A stretch of DNA of 64,000 nt from Oceaniglobus roseus (GTDB lineage: Bacteria > Pseudomonadota > Alphaproteobacteria > Rhodobacterales > Rhodobacteraceae), in assembly GCF_002869745.1 (NCBI RefSeq), contig NZ_PNOS01000003.1:1-64000 (forward strand), read 5' to 3'. Made by a program: the position numbers and the translations under genes. Below, piece after piece: positions 1 to 64,000 of the stretch; position 1 is the stretch's first letter; each line of letters starts with the position of its first letter. A model generated the notes under the pieces. It did no database searches, had not been told where the DNA came from, and saw only the letters and a program-made list of their open reading frames with translations.

Positions 1-24
1 AGCGCCGCAGTGCGGAGAACCGCC

Positions 25-842
25 ATGCGTCATGATCCCGCCAGCGCCGCCATCGTCATCATGCTCCGCAGCCTGAAGCTGCACGGCATGGCGTCGTGCC
101 GAAGGCACGCCTCCGGCGTGACCCGTCAGCGACCTCATCGAACAGGGTGCTCCGGCCTTCGACAGTGCCGTTCCGATGCTCTCCCAGCTCCTGAAGGCCG
201 AGGTCGCCGAGCGCGAGGTGCGCTCCATCGCCTATCACATGAAGGCGGCCCGCTTCCCGGCCTGCAAGGACCTCTCCGGCTTCGACTTCGCCGCCAGCGA
301 GGTCAACGAGGCCCTGGTTCGCCAGCTCCACCGCTGCGAGTTCCTCGACGGCGCCCACAACGTCGTCCTGATCGGCGGTCCGGGCACCGGCAAGACCCAC
401 ATCGCCACCGCTCTCGGCATCCAGGCCGTCGCATCATCGCAAGCGGGTCCGCTTCTTCTCCACCGTGGAACTCGTCAACGCCCTCGAGCAGGAGAAGGCC
501 AGGGGCAAGACCGGCCAGATCGCTGACGGCCTCATGCGCATGGACCTCGTGATCCTCGACGAACTCGGCTATCTGCCCTTCAGCGCCTCAGGCGGTGCGA
601 TGCTCTTCCATCTCCTGAGCAAGCTCTATGAGCACACCAGCGTCGCCATCACCACCAACCTCAGCTTCAGCGAGTGGGCCACCGTCTTCGGCGACGCCAA
701 GATGACCACCGCGCTGCTCGACCGGCTCACCCATCGCTGCCACATCCTGGAGACTGGAAACGACAGCTTCCGCTTCAAGGCCAGCTCAGCTGCCGCGGGC
801 CGCAAACGGAAGGAGCAAGCACATGCCTTGACCCCATCCTGA
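25..842 (+). pseudogene. istB: istB, IS21-family transposition helper ATPase, broken by two frameshifts
   Basis: IstB is the AAA+ ATPase that assists the IstA transposase in target choice. The N-terminus (MRHDPASAAIVIMLRSLKL) is read in one frame from 25. The middle, with the Walker A motif GGPGTGKT, continues in a second frame from about 125 to 430. The rest, with Walker [13 protein letters not shown] and the family C-terminus, is read in a third frame to a stop at 840-842. Compared with the IstB sequence I expect, the first break is a net gain of about 25 bases at 94-124 containing two small hairpins. The second is a loss of two bases at 431/432, where GTC-G-CAT-CAT should read GTC-GAA-CAT-CAT. 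With two unrelated breaks the gene cannot give a full-length product, so the element is probably immobile by itself. Confidence 0.88.
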
Positions 843-863
843 TCCGCAGAACATAACCACCAG

Positions 864-912
864 GCGGGTCAACTCTCGATGGAAAAACCGGGTCACTTCT
901 CACTGGAAATCA
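864..912 (+). repeat. IS21-type terminal transposase-binding repeats
   Basis: Two imperfect direct repeats of about 24 bases sit in tandem at 864-887 (GGGTCAACTCTCGATGGAAA core) and 888-912 (GGGTCACTTCTCACTGGAAA core). Multiple end repeats of this kind are the expected IstA-binding sites of IS21-family ends. They also supply the ATG at 879 that opens the downstream reading frame. Confidence 0.75.
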
Positions 913-3900
913 ACACGCTGACCATTCTCGCGGGCCAGACGGTCGCGACCATCTCGGTCGCCAACTTCTCCGACAACACCGACGACGACGACCGCAACTT
1001 CACGCTGGAACTGTCGGACCCGGTGAGCGGCGTCCTGGCGGGGGGCGAACCCGTGCTGACCGCCACCGGCGTGTTGCTGGACAACGACGGCGCCACCGAG
1101 GACCGGGCGCTGTTCGTGTCCGACCCGGTGATCCTGGAGGGCGACGGAACGAAGTTCGCGGTGTTCGAACTGCGCCTGTCCGAACCGGCGACCGGTGACC
1201 TTACCTTCGCCTACGCAACGGCGGACGGCACGGCCACGGCTGACGAGGATTATGTCGCCACCAGCGGCTCGGTCACCTTCGCGGCCGGTCAGACCGTCGC
1301 TTCCGTGACCGTCGAGATCATCGGGGATACCGTCTCGGAGGTGGCCGAGACATTCTCCCTGGTGGTGAACCCCACCGTTTCAATCGCCAACGGCGTTGCC
1401 GACTCCACCGGGTTGGCGACCCTTGTCGACGACGACACCACGACCGGCCTGCCGGTGATCTCCCTCGTCGCGGCGGAAGGGGACGAAGGGGAGGGCGTGG
1501 AGTTCCGGGTCGTGCTGTCCCAGCCTTCCCTGGCCGACGTCACGGTGTCCTGGCGCACGGTGCAGGACGGGTCGGGCCTCAGCGACGGGGACTATGACGG
1601 CGCCTTCGGCACGCTGACCATTCTCGCGGGCCAGACGGTCGCGACCATCTCGGTCGCCAACTTCTCCGACAACACCGACGACGACGACCGCAACTTCACG
1701 CTGGAGCTGTCGGACCCGGTGAACGGCGTCCTGGCGGGGGGCGAACTCGTGCTGACCGCCACCGGCGTGTTGCTGGACAACGACGGCGCCACAGAGGACC
1801 GGGCGCTGTTCGTGTCCGACCCGGTGATCCTGGAGGGCGACGGAACGAAGTTCGCGGTGTTCGAACTGCGCCTGTCCGAACCCTCCGCCACCGCGCTCAC
1901 CATCGACTATGCCACCGCCGACGGCACTGCCACGGCAGGGGGGGACTATGTTTCCACCTCCGGATCGGTCGTCTTCGCGGCCGGACAGACGGTGGCGTCC
2001 GTGAGCGTCGAGATCGTGGGCGACACGATCTCCGAGGTGGCGGAGACCTTTTCGCTGATCGCCGCCCCGACGACCGGCATCGCGAATGGAGTCGCGGATG
2101 CAGGCGGCGTGGCAACCCTGATCGACGACGACACGGCCACAGGCCTGCCGGTGATTTCGCTCGTCGCGGCGGAAGGGGACGAGGGCGAAACCGTGGACTT
2201 CCTCGTCGTGCTCTCCGAGCCTTCGCTTGCCGACGTCTTCGTCGACTGGCGCACCGTCGCCGACGGTTCGGCCCTTCCGGGGACCGACTTCTCCTCGAAC
2301 TCCGGAGTGCTCCAGATTCCCGCAGGCCAGACCGTGGCCACCATCTCGATCGCGAACTCCTCGGACAACACGGACAAGGACGACCGGAACTTCACGCTGG
2401 AGCTGTCCGACCCGGTCAACGCGGTTCTCGCCGGAGGCGAGAGCACGCTCACGGCCACCGGGGTCCTGCTCGACGACGATGGAGCGACCGAGGACCGGGG
2501 GCTCTTCGTCTCCGACCCCGTGATCTTCGAGCCCGATATCGGGTCGAAACTCGCGGTGTTCGAGGTGCGCCTCTCCGAACCCTCGGCGACGCCGATCACG
2601 CTGAATTATGCCACGGCGGACGGCACGGCGATCGCGGGAGAGGACTACGTCGCGGCCAGCGGTTCGATCACCTTCGCGCCGGCGCAGACCGTGGCCTCGG
2701 TCTCGGTCACGATCCTCGGCGACCAGTTCATCGAACCAGACGAGACCTTCACCCTCACCGTGACCCCGGCGATCGGGATCGCCAACGGCACCGCCGACAA
2801 CACCGGCACCGCCGTACTGCTGAACGAGGACGACGGCACGATCCGCGGCACCGGCGGGCCCGACTCGCTGGAAGGTTCCGCGGGCGACGACACCATGTTC
2901 GGCTTCGGCGGCAACGACACGCTGGCGGGCAACGACGGGTCCGACCTGATCAACGGCGGCAACGGCGACGACCTGCTGCAGGCGGGTGACGGGGACGACA
3001 CGATCAACGGCGACGGTGGCAACGACGCCATCTTCGGTGGCAGCGGGGCGAACCTGCTTGGCGGCGGTGCCGGCAACGACACCGCCTTCGGCTACGCGGG
3101 GAATGACACGCTGAACGGCAGCGACGGGTTCGACAGCCTGAATGGCGGCGGAGGCGCGGACGAACTGCGCGGCGGCGACCAGGCCGACACGCTGGACGGC
3201 AGCTTCGGCAATGATCTGGTGCTTGGTCAGAATGGCAACGATGTCCTGTTCGGCGGCGTCGGCAACGACACGTTGAACGGGGGCCTCGATGCCGACAGCA
3301 TCGACGGCGGCACGGGCAACGACCTTCTCGAAGGCTTCAATGGCTCCGACACCCTCGTCGGCGGCGATGGTCGCGACACGCTGCTCGGCCAGCAGGGCAA
3401 CGATTTCCTCTTCGGCGGGATCGGCAACGACTCTCTCGTCGGCGGCGGCAACAACGACAGCCTCAACGGCGGCAACGACGCCGACACGCTGGACGGCGGC
3501 AGCGGCTCCGACAGTCTCGACGGCGGCGACGGCGCGGACCTGGTGCTCGGGGCAGGGGGCAACGACACCCTGCTGGGCGGCGGCGGTGACGACCGCCTCG
3601 CCGGCTCGTTCGGATTCGATTTCCTGGACGGGGGCGGCGGCAACGACACCCTGGAAGGCGACGAACAGGCCGACACTCTGCTCGGCAACGTCGGCAACGA
3701 CGTCCTGTCCGGCGGGGTCGGCAACGACAGCCTGGATGGCGGCGGCAACGACGACACGCTGTTCGGTGGCGACAACAACGACACCCTGCGCGGCGACTTC
3801 GGCAACGATGTCCTGAACGGCGGTGCGCAGCGCGATCTGCTCGACGGCGGCGGCAACAACGACAACCTCGTCGGCGGGGCCGGAAATGACACGCTGCTGG

Positions 3901-4211
3901 GGCGCAACGGCGACGACACGCTGCTTGGCGGGGGCGGAGACGACACGCTCACGGGCGGGTTCCAGACCGACACCTTCGTCTACGCGCGCAACTACGAACG
4001 CGACACCGTGACGGACTTCAGCGATGCCGACGACATCCTCAGTCTCAACGACAACCTCTGGGGCGGCGGTCTCACCGCGCAGCAGGTGGTCGACACCTAT
4101 GCCAGCGTCTTGTTCGGCAACACGGTGTTCGACTTCGGTGGCGGCGACATCCTGACCGTCAACGGCGTGATCAACGAACAGATCCTGGTCGACAACATCG
4201 CGATCTTCTGA
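879..4211 (+). CDS. Calx-beta/RTX calcium-binding secreted protein, 5' part cut off by the insertion sequence
   Basis: The open frame is 1110 codons, but its first 12 residues (MEKPGHFSLEIN) are encoded by the IS end. Host-derived protein starts about residue 13 in the middle of a Calx-beta module. Residues 13 to about 648 are alternating Calx-beta modules (motifs such as YATADGTA, DYVATSGSVTF, VTVEIIGD, LVDDDT). Residues about 650-1027 are several dozen RTX nonapeptides of the GGxGNDxL type, which bind calcium. The last 80 or so residues (TDTFVYARNYERDTVTDFSD..., ending DNIAIF) look like the C-terminal signal of type I secreted proteins. The intact gene probably encoded a large surface or extracellular adhesin. 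There is no convincing ribosome binding site before the IS-borne ATG, so expression is doubtful. A rho-independent terminator follows. No secretion genes lie in the window. Confidence 0.85.
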   Translation: MEKPGHFSLEINTLTILAGQTVATISVANFSDNTDDDDRNFTLELSDPVSGVLAGGEPVLTATGVLLDNDGATEDRALFVSDPVILEGDGTKFAVFELRLSEPATGDLTFAYATADGTATADEDYVATSGSVTFAAGQTVASVTVEIIGDTVSEVAETFSLVVNPTVSIANGVADSTGLATLVDDDTTTGLPVISLVAAEGDEGEGVEFRVVLSQPSLADVTVSWRTVQDGSGLSDGDYDGAFGTLTILAGQTVATISVANFSDNTDDDDRNFTLELSDPVNGVLAGGELVLTATGVLLDNDGATEDRALFVSDPVILEGDGTKFAVFELRLSEPSATALTIDYATADGTATAGGDYVSTSGSVVFAAGQTVASVSVEIVGDTISEVAETFSLIAAPTTGIANGVADAGGVATLIDDDTATGLPVISLVAAEGDEGETVDFLVVLSEPSLADVFVDWRTVADGSALPGTDFSSNSGVLQIPAGQTVATISIANSSDNTDKDDRNFTLELSDPVNAVLAGGESTLTATGVLLDDDGATEDRGLFVSDPVIFEPDIGSKLAVFEVRLSEPSATPITLNYATADGTAIAGEDYVAASGSITFAPAQTVASVSVTILGDQFIEPDETFTLTVTPAIGIANGTADNTGTAVLLNEDDGTIRGTGGPDSLEGSAGDDTMFGFGGNDTLAGNDGSDLINGGNGDDLLQAGDGDDTINGDGGNDAIFGGSGANLLGGGAGNDTAFGYAGNDTLNGSDGFDSLNGGGGADELRGGDQADTLDGSFGNDLVLGQNGNDVLFGGVGNDTLNGGLDADSIDGGTGNDLLEGFNGSDTLVGGDGRDTLLGQQGNDFLFGGIGNDSLVGGGNNDSLNGGNDADTLDGGSGSDSLDGGDGADLVLGAGGNDTLLGGGGDDRLAGSFGFDFLDGGGGNDTLEGDEQADTLLGNVGNDVLSGGVGNDSLDGGGNDDTLFGGDNNDTLRGDFGNDVLNGGAQRDLLDGGGNNDNLVGGAGNDTLLGRNGDDTLLGGGGDDTLTGGFQTDTFVYARNYERDTVTDFSDADDILSLNDNLWGGGLTAQQVVDTYASVLFGNTVFDFGGGDILTVNGVINEQILVDNIAIF
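915..2829 (+). repeat. 696-bp tandem DNA repeats encoding paired Calx-beta modules
   Basis: The sequence ACGCTGACCATTCTCGCGGG at about 915 recurs at 1611, and a diverged version starts at 2307, giving an exact period of 696 bp (232 codons, two Calx-beta modules). The first roughly 270 bp of units one and two are almost identical at the DNA level, with only a few substitutions. Unit three is clearly diverged and runs into the RTX region near 2830. This suggests recent duplication or gene conversion between units one and two. Confidence 0.85.
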
Positions 4212-4236
4212 TCCCGTCCCAGTCAGGATCGGCGCA

Positions 4237-4267
4237 CCGCCCCGCAGAGCGATCTGCGGGGCGGTTT
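4237..4267 (+). terminator. Rho-independent terminator after the RTX gene
   Basis: A perfect 11-bp GC-rich stem (CCGCCCCGCAG pairing with CTGCGGGGCGG) with a six-base loop is followed by TTT. It lies 26 bases after the RTX stop codon. The rest of the stretch to 4491 shows no gene. Confidence 0.75.
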
Positions 4268-4491
4268 CGGGCGACCTGCCGGGTACCCGGGACCCGTCGC
4301 GCAGCAGTCCGCCGACGCCCCGGGCTGGAATGCGTTCCGATAGCCCTGCAGTTTCGCCGTGCTCTTTGCTGTCCGGCAGGTGCGGCTGACGGCGCCGGAC
4401 GCGCGGGGACTGGTCTCCCCGAAAACGCGAACCCCGGCAGGTGCTGGACCGGCCGGGGCGGAGCTTGTCAGGGCGTTGGCCGCCGAGGGCG

Positions 4492-5286
4492 TCAGGCGAC
4501 CGTGCGTTCGGCGCTCCGGTCATGGCCGAGGGCGGCGTCGCGCTTCTTCGCGGCGGCGGCGGCCGCGCGGGCAAGGAGGTGCACGTCGTTGGGGCCGACG
4601 ACGAGGCGGTAGCCTGCATCGCGCAGGCCCGCCGAATCCCGGGCGCCCTCGATGGTGCCAAGGAGGAAGCCTGCGGCGCGGGCATCGGACTCGACCTTCT
4701 CGATCGCCTTCAGCACCTCGGGGGCCTCGAGCGCTTCGAGGTGGCCCATGGAGGCGGCAAGGTCGTTCGGGCCGACGAAGCCCATGTCGATTCCCTCGAT
4801 CCCGGCGAAGGCGGCGACGTGGGGCAGGGCGTCGCGGTGCTCGATCTGGATTGCGATCATCACCTCCTCGTTCGCCTCCCTGGCGTAGGTGGTCCATTCG
4901 CCGAAGCCCGAGGCGCGCACGATGGGCGCCGCATAGCCGCGGCGGCCCATGGGGGCATAGCGGCAGGCCTGCGCCACGGCGCGGGCCTGTTCGACCGAGT
5001 TGATCATCGGCACGACGAGCGAGCGGGCGCCGCGGTCGAGCGCGCGCTTCAGCGTCGCCTCCTGCGCGTCGGGCACCCGCAGGATCGCGTCGCCGCCCGC
5101 GGCCTCGACGGCGCGGATCAGGTCGAGACCCTTCTCCAGCCCGGCGACCCCGTGCTCGCAATCGATCAGGACCACGTCCCAGCCCGAGCGCACGAGGATC
5201 TCGGCCACGTCGGGCGAGCCGAGTTCAAGCCAGGCCGCCGTCACCGTCTCGCCGGCGAGGATCCGTCTTTTCACGTTGTTCTTCAT
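4492..5286 (-). CDS. HpcH/HpaI-family aldolase
   Basis: This 264-residue protein belongs to the class II pyruvate aldolase family (2-keto-3-deoxy-acid and 4-hydroxy-2-oxoheptanedioate aldolases). These cleave or form 2-keto-hydroxy acids with a divalent metal. Family features seen: WLELGSPDVAEILVRSGWD near the N-terminus, the IDCEHG segment with the catalytic His, LRVP with the conserved Arg, IQIEHRDA and DMGFVGPNDLA for metal and substrate binding. The start ATG overlaps the tctA stop (ATGA) and is preceded by AAGGAAT, so it is the last gene of the tct operon. Context suggests it acts on the imported carboxylate or a product of it. The actual substrate cannot be read from the sequence. Confidence 0.85.
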   Translation of the reverse strand: MKNNVKRRILAGETVTAAWLELGSPDVAEILVRSGWDVVLIDCEHGVAGLEKGLDLIRAVEAAGGDAILRVPDAQEATLKRALDRGARSLVVPMINSVEQARAVAQACRYAPMGRRGYAAPIVRASGFGEWTTYAREANEEVMIAIQIEHRDALPHVAAFAGIEGIDMGFVGPNDLAASMGHLEALEAPEVLKAIEKVESDARAAGFLLGTIEGARDSAGLRDAGYRLVVGPNDVHLLARAAAAAAKKRDAALGHDRSAERTVA

Positions 5287-6806
5287 GGATTTGCATTCCT
5301 TGCAGTATCGTCGGTGCGGAACGCCCGCACCAGTTCGCGGCCGGAGCGCCACAGGAGGGCGGCCCAGACGATCAGCGTGATGGTCCCGAGCACCGCGGCA
5401 GGCGTGCGGCTGAAGAAGCCGGTCAGGTCGCCCTGGGCCTTCATCATCGAGACCATGAAATTGTCCTCCACCACTTCGCCCAGCACGACGCCAAGCACGG
5501 CGGGGGCGATCGGGATGTCGGCGCGGACCATGGCGAAGCCGAGCACGCCGAGGACCAGCGTGATCCAGAGCGAGGTGACGGAGCCGTCGATGGCGAAGGC
5601 GCCGACCATGGAGAGGAGCAGGACGCTCGGCATCAGGATCGCGCGGGGCACCCGCAGGATCCAGGAGGCGACCGCGACGGCCAGGCCGCCGGTGAAGAGC
5701 ATGACGATATTGGCCAGCAGGAAGGCGCCGAACAGCGTCTGGATCAGCAGCCCGTCGGATTCGAAGATGTTCGGCCCCGGCGTCAGCCCCTTCATCAGCA
5801 TGACGCCGATGGCGATGGCGGTGACGCTGTCGCCGGGGATGCCGAAGACCAGGGCCGGCGTCCAGGCGCCGGCCACGCCTGCGTTGTTCGCGGCGCCCGC
5901 GTTCACGATGCCCTCGTAATGGCCGGTGCCGAACTTCTCGGGCGTTTTCGAGACGCGGCGGGCGACGGCGTAGGCGATCCATGCGGCGATGTCCGCGCCC
6001 GCGCCGGGCAAGGCGCCGATCAGGGTGCCGCCGACGCTGGAGCGGCCGATGCCGCGCCAGTTGGCGCGCATGCGACGCGTGGCGTTGCGGATCGCGGTGC
6101 CGAGGGGTTCGATGACGAGCTTGCCGAGGGAGAGGTCGGGGCGCGTCCCCGCCTCGCGCAAGAGTTCGGAGATGGCGAAGAGGCCGATCATGGCGGGGAT
6201 GAAGCTGATCCCGCCGTAGAGGTCCTGGAGCCCGAAGGTGAAGCGGGGATGGCCGACGGCGACGTCGATGCCCACGGTGGCGATGGCGAGGCCGATGAAC
6301 AGGCTCGCGAAGTTCCGCGGCACCGAGGGCCCGCCGACGAGCACGGCGCAGCTGAGGCCGAGGGTAGCGAGCCAGAACGCCTCGTCCGAGGAGAAGTTGG
6401 AGGCGATGGCGGCCAGCAGCGGTGTCGCCGTGGCAAGGATCAGCACGCCCACCACCCCGCCGATGCAGGCGCTGAACAGAGAGACGAACAGGGTCGTGCG
6501 CGCCTCGCCGCCGCGGGCAAGGGCATAGCTGTCCTCGACATAGGCGGCGGAGGCGGGCGTGCCGGGCATCCTCAGCAGCGCGCCCGAGATGTCGCCCGCG
6601 AAGATGGCGGTGGTGGTGGTCGCCACGATGGCGGCCACGGCCTGCACCGGATCCATGAAATAGGTGAAGGGCACCAGCAGCGCGACGGCCATGGTCGCGG
6701 TCAGGCCGGGCATGGCGCCGACGAAGGAGCCGTAGAGCGTGGCGATCAGGATGGTCAGCAGGATCTGCGGGTCGAAGACCGCGGCAAGAAGGGCGGCTAT
6801 GTCCAT
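5283..6806 (-). CDS. tctA: Tripartite tricarboxylate transporter, large permease subunit TctA
   Basis: The 507-residue, strongly hydrophobic protein has the length and pattern of the TctA family, the large membrane subunit (about 12 helices) of tripartite tricarboxylate carriers. These take up di- and tricarboxylates with ion coupling and a periplasmic binding protein. Family signatures seen include YGSFVGAMPGLTATMAVALL near the N-terminus, GDISGALLRMPGTPASAAY, and the second-half repeat VGGTLIGALPGAGADIAAWIAY. It lies four bases after tctB and overlaps the aldolase start by four bases. Confidence 0.93.
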   Translation of the reverse strand: MDIAALLAAVFDPQILLTILIATLYGSFVGAMPGLTATMAVALLVPFTYFMDPVQAVAAIVATTTTAIFAGDISGALLRMPGTPASAAYVEDSYALARGGEARTTLFVSLFSACIGGVVGVLILATATPLLAAIASNFSSDEAFWLATLGLSCAVLVGGPSVPRNFASLFIGLAIATVGIDVAVGHPRFTFGLQDLYGGISFIPAMIGLFAISELLREAGTRPDLSLGKLVIEPLGTAIRNATRRMRANWRGIGRSSVGGTLIGALPGAGADIAAWIAYAVARRVSKTPEKFGTGHYEGIVNAGAANNAGVAGAWTPALVFGIPGDSVTAIAIGVMLMKGLTPGPNIFESDGLLIQTLFGAFLLANIVMLFTGGLAVAVASWILRVPRAILMPSVLLLSMVGAFAIDGSVTSLWITLVLGVLGFAMVRADIPIAPAVLGVVLGEVVEDNFMVSMMKAQGDLTGFFSRTPAAVLGTITLIVWAALLWRSGRELVRAFRTDDTARNANP

Positions 6807-6810
6807 GGTG

Positions 6811-7263
6811 TCACCACGCGATCGGAAGGAGCAGGCCCCAGGGCAGCGGGACGCGCAGGACGTTGTAGAACAGCATGTGGACCAGCACCGTCGCGATCGG
6901 CGCGAAGACGATCGCGGTCAGCCAGGAGCCGCGGAAGATCAGGATGGCCCCGATCAGCACCAGGGTGCCCGCGATGTGGAAGCCGAGCCAGGGCAGGGCC
7001 AGGATGAAGGCCACGATCAGGGCGGCCAGCAGCAGGATCGGCAGGACCTCCAGCCGCTCCTTCAATGCCGCGCCGCGGCCTACGATCCCCTCCGTCGCGA
7101 TCCCCGCGCCGGAGAGGAAGAGGCCCACGGCCACGATCTTGGGAAACAGACCGGGTCCGTAGGCCATGGCCGGGATGACGGGAAAGCCGAGGGCGGTGAC
7201 GAACATCGCCACCCCCCCGACCATCAGGACGCCGCCGGTCAGAAGCTCTCTTCCGCCATCCAT
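6811..7263 (-). CDS. tctB: Tripartite tricarboxylate transporter, small permease subunit TctB
   Basis: The 150-residue membrane protein has about four predicted helices, the usual size and form of TctB, the small membrane subunit of tripartite tricarboxylate carriers. The segment AMAYGPGLFPKIVAVGLFLSG is typical of the family. It lies between tctC (12-base gap) and tctA (4-base gap) on the same strand. TctB proteins diverge strongly, so the assignment rests on size, hydrophobicity, this motif and gene order. Confidence 0.9.
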   Translation of the reverse strand: MDGGRELLTGGVLMVGGVAMFVTALGFPVIPAMAYGPGLFPKIVAVGLFLSGAGIATEGIVGRGAALKERLEVLPILLLAALIVAFILALPWLGFHIAGTLVLIGAILIFRGSWLTAIVFAPIATVLVHMLFYNVLRVPLPWGLLLPIAW

Positions 7264-7275
7264 GACAGGCGCGCC

Positions 7276-8262
7276 TTACTGCGCGGCGAGGCCGACGGCC
7301 TTGATCACGGCGCCCAGGTCCTCGTCCGTCTTGGCGACGAAGGGCTCGATCTCGTCGCGCGGCATCTGGACCACGTCCGCACCGCGGTTCTTCTTGAACT
7401 CGGCCCATTCGTCGGAGGCGAAGATCTCTTCCATCGCCTTGGAGTAGGAACAGGCGATGTTTTCGTCCATGCCTGCCGGTCCGCCCGCGGTGATGAAGGC
7501 GGCGAGGGTCCAGCCGGAGTCGAGCGTTTCCGAGGTCAGCGGAACATCGGGAAGGGCCGAGTTGGCCGAGTCGTGCATGTAGGCGAGCGCGCGGACGTCG
7601 CCCGATTCGATCAGGCCCTTGCCTTCGGACAGCGCCGGAGTGGCGACGTCGACGCCGCCGGCGATCAGCTCCTGCAGGGCCGGGGCCGCGCCCTGGGACG
7701 GGATCCAGCGGATCGCGTCGGGGGGCAGGCCCTCGGCGTTCAGCATGCCGGCCAGCGCGAGGTGCCAGATGCCGCCGAGCGAGGTGCCGGAAGCGGTCAG
7801 GTCGCCCGGGTTCTCGCGCGCATGGTCGAGCAGGGACTGGAGATCCTGGAATTCGCTGTCGGCCTTCACGAGAACGCTGGCCGGGACGATGTCGACCATG
7901 CCGAGGAAGGTGACGTCCTTGTAGGTGATGTCGGTCAGTCCGATCCAGTGCATCGTGTCGATCTCGACCGTCACGGCGCCGATGGTGTAGCCGTCGGGAT
8001 CGGCGTTGACGATGGCGCTGTGGCCGGTCACGCCGTTGCCGCCGGTGCGGTTCACGACGTTGAAGGGCGTGCCCCATTTCGCCTCGAGCATGGAGGCCAG
8101 CATGCGGGAGTTCGCATCGGTGCCGCCGCCCGCGCCCCAGGGCACGATGTAGGTCACGGCACGCTCGGGCTTCCAGTCGCAGGCGGCGTCCTGTGCCAGC
8201 GCGGCACCGGCCGACAGGGTGACGAGCGCGGTCGTGGCCGCGAGTTTGAGTGCAGATCGCAT
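7276..8262 (-). CDS. tctC: Tripartite tricarboxylate transporter, periplasmic binding protein TctC
   Basis: This 328-residue protein starts with a Sec signal peptide (MRSALKLAATTALVTLSAG, cut after ALA) and continues as a TctC/Bug-type solute-binding protein: ERAVTYIVPWGAGGGTDANS, VVNRTGGNGVTGHSAI, ADPDGYTIG. It captures the carboxylate substrate in the periplasm for TctAB. The start was placed at 8262 because the ATG has a strong ribosome binding site (GGGAGGAACCTC). An in-frame extension to 8349 would run through the operator and promoter. The gene heads the operon tctC-tctB-tctA-aldolase and is probably repressed by the divergent LacI-family protein. Confidence 0.93.
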   Translation of the reverse strand: MRSALKLAATTALVTLSAGAALAQDAACDWKPERAVTYIVPWGAGGGTDANSRMLASMLEAKWGTPFNVVNRTGGNGVTGHSAIVNADPDGYTIGAVTVEIDTMHWIGLTDITYKDVTFLGMVDIVPASVLVKADSEFQDLQSLLDHARENPGDLTASGTSLGGIWHLALAGMLNAEGLPPDAIRWIPSQGAAPALQELIAGGVDVATPALSEGKGLIESGDVRALAYMHDSANSALPDVPLTSETLDSGWTLAAFITAGGPAGMDENIACSYSKAMEEIFASDEWAEFKKNRGADVVQMPRDEIEPFVAKTDEDLGAVIKAVGLAAQ

Positions 8263-8298
8263 GAGGTTCCTCCCAGAACGAAGTTGTCTTCGGATTCG

Positions 8299-8359
8299 GG
8301 GATAAAGGGTCGAATGCTGTATGTCAATCGATTGACTAAACGCCTTCACCCGCTACACT
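8299..8359. promoter_or_regulatory. Back-to-back promoters sharing one LacI-type operator
   Basis: A perfect 14-bp palindrome GTCAATCGATTGAC (8323-8336) with the central CG usual for LacI-family operators overlaps both -35 boxes. On the minus strand TTGACA (8327-8322), 17 bases, TATCCC (8304-8299) drives tctC. On the plus strand TTGACT (8332-8337), 16 bases, TACACT (8354-8359) drives the regulator. Bound repressor would block both promoters. Confidence 0.75.
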
Positions 8360-8384
8360 TCCGCATCAGCCAATGGGTAGGGAC

Positions 8385-9407
8385 ATGAGCAGGCGGGCCA
8401 ATCTGCGCGATATCGCCGACGCAGTGGGCGTCTCGGTCTCGGCCGTTTCGCTGGCGTTGCGGGGCGAGGCGCGGGTGTCGGAAGAGACGGCGGAGCGGAT
8501 CCGCGCGGCGGCAAAGCGGCTTGGCTATGTGCCCAACCGTGCCGCCTCGGCCCTGCGCACGCAGCGCAGCGACATCGTCGCGGTGTGCCTGAACGACCTT
8601 TCGAACCCGATCTTCAACGAGTTCCTGACCCATATCGAGGACGAGTTGCAGCAGTCGGGACGGATGCCCTATCTCGGCGTCTCGCGCGAGGATCCCGAGC
8701 GGCAGGCCCGCTTCCTGGAGGCCGCGATCTCCCAGGGGGCCGGGGGGCTGCTGATCTGTCCCGCGCGCGGCACCACGCCCGAGGATCTGCGCGTGGTGCT
8801 TCCCACGACGGGCCGCGCGCCTTTTCCGACGGTCCTGTTTTCGCGCAGCCTCGAGGATGTGGCCTGCCCGCAGTTCGGCAACGACGATTTCGCGGCGGGG
8901 CAACTCATGGCCGAGCGGCTTCTGGCCGGGGCCCATGAAACGTATCACTGGCTTGGCGGAGGACACGACAGCAGCACGGCGCGGGCGCGGGAGGCGGGAT
9001 TCCGCAACGTCATGGAGAGGGCCGGGCACGTCCCCGGCATCCATCACGGCCCGACCTCGCGGGCCTTCGGCCATGCCACGGCGGCGCGACTTCTGCGCGA
9101 GTCGTCCGGGCCGGTCGGCTTTGCCTGCTTCAGCGACCTGATCGCCTTCGGCGTGCTTGCCGCGGCAGCCCAGGCCGGCCTGCGGGCGGGCCGGGACCTG
9201 TCGGTCATCGGTTGCGACGACATGGAAGAGGCACGGTTCTCGGTCCCGCCTCTCACCTCGATCTGGATCGACAAGAGCGCGATCGGGCGGCTGGCCGCGC
9301 GCTCCGTCCTCGATCCGGAGGCGGAGGCGGTCACCCGGCGGATCGCCCCGCGTCTTGCGGACCGCGCGACGGTGCGCAGTCCGTCCGCGACACCATCCGC
9401 CGGATGA
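8385..9407 (+). CDS. LacI-family transcriptional regulator of the tct operon
   Basis: The N-terminal 50 residues form a LacI helix-turn-helix (NLRDIADAVGVSVSAVSLAL, then hinge region RLGYVPNRAASALR). The remainder is a periplasmic-binding-protein-like effector domain ending in the usual SVIGCDDMEEARFSVPPLTSI segment. The start was set at 8385 because GTAGGG lies just upstream. An ATG four codons earlier (8373) has no ribosome binding site. The gene is divergent from tctC and the shared operator implies autoregulation. The effector is likely the transported carboxylate or a derivative, which is inference from context. Confidence 0.9.
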   Translation: MSRRANLRDIADAVGVSVSAVSLALRGEARVSEETAERIRAAAKRLGYVPNRAASALRTQRSDIVAVCLNDLSNPIFNEFLTHIEDELQQSGRMPYLGVSREDPERQARFLEAAISQGAGGLLICPARGTTPEDLRVVLPTTGRAPFPTVLFSRSLEDVACPQFGNDDFAAGQLMAERLLAGAHETYHWLGGGHDSSTARAREAGFRNVMERAGHVPGIHHGPTSRAFGHATAARLLRESSGPVGFACFSDLIAFGVLAAAAQAGLRAGRDLSVIGCDDMEEARFSVPPLTSIWIDKSAIGRLAARSVLDPEAEAVTRRIAPRLADRATVRSPSATPSAG

Positions 9408-9452
9408 GGGGCGGTATCGGGCGACCTTCTCCCTCGGCGCGCGCGGGCTTCG

Positions 9453-9884
9453 TCAGGACCGCAGGGCGGGCGCAGGCGAGGACTTGAGACGGCGGCCGGC
9501 CCAGATCCCGGCAAGCATCGCGGGAATGAAGACCAGCGTGCCGGGCGCGGCGAGGGGCAGGGCGGTCCACGCCGGTCCGGGGCAGAAGCCGCCGAGGCCC
9601 CAGCCGATGCCGAACAGCGCCGCGCCCGCCAGAAGCGGCGTGTCGATGGCGCCGCGCCTGGGGATGTCGAAGTCGGGCAGCAGCACCGGCGCGGGGCGGC
9701 GCCAGGCCAGCCGGTAGCCGAGGAAGGTGGTGACCACGGCGCCGCCCATGACGAAGGCGAGGCTGGGATCCCAGGCGCCGAAGATGTCGAGGAAGTTCAG
9801 GACCTTCGCCGGGTTCGACATGCCCGACAGGATCAGGCCGAGGCCGAAGACGAGGCCCGCGAGGAAGCCGAGGATCGGGCGCAT
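9453..9884 (-). CDS. YeeE/YedE-type half-transporter, DUF6691-like (sulfur-compound transport)
   Basis: This 143-residue protein has about four membrane helices with glycine-rich packing motifs: FLAGLVFGLGLILSGMSNPAKV, GAALFGIGWGLGGFCPGPAW with the conserved Cys of the YeeE/YedE family. Such half-size proteins work in pairs (PmpA/PmpB type) and are linked to uptake or export of thiosulfate or other reduced sulfur species. The ATG at 9884 overlaps the stop of the upstream partner gene by one base. It is the last gene of the sulfur module. Confidence 0.85.
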   Translation of the reverse strand: MRPILGFLAGLVFGLGLILSGMSNPAKVLNFLDIFGAWDPSLAFVMGGAVVTTFLGYRLAWRRPAPVLLPDFDIPRRGAIDTPLLAGAALFGIGWGLGGFCPGPAWTALPLAAPGTLVFIPAMLAGIWAGRRLKSSPAPALRS

Positions 9885-10324
9885 CAGGCGGCCCCCCCTG
9901 CAACGTGGCGCAGCACGAAGACGGTGAGCGCGGCGCAGGCCATGAAGGTCGCCACCGCCGCCAGCGAGCGGGGCGAGAGCCGCGCCAGCCCGCAGACCCC
10001 GTGGCCCGAGGTGCAGCCCGACCCGAGGGCGGTGCCGGTGCCGACGAGCAGCCCGGCGAGCGCCATCATCGGCAGGTTGCCGCTGACGGTCTGTGCCGGA
10101 AAGCTGCCGCTGGCCAGAAGCCACAGCAGCGGCGCGCCGATCAGCCCGGCGATGAACGCGATCCGCCAGTCGCGGTCGGCGGCGGTGACGGCGCCCTGGG
10201 TGATGCCGACGATGCCGGCGATGCGCCCGAAAAGGGCCATCACCATCACGGCGGACAGCCCGATCAGGATGCCGCCGCCGAGCGAGGCCCAGGGGGTGAA
10301 GTCGGTTGGGGTGACGGGAAGCAT
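9884..10324 (-). CDS. YeeE/YedE-type half-transporter, partner subunit
   Basis: This 146-residue membrane protein carries the other half of the YeeE/YedE fold: WASLGGGILIGLSAVMVMAL at the N-terminus and LLVGTGTALGSGCTSGHGVC with the conserved cysteines of the transport path. With the following gene it likely forms a two-part sulfur-compound transporter. It starts 22 bases after the SulP gene stop, within the operon hydrolase-SulP-YeeE-YeeE. In other Proteobacteria similar pairs travel with persulfide dioxygenases under ArsR-type regulators (BigR/SqrR), which fits this context. Confidence 0.87.
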   Translation of the reverse strand: MLPVTPTDFTPWASLGGGILIGLSAVMVMALFGRIAGIVGITQGAVTAADRDWRIAFIAGLIGAPLLWLLASGSFPAQTVSGNLPMMALAGLLVGTGTALGSGCTSGHGVCGLARLSPRSLAAVATFMACAALTVFVLRHVAGGAA

Positions 10325-10346
10325 GGCTCTTGCCTTTCCTTCAGGA

Positions 10347-12095
10347 TCAGACGGCGGCGGGGACGGGACGGGGCGGGCGGGCCGAGGAGGGCGCCAGCGC
10401 GGCGACCGCCTCGTGCTGCGACAGGAACACCTGCCCGGTGAGGGCGTCGAGGAAATGCGCCCGCTTCAGGCGGTCCATCACCGGGCCCTTCACCTCGGAC
10501 AGGTGCAGCCGGGTGCCGCTTTCGGCCAGGCGGGTGTTGATCGCCTCGAGGGATTCGAGCGCGCTCATGTCGATCTCGTTCACCGCCGAGCATTGCAGGA
10601 TGACGTGGCGCACGTCGGGATCGCCGGCGACGCGGTCCAGCACGTAGGTCTCGAGATACCGGGCGTTGGCGAAATACAGGCTTTCGTCGACCCGGAGGCT
10701 GACGATGCCCGGGTCGGTCTCGACGCTGTGGCGGTGGATGTTGCGGAAATGCTCGCTGCCCGGGATGCGGCCGACCTCGGCGATGTGGGGGCGCGAGGTG
10801 CGCAGGAGGTAGAGCAGGATCGACACGGCGACGCCGCTGGACACCCCCCGTTCGACCCCGAAGCCGAGGGTGACGAGGATCGTCGCGGCGACCGCGAGGA
10901 AATCGGCCTTCGAATAGGTCCAGGCGCGGCGCAGGATCGACAGGTCGACGAGGCTCAGCACCGCGACGATGATCGTCGCCGCGAGAGTCGCCTTGGGCAG
11001 GAAGTGGATCGCCGGGGTCAGCGCCAGCGCCGCGATGGCGAGGCCGAGCGCGGTGAAGGCCCCGGCCGCCGGGGTGCGCGCCCCGGCGTCGAAGTTCACG
11101 ACCGACCGCGAGAAGCCGCCGGTGACGGGAAAGCCGCCGGTGAAGGCCGCGCCGAGGTTCGCTGCGCCGAGGCCGATCAGCTCCTGGTCCGGGCTGACCC
11201 TCTCGCGCTTCTTCGCGGCGAGGGTCTGGGCGACCGAGATCGATTCGACGAAGCCGATGACCGAGATCAGCAGCGCGGGGAGGAAGAGCTGCCCTAGAAG
11301 CGCGGGGGAGAGATCGGGGAAGGTCAGGGGCGGCAGGCTCTGCGGCACGTCGCCGACCACCGCGACGCCCCGCGCGTCGAGCCCGAGCACCCGGACCGCG
11401 AGCGTGGAGACCAGCACCGCCGCCACCGGCCCCGCCTTGGCCGCGATGTCGGCCGCGCGCGGGCCGAGGCCGAGGCGGCGCAGCAGCGGCTTCAGCCCGC
11501 GCCGCGTCCAGAACAGGAAGCCGGTGACCGAGACGCCGATGACCAGCGTGATCGGGTTGGTCTCGGGCAGGTGGGTGGCAAGGCCGTGCAGCATTTCGAA
11601 CAGCGTGTCGCCGCCGCCGCGGATCCCGAGGATGTGGGGCAGCTGGCTGACCGCGATCAACAGGCCCGAGGCGGCGATGAACCCCGCGATCACCGGGTGC
11701 GACAGGAAGTTGGCGAGAAAGCCGAGCCTGAGCAGCCCGAGCGCCACGAGGATCGCGCCCGAGAGCGCGGCAAGGGTCAGCGCCGCCGCGGCATAGCCCG
11801 CGGTGCCTTGCTGCGCCACCTGCCCGAGCGCGGCGGCGGTCATCAGCGACACCACCGCAACGGGCCCGACCGCCAGCGCCCGGCTGGTGCCGAAGACGGC
11901 GTAGAGGATGATCGGCACGATCGAGGCATAGAGTCCCGCCTCGGGCGGCATCCCGGCGAGCAGGGCATAGGCCAGCGACTGCGGGATCAGCATGATCGTC
12001 ACGATCACGGCGGCGATCGCGTCGTCGGAAAAAGCGGCCCGGTCATAGCTGCGGGCCCACTGGAGGATCGGGAGGTAGGTCTGGAGGCGGCGCAT
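10347..12095 (-). CDS. SulP-family anion transporter with STAS domain
   Basis: The 582-residue protein has the SulP core (signature around PQSLAYALLAGMPPEAGLYAS near the N-terminus, 10-12 helices up to about residue 410) and a C-terminal cytoplasmic STAS domain (about 430-560, with VILQCSAVNEIDMSALESLE). SulP proteins carry sulfate, bicarbonate or other anions. The neighbourhood with a persulfide dioxygenase and YeeE/YedE proteins argues for sulfate or sulfite movement, but the substrate is not proven by sequence. It lies 108 bases after the hydrolase gene on the same strand. Confidence 0.92.
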   Translation of the reverse strand: MRRLQTYLPILQWARSYDRAAFSDDAIAAVIVTIMLIPQSLAYALLAGMPPEAGLYASIVPIILYAVFGTSRALAVGPVAVVSLMTAAALGQVAQQGTAGYAAAALTLAALSGAILVALGLLRLGFLANFLSHPVIAGFIAASGLLIAVSQLPHILGIRGGGDTLFEMLHGLATHLPETNPITLVIGVSVTGFLFWTRRGLKPLLRRLGLGPRAADIAAKAGPVAAVLVSTLAVRVLGLDARGVAVVGDVPQSLPPLTFPDLSPALLGQLFLPALLISVIGFVESISVAQTLAAKKRERVSPDQELIGLGAANLGAAFTGGFPVTGGFSRSVVNFDAGARTPAAGAFTALGLAIAALALTPAIHFLPKATLAATIIVAVLSLVDLSILRRAWTYSKADFLAVAATILVTLGFGVERGVSSGVAVSILLYLLRTSRPHIAEVGRIPGSEHFRNIHRHSVETDPGIVSLRVDESLYFANARYLETYVLDRVAGDPDVRHVILQCSAVNEIDMSALESLEAINTRLAESGTRLHLSEVKGPVMDRLKRAHFLDALTGQVFLSQHEAVAALAPSSARPPRPVPAAV

Positions 12096-12203
12096 CTTCG
12101 GGGTGCTTCGTCAGGGGCGCGCAGGCCGGCCGGCTGCGCGCGGTGGGTCTTGGTGTGGATCCGTCCGCTTCGGGGTGGACCCCTCATGCGGGGCCGCTGG
12201 TCG

Positions 12204-13085
12204 TCAGAGGCCGTTCAGCGGCACCTTCAGCATCGGCCTGCCGTCCTTGTCGGTCGGCACCTCGCCCGCGCGCATGTTCACCTGCAGGGAGGGGATGATG
12301 AGCTTCGGCATGGACAGCGTCGCGTCGCGCTCGGTGCGGAACTTCACGAACTCCTCCCGCGTCCTGCCGCCGCCGACATGGATGTTGTGCGCCTTCTCCT
12401 CGCCCACCGTGGTCTCCCACCTGATGTCCCGGCCGTTTGGGCCGTAGTCGTGGCACATGAACAGGCGCATCTCGTCGGGCAGGGCCAGGATCTTCTGGAT
12501 CGAGTCGTAAAGCGTGCCCGCGTCGCCGCCGGGGAAATCGGCCCGGGCCGAGCCGCCGTCGGGCATGAACAGCGTGTCGCCGACGAAGGCCGCGTCGCCG
12601 ATGACGTGGACCATGCAGGCGGGCGTGTGGCCCGGGGTGAAGATCGCGAAGGCCTGCATCCCGCCGATCATGTAGGTGTCGCCGTCCTTGAACAACGCGT
12701 CGAACTGGCTGCCGTCGCGCTGGAACTCGGTGCCTTCGTTGAAGATCTTGCCGAAGGTCTCCTGCACCACCAGGATCTTGTCGCCGACACCGATCTTGCC
12801 GCCCAGCTTCTGCTGGATGTAGGGCGCGGCCGAGAGGTGATCGGCGTGGACGTGGGTCTCGATGATCCAGTCGAGCGTCAGGCCGCGCGACTCGACCTCG
12901 GCGATCAGCCGGTCGGCGTGGTCGTAGGTGATGCGGCCGGCGGCATAGTCGATGTCCATCACGCTGTCGATGATCGCGCAGTGGTTCGAGCCGGGATCCT
13001 TCACGATGTAGCTGATCGTGTTCGTCGCCTCGTCGAAGTGGCCCGAGACGTCGGGATGTACGCTCATGTCGATGGGATAGCTCAT
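12204..13085 (-). CDS. Persulfide-dioxygenase-like metallo-beta-lactamase-fold hydrolase
   Basis: The 293-residue protein has the metal-binding signature THVHADHL (HxHxDH) about residue 75, a further His in FTPGHTPAC, an Asp in FVGDTLF and a His in FMCHDYG. This is the pattern of the ETHE1/Blh branch of the fold, which oxidises glutathione persulfide to sulfite with one mononuclear iron. The start was set at 13085 because the ATG is preceded by GAGGAG. The in-frame extension to 13202 has no ribosome binding site. As first gene of the sulfur operon it would detoxify sulfide-derived persulfides, with the transporters handling the product. Confidence 0.87.
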   Translation of the reverse strand: MSYPIDMSVHPDVSGHFDEATNTISYIVKDPGSNHCAIIDSVMDIDYAAGRITYDHADRLIAEVESRGLTLDWIIETHVHADHLSAAPYIQQKLGGKIGVGDKILVVQETFGKIFNEGTEFQRDGSQFDALFKDGDTYMIGGMQAFAIFTPGHTPACMVHVIGDAAFVGDTLFMPDGGSARADFPGGDAGTLYDSIQKILALPDEMRLFMCHDYGPNGRDIRWETTVGEEKAHNIHVGGGRTREEFVKFRTERDATLSMPKLIIPSLQVNMRAGEVPTDKDGRPMLKVPLNGL

Positions 13086-13410
13086 GGATGCTCCTCGTTC
13101 CTGCGGCGCTCCGCACGCCCTTTGCCTCCCCGCCGCACTGATCCCCGCGCCGCCCGGAGGCGGGACAGGGAACCGGCGGGACGACTCGTCCGGTTTACAC
13201 ATTCAATAATATGCATAAGTCGTCGCGATTTCCAGAGGCGTCTTCGATCCTGCGAGAAATCCTGCGCAACTCCGTGTAGTGTGGGCTTCCGCACTGCCCG
13301 GCGGCGCTGTCACAAAAGCATCGTGCGCCCGTCATCGCGGGGTGACATGGCCGTTACCTTGGCGGGGCAGGGTCCGCGGCGCAACCGCAGCCCGTTCCGG
13401 AGGATTTCCG
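13086..13410. other. Divergent intergenic region, no gene seen
   Basis: This 325-base stretch lies between the minus-strand persulfide operon and the plus-strand phosphatase gene. It holds an unusually AT-rich island at about 13195-13220 with a candidate operator (separate entry). Close to the phosphatase gene lies CCGGAGGATTTCC, its ribosome binding site. No open frame here shows codon use or similarity suggesting a gene. Confidence 0.6.
13201..13216 (-). promoter_or_regulatory. Candidate SqrR/BigR-like operator before the persulfide operon
   Basis: The sequence is ATTC, eight bases (AATAATAT), then GCAT. The operator known for the sulfide-responsive ArsR-family repressor SqrR of Rhodobacter is ATTC-N8-GAAT, so this copy has one mismatch. 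On the minus strand it contains TATTAT, a plausible -10 box for the operon starting at 13085, though the matching -35 is weak. No ArsR-family gene is in the window. Confidence 0.4.
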
Positions 13411-14946
13411 ATGCCACGCCTGACCTTCACCCGCCGCCAGACCCTTCTGGGCACCGCCGCCCTCGGCGCCTCCCTCGCCATGCCGTCCCTGTCGCGCGCG
13501 GCCGCGCGTCCCGTCATGGCCCACGGGGTGATGTCCGGCGACATGACCCGCGACGGCGCCGTGATCTGGGCCCGCGCCGACCGCGAGGCGAAGATGCTGG
13601 TCGAGTGGGCGACCACCGAAAGCATGGCCGACGCCCGCGCCGTCCCCGCGCTCGCCGTCGGCACGCCCACCGATTTCGCGGGCAAGCTGGCGCTGGAGGG
13701 GCTGCCTGCCGATCAGGACATCTTCTACCGCGTGACCATGGCGGATCTCGCCGACGGCACCCTGTCCGAGCCGCTGACCGGCCGCTTCCGCACCGCGCCG
13801 ATGGCGCGCCGCGACGTCAGCTTCGTCTGGTCCGGCGACACCGCCGGGCAGGGCTGGGGCATCGACGAAAGCCGTGGCGGGATGACCACCTATGCGACGA
13901 TGCTGAAGCACGCGCCCGACTTCTTCCTGCACTCGGGCGATACCGTCTATGCCGACGGGCCGATGAAGGAGGAGGTCGAGCTGGCCGATGGCACGATCTG
14001 GAAGAACGTCGTGACGCCCGCGAAGAGGAAGGTGGCCGAGACGCTGGACGAGTTCCGGGGCCAGCACCTTTACAACTGGTCCGACCGGAACGTGCAGGCG
14101 TTCAACGCCGCGGTGCCGATGATCGCCCAGTGGGACGACCACGAGGTGACGAACAACTGGTACCCGAACGAGGTGCTGGCCGCCGACGACCGCTATACCG
14201 TCAAGTCGATGCAGACCCTTTCCGCCCGCGCCGCGCGGGCGTTCCACGAGATGATGCCGACCCGCCAGACCCTGGCCGAGCCGATGCGGGTCTACCGCAA
14301 GGTCTCCTACGGCCCGCTGCTCGACATCTTCGTGATCGACCTTCGCACCTATCGCGGCGACAACACGGCCAACACCGAGGCCGAGGGGACGCCGTTCCTG
14401 GGACCCGAACAGCTGGCCTGGCTGAAGCGCGAGATGGTGAATTCGACCGCGCTGTGGAAGGTCATCGCCTCGGACATGCCGATCGGGATGATGGTCAAGG
14501 ACGGCGACACGGCGATGGAGAACGGCTCGAACGGTGACGGGCCGGTGCTGGGGCGGGAGAGGGATATTGCGGCGGTGCTGTCGTTCGTCAGGGCGGCGGG
14601 GATCGCGAATACCGTTTGGCTGACGGCGGATGTGCATTATACCGCGGCGCATCACTATTCGCCCGAGCGGGCGCAGTTCCAGGATTTCGAGCCGTTCTGG
14701 GAGTTCGTTTCGGGGCCGCTGCACGCGGGGACCTTCGGGCCTTCGGAGTACGACAACACCTTCGGGCCGGAGGTGCGGTTCGCGAAGCATCCGGGCGAGG
14801 GGCAGGCGAACCTGCCGCCCTCGGACGGGATGCAGTTCTTCGGCAAGGTGGACATTTCCGGGGCGACCGGCGTGATGACCGTGCGACTGATGGACAGCGC
14901 CGACAGCGAGCTCTGGTCGGTGGAGCTGGAGCCGAAGGCGGCCTGA
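13411..14946 (+). CDS. phoD: PhoD-type alkaline phosphatase/phosphodiesterase, Tat-exported
   Basis: This 511-residue protein starts with a twin-arginine signal (MPRLTFTRRQTLLGTAALG, cut near SRAAA). Then follow the PhoD N-terminal domain (VMSGDMTRDGAVIWARAD) and the metallophosphatase domain: WSGDTAGQG, HSGDTVYADGP, QWDDHEVTNNW and TADVHYTAAHHY supply the metal ligands. The family hydrolyses phosphomonoesters and diesters in the periplasm with Fe/Ca cofactors. The start at 13411 follows a good ribosome binding site (CCGGAGGATTTCC). A longer in-frame start at 13279 would bury the Tat motif. The gene is convergent with hisE and shares its terminator. Confidence 0.92.
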   Translation: MPRLTFTRRQTLLGTAALGASLAMPSLSRAAARPVMAHGVMSGDMTRDGAVIWARADREAKMLVEWATTESMADARAVPALAVGTPTDFAGKLALEGLPADQDIFYRVTMADLADGTLSEPLTGRFRTAPMARRDVSFVWSGDTAGQGWGIDESRGGMTTYATMLKHAPDFFLHSGDTVYADGPMKEEVELADGTIWKNVVTPAKRKVAETLDEFRGQHLYNWSDRNVQAFNAAVPMIAQWDDHEVTNNWYPNEVLAADDRYTVKSMQTLSARAARAFHEMMPTRQTLAEPMRVYRKVSYGPLLDIFVIDLRTYRGDNTANTEAEGTPFLGPEQLAWLKREMVNSTALWKVIASDMPIGMMVKDGDTAMENGSNGDGPVLGRERDIAAVLSFVRAAGIANTVWLTADVHYTAAHHYSPERAQFQDFEPFWEFVSGPLHAGTFGPSEYDNTFGPEVRFAKHPGEGQANLPPSDGMQFFGKVDISGATGVMTVRLMDSADSELWSVELEPKAA

Positions 14947-14977
14947 CAAGGGTCTGAAAAGGCGGAAAAAAGCCGTG

Positions 14978-15002
14978 AGGCCCGCTCAGCGGCGGGCCTT
15001 TT
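14978..15002. terminator. Terminator hairpin between the phosphatase gene and hisE
   Basis: The stem AGGCCCGC/GCGGGCCT with a six-base loop is followed by TTTT on the plus strand, as expected for the phosphatase transcript. On the minus strand an A-run at 14966-14971 gives a T-run a few bases beyond the stem, so it may act in both directions. The hairpin overlaps the last codons of hisE (stop at 14986). Confidence 0.65.
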
Positions 15003-15294
15003 CCGCGATGCCCGAGGTGCCTTCGCGGCGGGCGAGTTCGGCCTCGACATCGGCAAGGGTGACGCCGCGGGCGGCGAGCATGACGAGGAGGTGATAGAGG
15101 ACGTCCGCGGCTTCGGAGGTGAGGCGGTCGCGGTCGCCCTTCACCGCTTCGATGATCGCCTCGACGGCCTCTTCCCCGAACTTCTCGGCGCATTTCTCGG
15201 GGCCTTTCGCGAAGAGTTTCGCGGTCCACGAGGTGTCGGGGTCGGCGTCCCTGCGGGACTCGATGGTGGCGGCGAGGCGGGCGAGGGCGGTCAT
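14986..15294 (-). CDS. hisE: HisE, phosphoribosyl-ATP pyrophosphatase
   Basis: This 102-residue protein has the all-alpha MazG-like fold of stand-alone HisE, which removes pyrophosphate from phosphoribosyl-ATP in step two of histidine synthesis. Typical motifs: [26 protein letters not shown] (substrate and metal site with the EExxE pattern) and [18 protein letters not shown]. The start [11 protein letters not shown] at 15294 matches the usual family start. An upstream in-frame ATG at 15315 adds seven unrelated residues. It is the last gene of the hisB-H-A-F-E series and is separated from hisF by 106 bases that contain tandem 11-bp repeats. Confidence 0.95.
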
Positions 15295-15325
15295 AGGGCA
15301 AGGCCTCCGGAGCACGGGAAATCGG

Positions 15326-15364
15326 CGTATGATCGACGTATGACTCGCGTATGACTCCCGTCTG
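15326..15364. repeat. Tandem 11-bp direct repeats between hisF and hisE
   Basis: The units are CGTATGATCGA (15326-15336), CGTATGACTCG (15337-15347) and CGTATGACTCC (15348-15358), followed by the partial CGTCTG (15359-15364). The period is close to one DNA helical turn. The array lies upstream of hisE in an otherwise featureless 106-base gap. The function is unknown. It could be a protein-binding array or simple slippage. Confidence 0.75.
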
Positions 15365-15400
15365 CACGGGGCGCAGACCGTTGAAGGGGTCCCGGACGGG

Positions 15401-16162
15401 TCACGAGAGCCTCATCGGGATGCCCGCGGCGGCCATGTGGGCCTTGGCTTCGCCGATGGTGAAGTCGCCGAAGTGGAAGATCGAGGCGGCGAGGACGGCG
15501 CTGGCGCCGCCTTCCGTAACCCCCGCGACGAGGTGGTCCAGCGTGCCGACGCCGCCCGAGGCGATGACCGGGATCGTCACGGCGTCGGAGATGGCGCGGG
15601 TCAGCGGGATGTTGAACCCGGCGCGGGTGCCGTCGCGGTCCATGGAGGTGAGCAGGATTTCCCCGGCCCCTTTCGCGGCGACGGTGCGGGCGAACGCCAC
15701 CGCGTCGATGCCGGTAGGGCGGCGGCCGCCGTAGGTGAAGATCTCCCACCTGCCGTCGGCCACGGTCTTGGCGTCGATGGCGACGACGATGCATTGCGAG
15801 CCGAACCGTTCGGCCGCGCGGGCCACCACGTCGGGATCGGCGACGGCGGCGGAGTTGAACGACACCTTGTCGGCGCCGGCCAGCAGCAGCTTCCTGACAT
15901 CCTCGGGGGTGCGCACGCCGCCGCCGACGGTCAGCGGCATGAAGCAGTGTTCGGCGGTGCGGGTGACGAGGTCGAACATGGTGTCGCGGTTGTCCTCGGT
16001 CGCCATGATGTCGAGGAAGCAGAGCTCGTCCGCCCCGGCCGCGTCGTAGGCGATGGCGGCCTCCACCGGGTCGCCCGCGTCGATCAGGTCGACGAAGTTC
16101 ACGCCCTTGACGACGCGGCCCTCGGCGACGTCGAGGCAGGGGATGATGCGGGTTTTCAGCAT
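15401..16162 (-). CDS. hisF: HisF, imidazole glycerol phosphate synthase cyclase subunit
   Basis: The 253-residue (beta/alpha)8 barrel begins [20 protein letters not shown] with the catalytic Asp in CLDV and carries [14 protein letters not shown] with the second catalytic Asp, and [10 protein letters not shown] for phosphate binding. It uses ammonia from HisH to convert PRFAR into imidazole glycerol phosphate and AICAR. The length is typical. It lies downstream of hisA with the plus-strand DUF302 gene between them, so transcription is not a simple uninterrupted operon. Confidence 0.97.
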
Positions 16163-16276
16163 GGCTTTCGCGTCCGTTCCGGTGCGCTGCCGTTCTAGGG
16201 GCAAAGCGGCGGCGAGGCCAGTGGGGAACATGCGGCGGGAAGGGACGTTGGGCCGGAACCGCAAACGGAGGATCCG

Positions 16277-16729
16277 ATGACCCTGAAGACCCTGACCGCC
16301 GCCGCGCTTTCCCTTGCCCTTGCCGGACCGGCGCTGGCCGACATCAACCAACGGATGGCGAACGGCAGCGTGGCCGACGCGATGGCGCGCCTGAAGGACG
16401 CGGTGGAGGAGGCGGGGGCGACCGTCTTTGCCACCGTGGATCACGGCAAGGGCGCGACCGACGCCGGGATGGAGCTGGGAGAGAGCCAGCTGCTGATTTT
16501 CGGCAATCCCAAGCTCGGCACGCCGGTGATGCAGATGGACCCGCAGGCGGGGCTGTTCCTGCCGCTGAAGATCCTCGTCTACGCCGACCCCGACGGTCAG
16601 ACCTGGGTGGCCTACGAGGACGTGAACGACACCTTCGACGGCCTCGGCGTGAGCCAGGACGCGGGCGCCATCGACACGATGGAAAACGTGCTGGAGAAGT
16701 TCAGCACCGCCGTGGCGGGCGGCACCTGA
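16277..16729 (+). CDS. DUF302 family protein, periplasmic
   Basis: The 150-residue protein starts with a signal peptide ([21 protein letters not shown]) followed by a DUF302 domain. The recognisable core is [58 protein letters not shown]. The family has no established biochemical role. It is often predicted to be periplasmic. The gene points against the his genes: its stop is only four bases from the hisA stop and its start is divergent from hisF (114 bases). It thus looks inserted into the his series. Confidence 0.85.
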
Positions 16730-16733
16730 GCGC

Positions 16734-17450
16734 CTAGCCGAGGGCCTTCAGCGCCGTGGCGAGGTCGATGGCCCCGTCATAGAGCGCGCGGCCCGAGATG
16801 GCGCCGGCGATCACGCCGGTGTCGCGGAGCGCCGTGAGGTCGGCCATGGAGGAGACGCCGCCTGAGGCGATGACGGGGATCGTGACGGCGCGGGCCAGCG
16901 CCTCGGTCGCCTCGATGTTCGGCCCGGCCATGGCGCCGTCGCGGTCGATGTCGGTGTAGATGATCGCGGCGACGCCCGCGTCCTCGAAGCTTTTGGCCAG
17001 ATCCGTCACCATCACGTCGGTCTCCGTCGCCCAGCCCTTGGTGGCGACGCGGCCCTTCCTTGCGTCGATCCCCACTGCGACCTTGCCCTGGAAGGCGCGG
17101 GCGGCTTCGCGGACGAGGTCGGGGTTTTCCACGGCGACGGTGCCGAGGATGACGCGGGCGAGGCCCTTGTCGAGCCAGGCCTCGATGGTGGCCATGTCGC
17201 GGATGCCGCCGCCGAGCTGGGCGGGGACGTTCACCGCCCCAAGGATCGCCTCGACCGCCGCGCCGTTCACGGGCGCCCCCGCGAAGGCGCCGTTGAGGTC
17301 GACGAGGTGCAGCCACTGGCAGCCCGCCTCCTGGAAGGCCAGCGCCTGGGCCGCCGGGTCGTCGCCGAAGACGGTGGCCTTGTCCATCTCGCCCTTCAGC
17401 AGGCGCACGCACTGGCCGTCCTTCAGGTCGATGGCGGGGTAGAGGATCAT
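16734..17450 (-). CDS. hisA: HisA, phosphoribosylformimino-AICAR-phosphate isomerase
   Basis: This 238-residue barrel enzyme begins [20 protein letters not shown] with the catalytic Asp and has [29 protein letters not shown] with the second catalytic Asp, and [11 protein letters not shown]. It performs the Amadori isomerisation of ProFAR to PRFAR, the substrate of HisF/HisH. Length is typical for the family. It lies between the DUF2147 and DUF302 genes, both on the opposite strand. Confidence 0.97.
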
Positions 17451-17610
17451 GGGGCTGCCTTTCCGTTTGTCGGGGGCCTTCTGCACCGGGGCGCGGCCAA
17501 GCTCAAGACGGCTGCGACGCCGCGTCATGGGCCGGGGCGACCCCACGTCAGGCTTTGCGCGGCGGCGGCGTGGCGCTTGGATGCGGGCAAGTTTCAAGGG
17601 AGGAGACCAC

Positions 17611-17994
17611 ATGAAACCGCTTCTTATCGCCGCCGCCTTCGCCGCCGTCGCGGGCATCGCCTCTGCTGATCCGGTCGAGGGCACATGGCAGACCCAGCCC
17701 GACGACGGCGCCGTGGCGCTGGTGAAGATCGTGCCTTGCGGGGCGAATTTCTGCGGCACGATCCAGCGCACCTTCAAGGACGGGAAGGAGTACAAGTCGC
17801 CGAATCTCGGCAAGCAGATCGTGCGGTCGATGACGCCGAAGGGGAACGGCAAGTACGAGGGGCAGGTCTGGCGGCCCTCCAACAACAAGGTCTATCTCGG
17901 GAAGATCTCGCTGTCGGGCAACACCATGGCACTGAAGGGCTGCGTGGCGGGCGGGCTGATCTGCAAGTCGCAGACCTGGACCCGGGTTCAGTAG
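17611..17994 (+). CDS. DUF2147 family exported protein
   Basis: The 127-residue protein has a signal peptide ([19 protein letters not shown]) and a DUF2147 domain: [66 protein letters not shown]. The family is predicted to be a small beta-sandwich in the periplasm with unknown function. Four cysteines could form disulfides. The start was chosen at 17611 for its GGGAGGAGACC ribosome binding site. It is divergent from hisA (160-base gap). Confidence 0.87.
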
Positions 17995-18029
17995 GGTCGC
18001 AGGAACAAGTGTCTGCGGCATCGGGTTTG

Positions 18030-18050
18030 TCTCCTGGATAAATCAGGAGA
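18030..18050 (+). promoter_or_regulatory. Hairpin that pairs the ribosome binding site of the hydrolase gene
   Basis: TCTCCTG (18030-18036), loop GATAAAT, CAGGAGA (18044-18050): a perfect 7-bp stem. The 3' arm is the ribosome binding site AGGAGA, five bases before the ATG at 18056. In the folded RNA the site is hidden, which would lower translation until it melts or is opened. Confidence 0.55.
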
Positions 18051-18055
18051 TAGAG

Positions 18056-18874
18056 ATGCCGAGGATCACAAGCAGTGACGGAACCGGCCTACACGTCAAG
18101 GACTGGGGCAGCGGGCGGCCCGTGGTGCTGATCCACGGCTGGCCGCTGAACGCCGACAGCTGGGAGCACCAGGCGCTGAGCCTGGCCGAGGCCGGATTCC
18201 GCGTCGTGTCCTACGACCGGCGGGGGTTCGGGCGCTCGGACCAGCCGTTCAAGGGCTACGACTACGACACCATGGCCGACGACCTGGCCGCGGTGATCGG
18301 CGGGCTGGACCTGCGCGACGTGACACTCGCGGGCTTCTCCATGGGTGGCGGCGAGGTGGCGCGGTACATGTCGCGCCACGGCAGCAACCGCATCGCGAAG
18401 GCGGTGCTGGTGTCCTCCATCGCCCCCTTCATGGGGCAGAAGGACAACCCGGACGGCGTTCCCGACGAGGTGTTCGAGGGGATGAAGAAGGGGGTCAGGA
18501 CGGACCGCGCGGGTTTCCTGAAGGAGTTCTTCAACGATTTCGTGGGGCAGGGCACGAAGGACGGCGGCACCAGCGAGGCGGCGCGGCACTGGATGTGGTC
18601 GATGGCGATGATGGCCAGCCCGAAGGCGACGCTGGACTGCATCGACGCCTTCGCGAAGACCGACCTGAGGGGCGACATGGCGGCCTTCGACGTGCCGACG
18701 CTGGTCGTCCACGGCACGGGCGACAAGATCGTGCCGTTCGAGATTTCCGGCAAGCGCGCGTCGGAGATGGTGAAGGGCGCCACGCTCAAGACCTACGAGG
18801 GCGGGCCCCACGCGGTCACGGCCACCCATGCCGGGCAGTTGAGCCACGATCTGGTCGCCTTCGCCAAGGGCTAG
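18056..18874 (+). CDS. Alpha/beta hydrolase, non-heme chloroperoxidase/esterase type
   Basis: The 272-residue protein has the alpha/beta-hydrolase fold with HGWPLNADSWE (oxyanion region), the nucleophile elbow GFSMGGGE (Ser about residue 96), acid residue in HGTGDKIVPFE and catalytic His in GGPHAVTATH. This matches the cofactor-free haloperoxidase/arylesterase branch, which can hydrolyse esters and make peracids. The physiological substrate is unknown. It is convergent with hisH (stops 9 bases apart). Its ribosome binding site is paired in a small hairpin. Confidence 0.9.
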   Translation: MPRITSSDGTGLHVKDWGSGRPVVLIHGWPLNADSWEHQALSLAEAGFRVVSYDRRGFGRSDQPFKGYDYDTMADDLAAVIGGLDLRDVTLAGFSMGGGEVARYMSRHGSNRIAKAVLVSSIAPFMGQKDNPDGVPDEVFEGMKKGVRTDRAGFLKEFFNDFVGQGTKDGGTSEAARHWMWSMAMMASPKATLDCIDAFAKTDLRGDMAAFDVPTLVVHGTGDKIVPFEISGKRASEMVKGATLKTYEGGPHAVTATHAGQLSHDLVAFAKG

Positions 18875-18883
18875 GGGGTCGGC

Positions 18884-19522
18884 TCAGGGACGCCAGCGCA
18901 GGAAGTTGGCGATCAGGCGCAGCCCCGCGGCCTGGCTCTTTTCCGGGTGGAACTGGGTGCCGACACGGTTCCCGCGGGCGACGACCGCGGTGACCTCGGT
19001 GCCGTAGTTGCAATGGGCGATCCGCTGGGCCGGGTCGCCCATTTCCATGTGGAAGGAGTGGACGAAATAGGCGTGCTCCCCCGTCGCGATGCCGTCGAGC
19101 ACCGGGTGGGGGCGGTCGATGACGAGGTCGTTCCAGCCCATGTGCGGCACCTTCAGGCCGTGACCCGGGTCGATCGGCACCACCTCGCCGTCGATCCAGC
19201 CGAGGCCGGGCGTCTCGGCGTATTCGTATCCCTTCAGCGCCATCAGCTGCATCCCGACGCAGATGCCGAGGAACGGGCGGCCCCTGACCTCGACCGCCTC
19301 GATCAGCGCGGCGTGGAGCGCGGCGTGGTCCTGCATCAGCGCGGCCGAGCAGGCGGGGAAGGCGCCGTCGCCCGGCAGCACCACGCGGTCGGCGCGAGCC
19401 ACGTCCTCGGGGCGGGACGAGACGATGACCTCGCCCGCGTCCACCTCGCGCGCCATTCGCTGGAACGCCTTCTCGGCCGAGTGGAGGTTGCCCGAGTCGT
19501 AGTCGATCAGGACCGTCAGCAT
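18884..19522 (-). CDS. hisH: HisH, imidazole glycerol phosphate synthase glutaminase subunit
   Basis: This 212-residue class I glutamine amidotransferase begins MLTVLIDYDSGNLHSAEKA and carries the nucleophile Cys in LGICVGMQLM, the catalytic His/Glu in GTQFHPEKSQ and the oxyanion segment LPGDGAFP. It supplies ammonia to HisF. The start lies two bases after the hisB stop, so hisB and hisH are surely co-transcribed. Its 3' end faces the hydrolase gene. Confidence 0.97.
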   Translation of the reverse strand: MLTVLIDYDSGNLHSAEKAFQRMAREVDAGEVIVSSRPEDVARADRVVLPGDGAFPACSAALMQDHAALHAALIEAVEVRGRPFLGICVGMQLMALKGYEYAETPGLGWIDGEVVPIDPGHGLKVPHMGWNDLVIDRPHPVLDGIATGEHAYFVHSFHMEMGDPAQRIAHCNYGTEVTAVVARGNRVGTQFHPEKSQAAGLRLIANFLRWRP

Positions 19523-19524
19523 GG

Positions 19525-20112
19525 TCAGAGCGCGCCCTTTGTCGAGGGCAGCTCGCCCGCCATCCGCGGATCGGGCTCCACCGCCTGCCGCAGCGCGCGG
19601 GCGCAGGCCTTGAAGGCGGCCTCGGCGATGTGGTGGCTGTTGAAGCCGTGGACGCGGTCCATGTGCAGGGTGATTCCGCCGTGGGTGGAAAGCGCCTGGA
19701 AGAACTCGCGCATAAGTTCGGTATCGAAGGTGCCGATCTTCGCCGTCGGAAAGTCGACGTTCCACACCAGGAAGGGCCGTCCCGAGAGATCCAGCGCGCA
19801 GGCCACCTGCGCGTCGTCCATGGCGAGCGCGAAGCTGCCATAGCGGCGGATACCCCGCTTGTCGCCAAGCGCCCTGGCCAGCGCCTGGCCGAGGGCGATG
19901 CCGCAATCCTCCACCGTGTGGTGGTCGTCGATGTGCAGATCGCCCTTTGCGTTCAGGGAGATGTCGATCAGCGAATGGCGGGCCAGCTGGTCGATCATGT
20001 GGTCGAAGAAGCCGACCCCGGTCGAGGACGAACAGGTGCCGGTGCCGTCGAGCCTCACCTCGGCGGTGATCTCGGTCTCCTTCGTGGTGCGGGTAATGCG
20101 GGCGTCGCGCAT
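19525..20112 (-). CDS. hisB: HisB, imidazoleglycerol-phosphate dehydratase
   Basis: The 195-residue monofunctional enzyme has all metal-binding repeats of the family: [66 protein letters not shown]. It dehydrates imidazole glycerol phosphate to imidazole acetol phosphate using Mn. There is no phosphatase domain, as normal for alphaproteobacteria. The start [15 protein letters not shown] fits the family. The promoter must lie in the 288-base gap to phaB, in which no other gene is seen. Confidence 0.97.
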
Positions 20113-20400
20113 GGGGCCTCCGGTCGGAACGGTCGTCCGGTCTATAGGCGGAGGGACGTGCCAAGGAAAGGGCCGTCCCGATCCGCCCTTGCCAGTCGCG
20201 GCTGACCTGTGTTCCATAGCCCTGTGAAACTGCTGCACTTCTTGGCCGCAAGGCTGCTGCGGCGCGGCGTGGACGGAGGTGGGGGAGCGCCTACATGGAC
20301 GCATAGCGGCAATGCCGATTGCGCAGAGGACAGCGCGGCCTGCTTCCCCTAAGGAAGCCGCGCGGGCAAGAACAAGTCGAAACGACGGGAGGAGACAATC

Positions 20401-21126
<726 letters not shown>

Positions 21127-21163
21127 CGGCGGGCGCTTGGGTTTTTCCTGCTGAAAGCTCTGC

Positions 21164-21194
21164 CGCCGGAGGCGCCCCGCAGGTGCCTCCGGCG
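21164..21194. other. Perfect stem-loop between phaB and aceE
   Basis: CGCCGGAGGC (21164-21173) pairs perfectly with GCCTCCGGCG (21185-21194) around an 11-base loop. There is no following T-run, so it is not a clear terminator. It may stabilise the 3' end of the phaB message or belong to an extragenic palindrome family. The segment GCCTCCGGCG-GACCC resembles the extra bases in istB. Confidence 0.5.
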
Positions 21195-21237
21195 CGACCC
21201 CGACATGGCGCGCCATTCCACAAGAGGAAGATGACAC

Positions 21238-23892
21238 ATGAAAGACGGCACTCCTGATATCGACCCGATCGAATCCCAGGAATGGCAGGAGGCGATCGAG
21301 GACGTGATCGCCCGCGACGGCGCCGACCGGGCGCATTTCCTTCTGGACAAGGCGGTGCAGCAGGCGCGGGCCGCCGGGGCGACCCTGCCGTTCTCGGCCA
21401 CCACGCCCTACCAGAACACGATCCCCGCCGACGATCTGCTGGAGATCCCGGGCGACATGGAGATGGAACGGCGGATCCGCCGGATCAACCGCTGGAACGC
21501 CATGGCGACGGTGGTGCGGCGCAACAAGGAAAGCTCGGAATACGGCGGGCACATCGCGTCCTTCGCGTCCTCCGCCTGCATGTACGACATCGGCCTGAAC
21601 CACTTCTGGCGGGCGAAGTCGGCGATGCACGGCGGCGACCTCGTGTTCTTCCAGGGCCACGTGGTGCCGGGCATCTACGCGCGCTCGTTCATGGAGGGCC
21701 GGTTCTCGGAAGAGCAGATGGCCAACTTCCGCTCGGAAGTCGGCGGCTCGGGGCTGTCGTCCTATCCGCACCCCTGGCTGATGCCGGATTACTGGCAGTT
21801 CCCGACCGTCTCCATGGGCCTCGGGCCCCTGATGGCGATCTACCAGGCGCGGTTCATGAAATACATGCACAACCGCGGCCTGATCGACGCGGCGGACCGC
21901 AAGGTCTGGGTGTTCCTCGGCGACGGCGAGATGGACGAGCCGGAGAGCCTCGGCGCCATCGCGCTGGCGGCGCGCGAGAAGCTCGACAACCTGATCTTCG
22001 TGGTCAACTGCAACCTCCAGCGGCTTGACGGGCCGGTGCGCGGCAACTCGAAGATCGTGCAGGAGCTGGAGGGCGAGTTCCGGGGCGCGGGCTGGGAAGT
22101 GCTGAAGGTGCTCTGGGGCCGCGGCTGGGACGAGCTGCTGGAGATGGACACCACGGGCCGTCTGCGCCAGCTGATGGACGAGACGGTGGACGGCGACTAC
22201 CAGACCTTCAAGTCGAAGGACGGCGCCTATATCCGCAAGCACTTCTTCGGCAAGTACCCGGAAACCGCCGCGCTGGTCGAGGACTGGAGCGACGACGACA
22301 TCTGGTCGCTGCGCCGGGGCGGTCACGATCCGCAGAAGGTCTATACCGCGTTCAAGCGGGCGACCGAGGTGAAGGGCCAGCCGACCTGCCTTCTGGTGAA
22401 GACCGTGAAGGGCTTCGGCATGGGCAAGGCTGGGGAGGGGCAGAACACCACCCACCAGCAGAAGAAGGTCAACGAGGAGCAGCTGCGCGCCATGCGCGAC
22501 CGTTTCGAGATCCCGGTCTCGGACGAGGACCTGCCGAAGGCGCCGCTGATCAAGCTGAACAACGCGCAGAAGGCTTACCTGGCCGACAAGCGCAAGGCGC
22601 TGGGCGGAGAGTTTCCGAAGCGGTTCACCGGGGCGCCCAGCCTCGAGATCCCGCCGCTGGAGGCGTTCAAGCAGCAGCTCGAATCGACCGGCGACCGGGA
22701 GATTTCCACCACAATGGCGTTCGTGCGGATCCTGACGACGCTGCTGCGGGACAAGAAGATCGGCAAGAACATCGTGCCGATCGTGCCGGACGAGTCCCGC
22801 ACCTTCGGGATGGAGGGGCTGTTCCGCTCGGTGGGGATCTATAACCCGCTCGGGCAGAACTATACCCCCGAGGACGCCGACCAGATGATGTTCTACAAGG
22901 AGAGCACGGACGGGCAGGTGCTTCAGGAGGGGATCAACGAGGCCGGCGCCATGGCCGACTGGATCGCGGCGGCGACCTCGTATTCCAACCACGGCGTGCC
23001 GATGATCCCGTTCTACATCTACTATTCGATGTTCGGCTTCCAGCGGATCGGCGACCTGGCCTGGGCCGCGGGGGACAGCCGTGCGCGGGGCTTCATGCTG
23101 GGCGGCACCGCCGGGCGGACGACGCTGAACGGGGAAGGCTTGCAGCACGAGGACGGGCATTCGCACATCCTCGCCTCGACCATCCCGAACTGCATCAGCT
23201 ACGATCCGACCTTCAGCTATGAGGTGGCGGTGATCGTGCAGCACGGGATGCAGCGGATGTACGGCGACCAGGAGGACGTCTATTTCTACCTCACCCTGAT
23301 GAACGAGAACTACAGGCACCCCGAGATGCCGATGGGCGCCGAGGAGGGGATCATCAAGGGGCTCTATGCCGTTTCGCGCGAGAAGAAGCCGGGGAAAAAG
23401 CACGTGAACCTCATGGGTTCCGGGACGATCCTCGTGCAGGCCATGAAGGCGGCGGCGATGCTGAAGGAGGACTTCGGCGTGACCTCGGACATCTGGTCGG
23501 CCACCAGCTTCAACGAGCTGGCCCGCAACGGGCAGGACTGCGCGCGCTGGAACCGGCTGAACCCGCTGTCCGAGCCGAAGGTGCCCTACATCACCGAGAC
23601 GCTGAAGGGCGCGAAGGGGCCGATCGTGATCGCCACCGACTACATGAAGAACTACGGCGAGCAGGTGCGCGCCTTCGTCGAGCAGCCGATGACGATCCTC
23701 GGCACCGACGGGTTCGGGCGCTCGGACAGCCGGGTGAACCTGCGCCGCTTCTTCGAGGTGGACGCGAACCACATCGCCGCGGCGGCCATGACCGAGCTTT
23801 ACAAGCTGAAGGCGGTGAGCCGCGAGGAGATGGAGAGCGCCTTGAAGAAATACGACATCGACGGCGACAAGCCGAACCCCCGCTTGGTGTAA
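21238..23892 (+). CDS. aceE: AceE, pyruvate dehydrogenase E1 component (homodimeric type)
   Basis: The 884-residue protein is the single-chain E1 of the pyruvate dehydrogenase complex. It decarboxylates pyruvate with thiamine diphosphate and passes the acetyl group to E2 lipoate. The ThDP motif runs from GDG (residues 228-230) to NCN (257-259). [24 protein letters not shown] holds conserved active-site histidines, and the pyrimidine domain contains [13 protein letters not shown]. Length fits the AceE family. Many alphaproteobacteria use the PdhA/PdhB form instead. It is the first gene of aceE-aceF-lpd (21 and 10 base gaps). Confidence 0.97.
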
Positions 23893-23913
23893 GCCGAAGA
23901 TCAGGAGAGAGAC

Positions 23914-25212
23914 ATGACCACAGACGTCAAAGTGCCCGACATCGGCGATTTCAAGGATGTGCCGGTCGTGACCGTGCTGGTCTCGGTGGGCGACACCGTG
24001 GCCAAGGAGGATCCGCTGATCGAGCTGGAGTCCGACAAGGCGACGATGGAGGTGCCGTCCTCCGCTGCCGGGAAGGTGAAGGAGATCAAGGTTTCCGAAG
24101 GCGACAAGGTGTCGGAAGGCGACCTGATCCTCGTGCTGGAAGGCGAGGGCGGCGGCGATGCCTCGGGCAATTCCTCCGGTGGCGAGACCAAGGAGGAAAC
24201 GAAGCAGGAGGCGAAGGCCGAAAAGGCACCCGAAGCGCCGAAGCCCGCGCAGCCTGCCGCCGCCGAAGCGCCCGCCTCGGTCACGGACACCGGGTTCAGC
24301 AAGGCCCATGCCTCGCCCTCCGTCAGGGCCTTCGCGCGGAACCTCGGCGTCGATCTGGCGAAGATCAACGGATCGGGTCGGAAGGGCCGGATCCTGCGCG
24401 ACGACGTGACGAACTTCTTCAAGTCCACCTCGGCCCCCGCGGCGGCGGCCGGCGGCGGCGCGGCGCAGGGCGGCATGGGCATTCCGCCGATCCCGGCGGT
24501 CGACTTCTCGAAGTTCGGCCCCGTCGAGAACGTCGAGATGAGCCGGATCAAGAAGATTTCCGGCCCCGCGCTGCACCGGTCCTGGCTGAACATCCCCCAC
24601 GTCACCCATAACGAGGAAGCCGACATCACCGAGCTGGACCAGTACCGCAAGGAGCTGGACACCGAGGCGAAGCAGGACGGCTATCGCGTGACGCTGCTGT
24701 CGTTCATCGTGAAGGCCAGCGTTTCGGCCCTGAAGAAGCACTGGGAGTTCAACTCGTCGATCCACCCCGACGGCGACAAGCTGATCAGGAAGGACTTCTA
24801 CAACATCGGCTTCGCCGCCGACACGCCGAACGGGCTGATGGTGCCGGTCATCAAGGACGCCGACCGCAAGGGGATCGTCGAGATCTCGAAGGAGTTGGGC
24901 GACCTGTCGGCGCAGGCGCGGGAAGGCAAGCTGAAGGGGCCCGACATGCAAGGCGCGACCTTCACCATCTCGTCGCTGGGCGGGATCGGGGGCACGTCCT
25001 TCACCCCGATCGTCAACGCGCCCGAGGTGGCGATCCTGGGCCTGACGCGCAGCAAGATGGCGCCGGTCTGGAACGGGTCGGAGTTCGTTCCGCGCAACAT
25101 GCTGCCGATGTCGCTGAGCTATGACCACCGCGCGGTGGACGGGGCGCTGGCGGCGCGGTTCTGCGCGCACCTGAAATACCTGCTGGGCGATGCCCGGCGG
25201 CTGATGCTGTAA
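23914..25212 (+). CDS. aceF: AceF, dihydrolipoamide acetyltransferase (pyruvate dehydrogenase E2)
   Basis: This 432-residue core subunit has one lipoyl domain (residues 1-77, lipoylated Lys42 in [11 protein letters not shown]), an Ala/Glu/Lys/Pro-rich linker, an E1/E3-binding domain (about 128-165, [19 protein letters not shown]) and the catalytic acetyltransferase domain with [11 protein letters not shown] near residue 402. It transfers acetyl from lipoate to CoA. AceE-type E2 proteins often carry one to three lipoyl domains, and here there is one. The lipoyl domain is nearly identical to the one on the following E3. Confidence 0.97.
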
Positions 25213-25222
25213 GGGGGCAACC

Positions 25223-27031
25223 ATGGATATCAAGGTTCCCGACATAGGCGACTTCAAGGACGTGCCCGTCATCACCATCCTGGTGTCGGTGGGTGACGAG
25301 GTGAAGAAGGAAGACCCGCTGATCGAGCTGGAGTCCGACAAGGCGACGATGGAAGTGCCATCGCCCGCCGCCGGAAAGGTGAGCGAGATCAAGGTGAAGG
25401 AAGGCGACAAGGTCTCGGAGGGCACCGTGATCATGGTGTTCGAAGGGGCAGAAAGCGGCGATGCGCCGAAGAAGGACTCCTCCGGCGAGGCGGCGAAGGC
25501 CCAGTCCGGCGGCGGCGAGACCGGCGGCAGCGTCGGCGGCTACGGCGGGCGCGGGGCGGATGCCGAGGGCGCACCGAAGTCGGTGCAGCCGACCGGCAGC
25601 GCCTCCGGAAAGGGCGACATGCATGCCGAGGTGGTGGTGCTGGGCTCGGGCCCCGGCGGATACACCGCGGCGTTCCGCGCGGCGGACCTCGGCAAGTCGG
25701 TGATCCTGATCGAGCGGTACTCCTCGCTGGGCGGGGTCTGCCTGAACGTCGGCTGCATCCCGTCGAAGGCGCTGCTGCACGCGGCCAAGACCATCACCGA
25801 GGCCGAGGAGATGGGCGAGCACGGCATATCCTTCTCCAGGCCCAAGGTGGACCTCGACAAGCTGCGCGGCTGGAAGGACGGGGTCGTGAAGCAGCTCACA
25901 GGGGGCCTCGGCGGACTTGCCAAGGGGCGCAAGGTCAAGACCGTGCAGGGCTACGGCAAGTTCACGGGGCCGAACATGATCGCCGTCGAGACCGACGACG
26001 GGACCAGGACCGTCAGCTTCGACCAGTGCATCATCGCCGCGGGGTCCGAGCCGGTGAAGCTGCCGTTCATCCCGCACGACGACCCGCGCGTGGTGGATTC
26101 CACCGGGGCGCTGGAGCTTGCCGACATCCCGAAGCGGATGCTGGTGCTCGGCGGCGGGATCATCGGGCTGGAGATGGCGACGGTCTACGAGGCGCTGGGG
26201 TCGAAGATCACCATCGTCGAGCTGATGGACCAGATCATTCCCGGCTGCGACAAGGACATCGTGAAGCCGCTGCATAGCCGGATCTCGAAACGCTACGAGA
26301 AGATCCTGCTGAAGACCAAGGTCACGGCCATGGAGGCGGGCAAGAAGGGGCTGAAGGTCACCTTCGAGGACGAGAAGGGCGAGAGCTTCGAGGACACCTT
26401 CGACAAGGTGCTGGTCTCGGTCGGGCGCCGCCCGAACGGCAAGCTGATCGACGCCGAGAAGGCGGGGGTCGCCGTGGACGAGCGCGGCTTCATCGCCGTC
26501 GACGACCAGCAGCGCACCGGGCAGCCGCACATCTTCGCCATCGGCGACGTGGTGGGCCAGCCGATGCTGGCGCACAAGGCGGTGCACGAGGGCAAGGTCG
26601 CGGCCGAGGTCTGCGCGGGTCACAAGCGGCATTTCGATGCGCGGGTGATCCCCTCGGTCGCCTATACCGACCCCGAGGTCGCCTGGGCGGGCGTGACCGA
26701 GAACGAGGCCAAGGCGAAGGGGATCAAGTACGCCAAGGGCGTGTTCCCCTGGGCCGCTTCCGGGCGGTCGCTGTCGAACGGGCGGTCGGAGGGGATCACG
26801 AAGCTCCTGTTCAACCCCGACGACGACCGGGTGATCGGCGCCGCGATCGTGGGCACCAACGCGGGCGACCTGATCGCCGAGGTGGCACTGGCGATCGAGA
26901 TGGGGGCGGATGCGGTGGACTTGGGCCACACGATCCACCCGCACCCGACGCTGTCGGAGACGGTGAACTTCGCCGCCGAGATGTTCGAGGGCACGATCAC
27001 CGACCTGATGCCGCCGAAGAAGCGCGGCTGA
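25223..27031 (+). CDS. lpdA: Dihydrolipoamide dehydrogenase (E3) with N-terminal lipoyl domain
   Basis: The 602-residue protein fuses a lipoyl domain (residues 1-75, Lys40 in [11 protein letters not shown]) through a Gly/Ser/Ala-rich linker (about 78-130) to a complete FAD disulfide oxidoreductase: FAD motif [19 protein letters not shown], redox pair CLNVGC (Cys173/Cys178), NAD motif [18 protein letters not shown], and catalytic His/Glu in HPHPTLSE. It reoxidises dihydrolipoamide with NAD. Lipoylated E3 occurs in several bacteria with AceE-type complexes. The lipoyl domain resembles that of the adjacent AceF closely enough to suggest duplication. Confidence 0.97.
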
Positions 27032-27242
27032 CCGCGGCGCCGTCCCGGCGGGGGCGGGGGACCTCCGGCCCCCCGCGTCCCCCCGGCCGCACCGCGGAAA
27101 CTGCCGGTGCGACCTTCGGATGCCTTGCCGGGATGCGGCCGCGCAACATTTTTCCTCCCCAATCCGGTCCCGCGCCGTTACGCTGGCGCAGGATGCGTGC
27201 CTTGAGGGTGCGCGGGATGACCCCTAAACGCGGAGACACGAC

Positions 27243-27707
27243 ATGGCCGGCAAGAACCCCTTCGACATGAGCCAGTGGATGAACGCCTTCGACCCTGCGG
27301 AGATGGGCCGCATGTTCCAGCCGCAGAACATGTTCCAGATGTTCCAGCCCCAGCAGGCGAGCGCCTTCGACATGGAGGGCATCATCAAGGCCAACCAGCG
27401 CAATTTCGAGGCGCTGACCGAGGCGAACAAGTCCGCCGCCGCCGCTTACAAGGACATGCTGGACAAGCAGATGGAGGTGTTCGGCCAGATGACCATGGCC
27501 GTGCGCCAGCAGTACGAATGGGCCGAGGACGCCGCCGGCCCCGAGACGCTGAAGGCCAAGACCGCCGCGATGAACGAGGCGGTGGAAGAGGCCCTGGTGA
27601 TGATGAAGAAGCTGGCCGACGCGACGCGCGAGGCGAACGAGCAGGCCTACAACGCGATGAAGGGGCAGATCGCCCAGTCGGTCGAGGAACTGAAGAAAAA
27701 GAAGTGA
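27243..27707 (+). CDS. phaP: Phasin family protein (polyhydroxyalkanoate granule coat)
   Basis: This 154-residue alpha-helical protein begins with a Met/Gln/Phe-rich stretch (MFQPQNMFQMFQPQQ). It continues with the phasin pattern IIKANQRNFEALTEANKSAAAAYKDML, long amphipathic helices and a Lys-rich end. Phasins coat polyhydroxyalkanoate granules and control their size. The ribosome binding site is GGAGACACGAC. Nearby phaB supports a role in polyhydroxybutyrate storage. The 211-base gap to lpd and 50-base gap to pntA suggest its own promoter, with candidate TTGAGG-N16-CTAAAC just upstream (weak). Confidence 0.85.
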   Translation: MAGKNPFDMSQWMNAFDPAEMGRMFQPQNMFQMFQPQQASAFDMEGIIKANQRNFEALTEANKSAAAAYKDMLDKQMEVFGQMTMAVRQQYEWAEDAAGPETLKAKTAAMNEAVEEALVMMKKLADATREANEQAYNAMKGQIAQSVEELKKKK

Positions 27708-27757
27708 TCCGCACTGCGCTTCCTGCGTAGGCACAGCGGTTTAGGAGGGATAGCTGA

Positions 27758-29332
27758 ATGAAGATCGGATCGCCGAGTGAAGTGCTGCCGGGCGAGCGCC
27801 GGGTGGCAATGACCCCGGACAGCGCAAGGATGCTGGCCAAGCTGGGCCATTCCTGCGTGGTGCAGTCCGGGGCCGGCCTCGAGGCCGGGTTCACCGACGA
27901 CGCCTACAGGGATGCGGACGTGGAGGTGGTGGCGGATGCCGTCGCGCTCTGGGCCGCCGCCGATGTCGTGGCCAAGGTGCGCCCGCCCACGGACGAGGAG
28001 GTGGGACGCCTGCGCGAGGGGCAGCTGCTGATCTCGTTCTTCTATCCCGGCGCCAACAAGGAGCTGCTGGAGAAGGCGAAGGACACCGGTGCCTCCGTCA
28101 TCGCGATGGACATGGTGCCGCGGATCAGCCGCGCGCAGAAGATGGACGCGCTGTCGTCCATGGCCAACATCGCGGGCTACCGCGCGGTGATCGAGGCCGG
28201 CAACAACTTCGGCCGCTTCTTCACCGGGCAGGTGACGGCCGCGGGCAAGGTGCCGCCCGCGAAGGTGCTGGTGATCGGTGCGGGCGTCGCGGGCCTTGCC
28301 GCGATCGGCACGGCGACCTCGCTCGGCGCGATGACCTATGCCTTCGACGTGCGCCCCGAGGTCTCGGAGCAGATCGAGTCCATGGGGGCCGAGTTCGTGT
28401 TCCTCGACTTCGAGGAATCCTCGCAGGACAGTTCGGCCACCGGCGGCTATGCCGCGCCGTCCTCCCCCGAGTTCCGCGAGAAGCAGCTCGAGAAGTTCCG
28501 TGAGCTCGCGCCGGACATGGACATCGTGATCTGCACCGCGCTGATCCCGAACCGCGAAGCGCCCGAGCTCTGGACGCCCGACATGGTCGAGGCGATGAAG
28601 CCCGGCTCGGTCATCATCGACCTCGCGGCCGAGCGGGGGGGCAACTGCAAGCTGACGAAGGTGGACGAGCGGATCGTCACCGACAACGGCGTGACGATCA
28701 TCGGCTACACAGATTTCCCGAGCCGGATGGCCGCCCAGTCCTCGACCCTCTACGCCACGAACATCCGCCACATGATGACGGACCTGACGCCCGACAAGGA
28801 CGGCAGGATCAGGCACAACATGGAGGATGACGTGATCCGCGGGGCCACCGTGACCCACGCGGGCGAGATCACCTTCCCGCCGCCGCCGCCGAAGGTCGCC
28901 GCCATCGCCGCGGCGAAGCCGAAGCCGAAGGCGAAGGAGCAGACCCCGGAAGAGAAGCGCGCGGCCGAGGTCGCGGCCTTCAAGGCGCAGACGAAGAACC
29001 AGGTCACGCTGCTCGCCGTGGGCGGCGTGCTGCTGCTGGCGCTCGGGCTCGTCGCGCCCGCCAGCTTCATGCAGCACTTCATCGTCTTCGTGCTGTCGGT
29101 GTTCATCGGTTTCCAGGTGATCTGGGGCGTCGCCCATTCGCTGCACACGCCGCTGATGGCGGTGACCAACGCGATCTCCTCGATCATCGTGCTGGGCGCG
29201 CTGATGCAGATCGGCTCGGGATCGGTGCCGGTGGTGATCCTGTCGGCGCTCGCCGTCTTCATGACCGGAATCAACATCTTCGGCGGCTTCCTCGTGACAC
29301 GGCGCATGCTCGCCATGTTCCAGAAATCGTAA
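27758..29332 (+). CDS. pntA: PntA, proton-translocating NAD(P) transhydrogenase alpha subunit
   Basis: This 524-residue subunit holds the NAD(H)-binding domain I (residues 1 to about 380: [53 protein letters not shown]) and a C-terminal membrane part of about four helices (about 418-524) after a Lys/Pro/Glu-rich linker. With PntB it couples proton entry to hydride transfer from NADH to NADP. Domain I and the membrane part are fused in one chain, unlike the split PntAA/PntAB form of some alphaproteobacteria. The ribosome binding site AGGAGGG is strong. Confidence 0.96.
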
Positions 29333-29347
29333 GGCGGGGCAGGGACC

Positions 29348-30781
29348 ATGGAATACGGATTCACCACGGCGGCCTATGTGGTCGCGGCCATCCTCTTCAT
29401 CCTCAGCCTCGGCGGCCTCTCGGGGCAGGAAAGCGCCAAGCGCGCCGTCTGGTACGGCATCGTCGGCATGGCGCTGGCGGTGGCGGCGACGCTGATCGGC
29501 CCGGGCTCCGGCCTCTGGCTGCTTTCGGTCGTGCTGATCGCGGCGGGCGGGGTCATCGGCTACATGCTGGCGACCAAGGTGCAGATGACGCAGATGCCCG
29601 AGCTTGTCGCGGCGATGCACTCGCTCGTCGGCCTCGCGGCGGTCTTCGTCGGCTACAACGCCCATATCGAGCTGGGGCACGTCCTGGCGATGGACCCGGC
29701 CGAGCGCGCGGCGCTGACCGGCTTCGCCGAGCTGCTGGCCCACAAGACGCCGGTCGAACAGTCGATCCTCAGGGTCGAGCTGTTCCTCGGCATCTTCATC
29801 GGGGCCGTGACCTTCACCGGGTCGGTGATCGCCTACGGCAAGCTCGCGGGCCGCGTGAACACCTCGGCCAAGAAGCTGCCGGGCGGTCACATGCTGAACG
29901 CGGGGGCGGCGGTGCTCTCGGCGCTCTGCCTGATCTGGTACTTCAACACCGGCGGCCTGCTGCCGCTGTTCCTGATGACGCTCGCCGCGCTCTTCATCGG
30001 CTATCACCTGATCATGGGGATCGGCGGCGCGGACATGCCGGTGGTCGTGTCGATGCTGAACAGCTATTCCGGCTGGGCCGCGGCGGCGATCGGCTTCTCG
30101 CTCGGCAACGACCTGCTGATCGTGGTCGGCGCGCTGGTGGGCTCCTCGGGCGCGATCCTGTCCTACATCATGTGCAAGGCGATGAACCGGTCGTTCATCT
30201 CGGTGATCCTCGGCGGCTTCGGCGGCACCAGCGGCCCCGCGGCCGAGGTCGAGGGAGAGCAGGTGGCGATCGACGCCGACGGTGTCGCCTCGGCGCTGGA
30301 CGAGGCGGACAGCGTCATCATCATCCCGGGCTACGGGATGGCGGTGGCCCAGGCGCAGCAGAACGTGGCCGAGCTGACCCGCCGCCTGCGCGCCAAGGGC
30401 AAGCAGGTGCGCTTCGCGATCCATCCGGTGGCGGGGCGTCTGCCGGGGCACATGAACGTGCTCCTGGCCGAGGCGAAGGTTCCCTACGACATCGTGCTGG
30501 AGATGGACGAGATCAACGAGGACTTCCCGGACACGGACGTGGCCATCGTCATCGGTTCGAACGACATCGTAAACCCGGCCGCCCAGGACGATCCGAACAG
30601 CCCCATCGCCGGGATGCCGGTGCTGGAGTGCTGGAAGGCGAAGCAGGTCTTCGTCTCCAAGCGCGGCCAGGGCACGGGGTACTCGGGGATCGAGAACCCG
30701 CTGTTCTTCAAGGAGAACACGCGCATGTTCTACGGCGACGCGAAGAAGTCGCTCGACGAACTGCTGACCAAGATCTCCTGA
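29348..30781 (+). CDS. pntB: PntB, proton-translocating NAD(P) transhydrogenase beta subunit
   Basis: The 477-residue subunit consists of about nine membrane helices (residues 1 to about 280) with the conserved His in [10 protein letters not shown], and the NADP(H)-binding domain III (about 300-477: [49 protein letters not shown]). It lies 15 bases after pntA in one operon and is followed by a strong hairpin. It supplies NADPH, which PhaB uses. Confidence 0.97.
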
Positions 30782-30788
30782 TCTGTGC

Positions 30789-30813
30789 GCCCCGCCCCCC
30801 ACCGGGGCGGGGC
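30789..30813 (+). terminator. Strong GC hairpin after pntB
   Basis: A perfect 10-bp stem (GCCCCGCCCC/GGGGCGGGGC) with a five-base loop starts eight bases after the pntB stop. It is followed by the pyrimidine-rich CTTCTTCTTTG of the extragenic repeat rather than a pure T-run. Termination of the pnt transcript here is likely but not certain. Confidence 0.6.
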
Positions 30814-30816
30814 ACT

Positions 30817-30876
30817 CCCCTGCTTCTTCTTTGTCATAAATACTCCGGGGGTTTTGCCGAAGCTTGCCTTCGGCAA
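30817..30876 (+). repeat. Extragenic repeat, copy 1, with hairpin
   Basis: A 35-base motif (CCCCTGCTTCTTCTTTG, then TCATAAATACTCCGGGGG) at 30817-30851 is followed by the hairpin TTGCCGAAG/CTTCGGCAA (30854-30876). The motif recurs in the opposite orientation at 59331-59364 with one base fewer. I recall similar motifs after many Rhodobacteraceae genes. The function is unknown. Confidence 0.7.
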
Positions 30877-30938
30877 GACGGCAGCGCCCCGGTCCCGCAC
30901 TCTCAATCCGCGCGCCCCCTGCAGCGGTGCGTATGGTG

Positions 30939-32315
30939 TCACCCAGGCACCCCCTCCGGCTCTCTCGGCCCCGTGAAAAGCCCGCCGATCTTCTGCCGGG
31001 CGAGCCGCTCGACGATGACCAGCGACAGCACCAGCCCGGTCACCACCGCCGTGGCGATGCCGTACCACACGCCGGTCACGCCGAGGTCGAACACCCGGAC
31101 GCAGAGCCAGACGAAGAGCGCCACGCCGATCCCCTGGCGGTAGACGCCGATCCAGACCGTCAGCCCCGGCCGCTTGAAGGCCTGGAGGATCGAATTGATG
31201 GAGAACAGCAGGACGTAGACCGGCAGGATGAAGCCGTCGACGTGGAGGTATCCCTTGCCGATCTCCACCAACTCGGGGTCGGCCGAGAACAGCCGCAGTG
31301 CGGGACCGGCGGCGAACCAGAGGATGCAGGAGGCCATCAGCATCAGCGCCACGCCCGCCGCGAAGCAGAACCGCACCGCCTCGCGCACCCGGTCGAAGTT
31401 CCGCGCGCCGTAGTTCTGCGAGACGATGGGCAGCAGGGCGTTGGTCAACCCGAAGGCGGGCAGCAGCAGCAGTTGCTCGATCCGGAGCGACACGCCATAG
31501 GCGGCGACGGCGGCGCCGCCGAAGCCCTTGAGGAAATACTGCACCACGAAGCCCGCGATCATCATCACGATCATGGCGAAGCTCGCGGGCAGGGCCTGGC
31601 CCGCAATCTCGGCGAAGCGGGCGGGGATGGGGCGGAACGTGCGCGGCCCCTGCATGGCGTCCGAGCGGAAGACGCGCCAGAGGATGAAGGCCATGACGCC
31701 CGACTGGCTGAGCAGGGTCGACAGCGCGATGCCGTTGAAGCCGATCCCTTCCCATGGGCCGAGGCCGAAGATGAACAGCGGGTTCAGGGCGAGGTTGGCG
31801 AAGAAGGCGGCGACGTTGGCGTATTGCATCGACTTCGTGTCGCCTTGGGCGGCAAGGATGCCGTTCGCCCCGTAGGAGACGAGGAAGGCGGGGATCGCGA
31901 AGATCAAAAGCCGGAGGTACTGCACCGCCGCGTCGCGGTAGGCGCCGGGTTCGGAGATCAGCCGGATCAGCAGCGGCGCGGCGAACCACGCGACCAAGAT
32001 CCCGAGGGCCGAGACCAGTGCGGCGAAGGCGAGGCCCTGCGCGGCGATCTCGCCTTCCTCCCCGGACTCCTCGCCGAGCGCGTTGCCGACGAGGGCGCCC
32101 ATGGCGGTGGAGAGGCCGAAGCCGAGGGCGATGAAGAGGAAGAACACCTGGAACGACAGGGCCAGGCCCGCCTGCGCGTCGGTCGAAAGCTTGCCCGCGT
32201 AATAGACGTCGACCACGTTGTAGAGGGTGGTGAAGACCATGCCGATGGCGGCGGGAATCGCCAGCGCCCGGAAGTGGCCGGGGATAGACCCGGTGCTGAG
32301 TTTCCGCCTGGCCAT
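30939..32315 (-). CDS. MATE-family multidrug/cation efflux protein
   Basis: This 458-residue protein has the 12-helix, two-halves pattern of MATE exporters, which expel drugs and organic cations using Na or H gradients. Family features: PAAIGMVFTTLYNVVDVYYAGKL near the N-terminus, GFGLSTAMGALVGNALGE, and in the second half LPIVSQNYGARNFDR. The start at 32315 (MARRKLSTGS) has AAGGA at proper distance. The longer open frame to 32612 overlaps the divergent reductase gene and lacks family similarity. Substrate is not known. Confidence 0.9.
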   Translation of the reverse strand: MARRKLSTGSIPGHFRALAIPAAIGMVFTTLYNVVDVYYAGKLSTDAQAGLALSFQVFFLFIALGFGLSTAMGALVGNALGEESGEEGEIAAQGLAFAALVSALGILVAWFAAPLLIRLISEPGAYRDAAVQYLRLLIFAIPAFLVSYGANGILAAQGDTKSMQYANVAAFFANLALNPLFIFGLGPWEGIGFNGIALSTLLSQSGVMAFILWRVFRSDAMQGPRTFRPIPARFAEIAGQALPASFAMIVMMIAGFVVQYFLKGFGGAAVAAYGVSLRIEQLLLLPAFGLTNALLPIVSQNYGARNFDRVREAVRFCFAAGVALMLMASCILWFAAGPALRLFSADPELVEIGKGYLHVDGFILPVYVLLFSINSILQAFKRPGLTVWIGVYRQGIGVALFVWLCVRVFDLGVTGVWYGIATAVVTGLVLSLVIVERLARQKIGGLFTGPREPEGVPG

Positions 32316-32523
32316 GTCGCCGTCCTTCGTTCCCTGCTCCGCTGCGTCCCGCAGCATGACACCCCGCCGTCCCGGCGGGACGTGCCGTCGATGGCCCGCT
32401 TCCGCTTGCCTTCCTCTACTACAGCCACCCCGCCCGGGCGATGGCCTTCCACCACCCTGGGGTCTGGACAGGGCGGCGGTCATCCTGTTTCCCTTGCGCC
32501 GCAAGACAAGCCCCGGAGACACG

Positions 32524-33558
32524 ATGACCCTGCCCACCCGCACCTTCGCCCGCCTGCCCGGCAAGAGCCTGACCTTCACCGAGATCGGCTTCGGCACCGC
32601 CCCCCTCGGCAACCTCTACCGGGCGATTTCCGACGCCGAGGCCGACGCCGTGCTGGAGAAGGCCTGGGAGAGCGGTTTGCGCTATTACGACACCGCGCCG
32701 CTCTACGGCATGGGTCTGTCGGAGGTGCGGCTGAACCGGTTGCTGCGGGGCAAGCCGCGGGACGAATACGTGCTGTCGACCAAGGTCGGGCGGCTGCTGA
32801 AGCCTGCCACGCCCGAGACGCGGGACGGGGTGGGCAAGTGGTTCGAGGTGCCGGACCGGAAGGAGGTCTACGACTACACCTATGACGGGGTCATGCGCTC
32901 GGTCGAGTTCTCGCTGGAACGGCTGGGGGTGTCGCGGGTCGACATCCTCTATGCCCACGACCTCGACGTGTTCAACCACGGCAGCCGGGAGGTGCTTCAG
33001 GGCAAGCTCGACGAGCTGATGGCGGGGGGCTATCGCGCGCTGACGGAGCTCAGGGACCAGGGCGTGATCTCGGCCTTCGGGGCCGGTGTGAACGAATGGC
33101 AGAGCGCGCAGTGGATGGCCGAGCGGGGGGATTTCGACATCTTCCTGCTGGCGGGCCGCTACACGCTGCTGGAGCAGGAGGCGCTGGAGAGCTTCCTGCC
33201 GCTCTGCGACGCGCGGGGGATCGGGCTGGTGATCGGCGGCGCCTACAATTCCGGCATCCTCGCCACGGGGCCGAAGCCCGGTGCCTTCTACAACTACGAT
33301 CCGGCGCCGCAGGAGATCCTGGACCGGGTCGGGCGGATCGAGGCGGTGTGCAGGGCGCACGGGGTGCGGCTGGTCGATGCCGCCTTCCGTTTCCCGCTGT
33401 GCCATCCGGCCGTCGTCTCGGTGATCCCGGGCGGGCAGGGGGTGGCCGAGATGGAGAGCAACCTTGCCGCGGCGAGGGCGGAGATCCCGGCGGCACTCTG
33501 GGCCGACCTGAAGGCCGAGGGGCTGATGCGGCAGGACGCGCCGGTGCCGGGGGCCTGA
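32524..33558 (+). CDS. Aldo/keto reductase, D-threo-aldose 1-dehydrogenase type
   Basis: The 344-residue protein shows the AKR barrel: IGFGTAPLGNLYRAIS, SGLRYYDTAPLYGMGLSEVRLNRLL with catalytic Asp/Tyr, LSTKVGRLL with the catalytic Lys, and LERLGVSRVDILYAHDLD with the His. The closest known group is D-threo-aldose 1-dehydrogenase/L-fucose dehydrogenase, which oxidises aldoses to lactones with NAD(P). It is divergent from the MATE gene (208-base gap, no gene seen) and its ATG follows GGAGACACG. The true substrate is uncertain. Confidence 0.88.
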   Translation: MTLPTRTFARLPGKSLTFTEIGFGTAPLGNLYRAISDAEADAVLEKAWESGLRYYDTAPLYGMGLSEVRLNRLLRGKPRDEYVLSTKVGRLLKPATPETRDGVGKWFEVPDRKEVYDYTYDGVMRSVEFSLERLGVSRVDILYAHDLDVFNHGSREVLQGKLDELMAGGYRALTELRDQGVISAFGAGVNEWQSAQWMAERGDFDIFLLAGRYTLLEQEALESFLPLCDARGIGLVIGGAYNSGILATGPKPGAFYNYDPAPQEILDRVGRIEAVCRAHGVRLVDAAFRFPLCHPAVVSVIPGGQGVAEMESNLAAARAEIPAALWADLKAEGLMRQDAPVPGA

Positions 33559-33733
33559 CCGGCCGGAGCCGCCCGGTTTCACGACCGCCGCGGCGCCGGG
33601 CAGTCCGCCCGATCCTTCGGCAGTCCGCGCCCGCTGGCGCGGCGGGCTGCCGACGGGGATGCTGCACTGCGGCATCTTGTTGGCACCGGCGTGGGATTTG
33701 CGCCATGGCGCGCTAACCTTCTGTTCAAAGCGG

Positions 33734-33783
33734 TTGCAGAAGGGGGGAGACCTCGCTGATAAACCGCGTGAGTTACCGCTAAC
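33734..33783 (+). promoter_or_regulatory. glgP promoter with LacI-type operator at the transcription start
   Basis: TTGCAG (33734-33739), 17 bases, TGATAA (33757-33762) form a plausible sigma-70 promoter with start near 33769. The near-palindrome GTTACCGCTAAC (33772-33783) follows immediately. It differs by one base from GTTACCGGTAAC found at 63887 before the sugar ABC operon. A repressor bound here would block the glycogen operon. The rest of the 264-base gap before glgP holds no gene. Confidence 0.6.
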
Positions 33784-33822
33784 GGCCCGTCCCCACGGGG
33801 GCGCGCGAGGAAAGGATCTTCG

Positions 33823-36204
<2,382 letters not shown>

Positions 36205-36238
36205 CGCGGCCCGGGGGTTCCGTTCCTGTCCAACACGG

Positions 36239-36266
36239 TTGTGAACACGTCGAAATGACCTAGGCT
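36239..36266 (+). promoter_or_regulatory. Candidate internal promoter giving a leaderless glgB transcript
   Basis: TTGTGA (36239-36244), 16 bases, TAGGCT (36261-36266) precede the glgB ATG at 36274 by only seven bases. A transcript from it would begin at or one base before the start codon. The gene has no ribosome binding site, which fits leaderless translation. Confidence 0.4.
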
Positions 36267-36273
36267 ATAGACC

Positions 36274-38697
36274 ATGAAGACACCGAAAACACCCGCCAAG
36301 AGCCCCGCCCGGGCATCCTCCAAGGCCAAGGCCGCGGAGGGTGCAGACCCGAAACCCGCGAAGCCCGCCAAGGCGAAGGCCGCGCCCGCCGCGAAGACTG
36401 CCGCGAAGACCGAGGCGAAGCCCGCAAAACCCGCAAAGGCCCCCGCGGCGCCTAAGGCGGCGAAGGAGAAGGCCGCACCGAAGCGCAAGGCGGCCGCCGC
36501 CCCTGCCGAGGCCGCGCCGGCGATCCCGATGGACGTCGCGCAGGCGCTGCACGACGGGCGGCACGGCGATCCGTTCTCGATCCTCGGGCCGCACCTCAAG
36601 GGCGACAGCGCGGTGCTGACGGCGGTGGACCACGGCGCGGCGACGCTTGCGGCGGTGGTCGACGGCGAGGCGCATCCGCTGACCCGCGTTTCGGACGGTC
36701 TTGGCGTCTTTTCCGGCCGCATCCCGGCCGGAGCGCCCTACGTCCTGCGGGGCGGCGACGGGAACGGCAACGACTGGGAATATCAGGACGCCTACCGCTT
36801 CGGCCCCGTCATCGGCGAGATGGACGAATACCTGCTGGGCGAGGGCACGCACCAGCGGATCTGGAAGGTGCTGGGCGCCCACGTGATGACCCACGAGGGC
36901 GTCGACGGCACCCATTTCGCCGTCTGGGCCCCGAACGCGCAGCGCGTCTCGGTCGTCGGCGGCTTCAACCACTGGGACGGGCGGCGCCATGTCATGCGCA
37001 AGCGCGGCGCCACCGGCGTGTGGGAGATCTTCGTGCCGGGCGTCGGCGACAAGGAGGTCTACAAGTACGAGATCATCGGGCCCCACGGCGACCTCCAGCC
37101 GCTGAAGGCCGACCCGGTCGGCTTTGGCTCGCAGCATCCGCCCGAGAATGCCAGCATGGTGCGCGATATCCGCGGTTTCGGCTGGCAGGACCAGGAGTGG
37201 ATGGGCCATCGCGAGGGCAACAACGCCCGCACCGCGCCGATCGCCGTCTACGAGGTGCATCTGGGATCGTGGAAGCGCCACCCGGAAGAGGGCAACCGCC
37301 CGCTGTCGTACATCGAGGCGGCGGAGCAGCTGGTGGATTACGTCGCCGACATGGGCTTCACCCATATCGAGCTGATGCCGGTCAGCGAATACCCCTTCGA
37401 CGGTTCCTGGGGCTATCAGCCCGTCGGCCTGTTCGCACCCACCGTCCGCCACGGCCCGCCGCACGAATTCCGCAACCTCGTGGAGGCGGCGCACCGCAAG
37501 GGGATGGGCGTCATCCTCGACTGGGTGCCGGGGCATTTCCCGACCGATGCGCACGGCCTCGGGAAGTTCGACGGCACGCACCTGTACGAGCACGCGGATC
37601 CGCGCGAGGGGTTCCACCAGGACTGGAACACGCTGATCTACAACTACGGCCGGATCGAGGTGAAGAACTTCCTCGTGTCCAACGCCCTCTACTGGCTGGA
37701 GGAATACCACGTCGACGGGCTGCGCGTTGATGCCGTGGCCTCAATGCTCTACCGCGACTATTCGCGGGCCCACGACCAGTGGATCCCGAACAAGGACGGC
37801 GGACGCGAGAACTACGAGGCGATCGCGATGCTGAGGGACACCAACAGCATCGTCTACGGCCAGCAGCCGGGCATCATGACGGTGGCCGAGGAAAGCACCT
37901 CGTTCCCCGGCGTGTCGCAGCCGGTCGATTCCGGCGGGCTCGGCTTCGGCTACAAGTGGAACATGGGCTGGATGAACGACACGCTCCGCTACATGGAGCA
38001 GGATCCGATCCACCGGCAGTACCATCACCACCAGATGACCTTCGGCATCCACTATGCGTTCAGCGAGAACTTCATCCTGCCGATCAGCCACGACGAGGTG
38101 GTGCACGGCAAGGGGTCGATGCTGGACAAGATGCCGGGCGACCGCTGGCAGAAGTTCGCGAACCTTCGCGCCTATTACGGGTTCATGTGGGGGCATCCGG
38201 GCAAGAAGCTCCTGTTCATGGGACAGGAGTTCGCCCAGCCGGGCGAGTGGCGCCATCAGGAGCAGCTGTCCTGGGGCGTGCTGGAGGATCCCGCACACAG
38301 GGGGATCCAGAACCTGATCCGCGATCTGAACGGCCTCTACCGCGGCTATCCGGCGCTGCACGTGAAGGACTGCGATCCCGCCGGCTTCCAGTGGATCGAG
38401 CTGAACGACAACCAGCAGTCGATCCTGTCCTGGATCCGCCGCGGCAGCGAGCACGACGCCGAGATCGCGGTGGTCTGCAACTTCACTCCCGTCGAGCGGC
38501 AGGGATACCGGATGGGCCTGCCCTCCACCGGGCGCTGGCGCGAGGTGCTGAACACCGATGCCGAGGTCTATGGCGGCTCGGGCAAGGGCAACATGGGCGG
38601 GGTCGAGGCCACGGACACGGCCTGGCAGGGACAGCCCGCCTCGGCCGAGGTGCTGCTGCCGGGCCTGTCGACGCTGATCTTCGTCAAGGACGGCTGA
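36274..38697 (+). CDS. glgB: GlgB, 1,4-alpha-glucan branching enzyme with Lys/Ala/Pro-rich N-terminal tail
   Basis: The 807-residue enzyme makes alpha-1,6 branches in glycogen. After residue 85 it follows the normal family: N-terminal beta domain ([14 protein letters not shown]), CBM48 ([24 protein letters not shown]), and GH13 barrel with catalytic Asp486 ([10 protein letters not shown]), Glu539 (VAEEST) and Asp607 ([10 protein letters not shown]). Residues 1-85 are a low-complexity tail of Lys, Ala and Pro (AKPAKPAK-like repeats), like histone H1 tails and absent from most branching enzymes. No ribosome binding site precedes the ATG. An internal ATG at 36529 would give a conventional-length enzyme but also lacks a ribosome binding site. 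Confidence 0.96.
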
Positions 38698-38789
38698 GCC
38701 TCCGGGCGCCGCAACATCCTGCACCGGGCGGAACAAACCGCCCGGGCCAAGAATAGAACAGGAACGGGAACAGTCTGGGAGGACCGACG

Positions 38790-40058
38790 ATGTCAACACC
38801 GAACGCAAGGCTTTCGACCCGCACCATGGCCTTCGTCCTGGCCGGCGGCCGGGGCAGCCGCCTGAAGGAGCTGACCGACAACCGCGCCAAGCCCGCGGTC
38901 TATTTCGGCGGCAAGACTCGCATCGTCGACTTCGCGCTGTCGAACGCGCTGAACTCGGGCATCCGCAAGATGGCCATCGCCACGCAGTACAAGGCGCATT
39001 CGCTGATCCGCCACTGCCAGCGCGGCTGGTCCTTCTTCCGCGCCGAGCGGAACGAGTTCCTCGACATCCTGCCGGCCTCGCAGCGGGTGGACGAGAACAA
39101 GTGGTACGTCGGCACCGCCGATGCCGTGACGCAGAACATCGACATCGTCGACAGCTACGGCGTCGACTACGTCCTGATCCTGGCGGGCGACCACATCTAC
39201 AAGATGGATTACGAGGTGATGATCCAGCAGCACGTCGACACCGATGCCGACGTGACCATCGGCTGCCTCACGGTGCCGCGCGAGGAGGCGTCGGCCTTCG
39301 GGGTCATGGCGATCGACGAAAGCGACCGGATCACCAGCTTCCTGGAAAAGCCGAAGGATCCGCCGGGCACGCCGGACGATCCGAACGTGACGCTGGCCTC
39401 GATGGGCATCTACGTCTTCAAGTGGTCGTTCCTGCGCGACCTGCTGATCCGCGACGCCGAGGACAGCAACTCGAGCCACGATTTCGGCGGCGACATCATC
39501 CCGGACATCGTGAAGAACGGCAAGGCGATGGCCCACCGGTTCGAGAATTCCTGCGTGCGCCATGCCGACGAGGCGCCTGCCTACTGGCGGGACGTGGGCA
39601 CCATCGACGCCTTCTGGAAGGCCAACATCGACCTGACCGATTTCACCCCCGACCTCGACCTCTGGCACAAGGAATGGCCGATCTGGACCTATGCCGAGTC
39701 GGTGCCGCCGGCGAAGTTCATCCACGACGAGGCCGACCGGCGCGGCATCGCCATCTCCTCGCTCGTCGCGGGGGGCTGCATCATCTCGGGGACCGAGATC
39801 CGCCAGTCGCTGCTGTTCACCCAGGTGCACACCAACTCCTACGCCACGCTCGAGCGGACGGTGGTGCTGCCCTACGTCAACATCGGGCGGAAGGCGCAGC
39901 TGAAGAACGTGGTGATCGACCGGGGGGTCGAGATCCCCGAGGGCCTGCGTGCCGGGTTCGACCGCGAGGAGGACCTGGCGAACGGCTTCCGCGTCACCGA
40001 CAGCGGGATCGTCCTGATCACCCAGGCGATGCTGGATGCGAGGGCCGCGAAGGCATGA
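38790..40058 (+). CDS. glgC: GlgC, glucose-1-phosphate adenylyltransferase
   Basis: The 422-residue enzyme makes ADP-glucose from glucose 1-phosphate and ATP, the committed step of glycogen synthesis. It has the nucleotidyltransferase site [45 protein letters not shown] and a C-terminal left-handed beta helix. The family is allosterically controlled, with fructose 6-phosphate and pyruvate as common activators in Rhodobacter relatives. The ATG follows GGGAGGACCGACG. It overlaps glgA by four bases (ATGA). Confidence 0.97.
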
Positions 40059-41488
40059 TCCGGGTGCTTTCGGTCGCCTCGGAATGTGCGCCCCTGGTGA
40101 AGACCGGGGGCCTTGCCGACGTGGTCGGCGCGCTGCCCCATGCGCTGAGGAAGCAGGATGTCGAGGTGCGCACCGTGCTGCCCGGCTATCCTGCGATCCT
40201 GGCGGCGGTCGACTGGGTCGACGACGTGATGCACGAGGACGACCTGTTCGGCGGCCGGGTCGAGGTGTTCCATGCCCGCGCCGCCGGGCTGGAGCTTCTG
40301 GTGGTCAAGGCCGACCACCTGTTCGGGCGCGACGGTGCGATCTACCTCAACTCGGAAGGCGCGGACTGGAGCGACAACGCCGAACGCTTCGCCTGCCTGT
40401 CCTGGATGGCCGCGCGGCTGGCGGTCGAGCCGCACGGCGGCTGGCAGGCGGATATCGTCCATTGCCACGACTGGCAGGCGGGGCTGGTGCCGCTCTACCT
40501 GCGGACGCTTCCGGGGGGCGGGCGGGTGCGCACGCTCATCACCATCCACAACATCGCCTTCCAAGGGCTCGCCCCGGTCGAGAAGCTGGAGCGGCTCAGG
40601 ATCCCCGGCTGGGCCTTCACGCCGGACGGCGCGGAGTACTGGGGCAAGATCTCGCCTTTGAAGGCGGGTCTGGTCTATGCCGACCGGCTGTCCACGGTCA
40701 GCCCGACCTATGCGCTCGAGCTGATGACACCGGCCTTCGGCATGGGGCTCGACGGGGTGATCCGCGAGCGGGCGGCGGACCTCTGCGGCATCCTGAACGG
40801 CATCGACCTCGACGTCTGGAGCCCCGAGCACGACGGAAGCATCGAGCGCTACGGCGCGCCCGAGGGCAAGGCGGCGAACAAGGCGGCCCTGCGCGATCTC
40901 TTCGGCCTGCCCGAGGGCGGGGGGCCGCTTGCCGTCGTGATCTCGCGCCTGAGCGAGCAGAAGGGGCTCGACCTGCTGATCGAGGCGCTGCCGTCCTTCC
41001 TCGACGCGGGGGGTCAGCTGGCGCTGCTCGGCAGCGGCGACCGCGCGCTCGAGACGCGGTTCCGCGACCTCGCCGAAACGCACGCCCAAGTCGGCGTCCA
41101 CATCGGCTACAACGAGGCGCTGTCGCACCGGATGATGGCCGGGGCCGACGCCATCCTCGTGCCCTCCCGGTTCGAGCCCTGCGGGCTGACCCAGCTTTAC
41201 GGTCTGCGCTACGGCACCGTTCCGGTGGTGGCGCTGACCGGCGGCCTGGCCGACACCGTGATCCACGCCAACGACGCGGCGCTGAAGCGGGGTGTGGCCA
41301 CCGGCCTCCAGTTCGCCCCGGTGACGGCCGAGGCGCTGAAGGGCGCGCTGGCGCGCCTGGTCGAGCTTCATGCGCAGCCCGAGGTCTGGCGGACCCTCCA
41401 GACCAACGCCATGTCCCATCCCGTCGGCTGGGAATCCTCGGCGGCCACCTATGCCGCCCTCTACCAGGACATGATGGCCCCCGCATGA
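40055..41488 (+). CDS. glgA: GlgA, glycogen synthase (ADP-glucose dependent)
   Basis: This 477-residue GT5 glycosyltransferase extends alpha-1,4-glucan from ADP-glucose. Motifs: [20 protein letters not shown] with the ADP-glucose-binding [32 protein letters not shown] and [18 protein letters not shown]. The start overlaps the glgC stop and its stop overlaps the glgX start (both ATGA), pointing to translational coupling. Confidence 0.97.
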
Positions 41489-43583
41489 GCCACCCCTTCG
41501 TGATGAGCGCCGGACGCGCCGCCCCCCTAGGCGCGACCTTCGACGGCGACGGCGTGAACTTCGCCGTCTTCTCGGAACATGCGCGGCGCATGGTGCTGTG
41601 CCTGTTCTCCGACGACGGCAAGCACGAGATCGCCCAGATCGACCTGCCCGAGCGCGACGGCGACGTCTGGCACGGCTATGTCTCGGGGATGAGGCCCGGG
41701 CAGAAATACGGCTTTCGCGCGCACGGTCCCTATCGCCCGGCGGAAGGGCACCGGTTCAACCCCCACAAGCTGCTGATCGACCCCTATGCCAAGCGGCTGA
41801 CGGGCCATCCCGAATGGCACGACGCGCTGATGGGCTATACCGTCGGCGCGCCGCAGGGCGACCTCAGCTTCGACAAGCGCGACAGCGCGCCCTACATGCC
41901 GCGCTCGGTGGTCGAGGATCCGGCATTCTCCTGGGGGCGCGACCAGGCGCCCGAGCACGCGGTGGCGGACTCGGTCATCTACGAGGCCCACGTGAAGGGG
42001 CTGACGGCGCTGCATCCGGGCGTGCCCTATCCGGGGACGTTCATCGGCATGGCGTCGGACCCGATGCTGGACTACCTGACCGACCTCGGGATCACGGCGA
42101 TCGAGCTGCTGCCCGCCCAGGCCTTCCTGAACGACCGCTTCCTGGTCGAGAAGAAGCTGACGAACTACTGGGGCTACCAGACCCTCGGCTTCTTCGCGCC
42201 CGAGCCGCGATACCTGCATCGCGGCCAGATCGCCGAGTTCCAGCAGATGGTCGCGCGGTTCCATTCGGCCGGGATCGAGGTGCTGATGGACGTCGTCTAC
42301 AACCACACCTGCGAGGGCAACGAGCAGGGGCCGACGCTGGCGTTCCGCGGGCTCGACAACGCCAGTTACTACCGCCTGGCCGACAACCCGCGCCACTACG
42401 TGAACGACACCGGCACCGGCAACACGGTGAACGTCGATCATCCGATGGTGTTGCGGATGGTGATGGATTCCCTGCGCTACTGGGTCGAGGTGATGCACGT
42501 CGACGGCTTCCGCTTCGACCTCTGCACCACGCTGGGGCGCACCGACCTCGGCTTCGACCGCGGCGCGGCCTTCTTCGACGCCATCCGCCAGGACCCGGTG
42601 CTGACCAAGGTGAAGCTGATCGCCGAGCCCTGGGACATCGGGTACGGCGGTTATCAACTGGGTGCCTTCCCGCCGCCGTTCATGGAGTGGAACGACAAGT
42701 ACCGCGACACCGTGCGCCGGTTCTGGCGCCACGATCCCGGCATGGCGCCGGGGCTGGCAGACCGGATCACCGGCTCGGCCCTCCAGTTCGACCATTCGGG
42801 GCGGCCCGCCACCTCGTCGGTCAACCTGCTGACGGCGCACGACGGCTTCACGCTGGAGGACGTGGTGTCCTACAGCAAGAAGCACAACGAGGCCAACGGC
42901 GAGAACGGCAACGACGGCCACGGCGAGAACTTCTCGGACAACATGGGGGTCGAGGGGCCGACGCAGAAGCAGGCGATCGCCGCCGCGCGCCTGAGGCGCA
43001 AGCGCAACATGATGGCGACGCTGTTCCTGTCGCAGGGCACGCCGATGCTGCTGGCGGGCGACGAGTTCGGCAACTCGCAAAGCGGCAACAACAACGCCTA
43101 TTGCCAGGACAACGCGGTCAGCTGGATCGACTGGGACACGGCGGATGCCGAGTTCCATGCCTTCACGAAACGGATGATCCGGTTCCGCAAGGACCACCCG
43201 ATCCTGCGCCAGAAGCTGTTCCTGCACGCCCGCGAACGCGCCATCGACGGCATGGAGGACCTGTTCTGGGGTCGCACCGACGGCACGCCCATGACCTCGG
43301 CCGACTGGGAGGATCCCACGCTCGCCTGCGTCTGCTGCGAGCTGCGCACCGCCTCCGGCACGCCGGGCTATGGCGCGACCGAGACGGCGATCTTCGCGGT
43401 GTTCAACGCGGGCGAGCCCTGCGAGGTGGCCATTCCCGACGCGCCCGAGGGGCTGGCCTGGGTCTGGGAGATCGACACGTCGCGCCCTGACGACCCGGTG
43501 CGCCCCGCCGCGGGAACAATGACCGTCGCTGCGGATTCCGTCTCGGTACTGGTGATGGAACCGGTCAGCGAGGAGATGGCGTG

Positions 43584-43584
<1 letters not shown>
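41485..43584 (+). CDS. glgX: GlgX, glycogen debranching enzyme
   Basis: The 699-residue GH13 isoamylase-type enzyme removes the short branches left by glycogen phosphorylase. It has an N-terminal CBM48 (GVNFAVFSEHARRMVLCLFS), the barrel regions VLMDVVYNHTCEGNE, GFRFDLCTTLGR (nucleophile Asp), LIAEPWDIG (acid Glu) and TAHDGFTLEDVVSY. The length fits GlgX. It overlaps glgA upstream, and the malQ start lies at its stop codon. Confidence 0.96.
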
Positions 43585-47116
<3,532 letters not shown>

Positions 47117-47169
47117 GCGACGCCGGAAGACAGGGACCGGCGCGGGGGACGCGCCGGCAGGGGACAGCG

Positions 47170-48810
47170 ATGAACGACCTTCGGAACCTGGAGCGCTACT
47201 GGGCCTTCGCGGGCACGCTTCTTCTCACACTTCTCTGCCTCGCGCTGCTGGCGCTGACGTCCTGGGCCTGGATCGGCGTCGCCGTCTTCGCCGGGCTGTC
47301 GCTGGTGGGGCTCTACGACGTTACCCAGACCTCGCACTCGATCCTCCGGAACTACCCGGTGCTCGGCCACATGCGCTTCCTGCTGGAGGGGATCCGGCCC
47401 GAGATCCGGCAGTATTTCCTGGAGAACGACCAGGACGAGGAGCCGTTCAGCCGCGAGGACCGCTCGATCGTCTACCAGCGCGCGAAGAACCAGGAATCCG
47501 CGCGCCCCTTCGGCACGCGGCGCGACGTCTATGCCAACGGCTATACCTGGCTGACCCATTCGATCAATCCGACCCATCCCGACACGCTCGACTTCCGGGT
47601 GCGGGTCGGCGGGCCGGACTGCAGGCGGCCCTACGACATCTCGCTCTACAACATCTCGGCCATGTCCTTCGGCTCGCTCTCGGGCAACGCGATCCGGGCG
47701 CTGAACCGGGGGGCGAAGATGGGCGGCTTTGCCCATGACACCGGCGAGGGCTCGATTTCCGTCCACCACCGCGAGGAGGGGGGCGACCTGATCTGGGAGA
47801 TCGGCTCGGGCTATTTCGGCTGCCGCAACGACGACGGGACCTTCAGCGCCGAGAAGTTCGCCGAGCGGGCGGCGAGCGACCAGGTGAAGATGATCGAGAT
47901 CAAGCTTTCTCAGGGCGCCAAGCCCGGCCATGGCGGGATGCTGCCCGGCGCCAAGGTGACGGAGGAGATCGCCGAGGCGCGGGGCGTGCCGGTCGGCAGG
48001 GACTGCATCTCGCCCGCCGGACATTCGGCCTTCCGCACGCCGGTGGAGCTGTGCCGGTTCATCGGCAGGCTGCGCGAGCTCTCGGACGGCAAGCCGGTGG
48101 GCTTCAAGCTCTGCATCGGCCACCGGAGGGAGTTCATGTGCATCGTGAAGGCGATGCTGGAGACGGGGATCGCGCCCGACTTCATCGTGGTCGACGGCAA
48201 GGAGGGCGGCACCGGCGCGGCGCCGCTGGAGTTCGCGAACCACATCGGGATGCCCCTGACCGAAGGGCTGAGCTTCGTGCACAACACCCTGCGCGGGGCG
48301 GGGCTGCGCAATCAGATCCGCATCGGCGCGGCGGGCAAGCTGATCCACGCCTTCGACATCGCCCGCGCCTTCGCCCTTGGCGCCGACTGGGCGAACTCGG
48401 CGCGCGGCTTCATGTTCTCCATCGGCTGCATCCAGGCGCAGGCCTGCCACACCAACCACTGCCCCGTGGGCGTGGCGACGCAGGACCCCCTGCGCGCCCG
48501 GGCGCTGGTGGTCGGCGACAAGGCGCAGCGGGTCGCCAACTTCCACCTCAACACGATGAAGGCCCTGGGCGAGATCGCGGGGGCGGCGGGGCTGAAGGAT
48601 CCGCGGGGCTTCCTGCCGAACCACTTCCTGCACCGCGATTCCAACGGCGAGATGGTGCCGGGCAACGAGGTGTACCCCTACCTGCCCATCGGCTTCCTCG
48701 TCGATGGACAACCCGACGCTTTCGGCTATCTCGACCGCTGGAAGCGCGCGCGGGCCGACAGCTTCACACCCCCCGACCTGCCGGATTCCGACAGCAAGCA
48801 CCTGATGTAA
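47170..48810 (+). CDS. FMN-binding glutamate-synthase family protein, membrane anchored
   Basis: The 546-residue protein has two N-terminal helices (about residues 12-50) followed by the FMN-binding barrel of glutamate synthase (ISAMSFGSLSGNAIRALNRGA, EIKLSQGAKPGHGGMLPG, VVDGKEGGTGAAPLEF). It also has a 3Fe-4S-type cysteine set (CIQAQACHTNHCPVG). It lacks the glutaminase domain, so it is not a normal GltB. Such stand-alone proteins (YerD-like) have no settled function, with electron transfer or glutamate-linked redox chemistry suggested. It begins 53 bases after pgm and is followed by a quinone oxidoreductase. Confidence 0.88.
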   Translation: MNDLRNLERYWAFAGTLLLTLLCLALLALTSWAWIGVAVFAGLSLVGLYDVTQTSHSILRNYPVLGHMRFLLEGIRPEIRQYFLENDQDEEPFSREDRSIVYQRAKNQESARPFGTRRDVYANGYTWLTHSINPTHPDTLDFRVRVGGPDCRRPYDISLYNISAMSFGSLSGNAIRALNRGAKMGGFAHDTGEGSISVHHREEGGDLIWEIGSGYFGCRNDDGTFSAEKFAERAASDQVKMIEIKLSQGAKPGHGGMLPGAKVTEEIAEARGVPVGRDCISPAGHSAFRTPVELCRFIGRLRELSDGKPVGFKLCIGHRREFMCIVKAMLETGIAPDFIVVDGKEGGTGAAPLEFANHIGMPLTEGLSFVHNTLRGAGLRNQIRIGAAGKLIHAFDIARAFALGADWANSARGFMFSIGCIQAQACHTNHCPVGVATQDPLRARALVVGDKAQRVANFHLNTMKALGEIAGAAGLKDPRGFLPNHFLHRDSNGEMVPGNEVYPYLPIGFLVDGQPDAFGYLDRWKRARADSFTPPDLPDSDSKHLM

Positions 48811-48821
48811 GGACACGTCCC

Positions 48822-49808
48822 ATGCACACCACCGAAAGCCGCACCGTCGTCGTCAAGGAGTTCGGCGGCCCCGAGAAGCTGACGATCGAGACCCGCCCGG
48901 TCGGCGATCCCGGCCCCGGCGAGGTGCGCCTGCGCCATGCGGCCTGCGGTCTGAACTACATCGACGTCTACCAGCGCACGGGGCTTTACAAGCAGCCGCT
49001 GCCGGCCGCCCTCGGCATGGAGGCCGCGGGCACGGTCGAGGCGGTGGGCGAGGGCGTGACCCACGTGAAGGAGGGGATGCGCGTCGCCTATGCCGCCAAC
49101 CCCTCGGGCGCCTATTGCGAGGCGCGGGTGATGCCCGCGGCGCAGGTCTGCCCGCTGCCCGACGCGATCTCCTTCGAGGAGGGCGCGGCGATGATGCTGA
49201 AGGGCATGACGGTGAACTACCTGTTCCACCGCACCACGCCGCTGAAGAAGGGCGACACCGTGCTGTTCCACGCGGCCGCGGGCGGCGTCGGCCTGATCGC
49301 CTGCCAGTGGGCGAAGAGCGAGGGGATCACGCTGATCGGCACCGCCGGATCGGACGAGAAGTGCCGGCTGGCGCTGGAGCATGGCGCGAGCCACTGCATC
49401 AACTACCGCGACGCGGACTTCGTCGCGAAGGTGAAGGAGCTGACGGACGGCAAGGGCGTGGACGTGGTGATGGACGCGGTCGGCAAGGACACGTTCGAGG
49501 GCTCGCTGAACTGTCTCCGGCCGCTCGGCATGATGATCTCCTTCGGCAACGCCTCGGGCCCCGTGCCGCCGTTCGAACTGGCGACGCTCGGCGCCAAGGG
49601 CTCGCTCAAGATCACCCGCCCGACGCTCTTCACCCACATCGCCGACCACGCGACCAGCCAGGAGATGGCGCGGGAACTGGGCGAGAAGGTGACGTCGGGC
49701 GCGGTCAAGATCCGCATCGACCAGCGCTTCCCGCTGGACGAGGTGGCCGAGGCGCACCGGGCGCTGGAAGGGCGCAAGACCACCGGCGCGACCATTCTGA
49801 CGGTCTGA
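48822..49808 (+). CDS. Quinone oxidoreductase, zeta-crystallin type (NADPH:quinone reductase)
   Basis: This 328-residue member of the zinc-free medium-chain dehydrogenases has GLNYIDVYQRTGLY at the N-terminus and the NADPH-binding motif HAAAGGVGLIACQWAKS, typical of QorA. These enzymes reduce quinones with NADPH. There are no structural zinc cysteines. It lies 11 bases after the FMN protein, and the DUF2306 gene follows after four bases, so the three are probably co-transcribed. Confidence 0.92.
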   Translation: MHTTESRTVVVKEFGGPEKLTIETRPVGDPGPGEVRLRHAACGLNYIDVYQRTGLYKQPLPAALGMEAAGTVEAVGEGVTHVKEGMRVAYAANPSGAYCEARVMPAAQVCPLPDAISFEEGAAMMLKGMTVNYLFHRTTPLKKGDTVLFHAAAGGVGLIACQWAKSEGITLIGTAGSDEKCRLALEHGASHCINYRDADFVAKVKELTDGKGVDVVMDAVGKDTFEGSLNCLRPLGMMISFGNASGPVPPFELATLGAKGSLKITRPTLFTHIADHATSQEMARELGEKVTSGAVKIRIDQRFPLDEVAEAHRALEGRKTTGATILTV

Positions 49809-49812
49809 GCCG

Positions 49813-50475
49813 ATGGCCGCGCGGCGCCTCTGGCCCCAGAGCGTCGCGCTGGCCCTTCTGTGGCTGCTGGCGCTCGGCTTCGTCCTCTACGCGGCCGGGT
49901 TCGGCTGGCGCGGGCTGACACGGGATCTTTCGGGGCAGACCTATCTCTACACGCATGGCGGATGGGCGGCGAACCTGGCCGTCTTCGGGCACATGCTGGC
50001 GGGGGCGGCGATCACCTGCCTCGCGCCGCTTCAGGTGTCGGCCGCGCTGCGCCGGCGGTTCCCGGCCCTGCATCGGGGCATGGGCCGCGTGCTGGTCGCG
50101 GGCGGCATGCTCGCCGGGCTGGGCGGTCTGGCCTACATCGCGCTCCGCGGCACGATCGGCGGGCCGTGGATGGACTTCGGCTTCGCGCTTTACGGTGTCT
50201 GCATGGTGGTCGCGGCGGTGCAGGCCTTCCGCTTCGCGCGGCGGCGCGACATCGCGCGCCACCGCCGCTGGGCGCTCAGGCTGTTCGTGCTGGCCATGGC
50301 GTCCTGGCTGTTCCGCGTGCACTATGGCCTGTGGTTCCTCGCGACCGGCGGCCTCGGGTCCACCGAAGGGCTGACGGGACCCTTCGACCGGGTGCAGGTG
50401 CTGGCCTTCTTCGTGCCCTACCTCGTGCTGCTGGAACTCTGGCTCAGGCGGCATCCGGAGCCCGGCGCCGCCTGA
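49813..50475 (+). CDS. DUF2306 membrane protein
   Basis: The 220-residue protein has about six membrane helices with the DUF2306 pattern: YLYTHGGWAANLAVFGHMLAG with a conserved His pair, ALHRGMGRVLVAGGML, RHRRWALRLFVLAMASWLFRV. The conserved histidines suggest heme or quinone contact, but no function is established. It sits four bases after the quinone oxidoreductase gene and ends four bases before the convergent matB. Confidence 0.82.
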   Translation: MAARRLWPQSVALALLWLLALGFVLYAAGFGWRGLTRDLSGQTYLYTHGGWAANLAVFGHMLAGAAITCLAPLQVSAALRRRFPALHRGMGRVLVAGGMLAGLGGLAYIALRGTIGGPWMDFGFALYGVCMVVAAVQAFRFARRRDIARHRRWALRLFVLAMASWLFRVHYGLWFLATGGLGSTEGLTGPFDRVQVLAFFVPYLVLLELWLRRHPEPGAA

Positions 50476-50479
50476 AGGA

Positions 50480-51991
50480 TCAGACGAAGGTGTTCGCATA
50501 TTCCTCGCGCAGGATGTTCTTCTGCACCTTGCCCATGGTATTTCTCGGCAGCTCGTCGATCACGCGGATGTCGCGGGGCTGCTTGAAGCGGGCGAGGTCG
50601 CGGCCCAGAACCTCGCGGATCGCGTCGAGGTCGGGCGTCTGGCCCGGGGCGGGGACCAGCACCGCCAGCACCGTCTCGCCGAAGTCGGGGTGGGGGACGC
50701 CGATCACCGCGGACTCCAGCACGCCGGGCTGGTCGTCGAGCAGCACCTCGATCTCCTTCGGGTAGATGTTGTAGCCGCCCGAGATGATCAGGTCCTTGTT
50801 GCGCCCGACGATGTGGACATAGCCGTCCGCGTCGATCTGCCCGAGGTCGCCGGTGATGAAGAAGCCGTCGGCGCGCAGCTCTTCCTTCGTCTTCTCCGGC
50901 ATCTGCCAGTAGCCCTGGAACACGTTGTCGCCGCGCACCTCGATCTGGCCGATCTCGCCCTGGTCGAGCGTGTCGCCGGTGGCGGGATCGGTGATCTTCA
51001 GCTCGACGCCCGGCAGCGGGAAGCCGACGGTGCCCGCGCGGCGTTCGCGGTCGTAGGGGTTCGAGGTGTTCATGTTCGTCTCGGTCATGCCGTAGCGTTC
51101 GAGGATCGCGTGGCCCGTGCGCTCGGAGAAGCGGACATGCGTCTCGGCCAGCAGGGGCGCCGAGCCCGAGGTGAAGAGGCGCATGTTTGACGTCAGCTCG
51201 CGGGTGAAGCGGGGATCGTCGAGGAGCCGGGTGTAGAAGGTCGGCACGCCCATCATCGTCGTCGCCTCGGGCATCCGCGCGATCATGGTGTCGAGGTCGA
51301 ACTTCGGCAGGAAGATCATCGAGGCGCCGCAGAGCAGGGTCAGGTTGCCCGCCACGAACAGCCCGTGGGTGTGGAAGATCGGCAGGGCGTGGAGCAGGAC
51401 GTCGCCCTTCTCCCACTTCCAGACCTCGCGCAGGGCCTCGGCGTTCGAGAGCAGGTTCTTCTGGCTCAGCATCGCGCCTTTCGAGCGGCCCGTGGTGCCG
51501 GAGGTGTAGAGGAAGGCGGCCAGATCGTCCTCGCCCCGCGCGGCGGTGTCGAAGGTGTCGGGCTTCCCCTCGGCCGCGTCGGCGAAGCTGCCGGTGCCGT
51601 CGGCGTTCAGCGTCTTCAGCGTGGCGTTGCACTCGGCGGCGACGGGGGCGAGGGCGGCTTCCTTCGCGCCGTCGCAGAGCACCAGCTTCGCGCCGCTGTT
51701 GTCGATGAAATAGCTGAGCTCGGCGCCGGTGTAGCCGGTGTTCAGCGGCAGGAACACGCAGCCCGCCTGCACGCAGGCGGCATAGACGGCGAGCGCCTCG
51801 GGCGATTTCTCGACCTGCGCCGCGACCCGGTCGCCAGGGGCAAGGCCGAGGTCCGTCAGCGCATGGGCGAAGCGCGCGGCCTGCGACAGGAAGGCGGCGT
51901 AGGTACGGGTGCTGCCGTCGGGCAGGTGCAGGAACGGGTCTTCGGAACCGGCGTGCTGGCCGAACAGGGCGTCGTAGAGGGGGTTGGTCAT
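50480..51991 (-). CDS. matB: MatB, malonyl-CoA synthetase
   Basis: This 503-residue AMP-forming acyl-CoA synthetase activates malonate to malonyl-CoA. Motifs: YTSGTTGRSKGAML (P-loop), ERYGMTETNMNTSNPYD, FITGDLGQID, and C-terminal catalytic Lys in RNTMGKVQKN. The combination GMTETNMNTSNPY and the neighbouring malonyl-CoA decarboxylase support malonate as substrate. It overlaps matA by four bases and is last in the operon matP-matQ-matM-matA-matB. Confidence 0.94.
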   Translation of the reverse strand: MTNPLYDALFGQHAGSEDPFLHLPDGSTRTYAAFLSQAARFAHALTDLGLAPGDRVAAQVEKSPEALAVYAACVQAGCVFLPLNTGYTGAELSYFIDNSGAKLVLCDGAKEAALAPVAAECNATLKTLNADGTGSFADAAEGKPDTFDTAARGEDDLAAFLYTSGTTGRSKGAMLSQKNLLSNAEALREVWKWEKGDVLLHALPIFHTHGLFVAGNLTLLCGASMIFLPKFDLDTMIARMPEATTMMGVPTFYTRLLDDPRFTRELTSNMRLFTSGSAPLLAETHVRFSERTGHAILERYGMTETNMNTSNPYDRERRAGTVGFPLPGVELKITDPATGDTLDQGEIGQIEVRGDNVFQGYWQMPEKTKEELRADGFFITGDLGQIDADGYVHIVGRNKDLIISGGYNIYPKEIEVLLDDQPGVLESAVIGVPHPDFGETVLAVLVPAPGQTPDLDAIREVLGRDLARFKQPRDIRVIDELPRNTMGKVQKNILREEYANTFV

Positions 51992-53241
51992 GTCTTCTGT
52001 CTTTCTGGCAGTGCCTCCGCGCGGCCCTGCTGGCTGAGGCGTGTCACCTCGGAGGAGGCTGCGATCTCGCGTGCCGTGGCGAAGCGTTCGTGGTTCTTCG
52101 AGATGCGGTTCAGGTCATAGGCGTAGTTGACCATCGCCCCCCCCGATTGTGCAAGGCCCCGGGGCGAGGTGTCGGCGCCCTCGTGGACCATGTGGACCGA
52201 GGCGCCGTTGCCGAGGTGGAAGCGCGCCACGGGGTCCAGCGGCTGGCCGTCGCCGCGCTTGGCCTCCAGCAGGTAGCGCGCGGCGAGGGGGCGCAGGGCG
52301 CCGGTCGGGGCCGGGATGCCCTCGGCGTCGAGCCACTTCATCAGACCCGGGATGGGCGAGAGGGTGACGAAGGTCTTCAGGCCCGGCAGCTCCGCCGAAA
52401 GGTCGGCGACGACCTGCTTGATGAGCGAGTTGCCGAAGGAGATGCCGGCCAGGCCCGCCTGGCAGTTCGAGATCGAGTAGAACACGGCGGTGTCCGCCTC
52501 GGCCGCCTTCAGCGGCGCGCGGTCCTCGGCCAGCACCGCCTGGATCGAGCCGGGGACGCCGCGGGTCAGCGCCACCTCGACGAAGATCAGCGGCTCGTCC
52601 GGGACGGCCGGGTGGAAGAAGGCGAAGCAGCGCCGGTCGGCGGGGTGCAGGCGGCGGCGCAGGTCGTCCCAGCTGTCGATGGCGTGCACCGCCTCGTAGG
52701 CGACGATCTTGTCCAGAAGCGACGCCGGGCTGTCCCAGTTGACCGAGCGCAGGACCAGGAAGCCGCGGTTGAACCAGGAGGAGAAGAGGTGCCGGAAATC
52801 GCCGTCGAGCGGCCCGAGTTCCGGGTGCGCCTTCAGGAGCGCCAGCAGGTCGGCGCGCATGGCGACGAGGCGGGCGGTGGCGCCGGGCAGGGCGTTCAGG
52901 CGGCGGATCAGCTCTTGGCGCGGCGGCTCGGCCGCTTCCATGAAGGCGCGGTAGGTGTCGCGGTCGGGATTGGCGGTGTAGGCGTCGAGTGTGTCGCGGA
53001 CGCGGGCCGGGTCGAGGTCGAGGTCCTGGTCGAGGTGCAGGAAGAAGGCCAGCTTCTCGGCCCCGTCCATCTTCGCGTAGCGTTCGAGGATCTCCTGGGC
53101 ATAGGCCATACCCGACACCTCGCCGCTGCTCGACAAAAGGCCGCGCGTCAGGTCGGGCAGGTTGCCCTTCTGGATCCGCGCCAGGCTTTCGCCCGCGCCG
53201 CGTTCGAACAGGGTGGAGAGGAGATCGCCGAGAACGCTCAT
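51988..53241 (-). CDS. matA: MatA, malonyl-CoA decarboxylase
   Basis: The 417-residue protein has the helical N-terminal domain and the GNAT-like C-terminal domain of malonyl-CoA decarboxylase (FNRGFLVLRSVNWDSPASLL, AVFYSISNCQAGLAGISFGN, FVTLSPIPGLMKWL, RFHLGNGASVHMVH with the catalytic His). It converts malonyl-CoA to acetyl-CoA and CO2. Both ends overlap neighbouring genes by ATGA, showing translational coupling with matM and matB. Confidence 0.95.
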   Translation of the reverse strand: MSVLGDLLSTLFERGAGESLARIQKGNLPDLTRGLLSSSGEVSGMAYAQEILERYAKMDGAEKLAFFLHLDQDLDLDPARVRDTLDAYTANPDRDTYRAFMEAAEPPRQELIRRLNALPGATARLVAMRADLLALLKAHPELGPLDGDFRHLFSSWFNRGFLVLRSVNWDSPASLLDKIVAYEAVHAIDSWDDLRRRLHPADRRCFAFFHPAVPDEPLIFVEVALTRGVPGSIQAVLAEDRAPLKAAEADTAVFYSISNCQAGLAGISFGNSLIKQVVADLSAELPGLKTFVTLSPIPGLMKWLDAEGIPAPTGALRPLAARYLLEAKRGDGQPLDPVARFHLGNGASVHMVHEGADTSPRGLAQSGGAMVNYAYDLNRISKNHERFATAREIAASSEVTRLSQQGRAEALPERQKT

Positions 53242-54554
53242 AGGCCTTGTCCCATCACTGCCGAGGGCAGCCAGGTGGCGATGCCCGGAAAGATGCAGAG
53301 GATCACGATCGCCAGCACCATGCACAGGACGTAGGGCATGGAGCCCCAGAGGATCGTCTTCAGCTTGATGTCGGGCGCGATGCCGTTGATGACGTAGAGG
53401 TTCAGCCCGACCGGCGGCGTGATCAAGCCGATTTCGAGGTTGATCGTGAGGATCACCGCGAACCAGATCGGATCGAACCCCGATGCCGTGATGATGGGCA
53501 TGAGGATCGGCGCCGCCATCAGGATCACCGCCACGGGGGGCAGGAAGAAGCCCGCGACCAGCAGGAAGACGTTGATGATCGCCATCAGCACCCAGCGGTT
53601 CACCTCGAGGTCGGCGATCCAGGCGGCGACCGATTGGGTGATGAAGAGCGAGGACAGCATGTAGGAGAAGACCCCGGCGGCGGCGATGATGAAGAGGATC
53701 ATCACCGACTCCTTCGTGCTGTCGCGCAGCACGGTCCAGAGGGCCTTCGGGCTCCAGAGCTTGTAGATCGCCACGGCGACGAGCAGGCAGAGGAGGGCGC
53801 CGATGGCCGCGGTTTCCGACGGCGTCGCGATGCCGCCGTACATGGCGTAGAGCACGCCGAGGATGATGACGAGGAAGGGCAGGACGCGGGGCAGGATCTC
53901 GACCTTCTGCTTCCACGAATAGGGGGTGTAGGCCAGCACCTTCCCGTCGCCCGACCGCCAGGTGGCGAAGATCGACCAGGCCATGAACAGCGCGACCAGC
54001 AGCAGGCCGGGCATCACGCCGGCCAGGAACAGGCGGCCGATGCTGGTCTCGGTGGCGATGCCGTAGACGATCATCGTGACCGATGGCGGGATCAGGATGC
54101 CGAGCGTGCCTCCGGCCGCGATCGAGCCCGAGGCGACGCCGTCGGGATAGCCGCGCTTCCTCATCTCGGGGATGCCCATCTTGCCGATGGCCGCGCAGGT
54201 GGCGGGGGACGATCCCGACATCGCGGCGAACAGCGCGCAGGCCCCGAGGTTCGAGATGACGAGGCCGCCGGGGACGCGGGTGAGCCAGCGTTCCAGCGCC
54301 TCGTAGAGGTCCGCCCCCGCCCGGGTCGAGGCGATGGAGGCGCCCATGATGATGAACATGGGGATCGACAGCAGGGTGAAGTTGTTCAGGTCCGCGAACA
54401 GGATCTCGGGCATCAGTTGCAGGGACCGCGCGCCGTCGAAGACCAGCAGGAAGCCGGCGGAGACGATCAGCAGGCCGATGGCGACGGAGACGCCGGAGAA
54501 CAGGACGATCACGGTGGCGAGGGCGACGAGGCCGCCGAGCAGAAGGGGATCCAT
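53238..54554 (-). CDS. matM: MatM, TRAP transporter large permease (malonate)
   Basis: The 438-residue protein is a DctM-type large membrane subunit of a TRAP transporter with about 12 helices. Family motifs: LLSIPMFIIMGASIAS, AAMSGSSPATCAAIGKMGIPEM, GTLGILIPPSVTMIVYG, EIGLITPPVGLNLYVINGI. It uses the Na gradient with MatQ and MatP to import malonate, as inferred from the matA-matB context. The start ATG at 54554 shares a base with the matQ stop. Confidence 0.93.
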   Translation of the reverse strand: MDPLLLGGLVALATVIVLFSGVSVAIGLLIVSAGFLLVFDGARSLQLMPEILFADLNNFTLLSIPMFIIMGASIASTRAGADLYEALERWLTRVPGGLVISNLGACALFAAMSGSSPATCAAIGKMGIPEMRKRGYPDGVASGSIAAGGTLGILIPPSVTMIVYGIATETSIGRLFLAGVMPGLLLVALFMAWSIFATWRSGDGKVLAYTPYSWKQKVEILPRVLPFLVIILGVLYAMYGGIATPSETAAIGALLCLLVAVAIYKLWSPKALWTVLRDSTKESVMILFIIAAAGVFSYMLSSLFITQSVAAWIADLEVNRWVLMAIINVFLLVAGFFLPPVAVILMAAPILMPIITASGFDPIWFAVILTINLEIGLITPPVGLNLYVINGIAPDIKLKTILWGSMPYVLCMVLAIVILCIFPGIATWLPSAVMGQGL

Positions 54555-55105
54555 CAGGTGGCGTCCAGTCCGAAGGGGGTGTCGTGGCGCAGGACCAGCG
54601 CGACGAGGTCGGCGATCAGTTGCAGGAGCAGCAGGGCAAGGCCCACGGGCAGCGCGAGGTACGGCTTCCAGAGCGCGACGCCCCATACGGTGTCGGACTT
54701 CCAGCCGCGCACATAGGCGAAGTGCCAGAACTCCCAGGCGTACCAGAGCATCACCGCGACGATCGCGATGCCCGCCGCCATGGTGAGGAAGGCGAGCGCC
54801 CGGCGCGCACCCATGGGCAGGGCCATCGGCACGAGGTCGACGTTCACGTGGCCCCTCAGGTGCTGGACGTAAGGCAGGCCGATCAGCGTGGCGGCGATCA
54901 TCAGGTAGACCACGGCCTCGGTCTGCCAGATGGTCGAGCCGTTCAGCACGAAGCGGATGAAGATCATCTGGCAGGTGATCGCGACGGCGGCGACGATCAT
55001 CGCCGCCGCGATCCATCCCGAGACGGTGGAAATCCCCGCGACGGCCCGCAGGAACGGGTTGCCGCCGGTGCGGGCGTGGTGGGTGCCGGGGGTCTGTCCC
55101 GCCAT
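54554..55105 (-). CDS. matQ: MatQ, TRAP transporter small permease (malonate)
   Basis: The 183-residue DctQ-type subunit has four helices, with FVLNGSTIWQTEAVVYLMIAAT and HLRGHVNVDLV typical of the family. It forms the membrane complex with MatM. The start at 55105 has AAGGACC as ribosome binding site. An ATG five codons upstream (55120) has none. Confidence 0.9.
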   Translation of the reverse strand: MAGQTPGTHHARTGGNPFLRAVAGISTVSGWIAAAMIVAAVAITCQMIFIRFVLNGSTIWQTEAVVYLMIAATLIGLPYVQHLRGHVNVDLVPMALPMGARRALAFLTMAAGIAIVAVMLWYAWEFWHFAYVRGWKSDTVWGVALWKPYLALPVGLALLLLQLIADLVALVLRHDTPFGLDAT

Positions 55106-55154
55106 GTCAGGTCCTTTCATGGGGCGGGGCGGCCCTGAAGCCGCCCCTGCGGGA

Positions 55155-56132
55155 TCACTCGACGGCAAGCGCCATGTCGAGAAGCTTCTGGCCGTCCGGC
55201 GTGCTGGCGACGAAGTCCTTGTACGAGGTCTCCTTCGCGATGGCCTGCCACTCCTTGAAGGTCTCCTCGGTCATCTCGTCGATCTGGACGCCGGCGTTCT
55301 TGAACACCTCGCGGCTGTCGCCGTCCTCCTTCTTGGCTTCCTCCAGGTAGAAGGCCTGCGCCTTCTCCGAGGCGGCCATCAGCGCGTCCTTCTGCTCCTG
55401 CGTCAGGCCCTCGAAGGTGGTCTTGTTCATCAAGAGGGGCTGGTACATGAACCACAGCGCATAATCGCCCGGCGGCGTGTAGCAGGCGACCTGCTCGTAG
55501 ATGCGGTAGCTGACGAAGGACGAGGACGAGGTGTTGGCGGCGTCCAGGACCCCGGTCTGCATCGCGTTGTAGATCTCGGACGAGGCCATGGAGGCGATGG
55601 AGGCGCCGGCGCCGGCCAGCATCTGCTCGAACGCCTTGCCGGCCGCGCGGGTCTGCTTGCCCTTCAGCTGCTCCGGGGTGGTCGCGCAGCCGTCCTTGCC
55701 CGCGAAGCCGCCCGCGAGATAGCCGTGGACAAGCACCATCACGTCGTCCTCGGCCATGATCTTCTCCAACTCGTCCATGAACGGCGAGGAGGTCAGGCGC
55801 GCGGCGTGGTCGTGGTTCTTCACGAGGCCGGGCATCAGCGTCAGGTTGTAGGCGGGCTGCTGGCCGCCGGCATAGGAGAGCGGCAGCACCGTCATGTCGA
55901 GCTGGCCGCGCGACAGCGGCGTGTACTGCTCGCGCGCCTTGAACAGCGACTGGTTGCCGAAGATCTTGATGTCGAGGTCGACATCGGCCGCCGCCACCTC
56001 GTCGGCGACCATCTGCGCGACCTTGTGGCGCACGTCGTTGTCGGACCACTGGTGCGACAGGCGCAGCTCGGTGGCGTGGGCCGCGGAGGCCACGGCAATC
56101 GCCGCCACCGTGCTCAGGAATGCAAGTTTCAT
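55155..56132 (-). CDS. matP: MatP, TRAP transporter periplasmic malonate-binding protein
   Basis: The 325-residue DctP-type solute-binding protein has a signal peptide (MKLAFLSTVAAIAVASAAHA), then ELRLSHQWSDNDVRHKVAQM and the family pattern GQLDMTVLPLSYAGGQQPAYN, with a later Arg/Asn region for carboxylate binding (AANTSSSSFVSYRIYEQV). The start at 56132 has GGGAGGATCC. It heads the mat operon, divergent from matR. The binding substrate (malonate) is inferred from gene order, which equals the known rhizobial matR-matPQM-matA-matB set. Confidence 0.92.
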   Translation of the reverse strand: MKLAFLSTVAAIAVASAAHATELRLSHQWSDNDVRHKVAQMVADEVAAADVDLDIKIFGNQSLFKAREQYTPLSRGQLDMTVLPLSYAGGQQPAYNLTLMPGLVKNHDHAARLTSSPFMDELEKIMAEDDVMVLVHGYLAGGFAGKDGCATTPEQLKGKQTRAAGKAFEQMLAGAGASIASMASSEIYNAMQTGVLDAANTSSSSFVSYRIYEQVACYTPPGDYALWFMYQPLLMNKTTFEGLTQEQKDALMAASEKAQAFYLEEAKKEDGDSREVFKNAGVQIDEMTEETFKEWQAIAKETSYKDFVASTPDGQKLLDMALAVE

Positions 56133-56185
56133 CGGATCCTCCCAGATACGTTTGTGCCGCGCCTGTGGGCCGCGGGCGTATGCGG

Positions 56186-56229
56186 AGGCTAGAGGTTCTG
56201 CATCCGCTGTCAAGAATCTTGTATGCAAG
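56186..56229 (-). promoter_or_regulatory. matP promoter with MatR-like operator
   Basis: On the minus strand TTGACA (56213-56208), 16 bases, TAGCCT (56191-56186) form a promoter for matP. Five bases upstream lies CTTGTATGCAAG (56218-56229), palindromic but for one base pair and similar to GntR/FCD operators. The site reported for rhizobial MatR, as I remember it, contains TCTTGTA, which occurs here. Confidence 0.6.
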
Positions 56230-56239
56230 GTGAACCCGA

Positions 56240-56268
56240 TTGCATTTTGCCCGGTTTCACCTTACCCA
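56240..56268 (+). promoter_or_regulatory. Candidate matR promoter, leaderless start
   Basis: TTGCAT (56240-56245), 17 bases, TACCCA (56263-56268) lie so that transcription would begin at the ATG of matR (56275). No ribosome binding site precedes that ATG, consistent with a leaderless message. Confidence 0.4.
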
Positions 56269-56274
56269 GATTTC

Positions 56275-56931
56275 ATGGAGAACCGACGCGCCGACACCAT
56301 CGCCCGGGCCCTCGAGGAGATGATCCTCAGCGGGGAGTTTGCCGAGGGCGCGCGGCTGGACGAGATCCGCCTGGCCGAGCGGTTCGGCGTCTCGCGCACG
56401 CCGGTCCGCGAGGCATTCCAGCGGCTTGCCCTGACCGGCCTGATCGAGCAGATCCCGCGGCGCGGCGTCTTCATCCGCCAGCCGGGCGCAGTGGAGCTGA
56501 TGGAGATGTTCGAGGTGATGGCCGAGCTCGAGGCGCTGTCGGGCCGCCTTGCCGCGGTGCGGATCTCGGACGGCGCGCTTGCGCAGCTCGCCGAGGCGAA
56601 CGGCAATTGCCGGCGGGCGGTGGAGGCGGGGGACGCCAACGCCTATTACGACGAGAACGAGCGGTTTCACCACATCATCTATGCCGAGGCCGGCAGCGCC
56701 TTCCTGAAGGGCGAGGTCGAGCGGCTGCACCGCCGCCTGAAGCCCTATCGCCGCTTGCAGCTGCGCCTGCGCGGCCGTCTGGCGCAGTCCATGGCCGAGC
56801 ACGAGGAGATCGTCGCGGCCCTGTCGGCGGGCGATGCGGCGCGGGCGGCGAAGGTCCTGCGCGCCCATGTCGCGATCCAAGGCGAGAAGTTCCACCACCT
56901 GCTGGCCAGCCTGAAGCCCGCCGCCGAGTAG
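56275..56931 (+). CDS. matR: MatR, GntR-family (FCD domain) regulator of malonate use
   Basis: The 218-residue protein has a GntR winged helix (RLDEIRLAERFGVSRTPVREAFQRLALTGLI, RRGVFIRQPG) and an FCD effector domain with metal/ligand histidines (NERFHHIIYAEAG, EHEEIVAAL, HVAIQGEKFHHLL). It is divergent from matP with an operator between. By analogy with rhizobial MatR it probably represses the mat operon until malonate binds. The start is the only in-frame ATG that gives a normal N-terminus. It ends one base before the znuA stop. Confidence 0.9.
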   Translation: MENRRADTIARALEEMILSGEFAEGARLDEIRLAERFGVSRTPVREAFQRLALTGLIEQIPRRGVFIRQPGAVELMEMFEVMAELEALSGRLAAVRISDGALAQLAEANGNCRRAVEAGDANAYYDENERFHHIIYAEAGSAFLKGEVERLHRRLKPYRRLQLRLRGRLAQSMAEHEEIVAALSAGDAARAAKVLRAHVAIQGEKFHHLLASLKPAAE

Positions 56932-56932
56932 G

Positions 56933-57889
56933 TCAGCCGCAGCTGGCCATGGCCTTCGCCACCTCGTCGAGCAGCGCGGGATAGAGGCCGGGGCCGGGCT
57001 CCAGCGCGGTGCCGAGGGGGTCGATCACCGCGACCTTCGCGCCGCTGCCCTCGAACACCGTGGCGACGAGGCCCGCGTTGAACTGCGGCTCGGCGAAGGC
57101 GCAGACGATCTTATTCTCCTGCACCAGCGCCCGCAGCGCGGCGATGCGCGCGGGTCCGGGCGCGGTGGCGTCGCTGAGGGCGATGGCCCCGGCGGCGGGA
57201 ATGTCGAAGCGGGCCTCGAAATACTGGAAGGCGTCGTGGAAGACGATATGGGGGCCCGGAGCGGCATCGGCGATGTCGTCGGCGATGTCCTCTTCCTGCT
57301 CGGAAAGTCTCGCCTGCGCGGTTTCGGCATTTGCGAAGTAGGCGGCGGCGTTGTCGGGGTCGATCTCGGCCAGCGTCTCGGCGATGGTCGAGAGCCACGC
57401 CTTCGCGTTCTCGGGATCGAGCCAGGCATGGGGATCGGTCGCGCCGTGCGCGTGGCCGTGGCCGTCGTCGTCGCCGTGATCGCCCTCAACGGAATGCGCT
57501 TCGCCGTGGTCCTCGTGCTCCTCTGCGTCCCCGAGCTGCGCCTCGACGCGGGTCGGCAGGACCGTCGTGCCGGGACTGTCGATCAGTTCGAGGTTCAGCG
57601 CGTCGCCCGCGAGCGAGGCGATGCTGTCGGCCAGCGACGGCGTCAGTTCGGGCCCGATCCAGATCACCACGTCGGACTCGGCCAGGGCCCCGGCCTCGGA
57701 CGGGCGCATGTGGTAGTCGTGGGGCGAGACGCCCTTGCCCATCAGCAGGGCGGGGGTGCCGATGTCCTGCATGACCATCGCGGCCAGGCTCTGCACCGGC
57801 GGGATGTCGGTCACGACACGGGGCGGTTCGGCCAGGGCGGCGGCTGGGGAGAGGATCAGGGCGGCGGCGATGGAAAGGCGGAATGTCAC
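56933..57889 (-). CDS. znuA: ZnuA, periplasmic zinc-binding protein of the Znu ABC transporter
   Basis: The 318-residue cluster A-1 binding protein has a signal peptide (residues 1-22), metal His sites in GVSPHDYHMRPSEA, DPHAWLDPENA and HIVFHDAFQYFE, and a final Asp in VIDPLG. A His/Asp/Glu-rich loop at about residues 120-155 is typical of zinc-specific ZnuA. The start was set at the GTG at 57889. An ATG at 57946 lies inside the Zur box and would put nonsense before the signal peptide. The gene is divergent from zur. Confidence 0.93.
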   Translation of the reverse strand: MTFRLSIAAALILSPAAALAEPPRVVTDIPPVQSLAAMVMQDIGTPALLMGKGVSPHDYHMRPSEAGALAESDVVIWIGPELTPSLADSIASLAGDALNLELIDSPGTTVLPTRVEAQLGDAEEHEDHGEAHSVEGDHGDDDGHGHAHGATDPHAWLDPENAKAWLSTIAETLAEIDPDNAAAYFANAETAQARLSEQEEDIADDIADAAPGPHIVFHDAFQYFEARFDIPAAGAIALSDATAPGPARIAALRALVQENKIVCAFAEPQFNAGLVATVFEGSGAKVAVIDPLGTALEPGPGLYPALLDEVAKAMASCG

Positions 57890-57935
57890 GGCGAGTCTCG
57901 TCGGTCTGGGAAGGATTGCGCTGTCGTAGCAAGGA

Positions 57936-57950
57936 TGATATAACATATCA
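57936..57950. promoter_or_regulatory. Zur-type operator between znuA and zur
   Basis: TGATAT-AAC-ATATCA is a perfect inverted repeat with a 3-base spacer, close to the alphaproteobacterial Zur box (GATATGTTATA core). On the minus strand it overlaps a promoter TTGATA (57951-57946), 17 bases, TACGAC (57928-57923) for znuA. It also lies 25 bases before the zur ATG, so it likely controls both directions. Confidence 0.8.
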
Positions 57951-57974
57951 ATATCGAAACCGGAGGGCGGCGCG

Positions 57975-58445
57975 ATGCAGGCATTCGAAAGCCACGACCA
58001 CGGGCGGTGCATCCGCGAGACGGTGGAGACCGCGGCGCGGCTCTGTGCCGAGCGGGGGGTGCAGTTCACCGCGATCCGGCGGCGGGTGCTGGAGATCCTG
58101 CTCGACGATCATCGCGCCCTCGGGGCCTACGACATCCTCGACCGGTTGCGGGCCGAAGGACGCGGCGCGCAGCCGCCGGTGGCCTACCGCGCGCTCGATT
58201 TCCTCGTCGCGCAGGGCTTCGCGCACCGGATCGAGCGGCTGAACGCCTTCGCCGCCTGCGCCGCGCCCGGGGCGGAGCATTCGCCGGCCTTCCTGATCTG
58301 CCGCAACTGCGACGCGGTGTCGGAAGAGCGGACGGAACCCGCGCGCGGCGCCCTGGGCCGCGCGGCGAAGGCGCGGGGCTTCGTGATCGAGCAGACGGTG
58401 GTCGAGGCCGAGGGACTGTGTCCGAACTGCGCGGGCCACCCATGA
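57975..58445 (+). CDS. zur: Zur, zinc uptake regulator (Fur family)
   Basis: The 156-residue protein has the Fur-type winged helix (FTAIRRRVLEILLDDHRALGAYDILDRL, VAYRALDFLVAQGFAHRIE) and two CxxC zinc sites (CRNC and CPNC) plus regulatory His/Cys residues in NAFAACAAPGAEHSPAF. With zinc it binds DNA and shuts off znu genes. The ATG follows CCGGAGGGCGG. It overlaps znuC by four bases, so the regulator is co-transcribed with part of its own target transporter. Confidence 0.93.
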   Translation: MQAFESHDHGRCIRETVETAARLCAERGVQFTAIRRRVLEILLDDHRALGAYDILDRLRAEGRGAQPPVAYRALDFLVAQGFAHRIERLNAFAACAAPGAEHSPAFLICRNCDAVSEERTEPARGALGRAAKARGFVIEQTVVEAEGLCPNCAGHP

Positions 58446-59239
58446 GCCTGATCCGTGTCGAAGGGGTGAGCGTCCGGCAGGGCGGGGCGCGGGTGCTGCA
58501 CGACGTCTCGCTGAGTGTCGAGCGGGGCGAGATCGTCACCATCGTCGGGCCGAACGGGTCGGGGAAATCGACCCTCCTGAAGACGCTGATCGGCGCGCTG
58601 CGCCCCGAGTCCGGGCGGGTGGTGCGGGCAGAGGGCCTGCGGATCGGCTATGTCCCGCAGACCCTGCACATCGACCCGACGCTGCCGATCACCGTCGCGC
58701 GCTTCCTCGGCCTGCCGGTGCGCATCGCCCACGCGCGGGCCGCGGAGGCGCTGTCGCGGGCCGGTCTGCCGGACGTGGGCGGGCAGCAGATGTCGGAGCT
58801 GTCGGGCGGGCAGTTCCAGCGGGTGCTGCTGGCGCGCGCGCTTCTGGAGACGCCCGACCTGCTGCTGCTCGACGAGGCGACGCAGGGGCTGGACCAGCGC
58901 GGCTCGGCCTCGTTCTATCGCCAGATCGAGGAGGTGCGCCGCGAGATGGGCTGCGGCATCCTGATGGTCAGCCACGAACTGCACGTGGTGATGAGCGCGT
59001 CGGACCGGGTGATCTGCCTGAACGGCCATGTCTGCTGCGAGGGGCGGCCCGAGGTCGTGGCCTCGGCGCCCGAGTACCGGGCGCTGTTCGGAACCGGGAC
59101 GGAGGGCGCGCTGGCGCTCTATCGCCACGAACACGACCATTCGCATGACCATTCCCACGGCCACCCGCATGACCATGGGCTGGCGCACGGTCGGGACGGG
59201 ACGCAGGACGGGGCCCGGGGCCGGGAAGCGGCGGAATGA
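58442..59239 (+). CDS. znuC: ZnuC, zinc ABC transporter ATP-binding protein with His-rich tail
   Basis: The 265-residue ATPase has Walker A GPNGSGKST, signature LSGGQFQRVLLARAL, Walker B LLLLDEATQGLD and switch His in VSHELH. Residues about 228-252 form a tail with many His and Asp residues (HEHDHSHDHSHGHPHDHG), common in ZnuC and possibly a zinc sensor or store. The start overlaps the zur stop. A 136-base gap with an extragenic repeat separates it from znuB. Confidence 0.94.
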   Translation: MSLIRVEGVSVRQGGARVLHDVSLSVERGEIVTIVGPNGSGKSTLLKTLIGALRPESGRVVRAEGLRIGYVPQTLHIDPTLPITVARFLGLPVRIAHARAAEALSRAGLPDVGGQQMSELSGGQFQRVLLARALLETPDLLLLDEATQGLDQRGSASFYRQIEEVRREMGCGILMVSHELHVVMSASDRVICLNGHVCCEGRPEVVASAPEYRALFGTGTEGALALYRHEHDHSHDHSHGHPHDHGLAHGRDGTQDGARGREAAE

Positions 59240-59330
59240 CCGGCGGGTGTCGGGGCAGACCCGCCGAGGCGGGCCTGGCGCCTGCGGCGGGCGGGGAGGG
59301 GGGCTCCGCCCCCCGGCGCTGGCGCGCCTC

Positions 59331-59364
59331 CCCCCGGAGTATTTGGACAAAGAAGAAGCAGGGG
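59331..59364 (-). repeat. Extragenic repeat, copy 2, inside the zur-znuC-znuB operon
   Basis: On the minus strand the 34 bases match copy 1 (30817-30851) except for one missing base and one change: CCCCTGCTTCTTCTTTG, then TCCAAATACTCCGGGGG. A GC hairpin (GGGGGGCTCCGCCCCCC, about 59298-59314) lies beside it. It occupies the gap between znuC and znuB and ends 11 bases before the znuB start. Confidence 0.7.
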
Positions 59365-59375
59365 CGGGGTTCTCG

Positions 59376-60188
59376 GTGATTCTCGATGCGTTTCTGGTGC
59401 GCGCGGCGCTGGCCGGTGTCGGCGTGGCGCTGGCGGCGGCGCCGCTCGGGTGTTTCGTCGTCTGGCGGCGAATGGCCTATTTCGGCGATGCGACCGCCCA
59501 TGCGGCGATCCTCGGCGTCGCGCTGGCGCTGGCGCTGTCGTGGTCGGTGTTCCTCGGGGCGCTGCTGGTGGCGCTGGCGATGGCGGCCACGGTCTCGGGG
59601 CTCGGGCACCGGGGGCTGGCGATGGACACGCTGCTGGGGGTGCTCGCGCATTCGGCGCTGGCCGTCGGGCTGGTCGCGGCGTCCTTCCTGAGCGGCGTGC
59701 GGGTGGACCTGATGGCCTATCTCTTCGGCGAGATCCTGGCCGTGGGCTGGGCCGACCTGGCGGTGATCTGGGGCGGCGTCGCGCTGGTGCTGGTCCTGTT
59801 CCTTTGGCGCTGGCCGGCGCTGCTAATGGCGACCTTGAACGGCGACCTGGCGCGGGCGGCGGGGGTCGATCCCCGGCGCGAGCAGATGGTGCTGACCCTG
59901 GCGCTGGCCGTGGTGGTGGCGGTGGCGATCAAGGTGGTGGGGGTACTGCTGATCGGGGCGCTGCTGGTGATCCCCGCGGCGACGGCGCGGCCCTTCTCGC
60001 GCACGCCCGAGGGGATGGCGCTGCTTGCGGCGGGGGTCGGGGTGTTCTCGGCGCTGGCCGGGCTTGCGGCGGCGTTCCGGTTCGACACGCCGACGGGGCC
60101 GACGATGGTCTGCGTGGCAGCCGCCTGTTTCGCGCTGTCGGCGGTGGCGGGCGGGATCCGGCGGGGGGCGGCCGGCGCCCGCGGCTGA
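59376..60188 (+). CDS. znuB: ZnuB, zinc ABC transporter permease
   Basis: The 270-residue protein has eight or so helices of the ABC-3 family. Features: LGCFVVWRRMAYFGDATAHAAILGVALA, VDLMAYLFGEILAVGW, IKVVGVLLIGALLVIPAATA. No ATG fits the normal N-terminus, so the GTG at 59376 (VILDAFLVRAAL) preceded by GGGGCGGGG was taken. A TTG at 59343 is a less likely start inside the repeat. It completes the zinc importer with ZnuA and ZnuC. Confidence 0.92.
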   Translation: MILDAFLVRAALAGVGVALAAAPLGCFVVWRRMAYFGDATAHAAILGVALALALSWSVFLGALLVALAMAATVSGLGHRGLAMDTLLGVLAHSALAVGLVAASFLSGVRVDLMAYLFGEILAVGWADLAVIWGGVALVLVLFLWRWPALLMATLNGDLARAAGVDPRREQMVLTLALAVVVAVAIKVVGVLLIGALLVIPAATARPFSRTPEGMALLAAGVGVFSALAGLAAAFRFDTPTGPTMVCVAAACFALSAVAGGIRRGAAGARG

Positions 60189-60207
60189 GGCCGCGGGCGG
60201 GGGGCGG

Positions 60208-61299
60208 TTACATCTTGCCCCAGATCCTCTTGTAGGCGTCGCGGTAGCCGTTTTCCGGATCGAAGGTGTTCCGGTCGCCGCCGTCGTAGGCCACGTTCTC
60301 CTGCGTCACGACATGCAGCGGCGAGATGTAGCCCGAGGCGGGTTCGCCCTGCATCGCGCGGTTCAGCTCGTCCACCAGCTGCCAGCCCTGGAGGTTCAGG
60401 GGTTCCGCCACCGTCACCGCCTGGTACTGGCCCGCGCGGATTCGCTGGTAGGCGCCTTCCGAGCCGTCGCCTGCCGCCACCGCCAGCGGCGCGCCGTCAC
60501 CGGGGATGCCGGCCGAGGCCAGGGCGGGGCCCATGAAGTCGAAGTAGATGTCGTTGATGGCGAGGCTGTGGGTCCACTTGTCGCCGTGGCGCTGGAGCAG
60601 CGCCGTGGTCAGCGTCGGCATCCGCGAGGAGGTGTCTGCGATGGGGGTGTCGACGTATTCCAGCACGGTGCCGCCGAGCGCCTCGATCGTCTCCTTGATC
60701 TTGTCGGCCTTGGCGATGGCGATGGTGTAGGTCGAATCGGTGAAGATCACGACGCCGGGCTTGCCGCCGGCGTCGACGAAGGCCCACTCGGCGGCGACCT
60801 TCGAGACCTCCATCGCGTCGGTCGAGACGTTGACGAACAGCCCGTGGCCCGGATCGGCGCCGATCACGGGGCCGGAGTGCCAGCTGACCATGGGGATCCC
60901 GGCCTTCGTCGCCTCGTCCAGCGCCGCCTGCTGCTCGTTCGCGTCGAAGCCGTTGATGACGATGCCGTCGGGCTTCAGCGCCAGGGCCTGGCCGAAGGCC
61001 GACGTACGGCTTTGCACCGAACCGGCACCGTCCAGCACGCGGACCTCCCAGCCGATGGCCTTCGCGGCCTCCTGCACGCCGTTGGTGGCGCCGAGGATGC
61101 CGCCGTTCTTCATGTCGCCCGCGAGAACGACGATGGTCTTGCCCTCGGCAGCCTTGGGGCCGGTCGTCGGGCCGTCCCACTCGGTCACGCGGCTGGCGTA
61201 TTTCTCGACATCGGCCTTGGCGTCCGACATGGCGTCGGCGAAGGCCGGGGCCGCGAGCGCGAAGGCCGCGGCGGTGGTCAGAAGCGTGCGTCTCAGCAT
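60208..61299 (-). CDS. Sugar-type ABC transporter periplasmic binding protein
   Basis: The 363-residue protein has a signal peptide (MLRRTLLTTAAAFALAAPAFA) and a RbsB-like type I periplasmic fold: KTIVVLAGDMKNGGILGATNGVQEAAKAIG, ALKPDGIVINGFDANEQQAALDEATKAGIPMVSWHSG. This family binds monosaccharides, polyols or autoinducer-like sugars. The precise ligand is unknown. The start follows GGGAGGAGACC. It is the last gene of an operon ATPase-permease-binding protein, an order less common than binding protein first. Confidence 0.88.
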   Translation of the reverse strand: MLRRTLLTTAAAFALAAPAFADAMSDAKADVEKYASRVTEWDGPTTGPKAAEGKTIVVLAGDMKNGGILGATNGVQEAAKAIGWEVRVLDGAGSVQSRTSAFGQALALKPDGIVINGFDANEQQAALDEATKAGIPMVSWHSGPVIGADPGHGLFVNVSTDAMEVSKVAAEWAFVDAGGKPGVVIFTDSTYTIAIAKADKIKETIEALGGTVLEYVDTPIADTSSRMPTLTTALLQRHGDKWTHSLAINDIYFDFMGPALASAGIPGDGAPLAVAAGDGSEGAYQRIRAGQYQAVTVAEPLNLQGWQLVDELNRAMQGEPASGYISPLHVVTQENVAYDGGDRNTFDPENGYRDAYKRIWGKM

Positions 61300-61324
61300 G
61301 TGTGGTCTCCTCCCGTTCTGCTGT

Positions 61325-62347
61325 TCACTTGTGGGCCGCGCCCTTCTTGCGCTGCGCATAGCCCGCGATGCCGATGGCGATGAGAAGGGTCAGGCCGTTG
61401 AACATCGGTTCGACCCAGAAGCTGCCGCCGAACTGCTGGATTCCGGAGATGCCGACGGCCAGGATCACGACGCCGACGATGGTGCCCCAGACGTTGACGC
61501 GCCCCGGCTTGATCGTGGTCGAGCCGAGGAAGGCGCCGACGAGCGCGGGCAGCAGGAACTCGAGCCCCACCGACGCCTGCCCGATCCGGAGCTTGCTGGC
61601 GAGCAGGACGCCGGTCAGCGCCGTCAGCGTGCCGGAGGTCACGAAGGCGCCGACGACGAACTTGCGGGTCGGGATGCCATTCAGCTCGGCAGCCTTCGGG
61701 TTGGCCCCGATGGCATAGAGGTAGCGGCCGATGGGGGTGTATTCGAGGACCAGCCAGAGGATCACAGTAATGATCAGGACGTAATAGCCGGTGATCGGCA
61801 GGCCGAGGACGAAGGTGCCGTTCAGGTCGTAGAACCCTTGCGGCAGGACGCCGATCATCTGCCGCCCGCCGGTGTGCCAGAGGGCGAGGGCATAGAGGAC
61901 GGTGCCGGTGCCGAGCGTGGCGATGAAGGCGTCGATCTTTGCGATTTCCACGAGGAATCCGTTCAGCAGCCCGGTGAAGGCGCCGAGGCAGAGCACGGTG
62001 ACGACCGCGACGGGCCAGGGGAAGCCGTAGAGCGTCTGGAGCGAGATCGCGAGGATGTGCCAGAGCACGATCCCGTAGCCCACGGTCAGGTCGATCCGCC
62101 CCGCGACCATGGGGATCATCGCGGCCAGCGACAAAAGCGCGATGATCGACTTGTCCGAGACGATGGCGCGCAGGTTCAGCATCGTCGGGAAGGTTTCGGG
62201 CAGCAGGACCGAGAACAGCAGGATCAGGCCGACCATCAGGATGACGAGGCCGTAGACCGGGGTGAGGCGGATCAGCTTCTGCACGGGCGAAAGGTTGGAG
62301 AGTTCGTCCCGCGTCGGTTCCAGCGCGTCGGATTCGATGGAGTTCAT
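61325..62347 (-). CDS. Sugar-type ABC transporter permease (RbsC/AraH family)
   Basis: The 340-residue protein has about ten helices of the branched-chain/sugar permease family: NLRAIVSDKSIIALLSLAAMIPMVAGRIDLTVGYGIVL, KIDAFIATLGTGTVLYALAL, RYLYAIGANPKAAELNGI (the coupling region with conserved GANxxAAxLxGI) and LLPALVGAFLGSTTIKPGRVNVWGT. It forms the membrane channel, presumably as a dimer. It lies 10 bases after the ATPase gene and 25 before the binding-protein gene. Confidence 0.92.
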   Translation of the reverse strand: MNSIESDALEPTRDELSNLSPVQKLIRLTPVYGLVILMVGLILLFSVLLPETFPTMLNLRAIVSDKSIIALLSLAAMIPMVAGRIDLTVGYGIVLWHILAISLQTLYGFPWPVAVVTVLCLGAFTGLLNGFLVEIAKIDAFIATLGTGTVLYALALWHTGGRQMIGVLPQGFYDLNGTFVLGLPITGYYVLIITVILWLVLEYTPIGRYLYAIGANPKAAELNGIPTRKFVVGAFVTSGTLTALTGVLLASKLRIGQASVGLEFLLPALVGAFLGSTTIKPGRVNVWGTIVGVVILAVGISGIQQFGGSFWVEPMFNGLTLLIAIGIAGYAQRKKGAAHK

Positions 62348-62357
62348 GGGGGCTCTC

Positions 62358-63851
62358 TCAGGCGGCTTCTCCGGCCGATGCGGCCTGGATCAGGGTTTCG
62401 GTGGACAGGCTGACGCCCGACAGCTCGTTCACCACGCGCCCGCGCGAGAAGACGATGGCGCGGTGGCAGATGTTGGCGACCTCCTCGAAGTCGGTCGAGA
62501 CGACGAGGACGCCCATGCCGGTCGCCAGCGCGTCGAACAGCAGCTGGTAGATCTCGGCCTTGGCGCCGACATCGACGCCCGCGGTCGGATCCTCGGCGAT
62601 CATCAGGCGCCGCCCGGTGTCGAGCCAGCGGCCCACGACGACCTTCTGCTGGTTGCCCCCCGACAGCGCCTCGATGGCGAGGGTGGGGTCGTTGGGGTAG
62701 AGACCGACGCGTCTGCCGAGGGCGTGGGTCGCCGCCTCTTCCTCGCGGGGGCGGGTGAAGCTCAGGAGCTTGCGGCCGGTGGCGACGGGGTTCAGGAAGG
62801 CGTTCTCGCGGATCGTCAGGGCGGGGGCGATGGATTCCACAACCCGGTCGCGGGCGACGAAGCCGATGCCCGAAGCCATGGCGGCGCGCGGGGACGAGAG
62901 GTCGGGCGCCTTGCCGTCGAGCATCACCTCGCCGGTGTGGGCCATGGTGCCGAACAGGGCGCGGCCGATCTCCTCGTGACCCGCGCCGCGCAGGCCGACG
63001 AGGCCCACCAGTTCGCCGCGGCGGATTGAGAAATCGACCGGGCCCGCGGTCTTCGTCTTCAGGCCCCTGACCGTCAGCGTCTCGGCACCTTCCTGCACCT
63101 CGGGCCGGGTGATGTCGCGCGCCTTGCGCCCGACGATGAGGTTCACCAAATCCTCGGGGTTGGTGTGGGCGATGTCGCGCATCCCCACCAGTTGCCCGTC
63201 GCGCAGCACCGCCACGCGGTCGGCGATGCGGAACACCTCGTCCAGCCGGTGGGACACGTAGATCATGCCGACGCCTTTTGCCTTCAGGGGCCGGAGCGCG
63301 GCGAACAGGCGTTCCACCTCGTCGGCGGGGAGCGACGCGGTGGGCTCGTCCAGCACGAGGAAGTCGCATTCCACGGCCAGCGCGCGGGCGATGGCGACCA
63401 GCGACTTCTCGGTGCGGGTGAGGCTCGCGATGCGGGCCGTGGGCGCGAAGGTGGCGTCGACGAGGGAGAGGGCGCGGCGGGCGACGTCCTCGGTCGCGGC
63501 CCAGTCGATACGGCCGCCCTTCTTCACGTAGCCGACGGCGAGGGCGATGTTCTCGGCCACGCTCATCCACTCGATCAGCCCGAGGTCCTGGTGGATGAAG
63601 GCGACTGCCTGACGATGGCCGACCTTGCCCGCGATATGGTTGTAAGGCGCACCGTCGACCATGACCTGGCCCGCGTTCGGGGTGTGGATGCCGCCGAGCA
63701 CCTTGATCAGGGTGGACTTGCCCGCGCCGTTCTCGCCCAAGAGCGCGACGATCTCGCCCCGTCCGACGCGCAGGGACACGCCCCTGAGGGCCGCGGTGCC
63801 GCCGAAGCTCTTCTCGATCCGGTCGAAGAACAGACCGTCGGTCAGGGTCAT
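62358..63851 (-). CDS. Sugar-type ABC transporter ATP-binding protein, double domain (RbsA/MglA type)
   Basis: The 497-residue protein has two nucleotide-binding domains. The first has Walker A GENGAGKST and Walker B CDFLVLDEPTASLP, but its signature reads LTRTEKSLVAIARAL instead of an LSGGQ-type motif. The second has the degenerate P-loop GLRGAGHEEIG, signature LSGGNQQKVVVGRWL and LMIAEDPTAGVDVG. Such asymmetry is normal in this family, where only some sites hydrolyse ATP. The start at 63851 has GGAGGAGG. The in-frame ATG at 63884 is next to the operator and would extend the protein without similarity. Confidence 0.92.
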   Translation of the reverse strand: MTLTDGLFFDRIEKSFGGTAALRGVSLRVGRGEIVALLGENGAGKSTLIKVLGGIHTPNAGQVMVDGAPYNHIAGKVGHRQAVAFIHQDLGLIEWMSVAENIALAVGYVKKGGRIDWAATEDVARRALSLVDATFAPTARIASLTRTEKSLVAIARALAVECDFLVLDEPTASLPADEVERLFAALRPLKAKGVGMIYVSHRLDEVFRIADRVAVLRDGQLVGMRDIAHTNPEDLVNLIVGRKARDITRPEVQEGAETLTVRGLKTKTAGPVDFSIRRGELVGLVGLRGAGHEEIGRALFGTMAHTGEVMLDGKAPDLSSPRAAMASGIGFVARDRVVESIAPALTIRENAFLNPVATGRKLLSFTRPREEEAATHALGRRVGLYPNDPTLAIEALSGGNQQKVVVGRWLDTGRRLMIAEDPTAGVDVGAKAEIYQLLFDALATGMGVLVVSTDFEEVANICHRAIVFSRGRVVNELSGVSLSTETLIQAASAGEAA

Positions 63852-63886
63852 GCAGCCTCCTCCCACAGGCGACCGGCGATGCATGA

Positions 63887-63967
63887 GTTACCGGTAACGC
63901 GTGCGATCCTTCGCCGATCCCTCAATTCTGTCAAGGGAAAAGGCGGGCAGCAACATTTACCGGTAAC
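63887..63967 (-). promoter_or_regulatory. Sugar ABC operon promoter with two LacI-type operators
   Basis: Perfect palindromes GTTACCGGTAAC (63887-63898) and TTACCGGTAA (63957-63966) lie with centres 69 bp apart. Between them is a strong promoter on the minus strand: TTGACA (63934-63929), 17 bases, AAGGAT (63911-63906), so the first operator covers the transcription start. The arrangement suits repression with possible looping. The sites resemble operators of LacI-family sugar-acid and sugar repressors such as GntR of E. coli. Confidence 0.75.
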
Positions 63968-64000
63968 GCGGGATGTGCATAAGCTCTCGCGGGCAGGAGA

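Follow-up and report, generated by a model that had tools for sequence, protein, structure and literature searches.

The analysed window is a stretch of 64,000 nucleotides of Oceaniglobus roseus DNA (contig NZ_PNOS01000003.1, positions 1 to 64,000 of the forward strand), and it carries a glycogen operon, glgP-glgB-glgC-glgA-glgX-malQ-pgm, preceded by two predicted operators of LacI-family repressors. Judged by glgP, the closest named relatives are Oceaniglobus indicus (84%) and Oceaniovalibus sp. (78%). The features of this region are:

33726..33737, plus strand: predicted AglR-type LacI-family operator, CAAAGCGGTTGC (PWM score 10.2 bits, shuffle p=0.01)
33734..33739, plus strand: possible -35 element, TTGCAG, which shares bases with the AglR-type site (identified by visual inspection; no promoter here in the consensus scan)
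33772..33783, plus strand: predicted CceR-type LacI-family operator, GTTACCGCTAAC (one mismatch from the GTTAGCGCTAAC found at zwf)
33823..36204, plus strand: glgP, glycogen phosphorylase (TIGR02093, 1051.8 bits, cut-off 552.9)
36274..38697, plus strand: glgB, branching enzyme (NF003811, 1018.6 bits)
38790..40058, plus strand: glgC, glucose-1-phosphate adenylyltransferase (TIGR02091, 495.8 bits)
40097..41488, plus strand: glgA, glycogen synthase (NF001899, 605.3 bits, match from profile position 14; the real start probably lies about 13 codons further upstream)
41485..43584, plus strand: glgX, debranching enzyme (TIGR02100, 991.7 bits)
43644..45476, plus strand: malQ-like 4-alpha-glucanotransferase (TIGR00217, 268.1 bits, cut-off 205.65)
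45485..47116, plus strand: pgm, phosphoglucomutase (NF005737, 925.4 bits)

The 12-mer GTTACCGCTAAC ends 39 bp before the ATG of glgP. An earlier note on this DNA had paired it with GTTACCGGTAAC, upstream of a sugar ABC transporter operon 30 kb away, and had suggested that one LacI-family repressor could govern both operons; the two 12-mers are indeed present, at 33772-33783 and 63887-63898, respectively, and the presence of a LacI-family operator at glgP is borne out by our analysis. The note had also placed both at predicted transcription starts, in the same position relative to the -10 element, for which we find no support, as a consensus promoter scan detected no sigma-70-like site in either the glgP region or the ABC region. 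The core TTACCGSTAA, for which the note had proposed a genome scan, has three occurrences in the 4.41 Mb genome, each within the 64-kb window, in the pattern searches that constitute our genome-wide scoring. However, this count is not convincingly higher than that of the reversed control pattern, which has 2 exact places, and at one mismatch the genome holds 10 places against 7. The rarity of the motif alone hence proves nothing, and what stands above chance is the promoter-proximal placement and the conservation of the site. GTTACCGCTAAC and GTTACCGGTAAC differ by a single base, the same base that separates the motifs of the two regulators discussed below, and the glgP 12-mer is a GTTACC/GTTAGC hybrid that lies one base away from the CceR motif and one base away from that of the LacI linked to the ABC genes.

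The note had called for a LacI-family gene to be sought near position 64000, and one is present next to the transporter operon, transcribed divergently from 63973. A second transporter operator, TTTACCGGTAAC, absent from the note, accompanies GTTACCGGTAAC. The features of the transporter locus are:

60208..61359, minus strand: sugar ABC transporter substrate-binding protein (PF13407, 98.7 bits)
61325..62347, minus strand: sugar ABC transporter permease
62358..63851, minus strand: sugar ABC transporter ATPase (best model AraG/RbsA-type, under equivalog cut-offs; start at 63851 from codon scoring, longest ORF start at 63884)
63887..63898: predicted operator 1 of the ABC-linked LacI, GTTACCGGTAAC, a perfect palindrome kept in orthologous loci
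63956..63967: predicted operator 2 of the ABC-linked LacI, TTTACCGGTAAC (operator pairs occur in orthologous loci)
63973..64000 and on to contig position 65028 (L004:473-1528), plus strand: ABC-linked LacI gene, divergent (PF00356, PF13377)

As to the transported sugar, no equivalog profile model scored over its cut-off for the ABC genes. In seven other genera the orthologous loci retain these ABC genes, and the intergenic region between the divergent genes holds two operators, with half-sites GTTACC, GTTACG, GTTATC or near variants thereof; GTTAACGATAAC is additionally present in two of these loci and a GTTAGC half is found in none of their operators. The recognition helix of the ABC-linked LacI is KMT[VA]SR (KMTVSR in this genome) as against EMTVSR in CceR. 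Since the orthologous loci keep the ABC genes, the operator pair, the half-sites and the KMT[VA]SR helix, a local circuit, in which the operon's own LacI paralogue is predicted to act on its two operators, is well supported. We also note that in some genera (L096-L099) the ABC operators are GTTACCCGTAAC, with odd symmetry around the centre, in place of GTTACCGGTAAC, while the helix in these loci is KMTASR, the same as that of L095 and L100, in which CCGG is retained.

The genome encodes nine LacI-family proteins, among them a CceR/GapR candidate (C59:14656-15591). Nearly every genome of the family sample encodes a protein about 35-43% identical to the ABC-linked LacI; one such gene, in G024, shares 74% identity with the C59 protein, and the CceR proteins of the congeners are 87-89% identical to it, on which grounds we take the C59 protein as the CceR/GapR orthologue. 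CceR, the global regulator of central carbon metabolism in Rhodobacteraceae, controls glycolysis, gluconeogenesis and the Entner-Doudoroff pathway and senses gluconate-6P (PMC4052901; PMC5507952). In this genome, zwf-pgl-pgi is preceded at 35 bp by GTTAGCGCTAAC and edd (TIGR01196, 947 bits) by GTTAGCGCAAAC, and sites within one mismatch of GTTAGCGCTAAC are found only before zwf, edd and glgP. The glgP site, with its one mismatch, scores 17.3 bits (shuffle p=0.005) and the exact 12-mer serves at zwf in two genera (G081, G079); a matrix derived from zwf finds the CceR motif at 50 of the 55 family zwf promoters. On the sequence of the glgP 12-mer alone, CceR is preferred over the ABC-linked LacI by 2.2 bits only. 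CceR-type sites (p<0.05) occur at 17/45 family glgP promoters and at 5/30 aglR control promoters (Fisher p=0.04), a modest excess. Taken together with the congeners described below, the site at 33772-33783 is a probable CceR (GapR) operator. A further match, GTTAGCGGAAAC, between a divergent gamma-glutamyltransferase gene and TRAP dctP (C16:45817-45828; L092:3318), may be another CceR-type site or a product of chance.

The CceR-type site at glgP is kept in five of six congeners, within intergenic DNA that has otherwise diverged. Four congeners (G120, G121, G122 and G124) are without the ABC-linked LacI but possess a CceR that is 87-88% identical and a conserved glgP site (GTTAACGCTAAC in G120, GTTACCGCCAAC in G122 and GTTACCGCTAAC in the other two), and their zwf genes are preceded by the perfect palindrome GTTAGCGCTAAC. 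G123, which has a contig-edge orthologue of the ABC-linked LacI, shows GTTACCCGTAAC/GTTACGGGTAAC as its ABC operators and the weakest glgP site among the congeners, with the left half TTTAAC. In four Boseongicola loci, GTTAMCGCTAAC (that is, GTTAACGCTAAC or GTTACCGCTAAC) is located 47-49 bp before glgP. Throughout this clade, in congeners and Boseongicola alike, the glgP site has GTTACC or a GTTAAC-like sequence as its left half and never GTTAGC, so that the CceR site at glgP may be weaker than the one at zwf. Across the family sample, a glgP site accompanies the ABC-linked LacI in one of 4 genomes with this repressor and is present in 16 of 41 without it (Fisher p = 1).

The second site, CAAAGCGGTTGC, lies 34 bp upstream of the CceR-type site and was likewise absent from the earlier note. 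Its sequence is similar to tcAAAGCGCTTTga, the published motif of AglR, the alpha-glucoside repressor (PMC4052901). Compared with the palindrome CAAAGCGCTTTG, CAAAGCGGTTGC has an intact left half, but in its right half TTGC replaces the TTTG of aglR promoters; because this right half is non-canonical, we hold AglR binding at glgP to be less secure than the assignment to CceR, and we regard an AglR operator at 33726-33737 as plausible. An aglR gene with its own canonical operators (C17:16991 and 17158) is present in the genome, and CAAASCGSTTKS occurs at four genomic places: next to aglR on C17 (twice), before glgP and before ychF. Each of the six congeners has the block CAAAGCGSTTGC (TAAAGCGCTTGC in G120), 45-48 bp away from the CceR-type site. 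AglR-type sites occur at 16/45 glgP promoters versus 5/55 zwf promoters (Fisher p=0.001), canonical ones stand at glgP in other genera (for example, G118, G074, G022 and G034), and in G088 and G067 aglR, a GH1 glycosidase gene, the glucokinase gene glk and glgP are contiguous and co-directional. The place before ychF is a perfect AglR-type palindrome, CAAAGCGCTTTG (C63:53346-53357; L089:3847), about 130 bp from a GTPase gene that has no obvious link to alpha-glucosides. Elsewhere in the window, another LacI-family gene (8373-9407, plus strand; NCBIfam matches below cut-off) has the perfect palindrome GTCAATCGATTGAC 80 bp before its HTH codons.

The idea of the earlier note, in which the glgP site would be a further target of the ABC-linked LacI (63973-65028) and the glycogen and transporter genes would be repressed together, draws on the left half GTTACC, which is the same as in the ABC operator, and on the restriction of TTACCGSTAA to the glgP and ABC places in the genome. 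Cross-binding between related LacI proteins is also possible, since E. coli GntR recognises the sites of its paralogue IdnR (PMC4052901). However, the glgP site persists in the four congeners that are without this LacI, the one congener with an orthologue combines altered ABC operators with the weakest glgP site, the right half GCTAAC is absent from all ABC operators, and no family-wide association of this LacI with a glgP site is seen. We consider such shared repression improbable, and reject it as the main reading on the presence/absence pattern among congeners and the half-site grammar. The interpretation in the note is thus partly supported: a regulator of sugar uptake may reach the glycogen operon, though by way of AglR and the alpha-glucoside transporter on C17 and not of the ABC operon at 60-64 kb.

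That the glgP 12-mer is a chance similarity with no regulatory role would agree with motif counts near control values in both window and genome, but its retention in five of six congeners inside diverged DNA, and at a like distance from glgP in Boseongicola, makes this highly improbable. A stronger contender, which we nevertheless hold to be rather unlikely, is that CceR alone matters, with CAAAGCGSTTGC representing a conserved -35 element or the site of another protein. The right half TTGCA does resemble a -35 element and departs from the AglR palindrome, and the near-constant spacing of 45-48 bp between block and site is as expected from -35 to +1. Yet a -35 element has no need of the conserved AAAGCG, other genera have canonical AglR sites at glgP, glgP directly follows aglR-GH1-glk in two genera, and the AglR palindrome is upstream of no other LacI gene in this genome.

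We therefore favour, as the likely reading, a CceR operator at 33772-33783 and an AglR operator at 33726-33737 through which the two proteins would repress glgPBCAX-malQ-pgm, with the ABC-linked LacI acting locally. Both motifs are observed directly, as are their match to the zwf/edd and aglR promoters and a spacing between them that is conserved in the genus. In the proposed mechanism, CceR bound near the transcription start would repress the operon at low 6-phosphogluconate and be released by this metabolite, AglR would repress it when alpha-glucosides are absent and be released by them, and the operon would open fully only when both signals report sugar. It is conceivable, and we put it forward tentatively, that the glycogen operon of this roseobacter clade has a two-input promoter at which CceR reports Entner-Doudoroff flux and AglR external alpha-glucosides, the consistently asymmetric CceR site being tuned to low strength, which would let glycogen turnover respond at a 6-phosphogluconate level unlike that of zwf/edd.

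The control of glycogen in alphaproteobacteria is little described in the papers we found, and the glycogen operon is predicted here to belong, as a new target, to two known regulons. If this is true, one promoter brings storage-polymer genes into two known sugar regulons, the CceR regulon extends from glycolysis to carbon storage, and glycogen is tied to 6-phosphogluconate and alpha-glucosides. More generally, the assignment of a LacI-type site to one paralogous repressor or another can hinge on a single base, and thus motif sharing within one genome can mislead when relatives are not considered.

Among known systems, the GntR/IdnR proteins of E. coli, also of the LacI family, resemble the ABC-linked LacI in having TTACCGGTAAC within their operator and, in GntR, the helix KMTVSR, but they act on gluconate genes, whereas a sugar ABC transporter is the target here. 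The CceR/GapR regulon of Rhodobacteraceae (RSP_1663) shares with this genome the LacI-family regulator, GTTAGCGCTAAC at zwf-pgl-pgi and a related site at edd; the difference is that the glycogen operon is missing from the targets named in PMC4052901 and PMC11323563, and neither of these texts names glg genes for CceR or AglR. The AglR regulon is matched by the aglR gene on C17, with its CAAAGCGCTTTG operators, beside ABC transporter, GH13, GH1 and glucokinase genes; it has been described as local, comprising aglR itself and one divergent operon (PMC4052901), whereas here a predicted site also lies before glgP.
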